The translations under genes were made by a program, and so were the position numbers. The notes below the pieces were generated by a model. It was not told the origin of the DNA, did no database searches, and was given only the letters and a program-made list of their open reading frames with translations. Below, in pieces: positions 1-64,000 of a DNA stretch of 64,000 nucleotides (position 1 is the stretch's first letter; every line of letters begins with the position of its first letter). Origin of the DNA: Marinactinospora thermotolerans DSM 45154 (lineage in GTDB: Bacteria > Actinomycetota > Actinomycetes > Streptosporangiales > Streptosporangiaceae); assembly GCF_900167435.1 (NCBI RefSeq), contig NZ_FUWS01000011.1:62001-126000 (forward strand), written 5' to 3'.

Positions 1-404
1 CCCATGCCGGTGGCGAACAGCATGGCGATCCACGACAGGGTCTTGTACTGGGGGGGCTCGTCGTCGCGGCCCAGAGTGATGTTGCCGTACTTGCTGAAGG
101 CGAGCCACAGGGCGAGGAAGACGAAGGCCGAGGCGGCGAGGACGAAGCCCCAGCCGCCGTAGTGGATCAGGCCGCCGAGAGCCGCTCCCGCGACGTTCCC
201 CAGAGACTCGGAGGACAGCGCGCCCCACGCGACGAAGGCGAGGGTCAGCGCTCCGGCGACCCCGAACACCACCCAGTCGGTCTTCGGCGCGCGGTCGGCC
301 TTGGTCGTCTGCGGGGGTTCCCACAGCAGGTCCTCGGTTGTGTACAGCTCACCGGACGTGGATCCGGTGCTCTCGGTAGAACCGGATTGGTCGTCCGGTC
401 GCAT
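1..404 (-). CDS. BCCT-family osmolyte transporter, N-terminal part
   Basis: Partial gene: the window edge cuts it after about 134 residues. It begins at an ATG (404-402) with a roughly 45-residue hydrophilic acidic N-terminus, then a first membrane helix ([19 protein letters not shown]), a second helix near residue 85, and the block [31 protein letters not shown]. That block (positive loop, GRDDEPP, then W-I-A-M-x-F-x-x-G-M-G) is characteristic of betaine/carnitine/choline transporters (BetP, OpuD, BetT), which take up compatible solutes by Na+- or H+-coupled symport in the plasma membrane. Substrate cannot be told from this fragment. Nothing upstream on the same strand is closely linked; the next gene ends at 689. 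Confidence 0.88.
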   Translation of the reverse strand, partial: [134 protein letters not shown]

Positions 405-688
405 ATGTCCGTTGTCTACCGCCACGGTGATCGGCGCGTCGGGCGCCGCCTCCTCTCAGGCCGTTGTTCTTCGCCAGCCCGTATCGCGGCCCCGGCGTCG
501 GGGGTCTTCGCACTTCGCGGAGGCCATAGCCGTGCGCGGTTCCGTCAGGGCAGACGCCTTGTACCCATTCGGGGCCAGGATGAACATTCGTCTTCCCGGG
601 GCCGTCTCCGATCCCTCCGGGTCGTGGCGAAAGCGGCACGCAATGTCATCCATCGAGCTGGCGGCGTGGACAAAACGGTCACCTTACG

Positions 689-1549
689 TTATCCGCCTTC
701 GATGGGGAAGGGGACGGGCCACTCCCCGCGGCCGGCGTCGCTCTGGGGTCTGTCCCTTCTCCCGCGCCGTTGCCGCGCGTAGGCGGAGGCCCACTCCACC
801 TGCCGTTCGTGCAGCTCCTCCAGGGAGTCGGAGGCGATCTCCGGATAGCGGGCGCCGAGTTCGCGCGCGAGCTCCAGACATGCTGTGGCGTCGCCGTTCG
901 CGGTGTGCGCGCCGGCCACCTCGAACCCGTAGAAGGCGCACATCGCGCCGAGGGTGCGCGGGCCACCGCGGTGCGGGTCGAGGCCGCGGTCGATCACGAG
1001 CGGGTCGATAATGGGGGAAGGAGGGTGTCCCACCCGTTCCGTGAGGGATTTCATACCCCGTCGGGCGAGTTCCGCGTCGAGGACGGTCAGGTCGAACGGC
1101 GCGTTGAAGACGACCAGTCCGCGCCCCGCGGCCAGGTGTGCGGAGAGGGCCTCGGCGATCTCGTCGAGGGCCTGCTCGGCGGGGACTCCCTCGGCCCGGG
1201 CGCGCTCGGTGGTGATGCCGTGGACCGCCACGGCCGCCGGGGGGATCTCCCGCTCGCCGGGGTCCACCAGCCAGCTCCGCTGTTCGCCCCGGGTGTCGAC
1301 CAGCGCGGCGGAAACGAGGAAGGCCGAGCGCGGATCGCGGCCGGAGGTCTCGCAGTCGTAGCCGGCCAGGAGCGAGGTGTGCCAGCCGGGATGGTCGCCG
1401 CGCGGCGGTGGAGGCGCGGCGGGCGCGGCGGCGGGGACGTGTTCGGCGCAGTGGACGTACCAGCGTCCATCGCCCCGGGTCGCGGTACCGGCTCCGGCCG
1501 CCACCTTGACGCCACAGGTCCGGCAGGCTCCGGGATAACGGTTGCGCAT
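689..1549 (-). CDS. DnaQ-like DEDDh 3'-5' exonuclease with N-terminal zinc-ribbon-like segment
   Basis: 286 residues. The three exonuclease motifs of the DEDDh class are visible: Exo I YDCETSG (about residue 66), Exo II FNAPFDLTVLD (about 140) and Exo III HTANGDATAC (about 225). These coordinate two metal ions for 3'-5' hydrolysis of DNA or RNA ends. The first 40 residues carry C-x2-C (CRTCG) and a later HCAEH, probably a small zinc-binding module. Homologs are usually called exonuclease or DNA polymerase III epsilon-like, but this is a stand-alone protein and probably acts in repair or RNA processing. ATG 1549 is chosen because an AG-rich Shine-Dalgarno (GAAGAGGGGG) lies just before it; an open frame continues upstream but looks non-coding. 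Confidence 0.85.
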   Translation of the reverse strand: MRNRYPGACRTCGVKVAAGAGTATRGDGRWYVHCAEHVPAAAPAAPPPPRGDHPGWHTSLLAGYDCETSGRDPRSAFLVSAALVDTRGEQRSWLVDPGEREIPPAAVAVHGITTERARAEGVPAEQALDEIAEALSAHLAAGRGLVVFNAPFDLTVLDAELARRGMKSLTERVGHPPSPIIDPLVIDRGLDPHRGGPRTLGAMCAFYGFEVAGAHTANGDATACLELARELGARYPEIASDSLEELHERQVEWASAYARQRRGRRDRPQSDAGRGEWPVPFPIEGG

Positions 1550-1748
1550 GCGGTTCCCCCTCTTCGCGGCCACCGCAATGGTAAGCGGCGAGGGGCGGTG
1601 GACGTGGGCCTTCGGCGCACACGTACATACTCCCCGGACATGGGGTAGGACCCACACGGGTACACAACCGTGGCGCGGAGGTCGTCCCTCGACGCAGGGG
1701 ACGGACCCTCCCGCGGTACGTGGCGGGACAGCGGAGAAGGAGACGGCC

Positions 1749-1967
1749 ATGAGTCTTGACGAGGCGGCGCGCCAGCTCGAAGCGGCGATCCACGACGCGC
1801 GGGTGTCGTTCGACTGCATCGCCCTTGAGGAGCTGGAGCGGGCCCACACCAACGCCATCACCGCGCGCGCCGCGGTGGACGCGGCGGAGAACGCGATCCG
1901 GGTCGAGCTGGAGCGACGCAAGGACGAGGACGCGAAGGGGAGCGCGCCCGAGGGGCGGATCGGCTGA
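1749..1967 (+). CDS. small helical hypothetical protein
   Basis: 72 residues. ATG 1749 follows a GGAGAAGG ribosome site (1734-1741). The protein is charged, Ala/Glu-rich and predicted almost wholly helical (repeated E-x2-L and A-x3-A patterns up to about residue 55, then a polar tail); no signal peptide, membrane segment or cysteine pair is seen, only one Cys. I do not recognise a family. It is divergent from the exonuclease gene, with 199 bases between the starts that must hold both promoters. Coding is supported by the ribosome site and by third-position GC bias. Confidence 0.6.
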   Translation: MSLDEAARQLEAAIHDARVSFDCIALEELERAHTNAITARAAVDAAENAIRVELERRKDEDAKGSAPEGRIG

Positions 1968-2075
1968 GCCGTGCCGACGGGGCCGGCCGTGGCCGTCAGG
2001 GCCCCGGGACGCCCGGATTCTGATCGTCCGGCCCGCCCCTCTCGGGCCCGGAGGGAGACGCGCCATGTGGACGGT

Positions 2076-2091
2076 TCGAACCCGTGTTCGA
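2076..2091. promoter_or_regulatory. LexA (SOS) box
   Basis: TCGAACCCGTGTTCGA is a perfect 6-4-6 palindrome that fits the actinobacterial SOS-box consensus TCGAAC-N4-GTTCGA known from mycobacteria and Streptomyces. It lies at the expected -35 position of the next gene, 10 bases before a TATGCT -10 hexamer, where LexA would block RNA polymerase. Confidence 0.8.
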
Positions 2092-2101
2092 ATGCGCGGG
2101 T

Positions 2102-2107
2102 TATGCT
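2102..2107 (+). promoter_or_regulatory. -10 element TATGCT, predicted leaderless promoter
   Basis: TATGCT matches the TAnnnT pattern of housekeeping actinobacterial -10 elements. Its 3' end is 6 bases before the ATG at 2114, so transcription should start at or next to the initiator codon. No Shine-Dalgarno precedes that ATG, which agrees with a leaderless transcript. Confidence 0.6.
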
Positions 2108-2113
2108 GTCCCC

Positions 2114-2485
2114 ATGGCCGACCAGCAGTTGTCCCCGGATTGGCCGGCGGGCGTGCACCCGCCCGGAGCCGAGACGTTCGAGCAGACCGCGGTCGTCTGG
2201 CTGTTCGACCAGGTTCCCGCGGATTACCGGTTGCACGGCGTGCTGCGGCGCCATCCCGTCGCGCTGGCCCGACTGGTCCGTCACCACGTCGCCGGATGCC
2301 TGGAGGGGGCGCGCCAGGGGTATCGCACGTTACGCCTGGACCTGCGCGACTACCTGCCGCCGCACGCCCTCGACCAGGTCATGAACGCCTACCTCGAGGA
2401 GGGAAGGCGCGCGGCCGCCACGTTGCGCGCCGTCGACCTCGTGGACGAGGCGCTGCGTGGGGCGGCCACGCGACCGGAGGAGTGA
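2114..2485 (+). CDS. conserved-looking actinobacterial protein under a LexA box
   Basis: 123 residues, start ATG 2114. The protein is soluble-looking and mostly helical: an N-terminal Pro-rich stretch, a helix ETFEQTAVVWLFDQVPADYR, a LRRHPVALARLVRHHV segment, and a C-terminal helix ending in ALRGAATRPEE. One Cys; no metal or nucleotide motif is visible. I do not know a function. What is notable is control: a perfect SOS box overlaps the -35 region and the transcript is probably leaderless. DNA damage should therefore induce it, and a role in repair, mutagenesis or division arrest is an inference from control alone. It runs toward the next gene, with only five bases between the two stop codons. 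Confidence 0.75.
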   Translation: MADQQLSPDWPAGVHPPGAETFEQTAVVWLFDQVPADYRLHGVLRRHPVALARLVRHHVAGCLEGARQGYRTLRLDLRDYLPPHALDQVMNAYLEEGRRAAATLRAVDLVDEALRGAATRPEE

Positions 2486-2490
2486 TGGGC

Positions 2491-3051
2491 TCAGCCGCTC
2501 ACCCGCACCACGACGGCGGTCTCGGTGCCGGTGTTGACGAGCTGGTGCCCCTCCGCGGTGCCCAGCACCCGGATCCGGCCGTCGCCGAGCCGCTGCACCG
2601 CCAGCATCCGGCCGTCCTCGGAGGTGGCCACGGTGTGCGCCCGGCCGTGGACCAGGTGGAGCACCTCGGCCGAGGCCGAACGGTCGCGCGCGGCGGGCAG
2701 CGAGACGAACTGGTCAGGGTCCAGGGTCACGACCGCGACTCGCATCCGCCCGTCGGCCCGCCGCCGGACGGTGCGCGGGGCCGGCTGCCAGACGCCGCGG
2801 CGCCGTGGCCACAGGCTCGGCCGGGACAGCGCTTCGGCGGCGCCGCGCGCGGCGGCGGACAGCCGTCCGACCGTGGGGGAGGGCCGGGTGTCCAGGTGGG
2901 CGTAGCCGCTGCGGTGGCCCGCCATCGAGATGTCGCCGATCCCGGCGAGCGAGGCGGACAGGTCGGCGGCCGTGGGGGCCGGGGCCAGGGCGATGGCCGA
3001 GCGGGCGGGAACGGACTGGGGGCGCGTGTGGCCGGAGACGTCGTAGGACAT
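2491..3051 (-). CDS. hypothetical protein with C-terminal cupin-like segment
   Basis: 186 residues from ATG 3051, which has an AAGG ribosome site about ten bases before it. The N-terminal third is low-complexity (Ala/Ser/Pro), the middle has basic stretches (PRRRGVWQPAPRTVRRR), and the last 80 residues alternate beta-like strands (RVAVVTLDPDQFVSL, VLHLVHGRAHTVA, LAVQRLGDGRIRVLG, HQLVNTG). The strand pattern with His and Gly turns resembles a small cupin barrel, but the metal-binding HxH...E set is not clear, so function is not assigned. No signal peptide. Coding is supported by frame bias and the ribosome site. Confidence 0.55.
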   Translation of the reverse strand: MSYDVSGHTRPQSVPARSAIALAPAPTAADLSASLAGIGDISMAGHRSGYAHLDTRPSPTVGRLSAAARGAAEALSRPSLWPRRRGVWQPAPRTVRRRADGRMRVAVVTLDPDQFVSLPAARDRSASAEVLHLVHGRAHTVATSEDGRMLAVQRLGDGRIRVLGTAEGHQLVNTGTETAVVVRVSG

Positions 3052-3670
3052 CGAAAGGGACCTTCGTGGTGAGGGCGCGCGAGCGGCGCGTGCACGGGCT
3101 GAAGCCGAGAAGAGGTCAGGCGTCGGTCCGGACGCACCGGTGCGCGTATCGCACGGGGGACCGGGAAAGAGACGACCGTGAGGATCGGTCACGCGCGGTA
3201 GTCCCCCGTCCGGGGAGGGCGCGTGACGGCAGAGACCGCGGTCAGCGGCTACACGAAGGAAGCGGACACAACGCGCTGGCCACACGGCGGAAGGCCACGG
3301 GGGCCTTGCGTGCCATGACCGGCCGGACCGGAGAGGTGCGCGAGTGCATGTTTGTAAGCAGACCAACCGGGGGAGTCGATGTCAAGCGGTTCCCCGGGAG
3401 CGGTGTGTCGCCTGTATCACCCCTCCGGTCGGTGGTGTCCGGGTGAGGACGTCTGGTTCGCCCGGTCCAGAATCATTGATGCGGACAGGCCGGTTTTTCG
3501 GTGGACAGATTGCGATTCCGATGCATTCGGTGATGGCATAAAGGACTGCCGAAGGCCCGGCCCCTCTGAGGCGAGCCCTTAGCGGGGACGCCGGTGACGG
3601 GGAGGCCCGACAGGCGGGGAGGGACACGGATCCCCATCAGCCGTTGAACGTGGTGTGCCGGAGGTGTCAG
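3052..3670. other. 619-base intergenic region, divergent
   Basis: No gene is supported here. The region separates a leftward and a rightward gene, so it should hold two promoters. The stretch 3460-3545 is less GC-rich than its surroundings (attgatgcgg, ggtttttcgg, gatggcataaag). I see no tRNA T-arm, no strong inverted repeat and no riboswitch core. Confidence 0.5.
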
Positions 3671-4339
3671 GTGGGGGAGGGCGAGCCGGGCTCCGTCGAA
3701 AGGTCGGGGGAACGGACCTCTGGGTCCGACTCGGCGGCGGCGTGGTTGACGCTCCTGGGAGCCCGTGCGCTCGTCGTCCTCGCCGCCGGGGTCATGGCCG
3801 GCGGGTTCCTCGGCTGGCGGGCCGGTCTGCTGGTGGCGACCCTGGTCGCCCTCACCTACGTGCTGCTCGCCACGGTGGCGCCCCGCCTGCGGGCGCCCTA
3901 TGGGCGTGGCCGGCTGCTGCGCGGTCTCCAGCGCCGCGGTTACCACGTCATCCCGGGCGGCATGGCGCGCCATCTCGCGGTCGGTCCCGGGGGCGTCTAC
4001 CTGTTGGAGACGCGCGTCTGGCGGCACGCCCTGTCCCGGGGCGAAGGCAATTGGTGGATCGGCGCCGAACCGGCCGAGCGCGCCGTGGAGCGCATCGCCG
4101 CCCACGCGGCCCGGATCGAACGGCTGCTGGGACTCCCCGACATGTGGGCTGGCGTTTCGGTGGTGCCGCTCATCACGGTGGCCGGCCCGCTGCCCGAGCC
4201 GGTGATGCGCTCGGGAACGGTGGTCGTGGCCCGTCCGCGCGCCGCGGTACGTCACATTCTGGGCCGGCCGCGGGTGCTCGACGAAGAGGAGGTCGAGGCG
4301 ATCGCGAGGGGGGCGAGCGAACGGTCCCCGGAGCTGTGA
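3671..4339 (+). CDS. membrane-anchored NERD-like protein
   Basis: 222 residues if translation starts at GTG 3671, which has GGAGG seven bases upstream (3659-3663); this outranks an upstream ATG with no ribosome site. Residues about 20-70 form two membrane helices (LVVLAAGVMAGGFLGW; LLVATLVALTYVLLATV). The following part (RLLRGLQRRGYHVIPG, LAVGPGGVYLLETR, NWWIG, then a helix with A-x3-ERLLG) follows the strand pattern of nuclease-related NERD domains, where a Gly-rich turn and the E in LLETR match part of the restriction-like core. Key acidic and lysine residues (the usual DxK) are not intact, so nuclease activity is doubtful. It may act at the membrane on DNA; function is unknown. Confidence 0.6.
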   Translation: MGEGEPGSVERSGERTSGSDSAAAWLTLLGARALVVLAAGVMAGGFLGWRAGLLVATLVALTYVLLATVAPRLRAPYGRGRLLRGLQRRGYHVIPGGMARHLAVGPGGVYLLETRVWRHALSRGEGNWWIGAEPAERAVERIAAHAARIERLLGLPDMWAGVSVVPLITVAGPLPEPVMRSGTVVVARPRAAVRHILGRPRVLDEEEVEAIARGASERSPEL

Positions 4340-4503
4340 CGACGCGGTTCTCCCGAGAATTACGAATTATTTTCATAATCCTCCGGATCCTTCCGAGAAT
4401 CTGCGGATGGGACGTGAAACAGCGCCGATCCCATGATTTGCAGCATTAACGATGTTTTATCGTTGAAAACAGTGTCCTTGGCGCCCGGATAACCGTAGAT
4501 TCC
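4340..4503. promoter_or_regulatory. AT-rich spacer with two small inverted repeats
   Basis: This 164-base gap is clearly richer in A and T than the rest of the window. It holds ATTAT-TTTC-ATAAT (4366-4379) and AACGAT-GTTTT-ATCGTT (4448-4464), the second about 40 bases before the next start. Such sequence is what Lsr2, encoded in this window, prefers; the repeats may be operators. Both are inferences. Confidence 0.4.
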
Positions 4504-5106
4504 ATGATCATGAGGGACCGGGAACTGGTCAGCGCCCTGCGTTCAGGGGACGTCTCCGCCGCGCGGGCCTGCGGACTGCTCTTCGACGCACACGGTGCGC
4601 GGCTGTACCGGCGTTGTCGGTCGATGTTGGGGGATCACGGGGCGGCGGTCACCGCGCTCAGGGACACCTTCGTCGTAGCGCGCGCCCATATCGATCAGTT
4701 GGGCGATCCGCGCCGGCTCGCGGAATGGCTCTCCGCCATCGCCGACACCGAATGCGAACGCCTGAGGGCCGCGGTCGAGGCCGCCGACACCCCCCGATGG
4801 GAGGAGGATCAGACCGTCTTTCCGGTCGCGTCGCTGCGTGTCCGCGTGCTCACCGGGGCCACCGCCCCCGAGCTCGCGGCCTACCACGCGCGTGTCGCCC
4901 GGCGCGCCGACCGCTTCGACCGGGCGGGTTTTCCGCTCCCGCCCCGCTGCCAGCGCCCGGTCCCTCCCAGTTCCTACCTGCTTCCCGGCCTCATCATCGT
5001 GGCCTGCGCGTTGGCGCTGACCGCGCTGGTCGTCATCGAGATGGCCGGACTCTCCTCACAGCCCCTCACGGCCTGGATGACCCGGCCGCCCCACACCGCG
5101 GGATGA
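4504..5106 (+). CDS. sigma-70 region-2-like protein with C-terminal membrane anchor
   Basis: 200 residues. Residues 5-95 follow the ECF sigma factor region 2 pattern: RDRELVSALRSGD, then LFDAHGARLYRRCRSMLGDHGAA, TALRDTFVVARAHI and LAEWLSAIADTECERL. That region normally binds the -10 element and core RNA polymerase. A region 4 helix-turn-helix, needed for -35 recognition, is missing; the protein instead has a Pro-rich linker and one hydrophobic helix (about 158-183, LIIVACALALTALVVIEMAGL) near the C-terminus. It therefore looks like a membrane-bound sigma-like or degenerate regulator, not a working ECF sigma factor. Start could be ATG 4504 or ATG 4510. AT-rich upstream DNA sets it apart. Confidence 0.6.
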   Translation: MIMRDRELVSALRSGDVSAARACGLLFDAHGARLYRRCRSMLGDHGAAVTALRDTFVVARAHIDQLGDPRRLAEWLSAIADTECERLRAAVEAADTPRWEEDQTVFPVASLRVRVLTGATAPELAAYHARVARRADRFDRAGFPLPPRCQRPVPPSSYLLPGLIIVACALALTALVVIEMAGLSSQPLTAWMTRPPHTAG

Positions 5107-5116
5107 CGACGAGACC

Positions 5117-5168
5117 GGGGAGGTCCGGAGCCGGTGCGTGATGGCCCGCACCGCCCCCGGACGTCCCC
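5117..5168. terminator. imperfect bidirectional hairpin between convergent genes
   Basis: GGGG..GTCCGG..GGTGCG pairs with CGCACC..CCGGAC..CCCC across a short loop, with small interior mismatches. It sits between the rightward gene ending at 5106 and the leftward gene ending at 5178, as expected for a shared terminator. No U-tract is seen. Confidence 0.4.
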
Positions 5169-5177
5169 GCGACACCC

Positions 5178-5696
5178 CTAGTCGATCTTGATGTGCGTGG
5201 TGTCGCCGTGCACACCGGCCTCCTCGGCACGCTTGATCGACGCCTTGATCTCCTCCTCGGCGTCGTGCCGGCCCACCCAGGTGGCGCCTTCGACCGACTT
5301 GCCCGGCTCCAGGTCCTTGTAGACCGTGAAGAAGTGCTGGATCTCCAGCCGCTCGAACTCGTTGACGTGGTGAATATCACGCAGGTGTTCCATGCGGGGG
5401 TCGGTGGACGGCACGCACAGCACCTTGTCGTCCCCGCCCGCCTCGTCGCGCATCCGGAACATGCCGATGGCGCGGCAGCGGATCAGGCAACCGGGGAAGG
5501 TGGGGTGCTTGAGGAGCACCAGAGCGTCGAGCGGGTCGCCGTCGTCCCCCAGCGTCCCCTCGATGAACCCGTAGTCAGCGGGGTAGCTGGTCGAGGTGAA
5601 CAGCATCCGATCCAGGCGGATCCGGCCTGTCTCGTGGTCCATCTCATACTTGTTTCGCTCACCCTTGGGGATCTCGATCGTTACGTCGAATTCCAT
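5178..5696 (-). CDS. ppa: inorganic pyrophosphatase
   Basis: 172 residues, the usual length of bacterial family I pyrophosphatase, which hydrolyses PPi to two phosphates in the cytoplasm and pulls biosynthetic reactions forward. Seen: [17 protein letters not shown] (substrate-binding Lys/Glu/Tyr) at residues 8-24, the family signature D-G-D-P-L-D-A-L-V (about 53-61), and the later acidic pair in [14 protein letters not shown]. The start at ATG 5696 aligns with the family N-terminus (M-E-F-D-V). It is divergent from dacB with 84 bases between starts, so the two promoters must be packed together. Confidence 0.97.
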
Positions 5697-5780
5697 GCTG
5701 TTCTCGGCTTCCCTTGCGACTAGTGTCGCTACGTCGGTTGTCAGGTTCTCGCGATTGCCAAAGGAAGGCAGGTACCGGGG

Positions 5781-7145
5781 GTGCGGCACGATCGAGCCCA
5801 GGCTCTCCTCACCTTGGCCCTGCTCAACATATTCGTCCTGGTCACAGGCGTGGTCGCCTGGGACGTGACCGGGTCACGGCCACCGGAGACCATGCCTTAC
5901 CCTGTCGCGCACGCCGAACAGGCGCCCGCCGCGGCGGAGTCGGACGCCCCCCCGGTCGATCCGGCACGGCTCGCGGACAAGCTCGATGATCCCATGTCGG
6001 CTTCCGGGCTCACCGAGGGGCTCTCGGCCTACGTCGCCGACGCGGTCACCGGTGAGCGGCTGTACGCCCTGGAAGAGGACGAGGGCGCGACCCCGGCCTC
6101 CACGACCAAGATCGTCACCTCCGTCGCCGTCCTGCACGAACTCGGCCCCGACGAGCGGATCACCACGAGTGTCGTGCGCGGACCCGCGACCGGCGACGTC
6201 ATCCTGGTCGGCGGGGGCGATCCGACCCTCACCGAGGTCGTCCGCGCGGGCACCTATCCACGCCTGCCCACGATGCAGGAACTCGCGGAGGAGACCGCGG
6301 CGGCCCTCAAGGCCGATGGCATCACCTCCGTCCGGCTGGGCTACGACGACTCCCTCTACCCAGGCTCGGCCCTCGCCCCGGGCTGGAAGCAGGGCTACAT
6401 CGACGAGGGCAGCACCGCGGCGGTCCACGCGCTCATGCTCGACGGTGGGCGTGTCCACCGCGAGGAGTCCTACAGCGAACGGGTCTCCGACCCGCCGTTG
6501 GCCGCGGCCGAGGCGTTCGCGCGGCAGCTCCGGCGGTTCGGCGTCGACGTCGAGGGCAGGCCGGCCGAGGAGCGGGCTCCCGACCAGGCGGAGGAACTCG
6601 CCTCCGTCGACTCGGCCCCGATCTCCGCGCTCGTCGAGATGATGATGCTGCGCAGCGACAACAACATCGCCGAAGCGCTGGCCCGCCAGGTCGCGATCGC
6701 CCGTGGCGAGGAGCCGTCCTTCGCCGGGGCCGCCACGGCCACCCACGCGGTGCTGGAGGAACTGGGCGTACCGGGTGTGCACGTCGAGGACGGCAGCGGG
6801 CTGTCGGTCAAGAACCGCATCACCCCCCGGGCGCTCGTGGACCTGCTCCTCCTGTCCTCCGACCCGCAACGGCCCGACCTGCACTACGTGCTCAGCGGCC
6901 TGCCCACCGCCAATTTCAGCGGCACGCTCTCCGACCGCTACTCCGAGTACAGCGGCGCGGAGGCCGGCGCCGGTCTGGTGCGGGCCAAGACGGGCACGCT
7001 CAACGGTGTCAGCACGCTGGCCGGCCTGGCCCACGACGCCGATGGCCGGCTGCTGGTGTTCGCCTTCATGGCCAACGACCCCGCGGCCACGGGCGGCGCG
7101 CTCGACACGTTGGCGGCGACGCTCGCGGAGTGCGGCTGCTCGTGA
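5781..7145 (+). CDS. dacB: D-alanyl-D-alanine carboxypeptidase/endopeptidase, PBP4 type
   Basis: 454 residues, GTG start with GGAAGG upstream. An N-terminal hydrophobic signal or anchor (residues 7-28) sends it outside the membrane. The three penicillin-binding motifs are present: S-T-T-K at 107-110 (nucleophile Ser107), S-D-N near residue 292, and K-T-G-T near 410, with the class C insert domain between the first two. It trims D-Ala from peptidoglycan stem peptides or cuts crosslinks. The neighbours (metalloprotease, tilS, hpt, ftsH) match the conserved actinobacterial order. Confidence 0.95.
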
Positions 7146-7221
7146 CGGCGGGCGCGGCCCCTGCGGGGAGCCCCTGAGGAAACCCCGAGATTCCGGTGGA
7201 GACCAATGGGGAAACGGACCA

Positions 7222-8352
7222 GTGGGTACTGTGAAAATCGTGAGTTTCATCGACTGGGACGTAGCCGTCAATACCGGTGTCCGCCTTGTGCGGCCCGGTC
7301 CGCAGGTCGAACTCGACGAGGCCCGCGCGGCCGTGCTACAGCTCCGCGAGCTGTCGGTCACGGCGCAGCGCCACGTGCGCGAGTTCACCGATATGCACAG
7401 CCTCGAACCCGCAGGCCCGGCGGTCATCGTCGACCGTCCCGGTTGGATCAGGGCCAACGTCGACGGGTTCCGCGTCGTGCTCGAACCCATCCTGGAACGT
7501 CTGGCCGCCACCCGGCCCGGGGCCGCCGGCGGCTCCCTGGCCACCGCCGTGGGATCCCGGGTCACCGGTGTGCAGCTCGGCGCCGTGCTGTCCTACCTGG
7601 CCGGCCGGGTCCTCGGCCAGTACGAACTGTTCCTGCCGCCCGACCCCGAGGGGAACGCCCCCACGGGCCGCCTGACGCTGGTCGCCCCCAACATCGTGCA
7701 GGCCGAACGCGAGCTCGACGTCGATCCCCGCGATTTCCGCATGTGGGTGTGCCTGCACGAGGAGACCCACCGCACCCAGTTCACCTCCACCCCCTGGTTG
7801 CGTGACTACGTGCAGGAGAGCATGCGCGACTTCCTGCTCGCCTCCGACCTCGACGCCTCGGCGTTCCTCGACCGGCTGCGCGCCGCGGGCGAGGCGGTGG
7901 CCGAGGTGGTGCGCGGTGGTGAGGCCAACCTCATCGACGCCTTCCAGACGCCGGAACAGAGCGAGATCCTCGACCGCGTCACCGCGGTGATGACCCTGGC
8001 CGAGGGACACGGCGACTACGTCATGGACGCGGTCGGTCCCGAGGTGGTGCCCAGTGTCGCCGAGATCCGCAGACGGTTCCAGCGCCGCCGCGAGGGTGTC
8101 GGCACCGTCGACCGGATCATCCGCCAGCTCCTCGGCCTCGACCTGAAGATGAAGCAGTACGAGGAGGGCGCGGCCTTCGTCCGCGCGGTCGTCGCCCGGG
8201 TGGGGATGGCCGACTTCAACCGGGTGTGGGAGTCCCCCGAGACACTGCCCACCCTCCAGGAGATCCGCGCCCCCGAGGCGTGGATCAGCCGCGTGCTCCA
8301 GCCCGCCGCACCCCTGCCGCCCGCCGAGCCCGACACCGACCCCGCCCCCTGA
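7222..8352 (+). CDS. zinc-dependent metalloprotease-like protein (DUF2342 type)
   Basis: About 376 residues. It contains H-E-E-T-H at 179-183 in the context CLHEETHRTQF, the two His and Glu of a gluzincin site, and a downstream E in LAEGHGDYVMDAVG (about residue 263) that could be the third ligand. The order N-terminal DWDVAVNTG, helical middle, then HExxH identifies the actinobacterial family sometimes called coenzyme F420 biosynthesis-associated; the real substrate is unknown and the F420 link is not supported here. Several GTG codons (7222, 7231, 7240) are possible starts; 7222 lies just after GGGGAAACGG. It sits between dacB and tilS, as in relatives. Confidence 0.8.
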   Translation: MGTVKIVSFIDWDVAVNTGVRLVRPGPQVELDEARAAVLQLRELSVTAQRHVREFTDMHSLEPAGPAVIVDRPGWIRANVDGFRVVLEPILERLAATRPGAAGGSLATAVGSRVTGVQLGAVLSYLAGRVLGQYELFLPPDPEGNAPTGRLTLVAPNIVQAERELDVDPRDFRMWVCLHEETHRTQFTSTPWLRDYVQESMRDFLLASDLDASAFLDRLRAAGEAVAEVVRGGEANLIDAFQTPEQSEILDRVTAVMTLAEGHGDYVMDAVGPEVVPSVAEIRRRFQRRREGVGTVDRIIRQLLGLDLKMKQYEEGAAFVRAVVARVGMADFNRVWESPETLPTLQEIRAPEAWISRVLQPAAPLPPAEPDTDPAP

Positions 8353-8427
8353 TCACCGCCACGGCCATGCCCGGTGTCCGGACCGGGCGGCCCCTTCCGG
8401 CGCCGACCGGATCTCTTCGAGGAGACG

Positions 8428-9399
8428 ATGACCGGACCTCCACCCGCCGTCGCGGCGGTGCGCGTCGCGGTGCGCCGCGCCCTCGCCGACCTGGAGGCCG
8501 GCGACCTGGTCCTGGTCGCCTGTAGCGGGGGGCCCGACTCCCTCGCGCTCGCCGCGGCGACCGCGTTCGTCGCGCCGCGCGCCGGGTTGCGCGCGGGCGG
8601 CGTCACCGTCGACCACGGGCTGCAACCGGGCTCGGCCGAGCGCGCCGCGCAGGTCGCGGCCACGCTCCGCGGCCTCGGCCTGGACCCGGTCGAGGACGTC
8701 GCGGTGACCGTGGCCGCGCGGGGCGGGCCCGAAGGGGCCGCGCGTACCGCTCGTTACGCCGCCCTGGAGACCGCGGCCGACCGCCACCGCGCGGCGGCGG
8801 TCCTGCTCGGCCACACCCGCGACGACCAGGCCGAGACCGTGCTGCTGCGTCTGGCCCGGGGGTCGGGGGCCCGGTCGCTGGCCGGCATGGCCCCGAGCTC
8901 CGGTCGCTACCTGCGCCCCCTGCTGGAGCTGGACCGCGCCACGGTGCACACCGCGGCGACCGAGATGGGGTTCAGGCCGTGGATCGACCCGCACAACAGC
9001 GATCCCTCCTACGCCCGGTCGCGGGTCCGCCACGACGCGCTGCCCGCGCTGGAGCGGACCCTGGGGCCCGGGATCGCCGCCGCGCTCGCGCGCACCGCGT
9101 CGCTGTTGCGCGACGACGCCGACGCGCTCGACTCCTGGGCCGAACAGGCGGCCCGCGACGCCGAGGCGCCGGGGGAAGGGCTCGACGTGAAGGTCCTGGC
9201 CGACCTGCCACGCGCGATCCGTACCCGGGTGCTGCGCCGAGCGGCGATAGCGGCCGGCTGCCCGGCCGGCGCGCTCACCGCGGGCCACGTCGCCGGACTG
9301 GAACGCCTGGTGACGCGCTGGCGGGGACAGGCCCACGTCGATCTGCCGGGCGGGGTGGCGGGGCGGCGCGTCGAGGGCCGGATCCGGTTCCACGGGTGA
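8428..9399 (+). CDS. tilS: tRNA(Ile)-lysidine synthetase
   Basis: 323 residues. The N-type ATP-pyrophosphatase P-loop S-G-G-P-D-S (about residues 33-38) is present, as are VDHGL (after strand 2) and the tRNA-contact block [20 protein letters not shown] typical of TilS. It converts C34 of the CAU-anticodon isoleucine tRNA to lysidine so that it reads AUA and is charged with Ile. ATG 8428 has GAGGAG four bases upstream. The protein is shorter than E. coli TilS and lacks the full C-terminal domains, as is usual in actinobacteria. hpt follows, as in many bacteria. Confidence 0.95.
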
Positions 9400-9503
9400 A
9401 CCACGTGGGGCGTGAGCGGGTCCTCCACCTGGACAGCGGTTTAGGCCCTTTATCCTGGTTGGCGTTCCAGCAACCGCGAGCTGAGCAGCGAGGACACTGA
9501 AGC

Positions 9504-10058
9504 GTGGACGCGAAAGACATGGGCGACGGCCTTGAGAAGGTCCTGGTCACCGAAGAGCAGATCAAGGCCAGGAACGCAGAGCTGGCCGCCGAGATCGACG
9601 CCGACTACGCCGGTAAGGACCTGCTGCTCGTCGGCGTCCTCAAAGGCGCCGTCATGGTGATGGCCGACCTGGCCCGCGAACTGCACCACCCCTGTGAGAT
9701 GGACTGGATGGCTGTCTCCTCCTACGGGGCGGGCACGACCTCCTCCGGCGTGGTGCGCATCCTCAAGGACCTCGACACCGACATCAAGGACCGCAACGTC
9801 CTGATCGTCGAGGACGTCATCGACTCCGGGCTGACCCTGTCGTGGCTCGTGGGCAACCTGAAGTCCCGTGGCCCGGCCTCGGTCGAGATCTGCACGATGG
9901 TGCGCAAGCCGCTGGCCTTCGACGTCGACCTCGACGTCAAGTACATCGGGTTCGACCTGCCGAACGAGTTCATCGTCGGCTATGGGCTGGACTACGCCGA
10001 GAAGTACCGCAACCTGCCGTTCATCGGCACGTTGGCGCCGCACATGTACCAGGGCTGA
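9504..10058 (+). CDS. hpt: hypoxanthine-guanine phosphoribosyltransferase
   Basis: 184 residues, GTG start. It carries the type I phosphoribosyltransferase PRPP loop [11 protein letters not shown] (about residues 99-109), the metal-binding region [15 protein letters not shown], the flexible-loop [11 protein letters not shown] and the purine-site [17 protein letters not shown]. It salvages hypoxanthine and guanine to IMP and GMP in the cytoplasm. The gene lies 104 bases after tilS; the tilS-hpt-ftsH order is widely conserved. ATG 9519 is an alternative start. Confidence 0.97.
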
Positions 10059-10420
10059 CTCCCTGACGTGGGCGGGTGCGCCCCCGCACAGCCGTGAGCG
10101 GGCCGCGTTACCCCACCCGCCGGGAACAACCGGGCCGTCCGTGAGCGTTGGTCTCTTGACGGATTACCACGACGGACGGCCCGCGCGTACATGCGACGGC
10201 CCGTTGCAGGGGTGTACCGTCGGTTATCCCGGCATCATTGTAGGGAGCACATGTCCGATAGGTCCCGCTTCCGGTGGCCATGAAGAGGCCCTTCGGTGGG
10301 GCGGTGGAGTTCCGGCGCCGATGCGAGCGCCGGTCCGCCTGTTCTTCCGGTCGGTCCCTCCACGGCTCCCGGGGCAGACCGCCTGGTCAGGAGGGACGGA
10401 CCCAGCGGGGTTCCGCATAG
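10059..10420. other. 362-base intergenic region before ftsH, with long inverted repeat
   Basis: No gene is supported. The clear structure is an inverted repeat of 12 perfect base pairs, CGGGCCGTCCGT at 10131-10142 and ACGGACGGCCCG at 10172-10183, with a 29-base loop. It could end hpt transcription or form part of an ftsH leader. There is no U-tract. ftsH promoter elements are not obvious. Confidence 0.6.
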
Positions 10421-12451
10421 ATGAATCTCAAGCGTTTGTACCGTGGGCCGTGGCTCTGGCTTCTGGCCATCGCCCTCATGATCATTGTCGTATTCAACTT
10501 CTCGGGCGTGGGGGGCTCGTCCGCACCCGTCAAGGTCGACACGTCCAGGGTCTTCTCCCTGATCCAGCAGGACCAGGTCAGAGACGCCCAGATCGTCGAC
10601 AAGGAACAGCGGATCGAGCTGACGACCACCGACGGTGAGGTCTACGAGGCGTACTGGGTCGACGGCCAGGGCCAGGAGCTCGCCCAGCAGCTTCAGTCCA
10701 ACCTCGAGGACGGCAACCTCAAGGGCTACGACGTCGACGTCCCGCAGGACAGCGTCCTCGTCTCGCTCCTGTTCAGCTTCCTGCCGATGATCATCATCAT
10801 CGCCATCTTCCTGTTCATCATGAACCAGATGCAGGGCGGCGGCTCCAGGGTGATGAACTTCGGCAAGTCCAAGGCCAAGCTGATCACCAAGGACACGCCG
10901 AAGAGCACGTTCGCCGACGTGGCCGGTGCCGACGAGGCCATCGAGGAGCTTCAGGAGATCAAGGAGTTCCTCCAGAACTCGGCCAAGTTCCAGTCCATGG
11001 GCGCCAAGATCCCCAAGGGCGTGCTCCTGTACGGCCCGCCGGGCACCGGTAAGACCCTGCTGGCCCGCGCCGTCGCGGGCGAGGCCGGTGTGCCCTTCTA
11101 CTCGATCTCGGGTTCCGACTTCGTCGAGATGTTCGTCGGCGTCGGTGCCTCGCGGGTGCGCGACCTGTTCGAGCAGGCCAAGGCGAACGCCCCGGCGATC
11201 ATCTTCATCGACGAGATCGACGCCGTGGGCCGCCACCGTGGTGCCGGTCTCGGCGGTGGGCACGACGAGCGCGAGCAGACGCTCAACCAGATGCTCGTCG
11301 AGATGGACGGCTTCGACGTCAAGGGCGGCGTCATCCTGATCGCCGCGACCAACCGGCCCGACATCCTCGACCCCGCCCTGCTGCGTCCGGGCCGTTTCGA
11401 CCGGCAGATCGTCGTGGACCGCCCCGACCTGGAGGGGCGCAAGGGGATCCTGCGCGTCCACGCCAAGGGCAAGCCCATCGACCCCGCGGTCGACATGGAC
11501 GTCATCGCCCGGCGGACCCCCGGTTTCACCGGCGCCGACCTGGCCAACGTCATCAACGAGGCCGCTCTGCTCACCGCGCGCGCGGGACGCAACCAGATCG
11601 ACATGGCGACCCTCGAAGAGGCCATCGACCGCGTCATGGCCGGACCCGAGCGCAAGACGCGGGTCATGTCGGACGCCGAGAAGAAGATCATCGCCTACCA
11701 CGAGGGCGGCCACGCCCTGGTGGCGCACGCGCTGCCCAACGCCGACCCCGTGCACAAGGTGACGATCCTGCCGCGTGGCCGGGCACTGGGGTACACCATG
11801 ACCCTGCCCATGGAGGACAAGTTCCTCACCACGCGCTCGGAGATGATGGACCAGCTCGCCATGATGCTCGGTGGGCGCACCGCCGAGGAGCTCGTCTTCC
11901 ACGAGCCCACGACCGGCGCCGCCAACGACATCGACAAGGCGACCACGCTGGCCCGCAACATGGTCACCGAATACGGCATGAGCGAGCGGTTGGGGGCGCG
12001 CAAGTTCGGGGACGGCAACACCGAGCCGTTCCTGGGCCGCGAGATGTCGCACTCCCGCGACTACTCCGAGGAGATCGCCTCCATCATCGACGAGGAGGTG
12101 CGCCGCCTCATCGAGTCCGCGCACGACGAGGCCTGGGAGATCCTGGTCGAGTACCGCGAGGTCCTGGACAACCTGGTGCTGGGGCTCTTGGACAAGGAGA
12201 CCCTGTCCAAGGAGGAGGTCCTGGAGATCTTCGCCCCGGTCACCAAGCGTCCCTCGCGAGGCTCCTACAAGGGCTATGGCAAGCGTCTGCCGTCGGACAA
12301 GCCTCCGGTGCTGACGCCCAAGGAGCTCGCCCTCATGGGACCCAAGGACGTCGAGGGACTGACCGGCGGGGGCAACGGGCGTTCCTCCTGGACAGGGGGG
12401 GCGGGCGGCGCCGATGCCGAGTCCGCCCCGGAACAGGGTGAGGAGCCGTGA
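10421..12451 (+). CDS. ftsH: ATP-dependent zinc metalloprotease FtsH
   Basis: 676 residues. Two membrane helices (about 10-29 and 110-135) flank an extracytoplasmic domain. The AAA+ domain has Walker A GPPGTGKT (about 205-212), Walker B IIFIDEID, the pore FVGVG loop, and the second region of homology with arginine fingers ([10 protein letters not shown]). The protease site is H-E-G-G-H at 427-431, with the third ligand Asp in the later AANDIDKAT block. It forms a hexamer that extracts and degrades membrane and soluble proteins. The C-terminal tail of about 60 residues is Gly/Ser-rich. Its stop overlaps the folE start by four bases, so the two are translationally coupled. Confidence 0.97.
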
Positions 12452-13065
12452 CGGACTCCGCCGAAGACGACCTGACCCTGGGGCACCCGATCTCGACCGA
12501 GGTCGACCAGCCCCGGATCGAGAAGGCGGTCCGCGAGATCCTGCTGGCGATCGGCGAGGACCCCGACCGGGACGGGCTGCGCGACACCCCCGCCCGGGTG
12601 GCGCGCGCCTACGCCGAGCAGTTCGCCGGGCTCGGGCAGGGTCCCGAGGACGTGCTCACCACGGTGTTCGAGGCCGGCCACGAGGAGATGGTCCTGGTCA
12701 AGGACATCGAGCTGTACTCCACCTGCGAGCACCACCTCGTCCCCTTCTACGGGGTGGCGCACGTGGGGTACATCCCCAACGCCAAGGGGCAGATCACCGG
12801 GCTGTCCAAGCTGGCCCGGCTGGTCGACGTCTACGCCCGGCGGCCACAGGTCCAGGAGCGGCTCACCACCCAGGTCGCCGACGCGGTCATGACCCACCTG
12901 GAGCCCCGTGGGGTCATCGTGGTGGTCGAGGCCGAACACCTGTGCATGACGATGCGCGGGGTGCGCAAGCCCGGTGCCAAGACGGTCACCTCGGCGGTGC
13001 GAGGGGACTTCCGCAACCGCGATCGCACCCGGGCCGAGGCGATGAGCCTGATCCTGCGCGACTAG
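12448..13065 (+). CDS. folE: GTP cyclohydrolase I
   Basis: 205 residues, GTG start overlapping the ftsH stop (GTGA). Zinc and active-site residues are present: S-T-C-E-H-H at about 91-96, and LCMTMRG with the later catalytic Cys and Arg. FolE opens the imidazole ring of GTP to make 7,8-dihydroneopterin triphosphate, the first step of folate synthesis. folP, folB and folK follow, though a hairpin separates folE from folP. The length and the C-terminal [16 protein letters not shown] are normal. Confidence 0.97.
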
Positions 13066-13082
13066 CCCCGGACGTCTACCGA

Positions 13083-13113
13083 CGCGCCCGGTTCCCCCAG
13101 GGGGCCGGGCGCG
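13083..13113 (+). terminator. hairpin after folE
   Basis: CGCGCCCGG (13083-13091) pairs with CCGGGCGCG (13105-13113), with CCCCC and GGGGG extending the stem toward a very small loop. Only 17 bases beyond the folE stop. It may end or attenuate ftsH-folE transcripts before folP; there is no U-tract. Confidence 0.6.
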
Positions 13114-13161
13114 CTGCTTGCCTGGGAAGCCTGGTCACACTGACTTGTAGGAAACCATAAA

Positions 13162-14079
13162 GTGGCTGCTATGGCGTCGATGATGAAACTTCCCGGCCTA
13201 CCCGACCTCGGCCGCTGTCTGGTCATGGGGGTTGTCAACGTCACCCCGGACTCGTTCTCCGACGGCGGTGACTGGTTCGACCACGGACGCGCGATCGAGC
13301 ACGGTCTGCGGCTGGTGGACGAGGGCGCCGACATCATCGATGTCGGCGGCGAGTCCACCCGGCCCGGGGCCCAGCGGGTCTCCCGCGACGAGGAGCTGCG
13401 CCGGATCGGCCCGGTGGTGCGCGAACTCGTCCGTCAGGGGGTTCCGGTCAGCATCGACACCATGCGCGCCGAAGTCGCCGAACACGCCGTCGAGGCGGGG
13501 GCGGCGCTGGTCAACGACGTCAGCGGGGGCCTCGCCGACCCGGCGATGGCCCGTCTCGTCGCCAAATCCGGTGTCGCCTATGTAGTGATGCACTGGCGTG
13601 GGCATAGTCACGACATGCAGAACCGCGCGGTTTACACCGATGTCGTCCACGAGGTCCATGAGGAGCTGCGGCAACGGATGGAGGCGATGATCGCCGAAGG
13701 GGTCGACCCGGGGCAGATCGTCCTCGATCCCGGTCTCGGCTTCTCCAAGAGACCCGACCGCGGCCACAATTGGGCCCTGCTGGCCGAGATGGACCGATTC
13801 CACGAGCTGGGCCGGCCGCTGCTCATCGCGGGCTCCCGCAAGCGCTTCCTCGGCCGGCTGCTCGCCGACGCCGACGGCCGGGACCGCCCCTTCACCGAGT
13901 GCGACGCCGCCACCGCGGCGTTGTCCACCCTGGCCGCGGCCAACGGCGCCTGGTGCGTCCGCGTCCACGACGTGGCCCCCACCGCCGACGCCGTGCGGGT
14001 CGCGGCCGCCTGGAGCAGCGGGGGAGCCGCGCTCGACGAGGGACGGGCCGACCCCGTCGGTGGTCGGAGCCGCCGGTGA
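13162..14079 (+). CDS. folP: dihydropteroate synthase
   Basis: 305 residues from GTG 13162, which has AGGAA eight bases upstream; ATG 13171 and 13180 are weaker options. All diagnostic blocks are intact: GVVNVTPDSFSDGG, GGESTRPGAQ, SIDT, NDVSGG, DPGLGF and GSRKRFLG, followed by RVHDV. It condenses p-aminobenzoate with dihydropterin pyrophosphate and is the sulfonamide target. The last 25 residues (GGAALDEGRADPVGGRSRR) are an actinobacterial tail. A stop-start overlap joins it to the SnoaL-like gene. Confidence 0.96.
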   Translation: MAAMASMMKLPGLPDLGRCLVMGVVNVTPDSFSDGGDWFDHGRAIEHGLRLVDEGADIIDVGGESTRPGAQRVSRDEELRRIGPVVRELVRQGVPVSIDTMRAEVAEHAVEAGAALVNDVSGGLADPAMARLVAKSGVAYVVMHWRGHSHDMQNRAVYTDVVHEVHEELRQRMEAMIAEGVDPGQIVLDPGLGFSKRPDRGHNWALLAEMDRFHELGRPLLIAGSRKRFLGRLLADADGRDRPFTECDAATAALSTLAAANGAWCVRVHDVAPTADAVRVAAAWSSGGAALDEGRADPVGGRSRR

Positions 14080-14519
14080 GCCCGCGCCAGCACGAGATCG
14101 CGGAGCGTGTGGCCGAGGCCAACGCCGAGTTCTACCAGGCCATCGAGACCGGTGACATCGACCTGATGCGCCGAGTGTGGGCCGAGGAGGACCAGGCTCC
14201 GGACCTGGTCTGCGTCAACCCGGGGTGGCCCCTTCTGCGCGGGCGCGCCGAGATCCTGCGCGCCTGGTCGCTGATCATGGCGAACGTGCCCTACATCCAG
14301 TACGTGCTCACCGAGACCCACATCGGGGTCAACGGCGACATCGCCATGGTCACCTGCGGTGAGAACGTCCTCACCGCCGAGGACGACAGCCCCGGCTTCG
14401 TGGCGGGCGGTCAGGTGGTCACCACCAACCTCTTCATCCGGACCGCGCAGGGGTGGCGGTTGTGGTCCCACCACGCCTCCCCGGTCCTGCTCGAAGAGGA
14501 CGACGAGGACGAGGAGTGA
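14076..14519 (+). CDS. SnoaL-like / NTF2-fold protein inside the folate operon
   Basis: 147 residues, GTG start overlapping the folP stop. It shows the cone-fold pattern of nuclear transport factor 2-like proteins: an N-terminal helix pair (EANAEFYQAIETGDIDLM), WAEEDQ, GWPLLRGRAEILRAW, then paired strands ending TAQGWRLWSHHASPVL. The tail is acidic (EEDDEDEE). Such proteins are ketosteroid isomerase-like enzymes or binding proteins; no catalytic residues can be assigned. Being tightly coupled between folP and folB suggests a folate-linked role, for example in pterin handling, but this is inference. Confidence 0.8.
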   Translation: MSPRQHEIAERVAEANAEFYQAIETGDIDLMRRVWAEEDQAPDLVCVNPGWPLLRGRAEILRAWSLIMANVPYIQYVLTETHIGVNGDIAMVTCGENVLTAEDDSPGFVAGGQVVTTNLFIRTAQGWRLWSHHASPVLLEEDDEDEE

Positions 14520-14520
14520 C

Positions 14521-14898
14521 GTGGGGCAGGAGACACCGCTCGACCGGATCTCACTGCGGGGTCTGCGCGCCCGGGGCTTTCACGGAGTGTTCGAGCACGA
14601 GCGCCGCGAGGGGCAGGAGTTCGTCGTCGACGTGGTCCTGGGGGTCGACAGCCGCGCCGCGGCGCGCACCGACGACCTGTCCCGTACCGTCCATTACGGT
14701 CTGCTCGCCACGGCCCTGGTCGAGGTGATCGAGGGGGAACCGGTGAACCTCATCGAGACGCTGGCCCAACGGCTCGCCGACACGTGCCTGGCGCGGCCGG
14801 GGGTCCACGAGGTGGAGGTCACGCTGCACAAGCCCCAGGCGCCCATCCCCCACCAGTTCGACGACGTGGCCGTCACCATCCATCGGAGGCGTCAATGA
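14521..14898 (+). CDS. folB: dihydroneopterin aldolase
   Basis: 125 residues, GTG start one base after the previous stop. Signature G-x4-E (GVFEHER) near residue 22 and a catalytic Lys in TLHKPQAP (near residue 108) are present, with the internal YGLLATALVEVIEGEP and LIETLAQRLAD blocks. It cleaves 7,8-dihydroneopterin to 6-hydroxymethyldihydropterin and glycolaldehyde. It overlaps folK by four bases. Confidence 0.95.
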   Translation: MGQETPLDRISLRGLRARGFHGVFEHERREGQEFVVDVVLGVDSRAAARTDDLSRTVHYGLLATALVEVIEGEPVNLIETLAQRLADTCLARPGVHEVEVTLHKPQAPIPHQFDDVAVTIHRRRQ

Positions 14899-15416
14899 CA
14901 GGACCGGACAGGACGGTCAGGACCGTTCTGGCGCTGGGCAGCAACCTCGGCGATCGCATGGCGATGCTCCAGGGGGCGGTCGACGCGCTGTTCGAGCCTC
15001 CGGGGCTCACCCTCGTCGCGGTCTCCCCGGTTTATGAGACCGCTCCCGTGGGCGGCCCCGACCAGGGGCCCTACCTCAACGCCGTCGTCGTCGCCGACAC
15101 GGTGTTCGGCCCCGAGCTCCTGTTGGAGCGGACGCAGGGCGCCGAAGAGGCGTTCGAGCGGGTGCGGGACGTGCGCTGGGGTCCCCGCACGCTCGACGTC
15201 GACATCATCACCTACGGCGACCTCACCAGCGACGATCCCCGACTCCAGCTGCCCCACCCCCGGGCCCATGAGCGCGCGTTCGTGCTGCGCCCCTGGTTCG
15301 ACGTGGCCCCTGATGCGGTCCTGCCCGGACGGGGAGCCGTTCGCGACCTGCTCGCGGGGGTCGGCGACCAGGAGCTGAGCCGGCGGGACGATCTCGTGCT
15401 CAGGGTGTCGGCCTAG
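14895..15416 (+). CDS. folK: HPPK, hydroxymethyldihydropterin pyrophosphokinase
   Basis: 173 residues, ATG overlapping the folB stop (ATGA) with GGAGG upstream. Signature residues are visible: LGSNLGDR near the N-terminus, RWGPRTLDVDII (ATP and Mg sites) near residue 96, and LPHPRAHERAFVL. It transfers pyrophosphate from ATP to hydroxymethyldihydropterin, feeding FolP. The neighbouring gene starts immediately at the stop. Confidence 0.96.
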   Translation: MTGPDRTVRTVLALGSNLGDRMAMLQGAVDALFEPPGLTLVAVSPVYETAPVGGPDQGPYLNAVVVADTVFGPELLLERTQGAEEAFERVRDVRWGPRTLDVDIITYGDLTSDDPRLQLPHPRAHERAFVLRPWFDVAPDAVLPGRGAVRDLLAGVGDQELSRRDDLVLRVSA

Positions 15417-15920
15417 ATGCGCGAGGACGACTACCTCCCCCCGCGGCGGGGGAACATGCGCCCGACCTCCTGGCGGCTGCTCGTGGGGATCGCCCTCGTC
15501 GGCGGGGTGGTCGCCTACCTGGTCGTCGAGTTCGCCTACGGCTCCCTGCCCCTGTTGCCCTGGACCGCCATCCCCACGTTGTCGTTGCTCGCCATCGGGG
15601 AGCTGGTCACCGGGGTCCAGACGCGCCGGCGCATCCGCCGGGTCCCCGGGACCGAACCGGTCGAACCGCTCAGCGCGGCCCGGTTGGTGGCCCTGGCCAA
15701 GGCCAGCGCGTTGTTCGGGGCGCTCGTGGTGGGCGTCTTCGGCGGTGTCGCGCTGGCCCTGACGGACATGCTCGACATCCCCTCGCCCCGGACGGACGCG
15801 ATCACGGCCGCGGGAACGGCGTTGGCCGGTGGGGCGCTCATGGGGGCCGCGTTGTTCCTGGAGTACGCCTGCCGGGTCCCGGGGGGCGGGGACGAATCCG
15901 ATCGGCCCCGCGGGGCGTGA
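15417..15920 (+). CDS. DUF3180-type membrane protein
   Basis: 167 residues; its ATG follows the folK stop with no gap. Four hydrophobic helices are seen: residues about 20-40, 44-64, 92-113 and 125-147. The pattern MRPTSWRLLVGIALVGG and GELVTGVQTRRRIRR matches the actinobacterial DUF3180 family, which commonly follows folK. Function is unknown. The position indicates coexpression with the folate genes rather than a direct role. Confidence 0.8.
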   Translation: MREDDYLPPRRGNMRPTSWRLLVGIALVGGVVAYLVVEFAYGSLPLLPWTAIPTLSLLAIGELVTGVQTRRRIRRVPGTEPVEPLSAARLVALAKASALFGALVVGVFGGVALALTDMLDIPSPRTDAITAAGTALAGGALMGAALFLEYACRVPGGGDESDRPRGA

Positions 15921-16011
15921 CACGAGAGCCGACAACGGGATTGATTTCTATGCTTTCCCGCCGTTTTCGGTGGTGTCGCACGCTCTATCGCCTTCAGGAT
16001 GATTGACTGGA

Positions 16012-16590
16012 ATGGTGGAGATCTCCGCATCGCAGCCGCCCTCCGAGGCCACCGGCGGGTCCACCGGGATGCCCGCCGGTCCGGACGTGCCCTCCCCCAT
16101 GGAGACGGCGTTCGCCCCTCCACGGGGAACGACCTGGAACCGGGTCGATCCCGTCCTGACCTGGTACCGGCGGCTGCTCATCCTCGCGGCCACGATCCCC
16201 TCCGCCGCCGTCGTGGGCCTGTGCGCGGGCCTGTGGGCGGGATGGGGATGGTCCGTGCCGCTGGTCGCGCTCGTCCTGGCCGCCGGCGCGCTGGGCTGGG
16301 TGACCGCGCCGCGGGTCCACGCCTCCTGGGGGTACGCGGAGGGACCGACCGATTTCCACCTGACCCACGGTGTCCTCGTCCGTCAGCTCATCGTGATCCC
16401 CTACGGACGGATGCAGGTCGTCGACGTCACCGCGAACCTGCTGGAACAGGCGCTGGGGATCGCCACGGTGCGAGTGCGCACCGCGGCCACCACGACCGAC
16501 GCGCGTGTCCCGGGACTGCGCCTGGAGGCCGCCGCGCAACTGCGCGACCGGTTGGCGGCGCGCAGCGAGACGTTCTCCACGGGGTTGTGA
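16012..16590 (+). CDS. bacterial PH (bPH2/DUF304) membrane protein, YdbS type
   Basis: 192 residues from ATG 16012; TTG 16003 is an alternative with AGGA very close. After a Pro-rich start come two membrane helices (about 52-75 and 78-95) and one bPH2 domain (DFHLTHGVLVRQLIVIPYGRMQVVDVTANLLEQALG). That domain occurs in pairs of genes such as ydbS/ydbT of Bacillus, thought to help cell-envelope stress. The next gene begins four bases later and carries further copies, so the two probably form one complex. Confidence 0.8.
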   Translation: MVEISASQPPSEATGGSTGMPAGPDVPSPMETAFAPPRGTTWNRVDPVLTWYRRLLILAATIPSAAVVGLCAGLWAGWGWSVPLVALVLAAGALGWVTAPRVHASWGYAEGPTDFHLTHGVLVRQLIVIPYGRMQVVDVTANLLEQALGIATVRVRTAATTTDARVPGLRLEAAAQLRDRLAARSETFSTGL

Positions 16591-16593
16591 CAC

Positions 16594-18750
16594 GTGAACG
16601 GACCTGACGAGACCTCCTCCCCGGAGGGACCCGACTCCGGCCATCTCCGTGGCCGGAGGGGGCTCCGCCGGGCCGAGGACACCGCGCCGGGGCAGCGCTC
16701 CCCCTCCAACAGCGGGGGATGGTTCGGATGGCGCCGTTCCGCCGCCCGCGAGGCTTCCGGCCCGCCGGAACCGCATCCCGCCCCACGCGGGGAATCCGGC
16801 TCCGGGCTGCGCGAGGTGACCGCGCCGAACGACGCGGTTCCCCTTGAGGATCCCCAATCCCCGCCGATCGCGCGTTGGACCTTCGGGGACCTGCGCCGCG
16901 CGGCGCGGCGCACCCCGCACACGATGGCCGGCCCCGAGGCATCGGGCTCCGCGGAACCGTTCGGACCGGGCCGCGACGGGCCGTCCGACCGGCCGGCGTC
17001 CGCCCCGCTGAGGGGGACACCCGATCGGAACGCCGGTCCGCTCCCGGACGGAGCCCACCCGTGGGAGGGGAGCCCCGGGAAGGGACCCGGACGCGGCACC
17101 ACTCCCCTGTGGGGGACGCCCGCGGCCGGCCCCATGACCCGGGGGTCGGGCGAGGACGAGGGTCCCTCCCGCGCGCCGTCCGACCCGCCACGGGGACGTC
17201 CGCGCTTCGCGCCCGCGCCCCCGCCCTCCGGCCCGCCGACCGGATTCGTGCCGCCGAGGGGCCCCTGGCCCGCGGTGCCGCCCCCGCACCCGCCGGGTCC
17301 TCCGCCCGTGACGCCGATGCCCGGGGGGCACGTGCCGCAAGGGCACCTGCCACCTCCCGCACCGGCCGGACCGGTGCGCTTCCTGCCCCCGACCGGGCCG
17401 GGACTGCCGCCCCCGCACCCACCGGGGACGCCCGTCCCACACCCTGCCGCGCGGCCGGCCCCCGAACCCGACGTGACGACGGGAACGCATCGGTTGCACT
17501 GGGCGACGATCCCGTTCCAGGCGCTCGTCTTCGTCCTGGTCTTCCTCGCCGTGCCCGGGGTGGTGCTGGTCGAGTTCGGCTGGGGGCCCGTGCTGATGCT
17601 CTCGCTGACGGTGGCCTTCGGTGCCGCGGCCTACGCGCTCGCGGCCTGGTGGAACGTCACCTTCGGACTGCGAGACGACCATCTGGTCGTCCACACCGGG
17701 GTGTTCAGGCGGCTGTCCCGCGAGATCCCGCTGAGCAGACTCCAGGCGGTCGACGTGGTGCGCCCGCTCCTGATGCAGGTCATGGGGCTGGCAGAGCTGC
17801 GCGTGGAGCTCGCGGGAGGCGACAGCAGCGAGATCAGGCTGCGCTACCTCGGCCGCGGTACCGCAGAGCGGCTGCGGGCGGTCCTGCTCGCCCACGCCGC
17901 CGGGTTGTCCGGCCGGACGCCCGAGGCGCCGGAGTGGCCGTTCTACAAACTGCCCTTCGGGCTGCTCCTCGGCGCGTTGGCGTTCCGCCTCCCGGTGCTG
18001 GGGGCGTTCGTGCTGCTCCTGCTCCTGCTCGTGACCGGGCTGGCGTTCGGCGAGCTGGGGGTGCTCGGGGGAGCGGTCCCCCTGCTGCTGGGGTTGATGC
18101 GCGGCTTCCTCGGTCCGCTGTTGCGCTACACGGACTTCTACGCCTCGTTGTCGCCCGATGGTCTGCGGCTGCGCTACGGGGTCTTCCAGGCGCGGATGCA
18201 GACGGTCCCGCCGGGGCGGGTCCAGGCCGTGCGCATCGTCGAACCGCTGCTGTGGCGCTCGCTGGGCGTGGTCCGGGTCGAGGCGAACGTGGCCGGTTAT
18301 GTGGGGGAGCGGCAGATGGACTCCTCGACGTTGCTGCCCGTTGTTCCCCGGCGTCTGGCGTTCGCCCTGGTGAACGAGGTGTTTCCGGGGACGGACCTGG
18401 CCGGGGCGGTGCTGCACCCGGCGAAGCCGGGTGGGCTGCCCGGGGCGGCTCTGGGCGTGGACGACCGTGTCTTCGTCACCCGTAGCGGACTGCTGTGCCG
18501 GGTCATCGACGTCGTTCCGCACGCCAGGACCCAGGTGCTGCGGATGACCGTGGGGCCCGTGGAGCGCCTGCGGGGCACCGCCACGGTCGAGGCCGACACC
18601 CCGCCGGGGCCGGTGCGCGCCCGGGCGACCGGACGCGACGTCGCCGAGGCCCGGCGGGTGATCGACGGGGTGGCCCGGAGGGCCCACACCGCTCGCTCCA
18701 CCACGGCGGGGCCCGAAAGGTGGGCCACGCGTGGGGACCTTTTCGGATAG
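16594..18750 (+). CDS. bacterial PH membrane protein with long Pro-rich N-terminus, YdbT type
   Basis: 718 residues, GTG start three bases after the previous gene. Residues 1-300 are low-complexity and rich in Pro, Gly and Ser, with no recognisable domain. Then two membrane helices (about 305-350), a first bPH2 domain (GVFRRLSREIPLSRLQAVDVVRPLLMQ), two more helices (about 450-510), a second bPH2 (LRLRYGVFQARMQTVPPGRVQAV) and a C-terminal copy that is less clear (DRVFVTRSGLLCRVIDVVPHAR). Three bPH2 copies fit YdbT. The long Pro-rich part should lie in the cytoplasm and is unusual. Confidence 0.78.
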   Translation: MNGPDETSSPEGPDSGHLRGRRGLRRAEDTAPGQRSPSNSGGWFGWRRSAAREASGPPEPHPAPRGESGSGLREVTAPNDAVPLEDPQSPPIARWTFGDLRRAARRTPHTMAGPEASGSAEPFGPGRDGPSDRPASAPLRGTPDRNAGPLPDGAHPWEGSPGKGPGRGTTPLWGTPAAGPMTRGSGEDEGPSRAPSDPPRGRPRFAPAPPPSGPPTGFVPPRGPWPAVPPPHPPGPPPVTPMPGGHVPQGHLPPPAPAGPVRFLPPTGPGLPPPHPPGTPVPHPAARPAPEPDVTTGTHRLHWATIPFQALVFVLVFLAVPGVVLVEFGWGPVLMLSLTVAFGAAAYALAAWWNVTFGLRDDHLVVHTGVFRRLSREIPLSRLQAVDVVRPLLMQVMGLAELRVELAGGDSSEIRLRYLGRGTAERLRAVLLAHAAGLSGRTPEAPEWPFYKLPFGLLLGALAFRLPVLGAFVLLLLLLVTGLAFGELGVLGGAVPLLLGLMRGFLGPLLRYTDFYASLSPDGLRLRYGVFQARMQTVPPGRVQAVRIVEPLLWRSLGVVRVEANVAGYVGERQMDSSTLLPVVPRRLAFALVNEVFPGTDLAGAVLHPAKPGGLPGAALGVDDRVFVTRSGLLCRVIDVVPHARTQVLRMTVGPVERLRGTATVEADTPPGPVRARATGRDVAEARRVIDGVARRAHTARSTTAGPERWATRGDLFG

Positions 18751-18941
18751 GGACGGCGCGCCACCGCTCCCGGATCGAGTCATCCGCTTGTGATGTCCAT
18801 CACCATATGAGGATCCTTCGAGGAAATTCATGCGGCAAGTATGGACATGTCCGGTCACTCTGGGCGTGGACTTGGTCGCACAAAGTGATCGAATTCTTGA
18901 AAAGGGTCCCGCGAGTCTCCCGGATATGGCTAGATGGTCAA

Positions 18942-18960
18942 CGAACACGCAACGTGTTCG
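18942..18960. promoter_or_regulatory. 8-3-8 inverted repeat upstream of chaplin-like gene
   Basis: CGAACACGCAACGTGTTCG: CGAACACG and CGTGTTCG are perfect reverse complements with three bases between. It lies 64-82 bases before the chaplin-like start, a normal operator position. No regulator can be named; it is not the LexA box. Confidence 0.5.
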
Positions 18961-19023
18961 AAGTGACGCTTACTGTCAACGAATCGGCCGGAGCCCCCGT
19001 TCCGGCCTGATGAGGAGATTGCT

Positions 19024-19278
19024 GTGCTGAAGAAGACCTTCGCCGCCGGTGCCATCGCCGCTGCCGCCGCGGGCGTGCTCTTCGCCGCTGCCCCCGCCTC
19101 CGCCGACGAGGTCGAGACCTCTGGTGCGGGTGGTGTCCTCAGCGGCAACCAGCTCGTCGTCGACGCCAACATCCCGGTGAACGTTTGCGGCGTCTCCGTC
19201 GCGGTCCTGGGCAACTCCAGCGCCGAGTGCGAGGAGTCCGGCGCGGTCGTGGTCGAGAAGGACATCGACAAGGACTAG
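19024..19278 (+). CDS. short chaplin-like secreted protein
   Basis: 84 residues, GTG start with GAGGAG upstream. A clean Sec signal peptide (residues 1-27, cleavage after ASA) is followed by one chaplin-like segment: GGVLSGNQLVVDANIPVNVCG and VAVLGNSSAEC, with the two Cys about 15 residues apart that form the disulfide in chaplins. Chaplins are hydrophobic amyloid-forming proteins that coat aerial hyphae. This one lacks a cell-wall sorting signal and ends in an acidic tail (VVVEKDIDKD), so it is of the short, secreted type. The tail is atypical. Confidence 0.85.
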   Translation: MLKKTFAAGAIAAAAAGVLFAAAPASADEVETSGAGGVLSGNQLVVDANIPVNVCGVSVAVLGNSSAECEESGAVVVEKDIDKD

Positions 19279-19315
19279 TCCACCGTCTCCTCCACCGACG
19301 AGGACGAGGACAGCC

Positions 19316-19342
19316 GGCGTCGGCCCATCATGGGCCGGCGCC
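19316..19342 (+). terminator. terminator after chaplin-like gene
   Basis: GGCGTCGGCCCA pairs along its full 12 bases (one G-U) with TGGGCCGGCGCC around the loop TCA, followed by GTTCTCGTTTCCC. It begins 37 bases past the stop. Confidence 0.8.
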
Positions 19343-19445
19343 GTTCTCGTTTCCCTCCGGTCCAACCCGACGTCCACGCTGATCAGCCCCGGCAGTAGGC
19401 TGTGGCCACGACGTCCGGTACCCCGAGTGGACTGGAACGAGGAAC

Positions 19446-20339
19446 ATGGATCCGACGGAAGAGACACGACAGCGGCCCGCCCGCCTGGCCATCGGCGTCA
19501 TCGGCGCGGGCAGGGTCGGGTCGGTCCTGGGGGCCGCCCTCCGCCGCGCCGGCCACGAGGTCGTCGCGGTCTCCGCGGTCTCCGACGCCTCCCGCGATCG
19601 GGCCGCCGAGCGGCTGCCCGGTGCCAGGGTGTGCGAACCCGCCGACGTGGTGTCGGCGGCGGATCTGGTACTGCTCACCGTGCCCGATGACGTGCTCGAC
19701 CCGCTCGCCCGTGGGTTGGTCGGGACCGGTACGCGGGTCGAGGGCAAGCTCGTCGCGCACGCCAGCGGCCGGTACGGCTACGGAGTGCTGGCCCCCCTCA
19801 CCGAGGCGGGCGCGCTACCGCTCGCGCTGCACCCCGTGATGACCTTCACCGGGCGGCCCGAGGACATCGACCGGTTGGCGAACTGTTCCTTCGGGGTGAC
19901 CGCCCCGGAGCCGCTCCGGCCCATCGCCGAGGCGCTCGTCGTCGAGATGGGCGCCGAACCGGTGTGGATCGCCGAGGAACGGCGCGCGCTGTACCACGCG
20001 GCGCTCGCCGGTGGGGCCAACCACCTCGTCACGCTCGTCGCCGAGAGCGCGGCCCTGCTGGGGGAGGCGGGCGTGGACCAGCCCGCCCGGATGCTGGGTC
20101 CCCTCCTCGGCGCCGCCCTGGACAACGCGCTGCGGCTGGGGGTCGGCGGGCTCAGCGGCCCGGTCGTGCGAGGTGACGCGGGGACGGTGGCGGAGCACAT
20201 CGCCGAGCTGCGCGCCCACTCGCCCGAGAGCGCGGCGGCCTACGTGGCGCTCGCCCGGCTCACCGCGGATCGCGCGCTCGCCGCGGGCCTGCTCAAACCG
20301 CAGGACGCCGAACGGCTGCTGGACGTCCTCCAGACATAG
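19446..20339 (+). CDS. Rossmann / DUF2520 protein linked to pantothenate genes
   Basis: 297 residues, ATG start. N-terminal Rossmann fold with G-x-G-x2-G (GVIGAGRVGSVLG), a strand VLLTVPDDVLD, and a C-terminal helical DUF2520 domain (YHAALAGGANHLVTLVAESAALL). The architecture resembles ketopantoate reductase and other 6-phosphogluconate dehydrogenase-like NAD(P)H enzymes. It ends 32 bases before panC, so it could supply reductase activity to pantothenate synthesis; the genuine substrate is unknown. The pairing with panC is common in actinobacteria. Confidence 0.8.
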   Translation: MDPTEETRQRPARLAIGVIGAGRVGSVLGAALRRAGHEVVAVSAVSDASRDRAAERLPGARVCEPADVVSAADLVLLTVPDDVLDPLARGLVGTGTRVEGKLVAHASGRYGYGVLAPLTEAGALPLALHPVMTFTGRPEDIDRLANCSFGVTAPEPLRPIAEALVVEMGAEPVWIAEERRALYHAALAGGANHLVTLVAESAALLGEAGVDQPARMLGPLLGAALDNALRLGVGGLSGPVVRGDAGTVAEHIAELRAHSPESAAAYVALARLTADRALAAGLLKPQDAERLLDVLQT

Positions 20340-20371
20340 ATCTCCCACCCTGAACGACCGGAGGCCAGAGC

Positions 20372-21244
20372 ATGACCGAAACGACGCCCTCCACGCCGAA
20401 GGCCCCCACCGTGGTCCGCACCCCCGAGGAACTGGCCCGTCTGCGCGCCTCGATGGGACGTGTGGCGCTGGTACCGACGATGGGGGCGCTGCACCAGGGA
20501 CACCGCAGCCTCATGTCGGCCGCTCGCGGCCACGCCGACACCGTCGTGGTCAGCATCTTCGTCAACCCGCTCCAGTTCGGCCCCAACGAGGACTACGACC
20601 GCTACCCCCGCACCCTCGACGCCGATCTCCGGGTGTGCGCCGAGGAGGGGGTGGACGTGGTGTTCGCGCCGGGGGTCGAGGTGATGTATCCCGGCGAGCA
20701 GATCGTGACGGTCGACGCCGGGAAGATGGGCCGGGTGCTGGAGGGGGAGTTCCGTCCCGGCTTCTTCGAGGGGGTCCTGACGGTCGTCGCCAAACTGTTC
20801 AACCTGGTCCGCCCGGATGTCGCGGTCTTCGGACAGAAGGACGCCCAGCAGGTCGCGGTCGTGCGCCGGATGGTGCGTGACCTGTGCCTGCCGGTGACCG
20901 TGGTGGCCGCGCCGACCGTGCGCGACGGCGACGGGCTGGCCACCTCCAGCCGCAACGTCTACCTCTCGGCGGCGGAGCGGGACAGCGCCCTTGCGCTGTC
21001 CCGGGCGCTGCTGGCCGGGGCGGACGCCTCGTCGGGGGGACCCGAGGCGATCCTCGCCGCTGCGCGCAAGGTGCTCGACGCGGCTGCGGGAGCGGTCCCG
21101 CCGGTGCTCGTCGATTATCTGGCCCTGGTCGATCCCGCGACGTTCACCGATGTCCGGCCAGGTCACCGGGGGTCGGCCGTGCTCGCGGTGGCCGCGTGGG
21201 TGGGCGAGACGAGGCTCATTGATAACGTGCCGCTGACGCTGTAA
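20372..21244 (+). CDS. panC: pantothenate synthetase
   Basis: 290 residues, ATG start. The HIGH-like PTMGALHQGH (about 31-40), FVNPLQFGPNEDYDRYPR and the Lys/Ser-containing GQKDAQQ and SSRNVYL blocks are intact. It joins pantoate and beta-alanine with ATP. It is the central step between the DUF2520 neighbour and coaX in the same run of genes. Confidence 0.97.
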   Translation: MTETTPSTPKAPTVVRTPEELARLRASMGRVALVPTMGALHQGHRSLMSAARGHADTVVVSIFVNPLQFGPNEDYDRYPRTLDADLRVCAEEGVDVVFAPGVEVMYPGEQIVTVDAGKMGRVLEGEFRPGFFEGVLTVVAKLFNLVRPDVAVFGQKDAQQVAVVRRMVRDLCLPVTVVAAPTVRDGDGLATSSRNVYLSAAERDSALALSRALLAGADASSGGPEAILAAARKVLDAAAGAVPPVLVDYLALVDPATFTDVRPGHRGSAVLAVAAWVGETRLIDNVPLTL

Positions 21245-21278
21245 TTCGCCTCATATCGCCCAGATTTGGGAGCAATCG

Positions 21279-23843
21279 GTGAACACGCCCGACACTGCAC
21301 TACCGTCCCGGCTCCGCGCGCCAGAGCCCGGATGGGCCATCGAGACCGACCTGGTGATCGTCGGTTCGGGCATCGCCGGCCTGAGCACCGCGCTGCGCTA
21401 CGTCGGCGCGCACCCCACGGGACGGGTCGTGCTCGTCACCAAGGACGTGCTGTCCAACGGCTCCACCCGCTGGGCCCAGGGCGGGATCGCGGCGGTGGTC
21501 GACCCCTCCGACGCCCCGCTGGCGCACATGGTCGACACCGTCGTGGCCGGCCGTGAGCTGTGCTCGGCCGCGGCGGTCCGCGCCCTCGTCACCGAAGGCC
21601 CCGACGCGCTGAGGTGGCTCATCGGCGTCGGCACCGCGTTCGACCGGACCTCGGCCGGTGAACTGGCGTTGACCCGGGAGGGCGGCCACCGGGCCGACCG
21701 GATCGCCCACGCGGGAGGCGACGCGACCGGGGCGGAGATCGAACGGGCGCTGATCGACGCCGTACAGGCCCAACCGCGCATCGAGGTGATCGAGCACGCC
21801 TTCGTGCCCGAGCTGATCCTCGAGGAGGACGGCGAGGCGGGCACCGCGGTCCGCGGCGTCACCGTCCACGTCATGGGCGAGGGAGAGCGCGACGGCGTGG
21901 GCGCCGTCCGCTCCGCCGCCGTCGTCCTCGCCACCGGGGGCATCGGCCAGGTCTTCGCCGCCACCACCAACCCCGCGGTCTCCACCGGCGACGGGGTGGC
22001 CCTGGGACTGCGCGCCGGAGCCGAGGTTCAGGACCTGGAGTTCGTCCAGTTCCACCCCACCGTGCTGTGGCTCGGCGCCGAGGCCCGCGGTCAGCAGCCG
22101 CTGATCTCCGAGGCCGTGCGCGGTGAGGGCGCGTTCCTCGTGGACGCCGAGGGCCGCAGATTCATGCGGGGGCGTCACGAGCTCGCGGACCTGGCCCCAC
22201 GGGACGTCGTCGCCCGCGGCATCGCCGAGGCGATGGCGCGTACCGGCGCCGACCACGTCTTCCTCGACGCCCGGCACTTCGGCGCCGACAAGTGGGAGCG
22301 CCGCTTCCCCACGATCCTGGCGTCGTGCCGCGAGCACGGTATCGACCCGGTGACCGAGCTGATCCCGGTCGCCCCAGCCGCCCACTACGCCTCGGGCGGG
22401 TTGCGCACGGACCTGGACGGCCGGACGAGCGTGGCCGGGCTCTACGCCGTGGGCGAGGTCGCCTGCACGGGGGTGCACGGGGCGAACCGGCTCGCGTCCA
22501 ACTCCCTGCTGGAAAGCGTCGTGTTCGCCCGACGGGTCGCCGGCCACATCGCCGCGACGACGGGAGGCACGGTGGAGGGGGCGACGGGAGCGCCGTCACG
22601 CCGGGCCGGCCTGGTGGAACCCGCTCTCGTTCCGGCGATCCGCGCCGTCATGTCCCGCCACGTCGGCGTCGTCCGGGACGCGCGCGGCCTGGAACAGGCG
22701 CTGGCCGAGCTCCGCGCGTTCGCCGTCGACCCGCGCAACACCACCGCGGAACCGGGGATCGCGGCCTGGGAGGCCACCAACCTGCTCACCGTGGCCACCG
22801 TGCTGACCGAGGCCGCGCTGTACCGCGCCCGTCACCTCGCGGAGGCGGACGGGGGCGCGGGGTCCTCCCGCGACCGCCGCAACGTCCGGATCCGGCTGGG
22901 CGGCGGGGCCGCCGCGCACCGGGACGCGGGCGCGCCCCTCCCCGCGGGGCTGACCGCCGAGCTCGACGCCCTCACCTCTGTCATGCCCGGTGGCGGGGGC
23001 GCCGCCGGTCTCGTTCGGCTCGTGGCCGGCGCACTGACCGAGGACCTGCCCGCGCCGGGGTCGGTGGACGTCACCACGGCCGCCACCATCCCCGCCGCCC
23101 AGATCAGCACCGCCGACGTGGTCGCGCGCGCCAACGGCGTGGTCGCCGGGCTCCCACTGGCCGAGCTGGTATTCCATATGGTCAGCGAGGGGATCGTCGA
23201 GATCGAACGCCGTGCCGCCGACGGCGACCCGGTGGCCCGGGGCGACGTCCTCATGACGGTCAGCGCGCGCACCCGTGACCTGCTCACCGCCGAGCGGACC
23301 GCGCTCAACCTCCTCACCCACCTGTCCGGCGTCGCCACCGCGACCCGCTCCTGGGTGGACGCGGTGGCCGGCACCGGGGCGCGGATCCGTGACAGCCGCA
23401 AGACCCTGCCGGGCCTGCGCGTCCTGGAGAAGTACGCGGTGCGCTGCGGCGGGGGCACCAACCATCGCTACGGACTGGCCGACGCCGCGCTGATCAAGGA
23501 CAATCACGTTGTCGCGGCCGGTGGGGTCGCCGAAGCGGTCAGGGCCGTCCGGACGGCCTTCCCCAATGTCCCGCTGGAGGTCGAGGTGGACCGTCTCGAC
23601 CAGATCGAGCCGGCGCTGAAGGCGGGGGCCGAGGAGATCCTGCTCGACAACTTCACCGTCGAGGCGCTGCGCGAGGCCGTCGCGCTGGTCGCCGGCCGGG
23701 CCCGGCTGGAGTCCAGCGGTGGGCTCACCCTCGACGTCGCGGCCGATGTCGCGGCGACCGGGGTGGACTATCTTGCGGTTGGCGCGCTGACCCATTCCAG
23801 TCCGGCACTGGACATCGCGCTGGATCTCAGGGAAACGCCCTGA
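21279..23843 (+). CDS. nadB-nadC: fused L-aspartate oxidase and quinolinate phosphoribosyltransferase
   Basis: 854 residues in one uninterrupted frame, GTG start. Residues 20-545 are an L-aspartate oxidase: FAD motif DLVIVGSGIAGLST, STRWAQGGIAAV, the substrate region with GGHRADRIAH, and EVACTGVHGANRLASNSLLE. After a Gly/Ala linker, from about residue 570 to the end, comes nicotinate-nucleotide pyrophosphorylase: DVTTAATIPA, RDSRKTLPGLR, GGGTNHRYGLADAALIKDNH, EVEVD and LLDNF. Together they make iminoaspartate and later convert quinolinate to NaMN; quinolinate synthase NadA is not in this window. These are normally separate genes. No stop or frameshift separates them here. Confidence 0.94.
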   Translation: MNTPDTALPSRLRAPEPGWAIETDLVIVGSGIAGLSTALRYVGAHPTGRVVLVTKDVLSNGSTRWAQGGIAAVVDPSDAPLAHMVDTVVAGRELCSAAAVRALVTEGPDALRWLIGVGTAFDRTSAGELALTREGGHRADRIAHAGGDATGAEIERALIDAVQAQPRIEVIEHAFVPELILEEDGEAGTAVRGVTVHVMGEGERDGVGAVRSAAVVLATGGIGQVFAATTNPAVSTGDGVALGLRAGAEVQDLEFVQFHPTVLWLGAEARGQQPLISEAVRGEGAFLVDAEGRRFMRGRHELADLAPRDVVARGIAEAMARTGADHVFLDARHFGADKWERRFPTILASCREHGIDPVTELIPVAPAAHYASGGLRTDLDGRTSVAGLYAVGEVACTGVHGANRLASNSLLESVVFARRVAGHIAATTGGTVEGATGAPSRRAGLVEPALVPAIRAVMSRHVGVVRDARGLEQALAELRAFAVDPRNTTAEPGIAAWEATNLLTVATVLTEAALYRARHLAEADGGAGSSRDRRNVRIRLGGGAAAHRDAGAPLPAGLTAELDALTSVMPGGGGAAGLVRLVAGALTEDLPAPGSVDVTTAATIPAAQISTADVVARANGVVAGLPLAELVFHMVSEGIVEIERRAADGDPVARGDVLMTVSARTRDLLTAERTALNLLTHLSGVATATRSWVDAVAGTGARIRDSRKTLPGLRVLEKYAVRCGGGTNHRYGLADAALIKDNHVVAAGGVAEAVRAVRTAFPNVPLEVEVDRLDQIEPALKAGAEEILLDNFTVEALREAVALVAGRARLESSGGLTLDVAADVAATGVDYLAVGALTHSSPALDIALDLRETP

Positions 23844-23872
23844 CCCAACGACGGACGGGGGATGGGGAAACG

Positions 23873-24655
23873 ATGCTGTTGGCGATCGACGTCGGGAACT
23901 CCCACACGGTGCTCGGGCTGTTCGACGGCGAGGAACTGATGGAGCAGTGGCGCGTCGCGACCGAGCCGCGCCGTACGGCCGACGAGTGGGCGGTGGTCCT
24001 CCAGGGCCTCATCGGCGCGGCCACGCTGGTGGAGCGCACCGACGTCGACGGGATCGCCATGTGCTGCACGGTCCCCTCGGTCCAGCACGAGATGCGGGAG
24101 ATGTTCCGCCGGCACTTCGGCGACGTGCAGGCGGTCATCGTCGAGCCGGGGGTCAAGACCGGGGTCCCCATCCGCATGGACAGCCCCCGGGAGGTGGGAA
24201 GCGACCGGATCGTCAACGCTCTGGCGGCGGCGCACTCCTACGGGGGTCCATGCCTGGTCGTGGACTTCGGCACCGCGACCACCTTCGACGCGGTCAGCGA
24301 GAAGGGCGAGTACGTCGGCGGGGCGATCGCGCCGGGCATCGACATCTCGGTCGAGGCGCTGTCGCGCCGCGGCGCGCAACTGCACATGGTCGAGATCGTG
24401 AAACCGCGCGCGGTCATCGCGAAGAACACGACCGAGGCGCTGCGGTCCGGGATCGTCTACGGGTTCGCCGGGCAGGTGGACGGCATCGTCGACCGTATGG
24501 CGCAGGAGCTCGCCGACGACGCCGACTCCGTGACCGTCGTGGCCACGGGCGGGCTCGCCCCGCTCGTCGTGGACGAGTGCGAGACGGTGGACGTGCACGA
24601 GCCCTGGCTGACCCTGATCGGCCTGCGCCTGGTCTACGAGCGCAACGTGGGCTGA
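23873..24655 (+). CDS. coaX: type III pantothenate kinase
   Basis: 260 residues, ATG start 29 bases after nadBC. Seen: LLAIDVGNSHTVLGLFD (phosphate-1), DSPREVGSDRIVNALAA (catalytic Asp region), LVVDFGTATTFD (phosphate-2) and GGAIAPGIDIS. It starts CoA synthesis from the pantothenate made by PanC and needs a monovalent cation. This belongs with panC and the fused nadBC as a cofactor block. Confidence 0.96.
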   Translation: MLLAIDVGNSHTVLGLFDGEELMEQWRVATEPRRTADEWAVVLQGLIGAATLVERTDVDGIAMCCTVPSVQHEMREMFRRHFGDVQAVIVEPGVKTGVPIRMDSPREVGSDRIVNALAAAHSYGGPCLVVDFGTATTFDAVSEKGEYVGGAIAPGIDISVEALSRRGAQLHMVEIVKPRAVIAKNTTEALRSGIVYGFAGQVDGIVDRMAQELADDADSVTVVATGGLAPLVVDECETVDVHEPWLTLIGLRLVYERNVG

Positions 24656-24731
24656 ACCCGCCGTCCCGTGGGAGCGGACCGGGGCGCTGAAGGACACCGG
24701 GGCACGTGGTAGGGCGGATAGGATCGTCCCT

Positions 24732-26228
24732 GTGAGTGACGTGCTGGACGATTCCTACGACGACCTGCCCGAGCAGATGCGGGTCCGCCGCGAGAAGCTG
24801 GACCGCCTGCGGGAGAACGGGGTGGACCCCTATCCGGTCTCCTACCCCCGCACCACCTCCATCGCCGCGATCCGTGAGAAACACGGCGGGCTCGGGCCGG
24901 ACACGGTCACGGGGGAGCGCGTCGGGATCGCCGGCCGGGTCATGCTGTACCGCACCGGGGGCAAGCTCTGCTTCGCCACCATCCGCGACGGTTCCGGTGA
25001 CATCCAGATCATGCTGGCGCTGGACAAGCTCGGAGCCGACTCCCTGGCCGCCTGGAAGAGCGACATCGACCTGGGCGACCACGTCGGTGTCGAGGGCGAG
25101 GTCATCACGTCCAAGCGTGGCGAGCTGTCGGTCATGGTCGACTCCTGGCGGCTCACGGCCAAGTGCCTGCGTCCGCTGCCGGAGAAGCACAAGGGGCTCA
25201 CCGACCCCGAGGCCCGGGTCCGGCAGCGCTATGTCGACCTGATCGTCAACCCCGAGGCGCGCGACATGGTGCGCCGTCGCGCCGACGCCATCCGCGCGCT
25301 GCGCGAGGGGCTGCACGGTCGCGGCTACGTCGAGGTCGAGACCCCGATGCTCCAGCAGGTGCACGGCGGGGCGACGGCGCGGCCGTTCACCACCCACATC
25401 AACGCCTACGACCTCGACCTCTACCTGCGCATCGCCCCGGAGCTGTACCTCAAGCGCCTGGTGGTGGGCGGTGTCGAGCGGGTCTTCGAGATCAACCGGA
25501 ACTTCCGCAACGAGGGCGCCGACTCCACGCACAACCCCGAGTTCACGATGCTGGAGTTCTACCAGGCCTACGCCGACTACAACGTGATGGCCGACGTCAC
25601 GCGCGAGCTCATCCAGGAGGCCGCGGTCGGCGCGTTCGGCAGCACCGTGGTGCGCCGTGGCGACCAGGAGATCGACCTCGGCGGCGAGTGGCCGTCGGTG
25701 ACGCTTTATGGGGCGGTCTCCGAGGCGCTGGGCGAGGAGGTCACGCCGCGCACCCCCGTCGAGTCCCTGCGCAAGCTGGCCGACGCCCGGGAGATCGAGT
25801 GGAACCCGGCCTGGGGTCCGGGCAAGCTGGTCGAGCACCTGTTCGAGGAGCTCGTCGAGCACACCCTGATCCAGCCGACCTTCGTCCGCGACTACCCGTT
25901 GGAGACCAGCCCGCTGACCCGCCAGCACCGCGAGGATCCGCTCCTCACGGAGAAGTGGGACCTGATCGGGTTCGGTATGGAGATGGGCACCGGCTACTCC
26001 GAGCTGGTCGACCCGGTGGAGCAGCGCCGCCGTCTCACCGAGCAGTCCCTGCTGGCGGCGGGGGGCGACCCCGAGGCGATGCAGCTCGACGAGGACTTCC
26101 TGCGCGCGCTGGAGTACGCGATGCCTCCCTCGGGCGGTGTCGGGATGGGGATCGACCGTCTGCTGATGGCGTTCACGGGCAAGAACATCAGGGAAACGGT
26201 TCTGTTCCCGCTCGTGAAGCCGAACTGA
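24732..26228 (+). CDS. lysS: lysyl-tRNA synthetase, class II
   Basis: 498 residues, GTG start. N-terminal OB-fold ([24 protein letters not shown]) and the class II core: motif 1 near [25 protein letters not shown], motif 2 [24 protein letters not shown], and motif 3 [13 protein letters not shown]. It charges tRNA-Lys. The length and motifs are those of a normal functional enzyme. An efficient hairpin follows the stop. Confidence 0.97.
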
Positions 26229-26235
26229 CCTTCCG

Positions 26236-26267
26236 GGGGGCGGTCGCGTGCCGGCGCGGCCGCCCCC
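26236..26267 (+). terminator. terminator after lysS
   Basis: GGGGGCGGTCGCG (26236-26248) pairs completely with CGCGGCCGCCCCC (26255-26267), allowing one G-U, around a six-base loop. It starts 8 bases after the stop codon. Confidence 0.8.
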
Positions 26268-26877
26268 GTCCATTACCCGCTGTGGTCCTGGCCACGTTTT
26301 GTCGCTGGCCAGCGGCGGCCAATATGGAAACCGCTGGCCAATGGGTCTGTCCCGACAGTCACTTTGAGAATACTCTTTGAATCCCCGGCGCACTGTTTAC
26401 CGCTGTTGGGACGAAGAATATTTTCGCAGGTCAGCCCGCGTGTCGTAGGTTCTCTCGATGACCTGCCGTGACCCGGAAGAACCGTTTAGTCGCCCTGTGT
26501 AACCAAAAGGACCTTGACGCTCGCTGCTCATCCGCTTAGCGTTTCGAAGCGAGCGGAGAATTCCGCGTGTCTGTCGTAGCGGATCCAATAGACGGTGAGC
26601 AGGGATGGCTGACATCGGCTTCGGCGGTTTCCAGCATCCCTTGCCGGGCGCGCCCGCGCACGACCTGTCCGTCCCAGGTCGTCGTGATCGGCTCCCCGGG
26701 TCCTCGCCGCGCCGGCGCACCCGTTTCTGTGCCAGGGAAACGAGAGTGCCGGTGGCGGGCTGTGGACGCGGGCCGGTTGTCGAGCGTGTCCGTCGGGAGG
26801 TCTCGGCCTCGGCTTGTCCGGGGTCCCTGCGGCGACGAGTTGTTGTTCCGCACTCACCACGGATGAGGGAGGACGGA
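26268..26877. other. 610-base intergenic region with TGGCCA repeats
   Basis: No gene is supported; an open frame continues to the left of the next gene but its predicted product is Arg/Pro-rich and looks non-coding. The palindrome TGGCCA occurs at 26289-26294, 26306-26311 and 26335-26340, the middle one within the 12-base palindrome CGCTGGCCAGCG (26303-26314). The part 26340-26540 is lower in GC than usual. Confidence 0.5.
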
Positions 26878-27192
26878 GTGGAACAGGCCACACTCGTACG
26901 TCACGTCGCCAAGGAGCCGAGCGTCTCGCAGCTTCGGGAGGGGATCGTCACCCCGCCCGCGCCGCGCGAGCCCGGTATCACCCCGGCCGGGAGTCAGCTT
27001 CCGGGACTGAGCGAGGACGAGATCCAGCTCTTGGCCGAGATCGCCACCGGAGTCACCACCGACGTCGCCGCCCGCCGGCTCGAACTGAGCGCTCGCACCC
27101 TGCGGCGCCGTCTGCGCTCGATCTGCGACCGTCTAGGGGTCAACACGCCGATCGAGGCCGTCGTGTGGGCGGCTCGTCGCCAACTCATCTGA
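26878..27192 (+). CDS. small LuxR-type helix-turn-helix regulator
   Basis: 104 residues from GTG 26878, placed by GGGAGG five bases upstream. The last 60 residues are a GerE/LuxR-type helix-turn-helix: LSEDEIQLLAEIATGVTTD, VAARRLELSARTLRRRLRS and CDRLGVNTPIEAVVWAARR. There is no receiver or ligand domain, only about 45 unstructured N-terminal residues. It should be a cytoplasmic DNA-binding regulator; its target is unknown. The unusually long upstream region, with its repeats, may be its own control region. It is followed by the argA-like gene 68 bases later. Confidence 0.8.
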   Translation: MEQATLVRHVAKEPSVSQLREGIVTPPAPREPGITPAGSQLPGLSEDEIQLLAEIATGVTTDVAARRLELSARTLRRRLRSICDRLGVNTPIEAVVWAARRQLI

Positions 27193-27260
27193 GCAGCCCG
27201 GGCCTGATCGTCCCAGGACCGGCCGGCCATAGGGGGACCGGCCGGTAATCTGGGCCGATC

Positions 27261-27791
27261 ATGTCCGTCGAACACGTGACCATCCGCCGTGCGCGGACCA
27301 GCGACGTCATCCACATCCGTCGTCTCGTCGACGAGTTCAGTGGGGAGGGGCGCGTCCTGTCCAAGAGCACGGTCAACCTCTACGAGGACATCCAGGAATT
27401 CCGGGTGGCCGAGGCCGACAACGGTGCCCAGCGCACCGTTGTCGGCTGTGGTGCCCTCCACGTTCTGTGGGAGGACCTCGCCGAGGTACGCACGGTCGCG
27501 GTGGACCCGGTGGCCCAAGGACACGGAGTGGGCCACCGGATCGTCGCCGAACTCCTGAGCACGGCCCGCGAGCTGGGGGTGCGCAGGGTCTTCTGCCTGA
27601 CCTTCGAGACCCGGTTCTTCGGCCGGCACGGGTTCCGGCCGATCCAGGGCACACCGGTCTCCCCGCGCGTCTACGAGGAGCTTCTGCGCTCCTACGACGA
27701 GGGGGTCGCCGAGTTCCTGGACCTGGAGCGGGTCAAACCGAACACGCTGGGCAACACGCGCATGCTGTTGTCCCTGGACGAGGGGGCCTGA
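27261..27791 (+). CDS. amino-acid N-acetyltransferase (short ArgA-like GNAT)
   Basis: 176 residues, ATG start. The GNAT acetyl-CoA loop V-D-P-V-A-Q-G-H-G-V-G-H-R-I-V (about 78-92), the opening VTIRRARTSDVIHIRRLVDEF and the later CLTFETRFFGRHGF match short actinobacterial amino-acid N-acetyltransferases thought to make N-acetylglutamate for arginine synthesis. It has no amino-acid kinase domain, unlike E. coli ArgA. The true substrate should be tested. Its stop is 24 bases from the end of the convergent fusion gene. Confidence 0.85.
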   Translation: MSVEHVTIRRARTSDVIHIRRLVDEFSGEGRVLSKSTVNLYEDIQEFRVAEADNGAQRTVVGCGALHVLWEDLAEVRTVAVDPVAQGHGVGHRIVAELLSTARELGVRRVFCLTFETRFFGRHGFRPIQGTPVSPRVYEELLRSYDEGVAEFLDLERVKPNTLGNTRMLLSLDEGA

Positions 27792-27815
27792 CCCGACACG
27801 GGACAAGCCCCCTCG

Positions 27816-30800
27816 TCACAACAGACGGAGCTGGCGGTCCTTCGGCCGTCGCCGGGTCGCGGTCTCCTCGTCCACCGGCATCGTCAGCCGGGACGGAATC
27901 GCCTCCAGGAACGAGGACGCGGCGTTCTCGACACGAGACCCCCGGCGGGTCCGCCGGCGGGCCCGGGAAAGGTAGAGGCGCCGTCTGGCCCGCGTGAGGC
28001 CCACGAAGAACAGCCGGCGTTCCTCCGCGTCGTCGTCACGCTCCGCCCCGGGGAAGCGCAAGGGCAACAGCCCCTCCTCGCAGCCGACGAGGAAGACCAC
28101 GGGGTACTCCAGTCCCTTGGCCGCGTGCAGGGTCAGCAGCGACACCCGGTCGGCGCGCGGATCCAGGGCGTCGACCTCGGCGCCCAGGGACAACTCCGCG
28201 AGGAAGCCCTCCAGGTCGTCGCCGCATCGCCGGGCCAGGGGCGCCAGGAGCTCCCCCGCGGTGCGGACGGACGTGGTCAGACCCGTGTCACCGTGGTGCC
28301 GATCGCACAGTGCGGCGACCGCGTTGCGCACGCGCTCCTCGACACCCGCACCGGCGACCCGCGCCAGCTCTCCGGCGACCATGCGCACCGCCGGACGCGC
28401 CGTCAACCGGTCGTGGGAACGCTTCTGGAACGGCACCCCGGCGTTGTCGAACGCGGCGGCGAGCGCCTCGCTCTGGGCGTCGGTGCGGTAGAGCACGCAG
28501 AAGTCACCGAAGGACAGCCCCTCCTCCCCGTCCTCCCCCACGCGCCCGCTGTCCAGCGAGTGCAGGGAGGTGCCGCCCAGCAGGCGGTCGATCGCCCGCG
28601 CGACGAACGACGCCTCGGCGCGTTCGTCCGCGGCGACGTGGATCCCGATCCGCGGCGGATCGGAGAAGTCCCCGACGGCCCGCAGCTCGCGGCCCGGCAC
28701 CAGGGAGGCCGGCGCGATCGCCTGCACGGCGGCGTCCACGATCGTCGCGTTGGACCGGTAGTTGCGTGAGAGGCGGACGGTCCGCGCGGCCGGGAAGTCC
28801 TCGGTGAAACGCAGGAAGAAACCCACGTCGGCGCCACGGAACCCATAGATGGCCTGGTCGGGATCGCCGATCGCGGTGATGTCCCCGTCAGGGGCGGTGA
28901 GCAGGCGCAGCAGCCTGTACTGCGCGGCGTCGACGTCCTGGTACTCGTCCACGCCGATCCACCGCCAGCGGCGCCGGTAGCGCTCGACGAGCCCGTTGTC
29001 CGCCTCGAGCAGGCGGACCGGCAGGGCGAGCAGGTCGGTGAAGTCCACGAGGTCCTGTTCGCGGAGCCGCCGCTCGTAGGCGCCCGCCTCGCCCTCGTCG
29101 GCCGCCGCGGTGGCTCCTCGCGCCGTCGCCTCGTCACGGGCCTCCAGGAGGCGACGGGCCGAGGCCGGGGAGCCGGTCACCTCGGTGGCGACCTCCAGCC
29201 TCCGGGCGTCGTCGGCGACCTGGAAACGGGCGGACAGGCCGACGCGCTCGTACTGCTCGCGCAGGATGAGCGCGCCCAGGCCGTGGAAGGTCGTCACGGT
29301 CATCGACCGCGCCCGCGCTCCCACCAGGTCCGTCAACCGCTCGCGCAGCTCCTCCGCGGATCTCCGGGTGAAGGTGATCGCCAGGCACTGTTCGGCCGCC
29401 AAAGCGCCCTCGGTGACCAGATGGGCGATCCGGTGCGTGAGGGTGCGGGTCTTGCCGGTGCCGGGCCCCGCGATGATGAGCAGGGGACCGGGAGGGCTTC
29501 CGGCGGCCGCGCGCTGCTCCGGATCGAGGCCGGTGAGCAGGTTCGAGGAACGCAAGGGGGGCTCGTCGCCTTCCGCGGGAAAGAGCGCGGGCTCCCCCTC
29601 GTCGGTCCCGTCGTGGGCGAGCGGGTCCGCGTCGTCCTTGCCGGAGGGCCACGGCTCGGAGAACAGGTCGGCCGTGGTGTCGGAGAGGGGAGCGTCGGCA
29701 CGCGCCGCCCCGGGGCCGTCGCGCCGGGTGGTGGGGCGCGGCCGCGTCCTCCCCTTCTTCGCGTCACCGGCGCGCCGTGCCTCCTTGGGGACGATCTCGT
29801 GCTCCTCGAACAGGGCGGGGGCGTTCGCCGAAGCGGTCAGCTCCTCGGGCCGGAACATCCGGATGACGCCGTACTCGCCGTCGTAACCGGCGTCCCGGAT
29901 GACCTCGCCGCGCCGCAACCGGCCGATCGCCTCGCCCAGCAGTTCGCCGCCGACCCGGGTCACCTCGTCCAGGGGAACGGATTGCAGGATGCTCAGCTCG
30001 GGGCCGATCTCACCCACGAGCCGGGCCACCTCGCCGAGCACCCGCTTGCTCTTCGGACCGACGCCGACGATCTCGCTGACGATCTCGGGCAGGGGGACCA
30101 GGTTGGTGAATCCCGCGGCGCCCGGAACCTGATATCCCACGGGGCGGTCGGCGAGTTCGTGGACACGGTGGAAAACGCCCACGGTCAACGGCCGGCCGCA
30201 CACGGGACAGCGGCCTCCGTGCTCACGGGTGAGTTCCGGTTCGAACCGAATGCCGCACTTGCGATGCCCGTCGAGGTGGTACTTGCCCTCTTCCGGAAAG
30301 AACTCGACCGTTCCCCGGAAGCCCTCGCCGGTTTCCAGCGACCTTCGGATGGCGTAGTAGTCCAGGTCGGTGTCGAAGCGGGTCGCCTCGCGAGCCAGCA
30401 TCGGGGGTGAATGCGCGTCGGAATTGCTCACGAGGGTGTAGGAGTCGAGAGAAGACACCATCCAGTTCATCGCCGGGTCGCTGGAAAGTCCGGTCTCCAC
30501 GGCGAAGACGTGCTCGGCCAGATCCACGTAACAGTCGGCGATCGCGTCGAAACCCGATTTGGATCCCAGCGCCGCGAACCACGGGGTCCACACGTGGGCG
30601 GGCACCAGATAGGAGCCAGGGTCGCTGGAAAGCGTGATCTCCAGCAGATCGCGTGAATCGAGGCCGAGGATGGGGCGTCCGTCGGAAGCGAGATTGCCGA
30701 TCTTCGCCAAATCGGCCGTGATCGCCTCGGCAGCCGTCATGCTCGGGGCGTAGAGCAAATGGTGGACCTTGCGGGTGCGCTCGTCCCGCTTGTAGATGGT

Positions 30801-31085
30801 CGAGATCTCCACCGACAGCATGAAGCGAGGGAGGCGGCTACTGGCGGGAGGGAGGGTTCGGGCGATCTGTCGCTCGATTTCGGGCTTCAGCCGGAACAGG
30901 CCCGGCTCGGCCGGGACGAGTTTGGTGTGCAGCTCCTCGCGCCAGGCAGGGTGAGTGAAATCACCCGTACCGACCACGTCAATGCCCTTGCGGGCGGCCC
31001 ACCAGGCGAGGTGTTCAAGGTCGCAATCCTTACTGCAAGCCCGCGAGTACTTGGAGTGAATATGTAGATCTGCGTGGAACTCCAC
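27816..31085 (-). CDS. EndoQ-type PHP endonuclease fused to a UvrD-family helicase
   Basis: 1,089 residues from GTG 31085, with GGGAGG eight bases upstream. Residues 1-420 follow endonuclease Q: FHADLHIHSKYSRACS (PHP metal ligands H8, H10), VVGTGDFTHPAW (D42, H45), LVPAHVWTPWFAALGS, SNSDAHSPP (D223, H225), and a zinc site (C277, C293, C296, H306 in GVFHRVHELADR). EndoQ cuts 5' of uracil, hypoxanthine and AP sites. After a disordered linker (430-515), residues 520-1089 are a superfamily 1A helicase: AGPGTGKT (539-546), VDEYQD (712-717), GDPDQAIYGFRGA (740-752), LTLHAAKGLE and VGLTRARRRLYLSR. The two activities in one chain imply coupled nicking and unwinding of deaminated DNA; the coupling is inference. 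Confidence 0.9.
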   Translation of the reverse strand: MEFHADLHIHSKYSRACSKDCDLEHLAWWAARKGIDVVGTGDFTHPAWREELHTKLVPAEPGLFRLKPEIERQIARTLPPASSRLPRFMLSVEISTIYKRDERTRKVHHLLYAPSMTAAEAITADLAKIGNLASDGRPILGLDSRDLLEITLSSDPGSYLVPAHVWTPWFAALGSKSGFDAIADCYVDLAEHVFAVETGLSSDPAMNWMVSSLDSYTLVSNSDAHSPPMLAREATRFDTDLDYYAIRRSLETGEGFRGTVEFFPEEGKYHLDGHRKCGIRFEPELTREHGGRCPVCGRPLTVGVFHRVHELADRPVGYQVPGAAGFTNLVPLPEIVSEIVGVGPKSKRVLGEVARLVGEIGPELSILQSVPLDEVTRVGGELLGEAIGRLRRGEVIRDAGYDGEYGVIRMFRPEELTASANAPALFEEHEIVPKEARRAGDAKKGRTRPRPTTRRDGPGAARADAPLSDTTADLFSEPWPSGKDDADPLAHDGTDEGEPALFPAEGDEPPLRSSNLLTGLDPEQRAAAGSPPGPLLIIAGPGTGKTRTLTHRIAHLVTEGALAAEQCLAITFTRRSAEELRERLTDLVGARARSMTVTTFHGLGALILREQYERVGLSARFQVADDARRLEVATEVTGSPASARRLLEARDEATARGATAAADEGEAGAYERRLREQDLVDFTDLLALPVRLLEADNGLVERYRRRWRWIGVDEYQDVDAAQYRLLRLLTAPDGDITAIGDPDQAIYGFRGADVGFFLRFTEDFPAARTVRLSRNYRSNATIVDAAVQAIAPASLVPGRELRAVGDFSDPPRIGIHVAADERAEASFVARAIDRLLGGTSLHSLDSGRVGEDGEEGLSFGDFCVLYRTDAQSEALAAAFDNAGVPFQKRSHDRLTARPAVRMVAGELARVAGAGVEERVRNAVAALCDRHHGDTGLTTSVRTAGELLAPLARRCGDDLEGFLAELSLGAEVDALDPRADRVSLLTLHAAKGLEYPVVFLVGCEEGLLPLRFPGAERDDDAEERRLFFVGLTRARRRLYLSRARRRTRRGSRVENAASSFLEAIPSRLTMPVDEETATRRRPKDRQLRLL

Positions 31086-31656
31086 GATCAGGCCCTCCCA
31101 ATGCCCTCGATGTCGGACTCGCGGGCGCATACGCGATCCTCGCGTGGATGCCCGTTCCTTCCCGCTACGATGCCACGATCCCATGACCGGCCTGGCACGA
31201 CCGCCAATGAGGGGCAGGCGAGAGCCGGTCCCGAGGGGCGCTCTGTGCAAAGTGCCCAAGAACCGGCCGGGTTCTGGTTCATCCCGCACATGGCGCGGGC
31301 CTGGGTGATCCAGTTCGATATTGCTGGATCCCTCTGTCTTCACGGAGGAAGGTTTCTCTTCGCCGAGAGGGGCCCGGTCCCTCATTATCGTCCGCCGGTC
31401 TTCGCGGATCCCTTGTCTTTAAGGGCTTCCGGCAAGTGGGACATACCGGTCCGCTAAGGGGGAGTGGGTTAACCCGGGAGGGGTAAAGGGGATCCGGCGC
31501 CCTCGGTGGACGGAACCGGATCACATGGTGTCTATGATGTCGAGGGCGTGTTAGTGGGGGGCGGGAGAGACCGGCTTGACGCGCGCGTAAGCTGGCCAGT
31601 ACCCCCAGACGGGTAATTACTGCATAAAGTCACAACAAGGAAGGGGCCTGCGTTCG
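31086..31656. other. 571-base divergent intergenic region with inverted repeats
   Basis: No gene is supported. It must hold the promoter of the leftward fusion gene and of the rightward small membrane protein. Structures seen: GATCCAG-N10-CTGGATC (31307-31330), the nearby AGAACC/GGTTCT pair, and the palindrome GGGTTAACCC (31467-31476). TATGAT at 31533-31538 could be a rightward -10. No SOS box is present. Confidence 0.5.
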
Positions 31657-31932
31657 ATGTGGGACGTATTGTCGGCGCTGCTCCCCCCTGCTGTTGTCGC
31701 GACGGTCTTCTGCACGTTCATCTATCGGCTGCTCCGTAAGGAGATGGCGCCAAGAACGTCGGATGGGCGGCTCGTCGGTTCTCCCGGCACCGCGTCGAGT
31801 ACCGAGCCCGCGGCCGCCGATTCGGTGGCGCCGGTGGATACCGATGCCGTTACCGCCGAAGGCGGGGCAAAGGACGGGCAGGACTCCACGCCGGAAGTCA
31901 CCGGTGCGGAGCGTGGCTCGACCGATCGCTAA
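31657..31932 (+). CDS. small single-pass membrane protein upstream of lsr2
   Basis: 91 residues, ATG start with AAGGAAGG upstream. One N-terminal membrane helix (residues 5-25, LSALLPPAVVATVFCTFIYRLL) followed by a disordered, acidic, Ala/Thr/Ser-rich cytoplasmic or exported tail. Nothing catalytic is seen. I do not recognise the family from sequence alone, but such single-helix proteins are common in actinomycetes. Confidence 0.65.
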   Translation: MWDVLSALLPPAVVATVFCTFIYRLLRKEMAPRTSDGRLVGSPGTASSTEPAAADSVAPVDTDAVTAEGGAKDGQDSTPEVTGAERGSTDR

Positions 31933-32076
31933 CTGGCAACGTTAGGGAATGGGGCGCGTCCCCAGCGTTATCGGTCCCGGCCGTCAGGCCGGGGCCGTAT
32001 CGAGCCTTGGGGCCGAAAAACCGAGAGACGGCACCGGACCGGCATAGCGGGATGGCGACTTTCGCCGCGCCGAGAA

Positions 32077-32104
32077 TTGTCTTTCCCGTTCTATCCGGTA
32101 TAGC
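32077..32104 (+). promoter_or_regulatory. possible lsr2 promoter
   Basis: TTGTCT and TATAGC are separated by 16 bases, in a stretch that is AT-rich for this genome and 49 bases before the lsr2 start. A modest match to a housekeeping promoter. Confidence 0.35.
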
Positions 32105-32152
32105 TTTATATTCAAGTGCTCATCGCACTGCTCTGCTGAAAGGTCTGTATCC

Positions 32153-32491
32153 ATGGCGCAAAAGGTTCAGGTACTTCTCGTCGACGACCTCGACGGCGGC
32201 GAGGCGGAGGAGACCGTCTCCTTCGCCGTCGACGGCTCGTCCTATGAGATCGACCTCAGCGGCAAGAACGCGGCCAAGCTGCGCGACGCGCTCGCTCCGT
32301 TCGTCGAGGCTGCCCGCAAGGCGCCGGCGAAGAGCGGTCGGAGCAGCCGTCGCCAGCAGCGCAACGCCCCCAGCCGTGAGCGCAGCGCCGAGATCCGGGC
32401 GTGGGCCAAGGCTGCGGGCAAGCAGGTCAACGAGCGTGGCCGCATCCCGGCCTCGATCGTCGCCGAGTACGACGCCGCCCAGCAGCGCTAG
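32153..32491 (+). CDS. lsr2: nucleoid-associated protein Lsr2
   Basis: 112 residues, ATG start. N-terminal dimerisation domain (VQVLLVDDLDGGEAEETVSFAVDG, EIDLSGKNAAKLRDALAPFV) and C-terminal DNA-binding domain with the AT-hook-like R-G-R-I-P (about residue 97). Lsr2 coats AT-rich DNA and silences horizontally acquired genes, the actinobacterial counterpart of H-NS. Full-length and intact. Likely targets within this window include the AT-rich spacer at 4340-4503. Confidence 0.97.
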   Translation: MAQKVQVLLVDDLDGGEAEETVSFAVDGSSYEIDLSGKNAAKLRDALAPFVEAARKAPAKSGRSSRRQQRNAPSRERSAEIRAWAKAAGKQVNERGRIPASIVAEYDAAQQR

Positions 32492-32931
32492 GAGCGCTAG
32501 GCTCGTCTTCCTGCCGCGCCCGACCCGGCGCGAATGCGGTCTGCCGCGCACCCGGTAATCGGTTCTCGATCACCGACGGGACTTGTTCGCTGAGAGCAAA
32601 TTCCGGCACGAACGCCCATCACGGCCCGTGCGTCCCCACCTGTTCGGGGGCCGCGGGCCGTTCGCTTGCGGCGTACTTGGAACATCGAAGGCCCGATTGG
32701 TAGTTGGATGAGGGTGAACGCCCTATCGTCGGGGAAAGTCTCTTGCACGGCCCGTGTGTGGACGGGACGTGTGGGATGTGCTCGCCGGGGCGCCGGCAAA
32801 ACCGGTGGCGCGGTGGAGACGGGTGCGGGAGCGCCCTCCAGGGGGACTTTCTCCTTGAAGGGCCGATATGCGGAAAAGTGAGGGTCGGAACTTCCGTCCC
32901 TGCCTGACCGCTCTGTGAGGAGCGACGAGAC
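32492..32931. other. 440-base leader and promoter region of clpC
   Basis: No gene is supported. A ClgR-like site lies at 32660-32673, followed by TTGGAA (32677-32682) and TAGTTG (32701-32706), spaced 18 bases, a plausible promoter. The remaining 230 bases to the clpC start would be an untranslated leader; no riboswitch core is seen there. Confidence 0.45.
32660..32673 (+). promoter_or_regulatory. ClgR-like activator site
   Basis: GTTCGCTTGCGGCG fits the Streptomyces ClgR consensus GTTCGCYNNNNGCG. ClgR activates clp protease genes, and this lies just upstream of a plausible clpC promoter. A 14-base match with loose positions, so a moderate call. Confidence 0.5.
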
Positions 32932-35439
<2,508 letters not shown>

Positions 35440-35462
35440 GGTCCCGTCCGCTTCGGGTGACG

Positions 35463-35489
35463 AAGGGGTGGCCGTAATGGCCACCCCTT
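35463..35489 (+). terminator. terminator after clpC
   Basis: AAGGGGTGGCC (35463-35473) and GGCCACCCCTT (35479-35489) pair perfectly around GTAAT, followed by TCCC. It starts 24 bases past the stop. Confidence 0.85.
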
Positions 35490-35541
35490 TCCCGTGTCCA
35501 CGAGCCGGTGCCCGCCGGCATCGGCCGGTAGTGTCCGGACC

Positions 35542-36453
35542 GTGACGAATCCAGCAGACCCCCCATCCGGCCCGGCCGGCGGCCCTGAGGGTCCGCGCGT
35601 TCCCGGGCCGCACCCTCCCGGTGTGCCCGGGCCGGGACCTCTGCCCGGGCCGGGCGTGCCCGCCCCCGGCCCGTATCCACCCGGTTTCCCCCACCCACCG
35701 CACGGGTCCGCGGCGTGGCCGCCCGGACCTCCTCCGCAGGCTCCCGGCGGCCCGTATCCGCAGGGGCCCGGAGGCGCCCATCCGCACGGTCCGTATCCGC
35801 CGGGGGCTCCCCCCGGCTTCCGCCCGCCGACTCCGCCCCGACGCGGCCCGCGAGCGCTGTGGTGGGTGCTGGGGGCCGCGGCGCTTGTCGTCGTGCTCCT
35901 GGTCGGCGCCGGCGCGACCGTCCTCCTCCTGGGCGGAGGAGCGTCGGGCCCCCACCCGGGCCTGGCCGAGGGGCGAAGCGAGGCCGGTGACATCGACGGC
36001 GTGCAGACATTCGACGGCCTGTCGATGAACCACGTCACCGGGACGGTCGACTACCCGCAGAATCCGCCCGTGGGCGGCGACCACGCGGCGGTCTGGCTCA
36101 ACTGCGGTGTCTACGCGGAGGAGGTGCCGGCGGAGAACGCCGTCCACTCCCTGGAACACGGTGTCGTCTGGATCACCTACGACCCAACCATCGACGACGG
36201 GCAGGTCGACCTGCTCACCGGGCTGTACCGGCCGGGAAGCTACCTTCTGGTCAGCCCGGTCCCCGGTCTGCCGGCGCCCGTGGTGGCCTCGGCCTGGGGA
36301 AAGCAGCTGGGGGTGGACGACGCCGGCGACCCGCGTCTCCAGGAGTTCATCGCCCGCTACGAGCAGGGACCGCAGACACCGGAGCCCGGCGCCCCCTGTT
36401 CGGAGGGGATGGGCGAGCCCAGCGTCGGCGAGGCCGGCAGCATCGGGGTGTGA
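35542..36453 (+). CDS. membrane-anchored DUF3105 protein with Pro/Gly-rich N-terminus
   Basis: 303 residues from GTG 35542. Residues 1-110 are Pro/Gly/His-rich and disordered. One membrane helix follows (about 113-135). The external part is a DUF3105 domain: DGVQTFDGLSMNHVTGTVDY, PPVGGDHAAVWLNCGVY, ENAVHSLEHGVVWITY, VSPVPGLPAPVVASAWG and YEQGPQTPEPGAPC. The conserved His residues (GGDHA, SLEHG) suggest metal binding. Function unknown. The N-terminal repeats are Pro-x-Gly turns, as often found in actinobacterial envelope proteins. Confidence 0.85.
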   Translation: MTNPADPPSGPAGGPEGPRVPGPHPPGVPGPGPLPGPGVPAPGPYPPGFPHPPHGSAAWPPGPPPQAPGGPYPQGPGGAHPHGPYPPGAPPGFRPPTPPRRGPRALWWVLGAAALVVVLLVGAGATVLLLGGGASGPHPGLAEGRSEAGDIDGVQTFDGLSMNHVTGTVDYPQNPPVGGDHAAVWLNCGVYAEEVPAENAVHSLEHGVVWITYDPTIDDGQVDLLTGLYRPGSYLLVSPVPGLPAPVVASAWGKQLGVDDAGDPRLQEFIARYEQGPQTPEPGAPCSEGMGEPSVGEAGSIGV

Positions 36454-36462
36454 CCCCGTCGC

Positions 36463-37338
36463 TCACCCGGGCAGAGCGTAGGTGCCGTCCTCCAGGGGGT
36501 CGACCAGACCGTCGGCGACGAGCGCGTCCAGCGCTCGCTCGCGCTGCACGCTCTTGTCCCAGACCGCGTCGAGCGCCTCCTTGGCCACCGGGCCGGGGGC
36601 CTCGCGCAGCACCGCGAGGAGCCGGCCCCGGACCTGGCGGTCCGTTCCGGCGTAGGTCTGTCCGCGCCGGGGCGGGCCGTCGTGCGGGGGGCGGCCGGCG
36701 AGGACCCAGGAGCACCGGTCCAGGATGGGGCAGTCGGCGCACTTGGGGGAGCGGGCCGTGCACACGAGCGCGCCCAGCTCCATCACGGCCACGCCCCAGC
36801 GCGCGGCCACGGCTGGCGCGTCCGGCAGCAGGGACTCCGCCAACCTCACCTCGGCCTTGGTCTGGGTTTTCGGAGGGTACTCAATTCCGGTCTCCGCCCG
36901 CGCGAGCACCCGGCGCACGTTGGTGTCGAGGATCGCGTGGCGCTGCCCGAACGCGAAGCTCGCGACCGCCGCGGCGGTGTAGGGGCCGACCCCGGGAAGG
37001 GCCAGCAGGTCGGAGTGGGAGTCGGGCACCCGCCCGTCGTGCCGTTCCACGATCGCCCGGGCGCAGGCGTGCAGGTTGAGCGCGCGACGGGGGTAGCCGA
37101 GCCGGTTCCACATGCGTACGGCCTCGCCCGCGGGTTCCGCGGCGAGGTCGGCCGGTCGAGGCCAGCGCTCCACCCACGCCTCCCAGGCGGGCAGCACCCG
37201 CACCACGGGCGTCTGCTGGAGCATGATCTCGCTGATCAGGATCTCCCACGGGGTGGCCTCGGGACGTCGCCACGGAAGGTCGCGAGCGTTGGCCTCGTAC
37301 CATGCGAGAACCGCTGTGCTGTAAGGGTTTTCGTTCAT
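36463..37338 (-). CDS. mutY: A/G-specific adenine DNA glycosylase
   Basis: 291 residues, ATG 37338. Catalytic Glu in EIMLQQTPV, helix-hairpin-helix LPGVGPYTAAAV, catalytic Asp in ILDTNVRR, and the iron-sulfur cluster C-x6-C-x2-C-x5-C (CTARSPKCADCPILDRC) are intact. MutY removes adenine mispaired with 8-oxoguanine. The C-terminal NUDIX-like lesion-sensing domain of E. coli MutY is mostly absent, as in many actinobacteria. Convergent with the DUF3105 gene; ten bases separate the stops. Confidence 0.95.
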   Translation of the reverse strand: MNENPYSTAVLAWYEANARDLPWRRPEATPWEILISEIMLQQTPVVRVLPAWEAWVERWPRPADLAAEPAGEAVRMWNRLGYPRRALNLHACARAIVERHDGRVPDSHSDLLALPGVGPYTAAAVASFAFGQRHAILDTNVRRVLARAETGIEYPPKTQTKAEVRLAESLLPDAPAVAARWGVAVMELGALVCTARSPKCADCPILDRCSWVLAGRPPHDGPPRRGQTYAGTDRQVRGRLLAVLREAPGPVAKEALDAVWDKSVQRERALDALVADGLVDPLEDGTYALPG

Positions 37339-37403
37339 GCGTAATCAGTTGCCCAACGGCGGGTTGAGTAGGTGCAAAGTCGGAAAGCCGGGATACTACG
37401 CCC

Positions 37404-38192
37404 ATGCCCTCAAGCACTGGACCCGTGAGTTCCGAGACGTACATGAAACGGCGTGTCTTCGTGCTGGCCGGGATACTTCTGATAGTGGCGCTGATCGCCT
37501 ATGCCTGCTCGGCCTCCCCCTCGGACGACGGGGAGCGGGCGGCCGGCGTGTCCCCTGATCCCGGTACCGGTGCGTCGCCCGATTCCTCCGCCTCGCCCAG
37601 TATCGCAGCATCGCCCTCCACCGGTGCCGGTTCGGAGGACGGGGACCCCGCGGGGGACGAGGACGCGGGCGGGTCCGAAGGGGCGGCCGGCGAGGGCGGG
37701 GAAGGCTCCGGGGGAGGGGCCGGCGGTCCCGGCGCCGCGGCCCCCGCGGGAGGCGGGGACGGCGGGGCAGCGCCCGACATCCCGGCCCCGCAGCGCTCCG
37801 AGGACCCCTGTCGTCCCCAGGACGTCGTGGTGACCCTCGCGACGGACCGCACCGACTACGCCTGGGACGCCCAGCCCAAGATCGAGGTCACCGTGGTCAA
37901 CACCGCGGAGCAGACCTGCACGATCGACGTCGGGCCCAAGGCGATGGAGCTGCGCATCACCTCGGGTGAGGACCGGATCTTCTCCACCGCCGACTGTGTC
38001 GAGGGGCGGGGCACCGACAACGAACAGCTGCGCCGCGGGGTGCCGCTCACGACGACCGTCACCTGGGAGCGCGAACGCTCCTGGCCGGACTGCCGCGAAG
38101 CGGACAGCCAGGCCCGTCCGGGCACCTACGTCGTGACGCTGTACGGCGACTACGTCAACGGGGCCGAGCCACAGGTCTTCCGGCTCAACTGA
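37404..38192 (+). CDS. membrane-anchored protein with C-terminal beta domain
   Basis: 262 residues, ATG start; ATG 37443 is an alternative. A membrane helix near residues 17-35 (VFVLAGILLIVALIAYACS) could be a lipoprotein-like signal, since a Cys follows. Residues 40-125 are low-complexity Ser/Gly/Glu/Ala. Residues 130-262 look like an Ig-like beta sandwich (VVVTLATDRTDYAWDAQPKIEVTVVNTAEQTC, then strands with two further Cys). It probably sits on the outer face of the membrane. Function unknown. Confidence 0.7.
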   Translation: MPSSTGPVSSETYMKRRVFVLAGILLIVALIAYACSASPSDDGERAAGVSPDPGTGASPDSSASPSIAASPSTGAGSEDGDPAGDEDAGGSEGAAGEGGEGSGGGAGGPGAAAPAGGGDGGAAPDIPAPQRSEDPCRPQDVVVTLATDRTDYAWDAQPKIEVTVVNTAEQTCTIDVGPKAMELRITSGEDRIFSTADCVEGRGTDNEQLRRGVPLTTTVTWERERSWPDCREADSQARPGTYVVTLYGDYVNGAEPQVFRLN

Positions 38193-38195
38193 GAC

Positions 38196-38222
38196 GGTGG
38201 CCGGGTGGGGCACCCGGCCACC
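38196..38222. terminator. bidirectional terminator
   Basis: GGTGGCCGGGTG (38196-38207) and CACCCGGCCACC (38211-38222) form a perfect 12-bp stem with loop GGG, between two convergent genes. Confidence 0.85.
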
Positions 38223-38226
38223 ATCC

Positions 38227-39588
38227 TCAACGACGCTGTTTCGCGGGCAGGGCGAGGCGGAGCGCCTCGCCGAGGTCCTCGACGCCGATCGCCTCGATGC
38301 CGTCGACGGGTTCGTCGCTGTTGTGCGGGACGATGGCCTTGGTGAAACCGAGCCGTTGCGCCTCGGAGAGCCGCCGTTGCACGCCGCTGACCGCGCGCAC
38401 GTCCCCGGCCAGCCCGACCTCGCCGATGGCGATGAAGCCGCGTGGCAACGCGAGGTCGGTGTGGGAGCCGGCCAGCGCGAGGGCCAGGGCCAGATCGATC
38501 GAGGGTTCGCCGAGCCGCACCCCGCCGACGGTGGAGGCGTAGACGTCGGAGGAGCCGATGCGCAGGCCCGCCCTGCGCTCCAGTACCGCCATGACCATCG
38601 CGACCCGGGCGGAGTCCAGCCCCGAGGTGGCGCGTCGCGGCTGGGGCAGCGCGGTGGGCGCGACGAGCGCCTGGACCTCGGCGATCAGGGGGCGACGTCC
38701 CTCAAGGGTGACCGTGACGCAGGTGCCCGGGACGGGCTCGTTGCGGCGGGTCAGGAACAGGCCGCTGGGGTCGGGCAGGCCGATGATGCCGGAGTCGGTG
38801 AGCTCGAAACAGCCGACCTCGTCGGTGGGGCCGTAGCGGTTCTTGACCGCGCGCAGCATCCGCAGCCGGGAGTGGCGGTCGCCCTCGAACTGCAGCACGA
38901 CGTCGACCAGGTGCTCCAGCAGCCGGGGACCGGCGATGGAGCCGTCCTTGGTGACGTGGCCGACCAGCACGGTGGCGATGCCACGGGCCTTGGCCAGTCT
39001 GATCAGGGACCCGGCGACCTCGCGGACCTGGGTGACGCCGCCGGGAACCCCCGGGACGTCGGGCGAGCTCATGGTCTGCACGGAGTCGACGATGAGCAGT
39101 TTCGGCGCGATCTCGTCGACGTGGCCCGCCAGCGCCGCCACCGAGGTCTCGGCGGCGAGGAACAGTTTGGAGGACAGCGCCCCCAGGCGTTCGGCGCGGA
39201 GACGGACCTGGCCGGTGGACTCCTCACCGGTGACGTAGAGCACCGGCCCGGAGTCGGCGCACAGCGCCGCCACCTCGAGCAGCAGGGTGGACTTGCCCAC
39301 GCCGGGCTCGCCGGCGAGCAGGAGGACGCCTCCGGGGACCAGGCCGCCGCCGAGGACGCGGTCGAGCTCCTCCAGACCGGTGGGGGCGGCATGGGCGGCT
39401 TCGACGTCGATCTCGGTGATGGGGCGGGCGGGGGAGCTGACCTTGGCCGCCACCAGGCCTCCCGAGACGGCGGGACCGACCTCCTCGACGGTGCCCCACG
39501 CCTGGCACTCGCCACAGCGGCCGACCCATTTGAGGGTGGTCCAGCCGCACTCGGCGCACCGGAACGTACTTTTCGCAGACCTGGCCAT
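38227..39588 (-). CDS. radA: DNA repair protein RadA (Sms)
   Basis: 453 residues. N-terminal zinc finger (CAECGWTTLKWVGRCGECQAWG), RecA-like core with Walker A GEPGVGKST, KNRYGPTDEVG motif unique to RadA, and a C-terminal Lon-like domain (VYASTVGGVRLGEPSIDLALALAL). RadA is a branch-migration helicase-like ATPase in recombination. Adjacent to the mutY region, giving a repair grouping. Starts at ATG 39588. Confidence 0.97.
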   Translation of the reverse strand: MARSAKSTFRCAECGWTTLKWVGRCGECQAWGTVEEVGPAVSGGLVAAKVSSPARPITEIDVEAAHAAPTGLEELDRVLGGGLVPGGVLLLAGEPGVGKSTLLLEVAALCADSGPVLYVTGEESTGQVRLRAERLGALSSKLFLAAETSVAALAGHVDEIAPKLLIVDSVQTMSSPDVPGVPGGVTQVREVAGSLIRLAKARGIATVLVGHVTKDGSIAGPRLLEHLVDVVLQFEGDRHSRLRMLRAVKNRYGPTDEVGCFELTDSGIIGLPDPSGLFLTRRNEPVPGTCVTVTLEGRRPLIAEVQALVAPTALPQPRRATSGLDSARVAMVMAVLERRAGLRIGSSDVYASTVGGVRLGEPSIDLALALALAGSHTDLALPRGFIAIGEVGLAGDVRAVSGVQRRLSEAQRLGFTKAIVPHNSDEPVDGIEAIGVEDLGEALRLALPAKQRR

Positions 39589-39886
39589 GTCTGCACGCTA
39601 GCGTGTCCCGGTGACACTCCGTACGGTCCTCCACAGCCCCGCGCCGTGGACGGCGGGACCGCTGCCTCGCCGGCGGCAAGCGTCACGGCTGGTCCGATCG
39701 GCCCACCGCAGCGACATATCAGACATGCCGTCGGGATGACCGGCACAGTCCTCCCCAAATGCGTCACTGTACGTATACAATTCGTCGCGTCAAGTGAATG
39801 ACCGTTGTCGGCCTGTTCGTTGACCGAACGGCGGGGGCGGGTCACGTTCGAGTTCCCGGCCTTCGCGTTCCCGAGGAGGAAAGCGC

Positions 39887-40795
39887 GTGTCCCCCACCAC
39901 CACCGCACGTCGTCTCACGGCCGTCGCGCTCAGCGCCGCAGGAGTCCTGGCCCTGGCCACCGTCCCCGCCCAGGCCGAGGCGGCCACCGCGGACGTCACG
40001 GGACGCTACGTCGCCCTCGGCGACTCCTTCACCGCGGGACCGCTCATCCCGGGACAGTACGGCAGGCCGGTGTTCTGCCTGCGCTCCCGGAAGAACTACC
40101 CCAACCTGGTCGCGCAGGCGCTCGGCTCGGCCGAGTTCCACGACGCCAGCTGTTCCGGGGCGACCACCGAGCACATGACCCGGCCCCAAGGACTGCCGCT
40201 CGACACCGAGAACGCCCCCCAGCTCGACGCCCTCACCCCCGACACCGACCTCGTCACCCTGGGGATCGGGGGCAACGACTTCGGCTTCGCGGAGATCCTG
40301 ATCACCTGCGCCACGTTGAGCGCCACCGATCCCGCCGGCGACCCCTGCCGGGACCGCTACGTCGACGACGAGGGCGGCGACGAACTGGCCCGACGAGCGG
40401 ACGAGACCGGGGAGAAGGTCGCCGCGGTACTCGCCGAGATCGCCGAGCGCAGCCCTGAGGCGACCGTGGTCGTCGTCGGCTACCTGCAGATCCTGCCGGC
40501 CGAGCGCGGATGCTGGCCGCTGGTGCCCATCGCCCGTGGGGACGTCGCCTACCTCGACGCCGCGCAGAGCGACCTCAACACGGTCTTGGCGAAAGAGGCG
40601 GCCGAGGCCGGCGCGGTGTTCGTGGACGTCGGCGAACGAGGGCACGACGTATGCGCCGCCGCCGACGAGAAGTGGGTCGAGGGCATCTTCCCCACCCGGC
40701 CGGCCGCCCCGGTCCACCCCAACGCCTCGGGCATGGCGGCGACCGCGCAGCGCGTCTTGGAGGCGGTCGGCGTCGAACAGGCCCCATTGGCCTAG
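39887..40795 (+). CDS. secreted SGNH/GDSL hydrolase
   Basis: 302 residues, GTG start with GAGGAGGAAA upstream. Signal peptide to about residue 32. SGNH blocks: GDSFTAG (Ser47 nucleophile), the Gly in ASCSGATT, GGNDFG, and PVHPNASG with the catalytic His. Cys residues at about 66, 88, 143, 153, 208 and 247 should form three disulfides as in Streptomyces lipases of this family. An extracellular esterase or lipase; substrate is not determinable. Confidence 0.92.
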   Translation: MSPTTTARRLTAVALSAAGVLALATVPAQAEAATADVTGRYVALGDSFTAGPLIPGQYGRPVFCLRSRKNYPNLVAQALGSAEFHDASCSGATTEHMTRPQGLPLDTENAPQLDALTPDTDLVTLGIGGNDFGFAEILITCATLSATDPAGDPCRDRYVDDEGGDELARRADETGEKVAAVLAEIAERSPEATVVVVGYLQILPAERGCWPLVPIARGDVAYLDAAQSDLNTVLAKEAAEAGAVFVDVGERGHDVCAAADEKWVEGIFPTRPAAPVHPNASGMAATAQRVLEAVGVEQAPLA

Positions 40796-40810
40796 GCGCC
40801 GAGGGCGGGT

Positions 40811-40832
40811 CCGGGAGGGCGCGGCCCTCCGG
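40811..40832 (+). terminator. hairpin after SGNH hydrolase gene
   Basis: CCGGGAGGGC and GCCCTCCGG pair with a single bulged base. It starts 16 bases past the stop; no U-tract. Confidence 0.5.
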
Positions 40833-40975
40833 CCGTGTCGTCCCGGGCGGTACCGGTGGCGAAGACGGGGGCGGGGATCGGGAACCGGATCCGATCCCAC
40901 GGAGTCCCATGAGAGTCATTCCATCTCAGACCGGGACGGACTTCCCGCTGTCCCGGCGCAGTGAAAGAGGCCCCC

Positions 40976-41671
40976 GTGACGTCCCCCGCCAGGAAGCGAC
41001 TGTCCCGAGCCGTGGTCATGACGCCGGTCGCCGTCGGTGCGACCCTCGCGCTCTCCGGCTGCGGCCTGCTCTTCCCGTTCCCCTTCGTCCCCGCCCCCGA
41101 GCCCGAGGTGCCGATCGAGGAGACCGTGCCCGCCCAGCAGGCCGACGGTACCGAGGGCCTCGTCTCCGGTGACTACCGCACCGGGCCGATCCCGGCGTCC
41201 TCCCCGGAGTTCGACGAGTCCACCCTGCCGGCGGAACCGGGTGACACCGCCACCCCCACCGAGCAGATCGAGTGGGAGGTCCTCAAGAGCGCGAACCAGG
41301 CGTCGCTGCTCTATGACCCCTCCTCCACCGCGGAGTGCACCGAGACGCAGGCGTCGGTGGACGAGACCATCGACTGCACCGTCACCTACCAGGGGCTCCA
41401 GATCCCCTACACGGTCGACGTCACCGGCGGCTCCTACATCTTCAGCTACGAGTACCGCGCCGACAGCGTCCCGATGGTCCGCGACGTGGTCGAGGACGCG
41501 CTGCGCTACTGGGCCGACGCCGAGGCCGTGCGCTGCGACATGGACGAGGCCCAGCTCGCCACCCCCGACATCGACAGCGGGGTCGTGTGCGACGCGCAGA
41601 CCGAGTACGGGGTGGAGTCCTACAACGTCGAGGTGAGCGCCTACGGCTACGTCAGCTTCACCATGGTCTGA
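40976..41671 (+). CDS. lipoprotein with repeated Cys-paired domains (DUF4333-like)
   Basis: 231 residues from GTG 40976, with AAAGAGG five bases upstream. N-terminal lipobox L-S-G-C (about residue 22) after a basic and hydrophobic stretch. Two small beta domains follow, each with Cys pairs (ECTETQ..IDCTV and VRCDMDEA..VVCDAQTEYG), similar to the DUF4333 fold of actinobacterial lipoproteins. It should be tethered to the outer face of the membrane. No enzyme motif is seen. Confidence 0.75.
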   Translation: MTSPARKRLSRAVVMTPVAVGATLALSGCGLLFPFPFVPAPEPEVPIEETVPAQQADGTEGLVSGDYRTGPIPASSPEFDESTLPAEPGDTATPTEQIEWEVLKSANQASLLYDPSSTAECTETQASVDETIDCTVTYQGLQIPYTVDVTGGSYIFSYEYRADSVPMVRDVVEDALRYWADAEAVRCDMDEAQLATPDIDSGVVCDAQTEYGVESYNVEVSAYGYVSFTMV

Positions 41672-41685
41672 GCCGGACGGGCTCG

Positions 41686-41707
41686 CCCGCCGGTCTGTGC
41701 GGGCGGG
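41686..41707. terminator. bidirectional hairpin between convergent genes
   Basis: CCCGCC (41686-41691) pairs with GGCGGG (41702-41707) around a ten-base loop, between stops at 41671 and 41715. Confidence 0.5.
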
Positions 41708-41714
41708 AACGGTC

Positions 41715-42413
41715 TCAGTACTCCCGCCACCACAGGTTGACCGCGTAGTCCACCTCCAGCCCCTCGTGCGAGGCGATGACCTCTTGGGCGATCGCGGCGG
41801 AGAACTCGATGCGGACCACCGCCTCGAAGTCCTCACGCCGTTCGAAGCGCCACCGCATGTCCAGCGGCCGGCGCGCAAAGCCCTGACGGCTCCAGAACCG
41901 CTCGACCGCCACGGGGTCGTACGAGGGCAGGAAGCGGCGGAACCAGCGGCCGAAGGTGCTGCGGGTGGCGTCGTTGTCGATGACGAAGGCGACGCCGCCT
42001 CGCCGCATCACCCGCTCCAGTTCGGCGAGACCGGGCTCACATCCGGGGCCGAAGAAGTACGCCCAGCGGGCGTGCGCGACCTCCACGGAGGCGTCGGCGA
42101 CGGGCAGGCTCTGGGCGACCCCGGTGCGCACCTCGACGTTGGGCAGGTCGCGGACGCGCGCGCGGGCGACGGAGGCCAGGGCGGCGTGCGGTTCGACGCC
42201 CACGACCCCGCGGGCGCGCTCCGCGAAGTAGGGCAGGTGGTAGCCCGTGCCGCAGCCGATGTCGAGGACGTGTGCGCCGTCCCAGTCGCGGATGGCGCGC
42301 ATGGCGGCGTCGATCACCCCGTCAGGATCCACCGCCCGGTTCTCCAGCTCATAGACCTGCGGGCTGTTCCAGATGTTGGGGCTGGGAATCGCCCCCGACG
42401 GCGTCGCGTTCAC
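41715..42413 (-). CDS. SAM-dependent methyltransferase
   Basis: 232 residues, GTG start. Class I methyltransferase motif [16 protein letters not shown] (about residues 49-63), acidic motif II VVGVEPH, and motif [15 protein letters not shown]. Substrate unknown. N-terminal [17 protein letters not shown] is distinctive for an actinobacterial group. Divergently arranged with the next gene; the 67-base gap contains an inverted repeat. Confidence 0.85.
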
Positions 42414-42434
42414 TCGGCAGACGCTATCCGCATC

Positions 42435-42452
42435 ATTGGCGTGCGAGCCAAT
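42435..42452. promoter_or_regulatory. 18-base inverted repeat in divergent promoter
   Basis: ATTGGCGTGCGAGCCAAT: ATTGGC and GCCAAT are reverse complements with six bases between. It lies between a methyltransferase and an isomerase-like gene that start 67 bases apart, so one regulator could control both. Confidence 0.45.
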
Positions 42453-42480
42453 TTCCGTTACAACGCATAGGGTTGATGAG

Positions 42481-43404
42481 GTGAGCGCTATCCAGGTTCC
42501 AGACGCGCCTGTCGTCCTCTCGACAGCGTCGGTCTACCCGGAGAAGACCCCCGCGGCCTTCGAGATCGCCGCCGAGCTCGGCTACGACGGCGTCGAGGTC
42601 ATGGTCACCGGTGAGCCGGCCAGCCAGGACGTCGACATGCTGCGGCGGCTCTCCGACTACCACCAGGTCCCCATCCTCGCCGTCCACTCGCCCTGTCTGA
42701 TCGTGACCCAGCGGGTGTGGGGACGCGACCCCTGGGTCAAGCTGGTCCGCTCCAAGGAGATGGCCGAGACCCTGGGGGCGCGGACGGTCGTCGTCCACCC
42801 CGCCTTCCGCTGGCAGCGCGAGTACGCCAAGGAGTTCGAGACGGGATTGGCGCGCATGCAGGAGGAGACCGACATCGTGTTCGCGGTCGAGAACATGTAC
42901 CCGGTCCACATGCGCGGCAAGGAGGTCGTCCCCTACGCGCCCAGCTGGAACCCGCTCGACCGCGACTACCCCGACGTCACCCTCGACCTCTCCCACACCG
43001 CCATGTCGCGCTCCGACGCGATGGACATGGCCGCGCAGTTGGGCGACCGGCTGTCCCACGTCCACCTCGCCGACGGTCTGGGCGGCCAGAACATCGACGA
43101 GCACCTGATCCCCGGGCGCGGCAACCAGCCCTGCGCGGAGCTGCTCGAACACCTCGCCGGCACGGGGTACGACGGTCAGATCGTCCTGGAGGTCAGCACC
43201 CGCAAGGCACCCGACCGCGAGACCCGGCGCACTGAGCTGGCCGAGGCGCTGGCGTTCGCCCGCCTGCACTTCGCGAGGGCCGGCGGGGGGACGGGCGAGA
43301 GGCCGGACCGCCGTGAGCGCATCGCCCTGCGGCGCGCGACCGCCCAGACCGCGCCCCGACGGTTCTCGGCCGGCCCCGACGGCACGATCGTCGACGAGAC
43401 CTGA
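42481..43404 (+). CDS. sugar phosphate isomerase/epimerase-like TIM barrel
   Basis: 307 residues, GTG start. AP-endonuclease-2 / xylose isomerase-like barrel: [10 protein letters not shown] near the start, [31 protein letters not shown] and GRGNQPC, with His, Glu and Asp at the positions that bind a metal. Relatives are sugar isomerases or endonuclease IV-like proteins; the metal residues agree with activity but not with a substrate. The last 50 residues ([16 protein letters not shown]) are a basic extension. TetR follows within 11 bases. Confidence 0.85.
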
Positions 43405-43414
43405 ACCGGGACCC

Positions 43415-44050
43415 GTGGCACGTACCGGACGGCGTCCCGGCGCGACCGTGACCCGGGAGCGGATCCTCGAGGTCGCCCGCGAGGAATTCGCCGACAAGGG
43501 GTACACGGGCGCCTCCGTTCGCGGTATCGCCCGGGCCGCCGGCGTCGACCCCGCGCTCGTGCACCACTTCTTCGGGGCCAAGGAACAGGTGTTCGTCGCC
43601 GCGATGCGGCTGCCCTACGATCCCGCCGAGGTGCTGCGCGGGATCACGGCCTCCTCCTCCCGGCACGACCGCGCCGAGGCGCTGCTCCGCTTCCTGCTGG
43701 GGGCGTGGGAGGATCCCCGGACCCGGGGGCCGTTGCTGGCGCTGCTGCGCTCGGCGGCCGCCCACGACGCCTTCGCCGTGACCGTCAGGGGCTTCCTGGA
43801 GGACGTCCTCTCCCGGCACATCGCCGAGCGGTTCGAGGTTCCTCCGCTGCGCGCCACCGCGCTCCTCTCCCAGGTGTTCGGGTTGCTGGCGATGCGCTAC
43901 GTGGTCGAGGTCGAGCCGTTGGCCTCGGCGGCGGTCGACGACATCGTGGCGGTCTACGCGCCCGCCCTGCGCGCCCTGATCGACGCGGACGGTGCCGAGC
44001 CGGACGACGAGGGCCGGCGCGCGGGAACCGACGAGCCAGGAGGACGCTGA
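43415..44050 (+). CDS. TetR-family transcriptional regulator
   Basis: 211 residues, GTG start. N-terminal HTH is typical: TRERILEVAREEFADKGYTGASVRGIARAAGVDPALVHHFFGAKEQVF. The remaining helical ligand domain is unspecific. It overlaps the next gene by one base (TGATG). Likely regulates this run or the divergent pair to the left; a binding site could be the inverted repeat at 42435. Confidence 0.9.
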   Translation: MARTGRRPGATVTRERILEVAREEFADKGYTGASVRGIARAAGVDPALVHHFFGAKEQVFVAAMRLPYDPAEVLRGITASSSRHDRAEALLRFLLGAWEDPRTRGPLLALLRSAAAHDAFAVTVRGFLEDVLSRHIAERFEVPPLRATALLSQVFGLLAMRYVVEVEPLASAAVDDIVAVYAPALRALIDADGAEPDDEGRRAGTDEPGGR

Positions 44051-44934
44051 TGGACATCGGACCGTCCCCGTGGAGGCGGGACCGGCACGGGCCGCGCCCG
44101 TTCCCGGTCGGAGAGGGGACCGAGGCCCTGGTGCGGGCGGTGCGGCGGCTCGCCGACCAGGGGCTGTCCGCCTCCGTCGAGTACCACGGGGAGGAGGTCC
44201 GCCACCCCGAGCAGGTGTCGGCCGCCCTCCACCGGTACCTGCGTCTCCTGGACCGACTGGCAGCGGAGGGGCTCTCGGCGGTGACCGAGCTGTCGGTGCA
44301 CCCCACGGAACTGGGCCTGTACCTGGGCGCGGAGGGCGAAGCGCTGGCCGTGGCCTCTCTCGCCCGGCTCTGCGCCGGGGCCGAGCGGACGGGAGCGACC
44401 GTCACCGTGCGGGCGGGGACCGGGGGAACCGATGAGGCGGTATCGCGCCTCGTGGCCGCCGTGCGCACCGACCACCCCCGGCTCGGGGTGGAGGTCTGGC
44501 CCCGGTCGCGTCTCACGGGCGAGCCTCCCCTACGGCCCGGCTCCCGGGTCCGGCTGTGCTCGGGCGCTCCCGAGGGGGCACCTGCGGCCACGTTGCTCTC
44601 CCGTCATGAGGGTGACCTCGCCTATGTCCGCGCGCTGCGCCGGCTCATCGACAGCGGGGCCCAATTGGTGGTCGCCACCCACGACCCCCGTCTGATGGCG
44701 ATCGCGGGCGCGCTCGCGGCGCTCGCGACGGAGGAGATCGAGTACCAGGTCGGTCGTGGCGCGCGTCCTCGTGACATCGGCGAGCCGGGTGCCCGGGTAC
44801 GGGTCGGTCTCGCCTACGGCCCGGGACATCGTGGGAGTCCTCGCAGGGGTCCTCGACCGGTGTCCACACCGGGAGGACCGCCGTCGGCGCGCCTGGGGCC
44901 CGGACCGCTAACGTGGGACCCAGTCGAAAGGTAG
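44050..44934 (+). CDS. proline dehydrogenase-like protein, degenerate active site
   Basis: 294 residues, ATG overlapping the tetR stop. The FAD-binding barrel order of proline dehydrogenase is recognisable (SASVEYHGEEV, VTELSVHPTELGLY, VATHDPRLMAIAGALA, EIEYQVGRG). But the catalytic motif R-L-V-K-G-A-Y is changed to R-L-C-S-G-A-P, losing the Lys and Tyr, and the C-terminal Y-x2-R-R motif is unclear in a Pro/Gly/Arg tail. It may be an inactive paralog, or bind proline-derived ligands. It lies just before proC, which runs the opposite reaction direction. Confidence 0.7.
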   Translation: MDIGPSPWRRDRHGPRPFPVGEGTEALVRAVRRLADQGLSASVEYHGEEVRHPEQVSAALHRYLRLLDRLAAEGLSAVTELSVHPTELGLYLGAEGEALAVASLARLCAGAERTGATVTVRAGTGGTDEAVSRLVAAVRTDHPRLGVEVWPRSRLTGEPPLRPGSRVRLCSGAPEGAPAATLLSRHEGDLAYVRALRRLIDSGAQLVVATHDPRLMAIAGALAALATEEIEYQVGRGARPRDIGEPGARVRVGLAYGPGHRGSPRRGPRPVSTPGGPPSARLGPGPLTWDPVER

Positions 44935-44942
44935 GGGACCAC

Positions 44943-45737
44943 ATGATCGCGATCATCGGCGCGGGCAAGATGGGCGAAGCCCTGCTCGCCGGACTCCTCG
45001 GCACCGGCCACGCCGCCGCCGAGGTCCTCGTCACCGAGCCGCGGGCCGAACAGGCGCGGCGGTTGCGCGAGCGCTACGGGGTCGAGATCGTCCCGGCCGA
45101 GGAGGCCGCGCGACGCGCCGACACCCTCGTCCTGGCGCTCAAGCCCCAGGACATGGTCGACCTGCTCGTCGACGTCGCGCCCGCGATCAGCGGCGACACG
45201 CTGGTCATCTCGGTGGCGGCCGGCATCACGACCGGCCTGCTGGAGAAGCACCTGGTCGGTGACGTCGCGGTCGTGCGGGCGATGCCCAACACGCCGGCGG
45301 TCGTCGGCCAGGGGATGACCGCCATCGCGGCCGGCCGGCACGCCACCGCCGACCACCTCGACCGGGCCGAGGCGCTGCTCCGCCCGGTCGGCGAGGTGCT
45401 GCGCGTCGCCGAGCGGCACATGGACACGGTGACCGCCCTGTCGGGCAGCGGCCCCGCCTACTTCTACTTCATCGTCGAGACGATGATCGACGCCGGGGTG
45501 CTGATGGGCATGTCGCGTGACATCGCCGAGAAGCTGGTCGTGCAGACGATCGCGGGTTCGGCGTCCATGCTGCGCGACTCCGGGGAGCACCCCGTCGTGC
45601 TGCGCGAGGCGGTCAGCTCGCCGGGTGGGACCACCGCCGCCGCGGTCCGCGAACTCGAACGCCACGGCGTGCGCACCGCGTTCACCGACGCCATCGAGGC
45701 CGCCCGCGACCGCAGCCGCGAACTCTCCGAGGGCTGA
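44943..45737 (+). CDS. proC: pyrroline-5-carboxylate reductase
   Basis: 264 residues, ATG 44943 with GGTAGGGG upstream. Rossmann GAGKMGEALL near the N-terminus, VRAMPNTPAVVGQGMTA, and the C-terminal signature GSGPAYFYFIVETMIDAGVLMGMSRD, EAVSSPGGTTAAAV. Makes proline from P5C with NAD(P)H. Eight bases after the proline-dehydrogenase-like gene, so the two are likely coexpressed. Confidence 0.96.
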   Translation: MIAIIGAGKMGEALLAGLLGTGHAAAEVLVTEPRAEQARRLRERYGVEIVPAEEAARRADTLVLALKPQDMVDLLVDVAPAISGDTLVISVAAGITTGLLEKHLVGDVAVVRAMPNTPAVVGQGMTAIAAGRHATADHLDRAEALLRPVGEVLRVAERHMDTVTALSGSGPAYFYFIVETMIDAGVLMGMSRDIAEKLVVQTIAGSASMLRDSGEHPVVLREAVSSPGGTTAAAVRELERHGVRTAFTDAIEAARDRSRELSEG

Positions 45738-45744
45738 ACCCCGG

Positions 45745-45761
45745 CCGAGGCGGCTCCTCGG
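45745..45761 (+). terminator. short hairpin after proC
   Basis: CCGAGG and CCTCGG pair around CGGCT, seven bases past the stop. Only six base pairs and no clear U-tract (GTCCCCC follows). Confidence 0.4.
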
Positions 45762-45868
45762 TCCCCCGACACCCCCGTACCTGACGACCCGGCGGAAGAT
45801 GGACGTCCCCGATTTCGTTAGTGTGTGGTGGAACGCACACATCGACACGTTTTCCGCCGGGAGGGTGC

Positions 45869-47047
45869 ATGTCCTGTTCGCTGCGCGTGGCGTGGGACGA
45901 GGGGCTGACGGCCTACAACTTCGGGCCGCAGCATCCGCTCGCGCCGGTCCGCGTCGAACTGACGATGGCACTGGCCCGCGAACTCGGCGTCTTCGACGCG
46001 CCGGGGGTCTCCTTCACCGGCGTCGAACCCGCGGACGACAAGTTGCTGGAGCTCGTGCACGATCGCCACTACATCGAGGCGGTCAAGCGGGCCGGCGTCA
46101 CCTTGCAACCGGACGACCCCTACTACCTCGGCACCGCCGACAACCCGGTCTTTCCCAACATGCACGATGCCGCCGCGCTGATCTCGGGGGCCTCGGTCGC
46201 GGCGGCGCGCGCGGTGTGGGCGGGCGAGGCGCAGCACGCGGTCAACATCGCCGGTGGGCTGCACCACGCGATGCCCAAGCACGCCTGGGGTTTTTGCGTC
46301 TACAACGACGCGGCGCTGGCGATCGCCTGGCTGCTGGAGCAGGGTGCCAAACGTGTCGCCTACGTCGACGTGGACGTGCACCACGGCGACGGTGTGCAGA
46401 AGGTGTTCTACGACGATCCGCGGGTCCTGACGATCAGCCTGCACGAGTCGCCGTTGACGCTGTTCCCCGGCACCGGCCGCCCGGGCGAGATCGGGGGACC
46501 GCGCGCCGAGGGGTACGCGGTCAACGTCGCCCTGCCGGCCGGCACCGGCGACGAGCGGTGGTTGCGGGCCTTCCACGCCGTCGTCCCCCCGCTGCTGCGC
46601 GAGTTCCAGCCGGAGGTCCTCGTCACCCAGCACGGATGCGACACCCACACCCTCGACCCGCTCGCCAATCTCACGATGAGCCTGGACGGGCAACGGCTGG
46701 CCTACGCCGAGCTGCACCGGCTGGCCAAGGAGACCGCAGGGGGCCGCTGGGTGGTCCTCGGGGGCGGTGGCTACGAATTGGTGCAGGTCGTGCCACGGGC
46801 CTGGACGCACCTGCTCGCCGAGGTCACCGGGGCACCGCTGGACCCCGACACGCAGACGCCGCAGGAGTGGCGGGAGTTCGTCCAGCGCCGCACCGGCGAG
46901 ACCGCGCCGTTGCGGATGACCGACGGACGCGATCCCGGCCACGTGCCCTTCGAGGAGGGATTCGACCCCGCCGACCCGGTCGACCAGGCGATCCAGGAGA
47001 CCCGCCGGGCGGTCTTCCCCTGCCATGGCATCGACCCGAACCTGTGA
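45869..47047 (+). CDS. acuC: acetoin utilization protein AcuC, histone-deacetylase-like
   Basis: 392 residues, ATG 45869; GGAGGG lies close, only three to four bases before it. Zinc-dependent deacetylase blocks are intact: AGGLHHAMPKHAWGFCVYND, VAYVDVDVHHGDGVQ and GTGRPGEIGG. AcuC removes acetyl groups from acetyl-CoA synthetase in Bacillus, switching it back on; a similar role is inferred. No acetyltransferase AcuA is next to it. Confidence 0.93.
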   Translation: MSCSLRVAWDEGLTAYNFGPQHPLAPVRVELTMALARELGVFDAPGVSFTGVEPADDKLLELVHDRHYIEAVKRAGVTLQPDDPYYLGTADNPVFPNMHDAAALISGASVAAARAVWAGEAQHAVNIAGGLHHAMPKHAWGFCVYNDAALAIAWLLEQGAKRVAYVDVDVHHGDGVQKVFYDDPRVLTISLHESPLTLFPGTGRPGEIGGPRAEGYAVNVALPAGTGDERWLRAFHAVVPPLLREFQPEVLVTQHGCDTHTLDPLANLTMSLDGQRLAYAELHRLAKETAGGRWVVLGGGGYELVQVVPRAWTHLLAEVTGAPLDPDTQTPQEWREFVQRRTGETAPLRMTDGRDPGHVPFEEGFDPADPVDQAIQETRRAVFPCHGIDPNL

Positions 47048-47149
47048 TCCGGCCCGCCGGAGCAGTTGAACCCGGCGGGGAACGGGTATGAGGATGCCTC
47101 AATAGCCCGCGGAGGCCGGTAGCGGCGGGCACACGATCCGAAAGGGGAC

Positions 47150-47950
47150 ATGGTGACGCCGCCCTCACGAGCGGAACTGATCGACCACCTGGTGCGGACG
47201 GGGATCGCGGGGCAGGTGGACACGCCCCGGCAGAACAACCTCAAGCACTACCAGAGGCTCGTCGAGGGCGATCCGTACCACCAGTTCGGCCTCTCGTTCG
47301 CGCACGAATGGTCCTTCGGCGAGGTCCTCGCCCTGATGTCGAAGCGCTGCGGCGTGGTCGCCGACGAGAACTACCTGTGGGGCATCGACACGATCGACCC
47401 CGACCGCACCGTCGACGCGCTGGAGGCGGTGGCCGAGCGCATGGCCGAGGCGGCGCGCAACCGGGAGCGGATCCTGCTGGCCACCGGGCACCCGCGCAAC
47501 CTGCTGGAGACCTACCAGGGGTGGAAGCGCGTCTTGACGGCCAACGGATGCCAGGTGGTGACGGCCGCGGCGGGCCACTCCTACGAGATCGAGGGCGAGC
47601 ATCCGCCGAAGACGCGTGTCCTCACCTGGCGGGAGGACGTCGCGTTGGTCACCGACGGGCAACAGCCCCGGCACAGCCACCACCCCTTCGCGATGCAGGC
47701 CATCCTGGCCGACCTCACGGCGCGGGGCGAGCCGTGGCCGCAGCTGGTCATCGCCGACCACGGTTTCGCGGGGGCGGCGGCGCAGGCCGGCATCAACGTG
47801 GTGGGATTTGCCGATTCCAACGATCCGGCACTGTTCCTCGGCGAGCACGAGGGCAAACTGCACACCACGGTGCCGTTGGACGACGGATACCTCACCGACG
47901 ACTACCGTCCGTTGTCCGACTACGTCCTGTCGCGGGCCGGACTCACCTGA
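47150..47950 (+). CDS. phosphatase-like protein of uncertain activity
   Basis: 266 residues, ATG start with AAAGGGG upstream. Recognised from conserved blocks: TPRQNNLKHYQRLVEGD, GIDTIDPDRTVDAL, RILLATGHPRNLLETYQGWKRVL, VIADHGFAGAAAQAGINVVGFADSNDPALFLGEHEG. Relatives in actinomycetes are annotated phosphatase, but I can see no standard HAD or PTP motif, so that name is provisional. The gene before the HTH regulator in this position recurs in actinomycetes. Confidence 0.65.
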   Translation: MVTPPSRAELIDHLVRTGIAGQVDTPRQNNLKHYQRLVEGDPYHQFGLSFAHEWSFGEVLALMSKRCGVVADENYLWGIDTIDPDRTVDALEAVAERMAEAARNRERILLATGHPRNLLETYQGWKRVLTANGCQVVTAAAGHSYEIEGEHPPKTRVLTWREDVALVTDGQQPRHSHHPFAMQAILADLTARGEPWPQLVIADHGFAGAAAQAGINVVGFADSNDPALFLGEHEGKLHTTVPLDDGYLTDDYRPLSDYVLSRAGLT

Positions 47951-48198
47951 GGGCGGATCGTTTTATACCCATCTCCTAAACCTCAGGGGCACCCTTCCCC
48001 ACATGTAGCTGCAGGGACAGCAAAGCCAACCTTTCAATGCCGTGACCCCGGATTTACGCTGAAACCGGACGTGGCAGTAGTTACGGAACGACACACCGGC
48101 GTGGTGATGGGACGGAGTGGATCATCGCTCCGCGCCCACCACGGTGGCGACAGGGCAGGGACGAGTACGCCCACGTCCGGGAAAGAGGGCGGCGGAAC

Positions 48199-48402
48199 AT
48201 GAACGGTGGCAAGGCTCCTTTGGACGAGGTCAGGTTCCTGACCGTGGCCGAGGTCGCGACGATCATGCGGGTCTCCAAGATGACTGTCTACCGAATGGTC
48301 CACTCGGGGGTTCTCCCCGCCATCCGGGTGGGACGTTCCTACCGGGTGCCTGAACGAGCTGTCCACGACTACCTCCGAGAGGCGTTCGTCGAGGCCGGTT
48401 AG
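48199..48402 (+). CDS. small excisionase/BldC-like helix-turn-helix protein
   Basis: 67 residues, ATG start. Nearly all of it is a MerR-type winged HTH: LTVAEVATIMRVSKMTVYRMVHSGVLPAIRVGRSYRVPERAVHDYLREA. It resembles excisionase family proteins and the developmental regulator BldC in size. A second such gene, bldC, is at 53191. The two flank the cytochrome c maturation genes. Target unknown. Confidence 0.85.
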   Translation: MNGGKAPLDEVRFLTVAEVATIMRVSKMTVYRMVHSGVLPAIRVGRSYRVPERAVHDYLREAFVEAG

Positions 48403-48659
48403 CAGCGGCATCCGGGACTCCCCGGAGCGGTGCACCCCGCCCACCGGCACCGGGGAACGGCCGGCCTTCGCGTCGGCACCGGATATCGGAATCCGCGGGC
48501 GTGTCTCCCCGGCACGCCCGCCTCTCCCACCCCCGGGGTGCGGGCCTCGGGGCCTGGGACCTGCCCGGACCGGGCCGAAGTCCTCTCGCGCAGGGCATCT
48601 ACTACACTGTGTCGTTATTGAACGATGCCTGTTTCACCTCCTCTTTCGAGGTTTTGACG

Positions 48660-49289
48660 ATGCCCTGTAATGAGCCCGGTGCCCGCACGCGCCCGGCGTT
48701 CCGGCGTTCGGTCGCCGCCCTCGCGGCGGTCATCGCGCTCACCGGTTGCGCCGGACAGGCCGCCACCGACTCCGGAAGCTCCAACGACCGCTACGTCGAG
48801 GGCGACGGGTCCACGACCGCGTTCGCGCCCGAGGACCGCACCCCCGCGCCCGCTGTCGAGGGGGAGACGATCGGTGGCGACCCCATCTCCCTCGACGACT
48901 ACGAGGGAGACGTCGTCGTCGTCAACTTCTGGGCGAGCTGGTGCGCTCCCTGCCGCGCCGAGACGCCCGTCCTGGAGGAGGTCTACGGCGAGTACAAGGA
49001 CGCCGGCCTGGAGTTCCTCGGGGTCAACATCAAGGACAACCGGACCTCCGCCGAGGCGTTCGAACGCAACCAGGAGGTCACCTACCCCAGCCTGTACGAC
49101 CAGGCCGGCGAGGTCCCCCAGGCGTTCCGCGACACCGTTCCGCCCCAGGCGATCCCCAGCACGCTGGTCATCGACCGCGAGGGCCGCATCGCCGCCCGTG
49201 TCATCGGCGCCACCAACTACCGTGACCTGACCGGGCTCGTCGAGCCGGTCCTGGACGAGGGCGCCCGGGAGGACGCCGGATCCGCATGA
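48660..49289 (+). CDS. ResA/TlpA-type thiol-disulfide lipoprotein
   Basis: 209 residues, ATG start with GAGG nine bases upstream. Lipobox L-T-G-C (about residue 28). Thioredoxin fold with redox pair W-C-A-P-C (NFWASWCAPCRAE), and cis-Pro region AIPSTLVID. ResA reduces apocytochrome c heme-binding thiols outside the membrane. Its stop overlaps the next start, so it belongs to the ccs operon. Confidence 0.93.
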   Translation: MPCNEPGARTRPAFRRSVAALAAVIALTGCAGQAATDSGSSNDRYVEGDGSTTAFAPEDRTPAPAVEGETIGGDPISLDDYEGDVVVVNFWASWCAPCRAETPVLEEVYGEYKDAGLEFLGVNIKDNRTSAEAFERNQEVTYPSLYDQAGEVPQAFRDTVPPQAIPSTLVIDREGRIAARVIGATNYRDLTGLVEPVLDEGAREDAGSA

Positions 49290-50098
49290 TCGCCGAAACG
49301 ATCGTGCAGGGTTCGCTGCTGCTGGCGGTTCCGCTGGCGGCCGCGGCCGGATTGGTGTCGTTCCTGTCCCCGTGCGTCCTGCCGTTGGTGCCGGGCTACC
49401 TCTCCTACGTCACCGGTATGACCGGCGCGGACATCGCCACACGGCGCCGGGCGCAGGTCGCGGCGGCGGCCTCCGGTGACGCCACGCGGGTCGAGACCGT
49501 CGATGACGCGCTGGCGGCTCGACGGTGGACCATGCTCGCCGGCAGCCTGCTGTTCGTCGCCGGCTTCACCGCGGTGTTCGTGGCGGTGGGGGTCTTCTTC
49601 GGAGGCGTCGGCGGCCTGCTGCTGGACTACTCCGATGTCATCACCCGGGTCCTGGGCGCCATGACGATCGTGCTGGGACTGGCCTTCATGGGCGTCGTGC
49701 CGGGACTGAACCGGGAGTTCCGGTTCCACCGGTTGCCGGCGGCGGGGGTGGCCGGGGCGCCTCTCCTGGGCGTGCTGTTCGGACTCGGCTGGACGCCGTG
49801 CATCGGCCCGACGCTGGCCGCCGTGCAGTCGCTGGCGTTCGTCGAGGGCAGTGTCGACCGGGGCGCGCTGCTGTCGCTGGCCTACTGCCTGGGCCTGGGT
49901 CTGCCGTTTGTCGCGGCGGCCCTCATGTACCGACGCGCCCTCGGCGCGTTCGACTGGGTCAAGCGCCACTACCGCGTCATCACCGCGGTCGGCGGCGCGT
50001 TGCTCGTGGTCGTGGGCCTGCTCCTGGTGTCCGGTCTGTGGACCGACGTCAACGCCATCATGCAGGGCTGGACCGCCAACTTCACGACGGTGATTTAG
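49286..50098 (+). CDS. ccdA: cytochrome c biogenesis protein CcdA
   Basis: 270 residues, ATG overlapping the previous stop (ATGA). Six membrane helices. The two conserved redox Cys lie in SPCVLPLVPG (helix 1) and GWTPCIGPTLA (helix 4). A hydrophilic insert (about 55-80) separates helices 1 and 2. CcdA moves electrons from cytoplasmic thioredoxin to ResA outside. Confidence 0.95.
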   Translation: MIAETIVQGSLLLAVPLAAAAGLVSFLSPCVLPLVPGYLSYVTGMTGADIATRRRAQVAAAASGDATRVETVDDALAARRWTMLAGSLLFVAGFTAVFVAVGVFFGGVGGLLLDYSDVITRVLGAMTIVLGLAFMGVVPGLNREFRFHRLPAAGVAGAPLLGVLFGLGWTPCIGPTLAAVQSLAFVEGSVDRGALLSLAYCLGLGLPFVAAALMYRRALGAFDWVKRHYRVITAVGGALLVVVGLLLVSGLWTDVNAIMQGWTANFTTVI

Positions 50099-50100
50099 CA

Positions 50101-51699
50101 GTGACTTCCTTGAAGCCGGCCGGCGCGGCCGACAGCACCGGAAAAACGGGGACCGACAGTCCGCCCCGGCTCTCCGCCCTGGGGTGGGCGCGCTGGGCCT
50201 GGCGCATCCTCACCTCGATGCGGACCGCGCTGATCCTCCTCTTCCTGTTGGCGATCGGCGCCATCCCCGGTTCGGTCCTGCCGCAGCGCTCGGTCAGCGA
50301 CGAACAGGTCCGCAACTACTTCCTGGACAACCCCGACCTCGCGCCGTGGCTCGACCGGTTCTACCTGTTCGACGTCTACTCCTCGCCCTGGTACGCCGCG
50401 ATCTACCTGCTGCTGTTCGTCTCGTTGACGGGGTGCGTCCTGCCGAGGGCCGCCGCGCACTACCGCGCGATGCGGGCGCGCCCGCCACGGACCCCGCACA
50501 ACTTCGGCCGCCTGCCCTACTCGGCGAGCTTCACCACCGCGGCGTCCCCGCAGACGGTGCTCGCCGAGGCGCGCGCCGCGCTCAAGGGGTACCGGATCGA
50601 CACCAGGGACGACTCCGTGGCGGCCGAGAAGGGCTACCTGCGCGAGACCGGCAATGTCGTCTTCCACCTCGCCCTGCTCGGCCTGCTGATCGCCCTGGGC
50701 GCCGGTTCGCTCTTCGGTTACCGCGGCAACATGCTGATCATCGAGGGGGACGGGTTCGCCAACACGGTGACCTCCTACGACGCCTACGAACCGGGGACGT
50801 CGGTGGAACCCGGCGACCTCCAGCCGTTCTGGCTGAGGCTGGACGATTTCCAGGCCGAGTTCATCGAGGAGGGCGACCTCACCGGTCAGGCGGCCTCCTA
50901 CGTCGCCGACGTGACCTACCGGGAGGCGCCCGGCGCCCCCGAGCGCACCCACACCCTGGAGGTCAACCACCCCCTGTCGGTGGACGGCGCCCAGGTCTAC
51001 CTGCTCGGCCACGGCTACGCGCCGGAGTTCACGGTGACCAACCCCGACGGCGAGGTCGTCTTCGACCAGGCGGTGCCGTTCCTGGACCGCCAGGAGGGCA
51101 ATTTCGTCTCCGACGGTGTGGTGAAGGTGCCCGACACGGGAGCGGAGCAGCTCGGCTTCACCGCGGTGTTCCTGCCCTCGGCGGCCGAGACGGCCACCGG
51201 CGAGCTGACCTCCGACTTCCCCGGGGCCCGCAACCCGGTGGTCACGCTGCGCGCCTTCAAGGGCGACCTGGGGCTGGACAGCGGCGACTCCCAGTCGGTC
51301 TACCAGCTCTACACCGAACGGATGGAGGAGCTCGGGGACTCACCGCAGCTCTCCCCGGGCGAGACCTGGGAGCTGCCCGAGGGAGCCGGGAACATCACCT
51401 TCACCGGCTACCGCGAGTACATCAGCGTCCAGGTCAACAGCGACCCGGCGCGTGTGCCGGCGTTGGTCGCCGCCGTCGCGGCGGTGCTGGGGCTGCTGTG
51501 CACGCTGTTCGTCCACCCCCGCCGCGCCTGGGTGCGGGCCAGGCCCGACGCCGACGGCCGCACCGTGGTCGAGGTCGGTGGCCTGGGCAAGACCGAAGGG
51601 GCCGGCGCCATCACCGAGCTGCACGGGATCAGCCTGCGGCTCCGGGACAGACTGCGGGAGCGTCCCGCTTCCGACGACACGAGCACCGAGAAGGAGTAG
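50101..51699 (+). CDS. resB: cytochrome c biogenesis protein ResB
   Basis: 532 residues, GTG start two bases after ccdA. ResB fold: membrane helices near residues 35-65, 95-120, 180-205 and 450-470, with a large external domain of beta strands (LEVNHPLSVDGAQVYLLGHGYAPEF). Together with CcsB it forms the system II heme-cytochrome c synthetase. Normal length. Confidence 0.93.
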   Translation: MTSLKPAGAADSTGKTGTDSPPRLSALGWARWAWRILTSMRTALILLFLLAIGAIPGSVLPQRSVSDEQVRNYFLDNPDLAPWLDRFYLFDVYSSPWYAAIYLLLFVSLTGCVLPRAAAHYRAMRARPPRTPHNFGRLPYSASFTTAASPQTVLAEARAALKGYRIDTRDDSVAAEKGYLRETGNVVFHLALLGLLIALGAGSLFGYRGNMLIIEGDGFANTVTSYDAYEPGTSVEPGDLQPFWLRLDDFQAEFIEEGDLTGQAASYVADVTYREAPGAPERTHTLEVNHPLSVDGAQVYLLGHGYAPEFTVTNPDGEVVFDQAVPFLDRQEGNFVSDGVVKVPDTGAEQLGFTAVFLPSAAETATGELTSDFPGARNPVVTLRAFKGDLGLDSGDSQSVYQLYTERMEELGDSPQLSPGETWELPEGAGNITFTGYREYISVQVNSDPARVPALVAAVAAVLGLLCTLFVHPRRAWVRARPDADGRTVVEVGGLGKTEGAGAITELHGISLRLRDRLRERPASDDTSTEKE

Positions 51700-51702
51700 C
51701 CG

Positions 51703-52695
51703 GTGAACACCGTGCTCGCCGCCGAACCGGCGGTCGACGAGGGCATGGCGTCGGTCAGCGACGCCCTCATCATCGCGATGATCGTCACCTACGCCATCGC
51801 CCTGTTCCTGTTCGCCGTCGAGGCGGCGTATGGGCGACGCAAGGCGATCAAGGCCGAGCGTCTGGTCGGGGTCGGGGCTTCGGGCGCCGACGAGGACGGC
51901 ATGGAGGTCAACCTCCGCGCGCCCGACCCCGAGACCAGCGCCTCCCAGCACATCCTGGGCAACGTCGCGCTCGGGGTCACCGTGCTGGGCTTCCTGCTCA
52001 ACCTCGGCCAGATCGTCACCCGCGGCCTCGCGGCGGACCGCTGGCCCTGGGGCAACATGTTCGAGTTCGTGGTGGCGGTCTGCCTGTGCTCCGTGGCGGC
52101 GTTCCTGTTCGGCGCCATTCGCTACAAGGCCCGTTACCTGGGCACGTTCGTGCTGGTGCCGGTCCTGCTGCTGCTGGGGATCGCGGCGAAGTGGCTCTAC
52201 AGTGAGGCCGGCCCGGTCATCCCGGCGCTGGACTCCTACTGGATCGCCATCCACGTCTCCGCGGCGATCCTGGCGACGGGCGCCTTCATGGTGTCGGGCG
52301 CGGCGGCGATCACCTATCTGTTGGCGCAGCGGACCGAGGCCAAGCGGGCGCGGGGCGAGACGGTCACCGGGATCGCCGCCAAGCTGCCCAGCTCGGAACT
52401 GCTGGACCGGGTCTCGCACCGCTTCGTCGTACTCGCGTTCCCGCTGTGGACGTTCGGCATCATCGCCGGTGCCATCTGGGCCGACGAGGCGTGGGGCCGG
52501 TTCTGGGGGTGGGACCCCAAGGAGGTGTGGTCGTTCATCACCTGGGTCGTCTACGCGGCCTACCTGCACGCCCGGGCCACCGCGGGCTGGCGCGGGACGA
52601 AGGCCACGGTCATCGGCCTGGTGGGCTTCGCCTGCCTGCTCTTCAACTTCTTCGGGGTGAACTACCTGTTCAGCGGGTTGCACTCCTACGCCTAG
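51703..52695 (+). CDS. ccsB: cytochrome c biogenesis protein CcsB/CcsA
   Basis: 330 residues, GTG start three bases after resB. Eight hydrophobic helices and the tryptophan-rich heme-handling motif WGWDPKEVWSFITW (about residue 265), with the flanking His (IHVSAAIL and LHARAT). It delivers and joins heme to apocytochrome c with ResB. Ends in a bidirectional terminator. Confidence 0.95.
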   Translation: MNTVLAAEPAVDEGMASVSDALIIAMIVTYAIALFLFAVEAAYGRRKAIKAERLVGVGASGADEDGMEVNLRAPDPETSASQHILGNVALGVTVLGFLLNLGQIVTRGLAADRWPWGNMFEFVVAVCLCSVAAFLFGAIRYKARYLGTFVLVPVLLLLGIAAKWLYSEAGPVIPALDSYWIAIHVSAAILATGAFMVSGAAAITYLLAQRTEAKRARGETVTGIAAKLPSSELLDRVSHRFVVLAFPLWTFGIIAGAIWADEAWGRFWGWDPKEVWSFITWVVYAAYLHARATAGWRGTKATVIGLVGFACLLFNFFGVNYLFSGLHSYA

Positions 52696-52722
52696 GTGGC
52701 GTTCACCGACCAGAGGAGACCA

Positions 52723-52759
52723 GACGAGGGGCCCGCCCCATTGGGACGGGCCCCTCGTC
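52723..52759. terminator. strong bidirectional terminator
   Basis: GACGAGGGGCCCG (52723-52735) and CGGGCCCCTCGTC (52747-52759) form a perfect 13-bp stem; inside the loop, CCC and GGG can add three pairs. It separates two convergent genes. Confidence 0.9.
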
Positions 52760-52765
52760 ATGTCG

Positions 52766-53113
52766 TCAGTCCTCGGGGTTGATGCGTTTGTTCAGGCGGC
52801 GCAGGAAGTCCGGATCGTCGTCAGGACCGAGCGGCTGGGCGCGGCCGGAGGGACGCTGGAAGTCCGAGGGGTCCAGGTCGTCGGCGGAGACCTGGTGCAC
52901 GGGCCCCTGGGCCACCGTGGGAGCCGCTACCCGGGGACGGCCGAGGAAGAGCCACAGCAGGGGGCCGACGACCATGAAGAGCAGGATGATGGCCAACCAC
53001 AGCAACTTCGGCAGGTGACGCACTTCCTCGGCAGGGCTGGTGAGCGCGTCGAAGAACGCGTACACCCAGAGCACAATCGAGAGCAGCGTGATAAGGGCAC
53101 CGAGCCACACCAT
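52766..53113 (-). CDS. small PLDc_N-type membrane protein
   Basis: 115 residues. Two membrane helices: VWLGALITLLSIVLWVYAFFD and LLWLAIILLFMVVGPLLWLFLG with the PKLLW motif between, as in phospholipase D nuclease N-terminal-like (PLDc_N) proteins. The last 45 residues are polar. Function unknown; these modules occur alone or before PLD domains, here alone. Confidence 0.8.
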   Translation of the reverse strand: MVWLGALITLLSIVLWVYAFFDALTSPAEEVRHLPKLLWLAIILLFMVVGPLLWLFLGRPRVAAPTVAQGPVHQVSADDLDPSDFQRPSGRAQPLGPDDDPDFLRRLNKRINPED

Positions 53114-53190
53114 GTTTCCAGCCTATCCGCTGATATCGGTGTGGTGTTCGGCGTCGGGGCGGCACATTGGACCTGATGGCCGCGGCCGGG

Positions 53191-53385
53191 TCAGCGTGGG
53201 GATTCGCCGTTCTCCCCGTGCAGCAGCGCGCGCACCTCGGATTCCCGGAAGCGGCGATGGCCGCCGGGTGTTCGGATACTGCTGATCCTGCCGGAGGCGG
53301 CCCAACGGGTCACCGTTTTCGGATCCACCCTGAAGAGGGAAGCCACCTCTCCGGGGGTCAGCAAGCGTTCGCTTCCTCTTTCCAC
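53191..53385 (-). CDS. bldC: BldC developmental regulator
   Basis: 64 residues from GTG 53385, chosen because AGGGGG lies nine bases upstream; GTG 53391 would put it too close. Sequence LLTPGEVASLFRVDPKTVTRWAASG, then IRTPGGHRRFRESEVRALL, is the single-domain MerR-type fold of Streptomyces BldC, which binds DNA cooperatively and controls the timing of sporulation. The only larger difference is the tail. Its presence supports a filamentous, differentiating host. Confidence 0.93.
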   Translation of the reverse strand: MERGSERLLTPGEVASLFRVDPKTVTRWAASGRISSIRTPGGHRRFRESEVRALLHGENGESPR

Positions 53386-53777
53386 CTTCACAATCCCCCT
53401 TCGGGCCCGCCTGGGATATGGGCGGGCGGTTGATCCCCTAGTGTGCACGAGTTAGTCCGATTCCTCCCTAGTTTTCGTAAAAATGGGAAGGAGGGGACAG
53501 GGGACGCCTGAATGTGATCGGAACGTGACCTTCATATTCGGGTGGTTGTCCGGGGCTGTCTCACAGAGGTCCAACGTCCGTTCCCCGGGCCGGGTTCCGC
53601 GCTCCGAACAGCTCGAACTCGTCACGGGTGGGTCGGTCGGGTCTCGGGGAGAACCCCCCTTACCCTGTGAAGAGGGCGGATGCCCTCCGGCGTGTCCATG
53701 GGACATCGGCCCGTGGAGACGTCCGGATCCGGCCGCCCCGTCCGAAACGTCGTCTCGTCCGTTGTGAGGCAGAACCC
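53386..53777. other. 392-base divergent intergenic region
   Basis: It carries the bldC promoter to the left and a promoter for the DUF4229 gene to the right. A patch of A and T (53468-53480, gttttcgtaaaaat) may mark a bldC promoter. No gene or clear inverted repeat is seen. Confidence 0.45.
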
Positions 53778-54146
53778 ATGCGCAGCGTCATCGCCTACAC
53801 CGCGTCCCGGCTCCTCCTGTTCGCGGTCGCGTTCGGCCTGCTCTACCTGCTCGGCGCCCGCGGGTTCCTGGCGATCGCGCTGGCCTTCCTCCTCAGTGGG
53901 CTGGTCAGCTACATCCTGCTCAACGCCCAGCGCGACGCCATGTCGGAGGTCGTCGCCGGCTGGATGACCCGGATGCGCGGGATGGGGGCGCAGCTGGAGG
54001 CCGGTGCCGCGAAGGAGGACGAGTTCCAGGTGGCCGGCCGCGAGGCCGCCGACCGGGCCGAGGGCGTCACCCCCGTCGAGGAGAACGCGGCGGCCCCGGC
54101 CGCAGGAGCGGCCGGGGGCGAGGAGAGGGACGAGCGCCGGGGCTGA
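53778..54146 (+). CDS. DUF4229-type membrane protein
   Basis: 122 residues, ATG start. Two membrane helices (about 9-25 and 27-48: RLLLFAVAFGLLYLLGA, ALAFLLSGLVSYILL) followed by QRDAMSEVVAGWM and a charged tail, the pattern of actinobacterial DUF4229 proteins found near menaquinone genes. Function unknown. Confidence 0.7.
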   Translation: MRSVIAYTASRLLLFAVAFGLLYLLGARGFLAIALAFLLSGLVSYILLNAQRDAMSEVVAGWMTRMRGMGAQLEAGAAKEDEFQVAGREAADRAEGVTPVEENAAAPAAGAAGGEERDERRG

Positions 54147-54156
54147 CCCGCGCGTC

Positions 54157-55434
54157 CTAGGCGATCGGGAACATGCCCAGCCGGGCGTGGTACTCGCCGG
54201 CGAGCCGGTCGGTGTCGCTGCCGACGTAGAGGCCGTCAGGAGTGGGGGTCAGCGCCTCGACCCCATAACCCCGGGTCCGGCCGGGGTTCCAGGCCAGGGC
54301 CTTGCCGCTGACCGGGTCCACCGCGGCGATCCCCGACCGTTCCACCGCGCCGGGACCGGCGTCCTTGTCCCCCTCGGGGTTGTCCATCCAGCGTTGGTGT
54401 CCTCCCACGTAGACGGCCGAGCCGGTGACCGCCACGGAGTGGATCGAGTCGCCGCCGGTGTAGTTGACCCAGGTGGGCTCGGCGCCCGCGCGGTCCTCGT
54501 TCTCCCAGCGCGCGACCGTCTTGCACAGCCCGGGCTTCTTCTCCGGACCGCCGCGGGTGACGACGGCGAAGTAGGAGCCGTCGGGGGCGAAGTCCATCTG
54601 CCGGATGTAGGTGTTGATCTCCTCGTAGTCGCAGGGCTTGGAGTAGGCCTCGGTCGACCACGCGCTCAGCCGGGCCGGACCCGATCCGGTGTCGATCATG
54701 GCGATCTGGTACCTGCGCTCCCCGTCCACCACGGTGAACGTGCCCCCGATGACCAGCCTGCGGCCGTCCGGGCTCACCGCGAGCTCCTGCACGCGCAGCC
54801 TTCCCGAGCGCGGTTCGCTGAGCGTCAGCGCGAGATGGGGATCGAGCTTCCCGGTGACGCCGTCGAGCCGGGCCAGGCCGGTGCGCGCCTGGCCGTTGAC
54901 CGCGGTGAAGGAGCCGCCGACGTAGAGCCGTCCGCCGTGCTGGGCCAGGCGGTAGGCCGAGCCCCCCTCCAGCGAGGCGGTGAAGCCGGTGACGCGTTTG
55001 CCGTCGGGGACCGACAGCTTGGTGACGCCCTGTTGCGGTTCCCCGTTGACCGTGGTGAAGTCGCCACCGACGAAGACCCCGCCGTCGGGGGAGGGCACCA
55101 GGGAGATGACCGTGCCGTTCACCTCGGGCCGGAACTCGGTCAGGAGCTCCCCCGTACCGGGGCGGAAGGCGAACAGCCCGGCGCGCTCGGTCTCGCCGGT
55201 GCGGTTGGGCGCCATCACGCGGGTGAAGTCGCCGCCGACGACGATGACGTCACCGACCTGGGCGATCGCCTTCACGCTGCCGTCCAGGACATGCGGGGTC
55301 CAGGCCACGGGACGCTCGCTGACGACGGAGTCGTGGGCGAGTCCCGCCAGGGCGGGGGAGGCGTACAGGGCGGTGGAGGTCAGGGCGAGCGCCGACAGCG
55401 CTGCGGTCACGAGAGTGCGGTGGCTGTGGGGCAC
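54157..55434 (-). CDS. secreted beta-propeller (delta-60-type repeat) protein
   Basis: 425 residues, GTG start. Signal peptide to about residue 30 (ALYASPALA). Then repeated blocks of the form VIVVGGDFT, VFVGGDFTTVNGE, LYVGGSFTAVNGQ, LVIGGTFTVVDGE, VYVGGHQRW and YVGSDTDR, each with aromatic and Gly positions of a delta-60/DUF5122-type repeat. The fold should be a propeller. Two Cys (about 269 and 307) may pair. Extracellular; function unknown. Confidence 0.85.
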   Translation of the reverse strand: MPHSHRTLVTAALSALALTSTALYASPALAGLAHDSVVSERPVAWTPHVLDGSVKAIAQVGDVIVVGGDFTRVMAPNRTGETERAGLFAFRPGTGELLTEFRPEVNGTVISLVPSPDGGVFVGGDFTTVNGEPQQGVTKLSVPDGKRVTGFTASLEGGSAYRLAQHGGRLYVGGSFTAVNGQARTGLARLDGVTGKLDPHLALTLSEPRSGRLRVQELAVSPDGRRLVIGGTFTVVDGERRYQIAMIDTGSGPARLSAWSTEAYSKPCDYEEINTYIRQMDFAPDGSYFAVVTRGGPEKKPGLCKTVARWENEDRAGAEPTWVNYTGGDSIHSVAVTGSAVYVGGHQRWMDNPEGDKDAGPGAVERSGIAAVDPVSGKALAWNPGRTRGYGVEALTPTPDGLYVGSDTDRLAGEYHARLGMFPIA

Positions 55435-55598
55435 GGGCGTACTCCAGGAGATCGGGCCGTCGCGGGATCACCTCGCGTTACCGACGAGGTTCGAATGGTC
55501 ACCAAGCGTAGTCGGTGTGGCGTGTGGGTGAGGAGGGCAAACGCGGTGGAGGCGGGGGTTCGCCCGTTCCGGGTTCGACACGTTCTAGGCTGATTCCC

Positions 55599-56309
55599 AT
55601 GACCCGTGCCGAACTCGACAAGCAACCCCGTGACGTCGCCGCCATGTTCGATGACATCGCCGGCCGCTACGACCTGATGAACGACGTGCTCTCGCTGGGC
55701 CAGGACCGGATCTGGCGGCGCGCCGTCGTCAACGCCGTCGAGGCCTACAGCGGCGAGCTCGTGCTCGACCTCGCGGCCGGTACGGGGACCTCGTCGGAGT
55801 CCTTCACCGTCAAGGGCGCCAGGGTCATCGCCTGTGACTTCTCCCTGGGCATGCTCCAGGTGGGTGCACGGCGGCGGGGAGGGGCCTCGCGGCGGGGGGT
55901 CACGGTCGTCGCCGGTGACGCGCTGCGGCTGCCCTTCGCCGACGAGACCTTCGACGCCGTCACGATCTCGTTCGGGCTGCGCAACGTCAACGACGTCGAC
56001 CGGGCGCTGCGAGAGCTGCTGCGGGTCACCAAGGTCGGAGGCCGGATCGTCATCTGCGAGTTCAGCCATATCCCCGTGCGGCCGCTGGACCGGATCTACG
56101 GCGCGGGATTGAAGGTGGCGTTGCCGCTCGTCGCGCGCTGTTTCACCGGGAACCCGGGCGCCTACGCCTACCTCTCCGAGTCCATCGCCGACTGGCCGAA
56201 CCAGCCGGTGCTGGCGCGGCGCATGCAGGCGGCGGGGTGGTCGGACGTCGCCTGGCGCAATCTCACGCTGGGGGCGGTGGCGCTGCATCGGGGACGCCGG
56301 CTGGCCTAA
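55599..56309 (+). CDS. menG: demethylmenaquinone methyltransferase
   Basis: 236 residues, ATG 55599. UbiE/MenG signatures: [26 protein letters not shown] at the N-terminus, SAM site [30 protein letters not shown] and [14 protein letters not shown]. Converts demethylmenaquinone to menaquinone, the quinone used by the complex I encoded downstream. A normal full-length member. Confidence 0.96.
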
Positions 56310-56622
56310 GCCGCGTATTCGGGTGTCTCGTCTCCATATTTGAGTACGAAAGTCCCCTCTTGCCGTATAAGGCGACAAAACAGACAGTTGTATTCCCCGT
56401 CAACTCCAGTGACAGCGTGAAAGGCCGTCGCGCCCGGAAAGGGCGCGGACAAGATGAATGCCCCCCGGGGGTCGCTCGTGGCTCGGGAAAGGTCTAGACT
56501 GCGGGCAAAAGGGTTTGTGAAGCCCTTCACAAGCGTACGAACCTTTTCGAAGTAGCAAGCAGCCACACCAGCGGGTCCCCGCCCCGCCTGCGCAGAGCCG
56601 CGCCGACCAGTCAGGACCACTC
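56310..56622. other. 313-base regulatory region of menJ-nuo
   Basis: No gene is supported. It contains TAGACT (56495-56500), a -10 candidate with no clear -35, and an 18-base operator downstream of it. The remaining sequence is GC-rich with some A/T patches (56325-56400). Confidence 0.55.
56515..56532. promoter_or_regulatory. Rex operator
   Basis: TTGTGAAGCCCTTCACAA is a perfect 7-4-7 palindrome matching the Rex operator (TTGTGAAW4TTCACAA in Gram-positive bacteria; TGTGAACN3TTCACA in Streptomyces, with one change). It begins 15 bases past the end of the predicted -10, so Rex would block early transcription of menJ-nuo when NADH/NAD+ is low. Confidence 0.8.
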
Positions 56623-57930
56623 GTGAGCGAGACAGCACCGACCACACCGTCTGCCGTCAAGGAACGCCCCGAGCACGAGGCCGACGTCATCGTCGTCGGC
56701 GCGGGTCCGGCCGGTTCCACCGTCGCCTACTACCTGGCCCAGGCCGGCCTCGACGTTCTGGTCCTGGAGAAGACCGCCTTCCCCCGCGAGAAGGTCTGTG
56801 GCGACGGTCTGACCCCCCGCGCGGTCAAGCAGCTCACGGCGATGGGCATCTCCTTCGACGACGAGGGCTGGATCCGCAACCGCGGACTGCGCATCATCGG
56901 CGGCGGGGTGCGGCTGGAACTGCCCTGGCCGGAGCTTGCCGAGTACCCCGACTACGGGCTGGTCCGCACCCGCTTCGACTTCGACCAGATCCTCGCCGAG
57001 AACGCGGTCAAGGCCGGCGCGCGGCTGCTGGAGCGCACCAACGTCACCGAGCCGATCATCGACGCGCGCAGCAACCGCATCGTGGGCGTGCGCGCGAAGA
57101 ACGCCGAGGGCGAGCGGGTGACCTACCGGGCCCCGTTGGTCGTCGCCGCCGACGGCAACTCCTCGCGGCTGTCGGTCGCGATGGGCATCCGCAAGCGCGA
57201 CGACCGTCCGATGGGGGTCGCGGTGCGGACCTACTTCACCAGCCCCCGCCATGACGACGACTACCTGGAGTCCTGGCTGGAGCTGTGGGACTCCAGCGGC
57301 GGGCGTGAGGTGCTGCTTCCCGGCTACGGCTGGGTCTTCGGCGTGGGCGACGGCACGAGCAACGTCGGCCTGGGCATCCTCAACTCCACGGCCTCCTTCC
57401 AAGACGTCGACTACCGCAAGCTCCTGCGCCGCTGGACGCAGAGCATGCCCGCCGAGTGGGGGTTCACGGAGGAGAACCAGCAGGGGGGCATCCGCGGTGC
57501 CGCGCTGCCCATGGGCTTCAACCGCACCCCCCACTACTCCCGCGGCCTGCTCCTCGTGGGCGACGCCGGCGGCATGGTCAACCCGTTCAACGGCGAGGGC
57601 ATCGCTTATGCCATGGAGGCCGGGCACATCGCCGCCGACGTCATCGTCCAGGCGATGAGCCGCCCCACCCAGCAGGCGCGGGAACGCACCCTCCTCGCCT
57701 ACCCGCGCACGCTCCGCGACACCTACGGCGGCTACTACACCCTCGGACGCTACTTCGTGAAGATGATCGGCAACCCGGACATCATGAAGTACGCGACCAA
57801 GTACGGGCTGCCCCGGCCCCTGCTGATGCGGTTCACGCTGAAGCTGCTGGCCAACCTGACCGAGCCGAGCCAAGGGGACGCGATGGACCGGGTGATCAAC
57901 GGTCTGTCCAAGATGGCCCCGGCGGCCTGA
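56623..57930 (+). CDS. menJ: FAD-dependent geranylgeranyl/menaquinone reductase
   Basis: 435 residues, GTG start. FAD motif DVIVVGAGPAGSTVAYYLA, then CGDGLTPRAVKQL and RTRFDFDQILAENAVKAGA; the second FAD segment LLLVGDAGGMVNPFNGEGIAYAMEAG. This is the geranylgeranyl-reductase family that in Mycobacterium (MenJ) saturates one double bond of the menaquinone side chain. Between menG and nuo, that role is very likely here. An assumption is that the isoprenoid, not a lipid, is the substrate. Confidence 0.85.
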   Translation: MSETAPTTPSAVKERPEHEADVIVVGAGPAGSTVAYYLAQAGLDVLVLEKTAFPREKVCGDGLTPRAVKQLTAMGISFDDEGWIRNRGLRIIGGGVRLELPWPELAEYPDYGLVRTRFDFDQILAENAVKAGARLLERTNVTEPIIDARSNRIVGVRAKNAEGERVTYRAPLVVAADGNSSRLSVAMGIRKRDDRPMGVAVRTYFTSPRHDDDYLESWLELWDSSGGREVLLPGYGWVFGVGDGTSNVGLGILNSTASFQDVDYRKLLRRWTQSMPAEWGFTEENQQGGIRGAALPMGFNRTPHYSRGLLLVGDAGGMVNPFNGEGIAYAMEAGHIAADVIVQAMSRPTQQARERTLLAYPRTLRDTYGGYYTLGRYFVKMIGNPDIMKYATKYGLPRPLLMRFTLKLLANLTEPSQGDAMDRVINGLSKMAPAA

Positions 57931-58099
57931 GCCGGCCCGGACGACCCCGAAGGGCCTGCCTCATGGCAACCGCGACGCAAAGGCCACCACCGCAAGTGAA
58001 AGAAATCACATGCGGGAACATCACCATGTCCACGGGCGCGGGAGGCGAATCGACCCCCGCCTTCCGCGCGCCCCGTGACGAGAAGGGGAACGGCTAGCG

Positions 58100-58459
58100 A
58101 TGGAGCTGTACGCACCCATCTTCGTGCTCGGCGGGATCGGCGCCGGGTTCGTGGTCCTGTCCATGGTGGTCGGAGCGATCGCCGGGCCCAAACGCTACAA
58201 CCGGGCCAAGCTCCAGGCCTACGAGTGCGGGATCGACCCGACGCCACAGCCGGTGGGCGGTGGCCGCTTCACGATCAAGTACTACCTGACCGCGATGCTG
58301 TTCATCGTCTTCGACATCGAGGTGATCTTCCTCGTGCCCTGGGCGATCCACCTCGACGCGCTCGGCATGTTCGGCCTCGTCGCGATGCTGCTCTTCCTCG
58401 TCAACGTCTCGATCGCCTACGCCTACGAGTGGCGCCGCGGCGGTCTCGAATGGGGCTGA
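58100..58459 (+). CDS. nuoA: NADH-quinone oxidoreductase subunit A
   Basis: 119 residues, ATG start. Three membrane helices and the block [42 protein letters not shown], typical of NuoA/ND3, including the conserved Cys (ECG) that lines the quinone site. 169 bases after menJ, without an evident terminator, so menJ-nuo is likely one transcript. Confidence 0.97.
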
Positions 58460-58547
58460 CGCGGATGCCCCGCCCACCCAAGATCACCGCACGTCCGCCG
58501 TGCGGTCATTCCAGCGGAACGGACAACCGGGAAAGGGGGTTCGCGGG

Positions 58548-59105
58548 ATGGGTCTCGAGGAGAAGCTGCCGAGCGGCTTCCTGCTGACGACGGTCGAACA
58601 GGTCGTCGGCTTCGTGCGCAAGTCGTCCATGTGGCCGGCGACGTTCGGACTGGCCTGCTGCGCCATCGAGATGATGTCGGCCGGCGGACCACGCTTCGAC
58701 ATCGCGCGGTTCGGCATGGAGAGGTTCTCCGCCACGCCGCGTCAGGCCGATCTGATGATCGTCGCGGGCCGGGTCAGCCAGAAGATGGCCCCCGTGCTCC
58801 GGCAGATCTACGACCAGATGGCCGAGCCGAAGTGGGTGATCGCCATGGGCGTCTGCGCCTCCAGCGGTGGCATGTTCAACAACTACGCCATCGTGCAGGG
58901 CGTCGATCACATCGTGCCTGTGGACATCTACCTCCCGGGGTGCCCGCCGCGACCGGAGATGTTGCTGGACGCCGTGCTGAAACTGCACGACAAGGTCCAA
59001 AACACCAAGCTCGGCGCGCACCGTGAACGTGAGATCGAGGAGATCGAGCAGCGTAAGCTGCGCACTCTTCCTCTGGTTCAGCGGACCGAGGGGGTGACCC
59101 CATGA
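58548..59105 (+). CDS. nuoB: NADH-quinone oxidoreductase subunit B
   Basis: 185 residues from ATG 58548 with GAAAGGGGG upstream. The 4Fe-4S cluster N2 Cys are visible: [20 protein letters not shown] and [10 protein letters not shown]. It holds the terminal cluster near the quinone. The tail ([15 protein letters not shown]) is the usual actinobacterial type. Overlaps nuoC by four bases. Confidence 0.97.
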
Positions 59106-59860
59106 GCCCCCAAGATCACAAAGGACAGACTAACCCCCCGGAAGGGGAGAACGCCCCTATTCGGGCAGGTGAGCAACGTCTCAGTTCCCCGGTGGTCCGC
59201 ACCGGCATGTTCGGAAGCCGGACATCCGGTGACACATCGGGCTATGGGGGGCTGCGGGTCCGCGGCGCCCCTCCGATGGGCACCGAACCGCCCTACACCG
59301 ACCCCGACGACCCGCGCACCGAGGGGTACGACGAGATCGTCACCGCCCTGCGGCACGGGCTGGGCGCCGAAGGGGCCGGGTTCGCCGACGCGGTGGAGAG
59401 GGTCGTCGTCGACCGGGGGGAGCTGACCCTCCACATCCGCCGCGACCGGCTGCGCGACGTCGCCCGCCGGCTGCGCGACGACCCCGCGCTGCGCTTCGAG
59501 CTGTGTCTGGGGGTCTCCGGCGTCCACTACCCCTCCGACGAGGGGCGCGAGCTGCACGCGGTCTACCACTTCCGCTCGATCACCCACAACCGGGAGATCC
59601 GGCTGGAGGTCACCTGCCCCGACGCCGACCCGCGTGTTCCCTCGATCGTCGACGTCTACCCCACCAACGACTGGCACGAGCGCGAGGCCTGGGACTTCTT
59701 CGGCATCGTCTTCGAGGGGCATCCGGCCCTGACCCGGATCCAGATGCCCGACGACTGGGAGGGGCACCCGCAGCGCAAGGACTACCCCCTGGGCGGGATC
59801 CCGGTGGAGTACCGGGGCGCCAAGATCCCCCCGCCGGACGAGCGGAGGTCGTACGCATGA
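59102..59860 (+). CDS. nuoC: NADH-quinone oxidoreductase subunit C
   Basis: 252 residues, ATG overlapping the nuoB stop. Core: [35 protein letters not shown] and [46 protein letters not shown]. An extra 70-residue N-terminus (SGDTSGYGG and similar) is typical for this phylum. Overlaps nuoD by four bases. Not fused to NuoD, unlike in E. coli. Confidence 0.96.
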
Positions 59861-61152
59861 CCACCACCGACACCTACGTGGACGCCTCGGGCGGCGACTG
59901 GGACCAGGTCGTCTCGGCGGCGCGTGAGGGAGCCGCCGAACGCCTCGTCGTCAACATGGGGCCGCAGCACCCTTCGACGCACGGCGTCTTGAGGCTCATC
60001 CTGACCCTGGACGGCGAGACCGTCACCGAGGCCCGGGTCGGCATCGGCTACCTGCACACCGGCATCGAGAAGAACATGGAGTTCCGAACGTGGACGCAGG
60101 GCACCACGTTCGTGACCCGCATGGACTACCTCACGCCGATCTTCAACGAGGTGGCCTACTGCCTGGCCGTGGAGAAGCTGCTCGGCATCACCGAGCGGGT
60201 TCCCGAGCGCGCCGACGTCATCCGGGTCCTGATGATGGAGCTCAACCGGATGTCCTCGCACTTCGTCGCGATGGCCACGTTCGGCATGGAGCTCGGCGCG
60301 ACCACGATCATGACCAACGGGTTCCGCGAGCGCGAGATGATCCTCGACATCTTCGAGATGATCACCGGCCTGCGGATGAACCACGCCTACATCCGCCCCG
60401 GAGGGGTCGCCCAGGACCTGCCGCCCGGAGCCGTCGGCAAGATCAAGGAACTGCTCACCGAGATGCCCAAGCGCATCCGGGACATGCGCCGGCTGCTCGA
60501 CGCCAACCCCATCTACCTCAAGCGCACCCGCGACGTCGCCTACCTCGACCTCGCCGGATGCATGGCCCTGGGCGTCACCGGACCCCTGCTGCGCGCCTCG
60601 GGGCTGGGCTGGGACCTGCGCAAGGCCAAGCCGTACTGCGGCTATGAGAACTACGAGTTCGACATCCCGGTCTCCGACGGCGGCGACGTCTACGCGCGCT
60701 ACCGGGTGCGCGTAGCGGAGCTGGAGCAGAGCCTGCGCATCATCGAACAGTGCCTGGACCGGCTCAAGCCGGGCCCGGTGATGATCGAGGACGCCAAGAT
60801 CGGCTGGCCGGCCCAACTCGCGCTCGGCGCCGACGGCCTGGGCAACTCCCCCGACCACATCGCCCACATCATGGGCGGCTCGATGGAGGCGCTCATCCAC
60901 CACTTCAAGCTCGTCACCGAGGGCTTCCGGGTGCCGCCGGGCCAGGCCTACGCGGCGGTCGAGAGCGCCAAGGGCGAACTCGGCTGCCACGCGGTCAGCG
61001 ACGGCGGGCCGCGCCCCTACCGGGTGCACTTCCGCGACCCCTCGTTCACCCACCTCCAGGCGGTGGCGGCGATGTGCGAAGGCGGCACGGTGGCCGACGT
61101 CATCGCGGCGGTGGCCAGCATCGACCCTGTGATGGGAGGCGTGGACCGCTGA
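59857..61152 (+). CDS. nuoD: NADH-quinone oxidoreductase subunit D
   Basis: 431 residues, ATG start. NuoD blocks: [63 protein letters not shown] and [10 protein letters not shown]. It forms the quinone pocket with NuoB. Stop and next ATG overlap by one base. Its closeness in the operon matches strict subunit stoichiometry. Confidence 0.97.
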
Positions 61153-61862
61153 TGAGCGTGTTCAGCGACGAGACGACCCGGGCCCGGCTGGAAGTCGACG
61201 CCAAGGAGATCATCGCCCGCTACCCGCGGGAGCGTTCCGCGTTGCTGCCCCTCCTGCACCTGGTGCAGGCCGAGGAGGGGTACGTCAGCGCGGACGGCAT
61301 CGCCTTCTGCGCCGAGCAGCTCGGCATCACCACCGCCGAGGTGACCGCCGTGGCCACCTTCTACACGATGTACAAGCGCCGTCCGACCGGCGAGTACCAC
61401 GTCGGCGTGTGCACGAACACGCTGTGCGCGGTGATGGGCGGCGACGAGATCTTCGCGGCCCTCAAGGAACACCTGGGCATCGGCAACGACGAGACCACCG
61501 AGGACGGCAAGGTCTCGCTGGAGCACGTCGAGTGCAACGCGGCCTGCGACTTCGCGCCGGTCGTGATGGTCAACTGGGAGTTCTTCGACAACCAGACGCC
61601 CGACAGCGCCAAGAGCCTCGTCGACGACCTGCGCCTGGGCCGTGACGTCAAGCCCACCCGGGGACCCGACCGCCTGTGCACCTGGAAGCAGGCGTCCCGG
61701 GTGCTCGCCGGATTCTCCGACGGCCTGGCCACCCAGGGGGCGCAGGCCGGCGCGCCGTCGCTGGCCGGCCTCGACGTGGCCCGTCGCAACGGCTGGACAG
61801 CGCCCGACCCGGCCCGCCCGGCGGCCGAACGGGCCGACGACGTCGAAGGGGACGCGAAGTGA
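61152..61862 (+). CDS. nuoE: NADH-quinone oxidoreductase subunit E
   Basis: 236 residues. 2Fe-2S cluster N1a residues: VCTNTLC (two Cys) and ECNAACDFAPV (two Cys). Near-N-terminal helices LLHLVQAEEGYVSADG and VATFYTMYKRRPTGEY are typical. The last 75 residues extend beyond the E. coli protein and are Ala/Gly-rich. Overlaps nuoF by four bases. Confidence 0.96.
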   Translation: MSVFSDETTRARLEVDAKEIIARYPRERSALLPLLHLVQAEEGYVSADGIAFCAEQLGITTAEVTAVATFYTMYKRRPTGEYHVGVCTNTLCAVMGGDEIFAALKEHLGIGNDETTEDGKVSLEHVECNAACDFAPVVMVNWEFFDNQTPDSAKSLVDDLRLGRDVKPTRGPDRLCTWKQASRVLAGFSDGLATQGAQAGAPSLAGLDVARRNGWTAPDPARPAAERADDVEGDAK

Positions 61863-63157
61863 CGACGCTGACGCCGGTCCTCTCCCGCAACTGGGACCGA
61901 CCCGATTCCTTCACCCTCGCGGCCTACCGCGAGACCGGTGGATACCAGGCCCTGCGCAAGGCGCTGACGATGGAGCCCGACGCCATCGTGGAGCTGGTCA
62001 AGTCCTCCGGCCTGCGCGGCCGGGGCGGGGCCGGCTTCCCGACCGGGATGAAGTGGGGGTTCCTGCCCAAGGACAACCCCAACCCGCGCTACCTCGTCGT
62101 CAACGCCGACGAGTCCGAACCGGGCACCTGCAAGGACATCCCGCTGCTGCTCGCCAACCCGCACGCGCTCGTCGAGGGCATCGCGATCGCCTCCTACGCG
62201 ATCCGCAGCAACACCGCCTTCGTCTACGTGCGCGGCGAGGTCCTGCACGTCATCCGGCGGCTGCGGCACGCGGTGGCCGAGGCCTATGAGGCGGGGCTGC
62301 TCGGCCGGGACGTCCTCGGCAGCGGGTTCGACCTCGACGTGGTCGTCCACGCGGGCGCGGGCGCCTACATCTGCGGCGAGGAGACCGCGCTGCTCGACTC
62401 GCTGGAGGGGTACCGCGGCCAGCCCCGGCTCAAGCCGCCCTTCCCCGCCGTGGCCGGCCTGTACGCCTCGCCCACGGTCGTCAACAACGTCGAGTCGATC
62501 GCCAGCGTGCCGAGCATCGTGGCCAACGGCGCCGAGTGGTTCACCTCGATGGGCACCGAGAAGTCGGCCGGTTTCGGCTTCTTCTCCCTGTCGGGGCACG
62601 TCACCCGGCCCGGCCAGTACGAGGCGCCGCTCGGGGTGACGCTGCGCGAGCTGCTGGACATGGCCGGCGGGATCCGCGCCGGCCACGAGCTGAAGTTCTG
62701 GACCCCCGGCGGGTCCTCCACCCCGATCTTCACGGCGGACCACCTGGACACGCCGCTGGACTTCGAATCGGTGGGCGCCGCGGGGTCGATGCTGGGCACC
62801 CGCGCGTTGCAGATCTTCGACGAGACGACGTGCGTCGTGCGCGCGGTCGGCAGGTGGATCTCCTTCTACGCCCACGAGTCGTGCGGGAAGTGCACGCCGT
62901 GCCGCGAGGGCAACTACTGGATGGTGCAGGTCCTGGAGCGGCTGGAGGACGGCCGGGGCACCGAGGCCGACCTCGACCGGCTGCTGGACATCTGCGACAA
63001 CCTCCTCGGCCGCTCCTTCTGCGCGCTGGGGGACGGCGCGACCAGCCCCGTGACGTCGTCCATCAAGTACTTCCGCCAGGAGTACCTCGACCACCTGGAA
63101 CACGGTGGCTGCCCGTTCGACCACGCCAAGTCGACGGTGTGGGGAGGAGGCCGGTGA
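61859..63157 (+). CDS. nuoF: NADH-quinone oxidoreductase subunit F
   Basis: 432 residues, GTG start overlapping nuoE. FMN/NADH site [18 protein letters not shown] and [31 protein letters not shown]3 4Fe-4S cluster Cys in [12 protein letters not shown] and RSFCALGDG. It accepts electrons from NADH. The C-terminal [13 protein letters not shown] is normal. Confidence 0.97.
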
Positions 63158-63215
63158 GACCCGACCGGACCACGACCGACACCCACCGGACACGACGGGA
63201 ACGCGAGGAGGAACG

Positions 63216-64000
63216 GTGACCGTCACCACGAACACGACTTCGGGCGGGACGCCCGCAGTCCCCCCGGAGGACCTCGTCACCGTCACCATCGACGGCTTCG
63301 AGATCCAGGTGCCCAAGGGCACCCTGATCATCCGCGCGGCCGAGCTGCTGGGCATCCAGATCCCCCGGTTCTGCGACCACCCGCTGCTCGACCCGGTCGG
63401 CGCGTGCCGCCAGTGCCTGGTCGAGATCCCCGACGCGGGCAACGGGCGGGGAATGCCCAAACCGCAGGCGTCGTGCACGACCACCGTCATGCCGGGCATG
63501 GTCGTCAAGACGCAGCTCACCTCGCCGGTGGCCGAGAAGGCCCAGCGCGGGATCATGGAATTCCTGCTGATCAACCACCCGCTGGACTGCCCGGTCTGCG
63601 ACAAGGGCGGTGAGTGCCCCCTGCAGAACCAGGCCATGTCCACCGGCCAGGGCGAGACCCGCTTCACCGAGACCAAGCGGACCTTCCCCAAGCCGATCCC
63701 GCTGTCCAGCCAGGTGCTGCTGGACCGGGAGCGCTGCATCCAGTGCGCCCGTTGCACCCGGTTCTCCGCCCAGATCGCCGGCGACCCGTTCATCGAGCTG
63801 CTGGAACGCGGCGCCAAGGAACAGGTCGGGATCGCCGAGGGGCAGCCGTTCCAGTCCTACTTCTCCGGCAACACGGTGCAGATCTGCCCGGTCGGCGCGC
63901 TGACCGGCGCGGCCTACCGCTTCCGTTCGCGCCCCTTCGACCTGGTCTCCACGCCCAGCGTGTGCGAGCACTGCGCCTCGGGCTGCGGGCTGCGCACCGA
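63216..64000 (+). CDS. nuoG: NADH-quinone oxidoreductase subunit G, N-terminal part
   Basis: Cut by the window end after about 261 residues. GTG start with GAGGAGG upstream. Iron-sulfur Cys sets are visible: [21 protein letters not shown] (2Fe-2S), [17 protein letters not shown] (N5-type), [10 protein letters not shown] and CEHCASGCG. NuoG carries the electron wire from NuoE/F to NuoI and NuoB. The rest of the nuo operon (H-N) is expected beyond the window. Confidence 0.97.

Follow-up and report, generated by a model that had tools for sequence, protein, structure and literature searches.

A perfect SOS box before a predicted leaderless gene encoding a conserved, unannotated helical protein family of actinomycetes

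Results and Discussion

An SOS box and a short gene at the locus

Near the beginning of the window, the 64,000-nucleotide stretch of Marinactinospora thermotolerans DSM 45154 DNA analysed here, an SOS box is followed by a small gene, referred to below by its first position as the 2114 gene. The features of the locus, in window coordinates, are:

2076 to 2091, no strand assigned: SOS box TCGAACCCGTGTTCGA, almost certainly a LexA operator, a perfect match to the actinobacterial consensus TCGAACNNNNGTTCGA
2102 to 2107, + strand: -10 element TATGCT, assigned from the sequence; 42 of the 103 ortholog upstream regions have this hexamer in the corresponding position, more than have any other
2114, + strand: predicted transcription start at the A of the ATG, giving a leaderless mRNA, from the -10 spacing
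2114 to 2485, + strand, TGA included: coding sequence of a conserved uncharacterised helical protein of 123 residues, from orthologs and an AlphaFold2 model

The first-pass annotation had placed an exact SOS box ahead of a gene in the span 2076-2485. The box does match the consensus perfectly and begins at 2076, and its arms form a perfect palindrome; the gene itself starts at 2114, so the span is that of operator plus gene. A convergent ORF on the opposite strand ends a few bases past the gene, near 2491, and the 2114 gene is therefore most likely monocistronic.

The same operator precedes core SOS genes of the genome

Within the window, TCGAACNNNNGTTCGA is matched exactly only by the box at 2076-2091, and allowing up to two mismatches yields 12 sites against 2.8 expected. 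The genome (5.66 Mb) has three exact matches, this box among them, and 53 sites that lie within one mismatch of the SOS box compared with 9 for a reversed control pattern. Numerous one-mismatch sites fall inside coding regions and are probably chance occurrences. Near-consensus boxes were also found before recA, lexA (two boxes), uvrA, and ruvC, whose products each exceed the NCBIfam cut-off for one or more equivalog models. LexA is thus encoded by the genome, with the same type of operator ahead of its core SOS genes. The recA box, TCGAACAGAAGTTCGG, is followed by TAGGCT, likely its -10 element, in an arrangement resembling the upstream region of the 2114 gene.

The other two perfect boxes (L199, C13:223152-223167; L200, C23:152878-152893) do not lie at a textbook SOS gene. 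One of them is located between a divergent pair, a P-loop ORF that appears uridine-kinase-like by eye and an uncharacterised ORF, and the remaining one is upstream of an uncharacterised ORF.

The promoter predicts a leaderless transcript

The -10 element TATGCT is separated from the ATG at 2114 by the six-base spacer GTCCCC, and with this gap the transcription start is expected at the A of the start codon. No TTGACA-like -35 match was found upstream of the gene, and the operator fills that region. An actinobacterial-type operator therefore overlaps the promoter, and the promoter layout drawn in the first-pass annotation (box over the -35 zone, TATGCT as the -10 element, start of transcription on the ATG) agrees with what we found. 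Of 103 distinct ortholog upstream regions, 100 have a TAnnnT motif 6-7 nt ahead of an in-frame start codon (ATG or GTG), compared with 1.0% for all ATG/GTG codons in the same loci, indicating that the leaderless design is conserved as well. On these grounds, the mRNA of the 2114 gene is very probably leaderless.

The distance between the box and the -10 element varies within the family. It is about 8 bases in most ortholog upstream regions, whereas the box abuts the -10 element in a smaller group and overlaps or follows it in a few. These different geometries would have an equal outcome, which suggests more than one gain or relocation of the operator. Leaderless transcripts of damage-response genes have precedents in Mycobacterium tuberculosis, where the mRNAs of lexA (PMC2897130) and recX (PMC3062782) begin at the first base of the start codon, as predicted here. 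The proteins are different, however, and the leaderless start of the 2114 gene is derived from promoter spacing.

The box is conserved in front of orthologs

The first-pass annotation had suggested looking for the box in the same promoter of relatives. We scored the best site in the roughly 120 bp preceding the ortholog for 80 loci from named genomes across the window's own family, which include Nocardiopsis, Streptomonospora, Actinomadura, Actinoallomurus, metagenome-assembled genomes (MAGs) of Streptosporangiaceae, and others. The best box scored 10/10 in 21 loci, 9 in 43, 8 in 12, and 7 in 4; one of the sites scoring 7 (L108) is not credible as a box. A box of at least 7/10 was thus retained in 79 of the 80 loci, and 64 of the 80 reached 9-10. 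The proposal thus withstood the refuting condition named in the first-pass annotation, absence of the box ahead of orthologs. In a background of 7331 windows from the same loci, a score of 10 occurred in 0.15%, of 9 in 0.8%, and of 9-10 in 0.95%. The result was the same in an independent set of relatives. When the upstream regions were aligned on the box, the arm positions carried 1.1-2.0 bits, whereas the 30 bases upstream carried less than 0.5 bit.

Because the box is conserved and the same operator precedes recA, lexA, uvrA, and ruvC, control of the 2114 gene by LexA, as originally proposed, is strongly supported. Conservation of the operator has its exceptions in box-less lineages with the gene beside acn and/or dxs and in Streptomyces.

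Two regulatory contexts of the family

To describe these exceptions, 172 loci of relatives across the class were scored for the box, for the C-terminus of aconitase (acn) upstream, and for dxs downstream. A box of 9-10 with neither acn nor dxs found as a neighbour occurs in 78 loci, and a box of 9-10 with dxs downstream in 6. In 54 loci, the gene lies behind acn and/or before dxs and has no box of 9-10. The remaining 34, Streptomyces loci included, show neither a 9-10 box nor an acn or dxs neighbour, although 13 of them score 8 and these are mostly genuine boxes in the window's own family. No SOS box was found before the family members of Streptomyces in the 8 loci examined. SOS control of the family is therefore not universal, given the box-less acn-dxs relatives and the Streptomyces form. 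Since many relatives lack a box and adjoin acn and/or dxs, induction by damage is no inherent property of the family, which may have a housekeeping role.

Several arrangements illustrate the two contexts. In L176, L177, L165, L171, and others, the gene directly follows the aconitase C-terminus, often before dxs, and has no box; this linked, box-less placement is seen even in genomes of 1.6-2 Mb. In L159, L156, L157, and L154, a perfect or near-perfect SOS box is combined with dxs downstream, so that LexA may influence this core isoprenoid gene too. Among 26 loci inspected for a conserved operon partner, only acn/dxs adjacency was widely recurrent, and no repair gene was a conserved neighbour.

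The history of the box was followed on a maximum-likelihood tree built from 162 distinct proteins, from which one locus with an upstream box missed by automatic scoring (L019) was excluded. With a label rule that counts degenerate boxes of 7-8, the tree requires about 7 changes of box status compared with 53 for shuffled labels, and at least 2 of the roughly 7 are forced by well-supported branches. Under this rule, all 63 proteins that represent the window's clade on the tree have the box, as do 18 of 18 members of a second clade, and single lineages elsewhere on the tree also bear it. The pattern suggests that the gene repeatedly came under SOS control or was released from it; because the protein is short, the deep branches are uncertain and gain is not cleanly separable from loss. 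A link between loss of the box and loss of the repressor was ruled out: 383 of the 395 class genomes encode lexA, so absence of the box does not stem from absence of LexA. The family offers a natural experiment in how a gene enters and leaves a regulon.

A small helical protein family confined to Actinomycetes in our samples

The family was detected in 38 of 60 close relatives and, in a sample of the class Actinomycetes, in 38% of genomes (152 of 395). A phylum-wide sample of 296 genomes gave ten matches, all within the same class, and among the genomes sampled the family is found only there. One branch was recognised as Streptomyces by a 91% match to a Streptomyces chartreusis record. Plasmid matches were mostly to megabase-scale replicons or chromosome-like records. 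The possibility of a phage or defence protein was rejected, since neither the PHROG nor the PADLOC families matched the 123-residue protein and no homolog was found in phage genomes. Our literature search returned no description of the gene, nor any SOS work in Nocardiopsis or Nocardioides.

Orthologs share 45-78% identity (alignment A1), with W10-P11, P17, W29-L30, P35, R39, P48, L51, R67, E96, R99, and L114 invariant or nearly so. The AlphaFold2 model of the 123-residue protein has a mean pLDDT of 92.9 and a pTM of 0.83, and comprises an extended N-terminal arm carrying WP..V.PPG, short helices at 22-31, 36-40, and 42-46, and long helices at 48-77 and 83-119. The model confidently predicts a two-helix hairpin, in line with the helical product proposed earlier. 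The protein is hydrophilic (GRAVY -0.36, pI 6.0), and the region of the first long helix (residues 42-77) contains 10 K/R/H against 2 D/E; this basic stretch would suit binding of nucleic acid or of an acidic partner.

The product had also been described as lacking a recognised domain, and our searches bear this out. The window protein matched nothing in Pfam and NCBIfam even at E=10. When it was searched together with two alignments against Pfam, NCBIfam, PHROGs, PADLOC, and PDB sequences, only isolated sub-threshold matches were obtained: ABATE (E=0.0086), RecX_HTH2 (E=0.014, in 1 of 22 family members), and CUE (E=0.21). Foldseek found nothing at E<=0.001 in the PDB or among viral models.

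The exact C-terminal tail aromatic-x(1-2)-[RK]-[LMI], such as FVPRL, is present in 92 of 172 loci, and, if the window's branch and Streptomyces are set aside, most members end exactly in aromatic-x-P-R-L/M (alignment A2). The tail looks like a docking tail, and its absence from the window's branch and Streptomyces indicates that it is not essential to the core function there.

A proposed role in the DNA-damage response

RecA-stimulated self-cleavage of LexA, which lifts repression, is established for the SOS pathway. In undamaged cells of M. thermotolerans, LexA bound at 2076-2091 would cover the -35 and spacer region and block the TATGCT promoter. Upon DNA damage, RecA* would trigger LexA self-cleavage, and transcription would then begin at the gene's own ATG. 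The product would be a small soluble protein with an N-terminal arm, a short helix, and a hairpin of two long helices, and its most likely role is that of a non-enzymatic accessory of DNA repair or damage tolerance. Its binding partner would be nucleic acid or a protein of repair or replication; RecX and DinI, to which it is unrelated, would be its analogues. LexA control would have been acquired in several lineages, while elsewhere the gene would have stayed at the aconitase-dxs junction. We infer the accessory role from the repeated association with LexA, the lack of a recognised catalytic motif or domain, and the soluble hairpin shape. The role itself draws mainly on regulation and is a tentative assignment, somewhat below an even chance; the explanation as a whole, a monocistronic, LexA-repressed leaderless gene encoding an accessory protein of repair or damage tolerance, comes just short of an even chance. 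From its sequence context, the gene looks like a real, uncharacterised member of the actinomycete DNA-damage response, and the earlier suggestion that its product is an SOS effector is a plausible hypothesis.

Four other explanations were weighed against the accessory role. It is hardly credible that the match to the box is fortuitous and the gene lies outside SOS control: the genome does hold 53 sites within one mismatch, some of them in coding regions, but this box is one of only three exact matches, and its conservation extends over several genera, with a constant position and high information content. The protein is rather unlikely to be a housekeeping or metabolic accessory, perhaps concerned with aconitase, isoprenoid supply, or general stress, that is boosted by SOS in some lineages and does not act on DNA. 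The box-less acn-dxs placement in many lineages, small genomes included, speaks for it; however, the gene is entirely away from acn and dxs in the solo lineages, and retention of the box throughout the window's large clade and a second one, with several changes of status, is hard to explain if induction were useless.

It seems unlikely that the protein inhibits cell division or development, holding back septation in damaged cells like SulA, YneA, DivS, or ChiZ. The protein is small, lineage-specific, and probably SOS-controlled, and several well-studied groups have their own, mutually unrelated SOS division inhibitors, with DivS and ChiZ in other actinobacteria (PMC3989709). Nevertheless, its hydropathy leaves no transmembrane segment apparent, it has no LysM or other Pfam domain, and such an inhibitor would not be expected at an apparently constitutive site after the aconitase gene, as found in streamlined genomes. 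A mild accessory accounts better than a toxin or an inhibitor of division for the persistence of box-less relatives at acn-dxs even in small genomes. It is quite improbable that the protein binds the nucleoid or RNA and so changes transcription or translation in damaged cells: the first long helix is strongly basic, but the whole protein is slightly acidic and matches no nucleic-acid-binding family or fold. A further reading is possible but on the doubtful side, namely that this unnamed family, whose fold has no match in the PDB, acts specifically as a DNA-damage effector and was repeatedly captured by LexA from an ancestral aconitase-dxs position, through operator-overlapped and often leaderless promoters of differing geometry.

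Relation to known SOS systems

The experimentally determined LexA regulon of Streptomyces venezuelae, as presented in the regulon Results and Table 1 of PMC9380542, uses the same operator type, TCGAAC-N4-GTTCGA, as the 2114 gene. It contains recA, lexA, and ruvC, with uvrA just under the cut-off and probably included, as well as many targets of unknown function; no gene recognisable as a homolog of the 2114 gene appears in those parts of the paper. In lacking a box, the Streptomyces family members differ from the 2114 gene. Genes controlled by LexA are of a known kind, and the protein family described here is unannotated. Many actinomycete LexA targets are of unknown function, and the 2114 gene is a conserved one, with one of the best operators of its genome and no annotated domain.

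The 123-residue protein is predicted to be small, lineage-specific, and damage-induced, as are SulA, YneA, DivS, and ChiZ (PMC3989709), but it shares no sequence or domain similarity with them (LysM, SulA) and has no apparent membrane segment. Like RecX and DinI, it would be a small protein made under SOS. RecX is built of three-helix repeats, in contrast to the long two-helix hairpin and N-terminal arm of the modelled protein. Membership in either family was rejected, as the lone RecX_HTH2 match is below significance and none of the 22 family members matched DinI.

Neighbouring reading frames

The convergent ORF (2494-3051, - strand) is uncharacterised and belongs to no Pfam or NCBIfam family; its position beside the gene is conserved among Nocardiopsis and close relatives. 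A small coiled-coil-like ORF without a family (1749-1967, beginning MSLDEAARQLEAAIHDARVSFDCIALEELERAHTN) lies upstream of the 2114 gene in the same orientation and also precedes the ortholog in L047. Further along, an ORF at 4504-5106 bears a weak resemblance, far below the NCBIfam cut-off (E=2.9e-8), to ECF sigma factors in their N-terminal half; it seemingly lacks the -35-binding region, has a membrane-like C-terminus, and is conserved in relatives.
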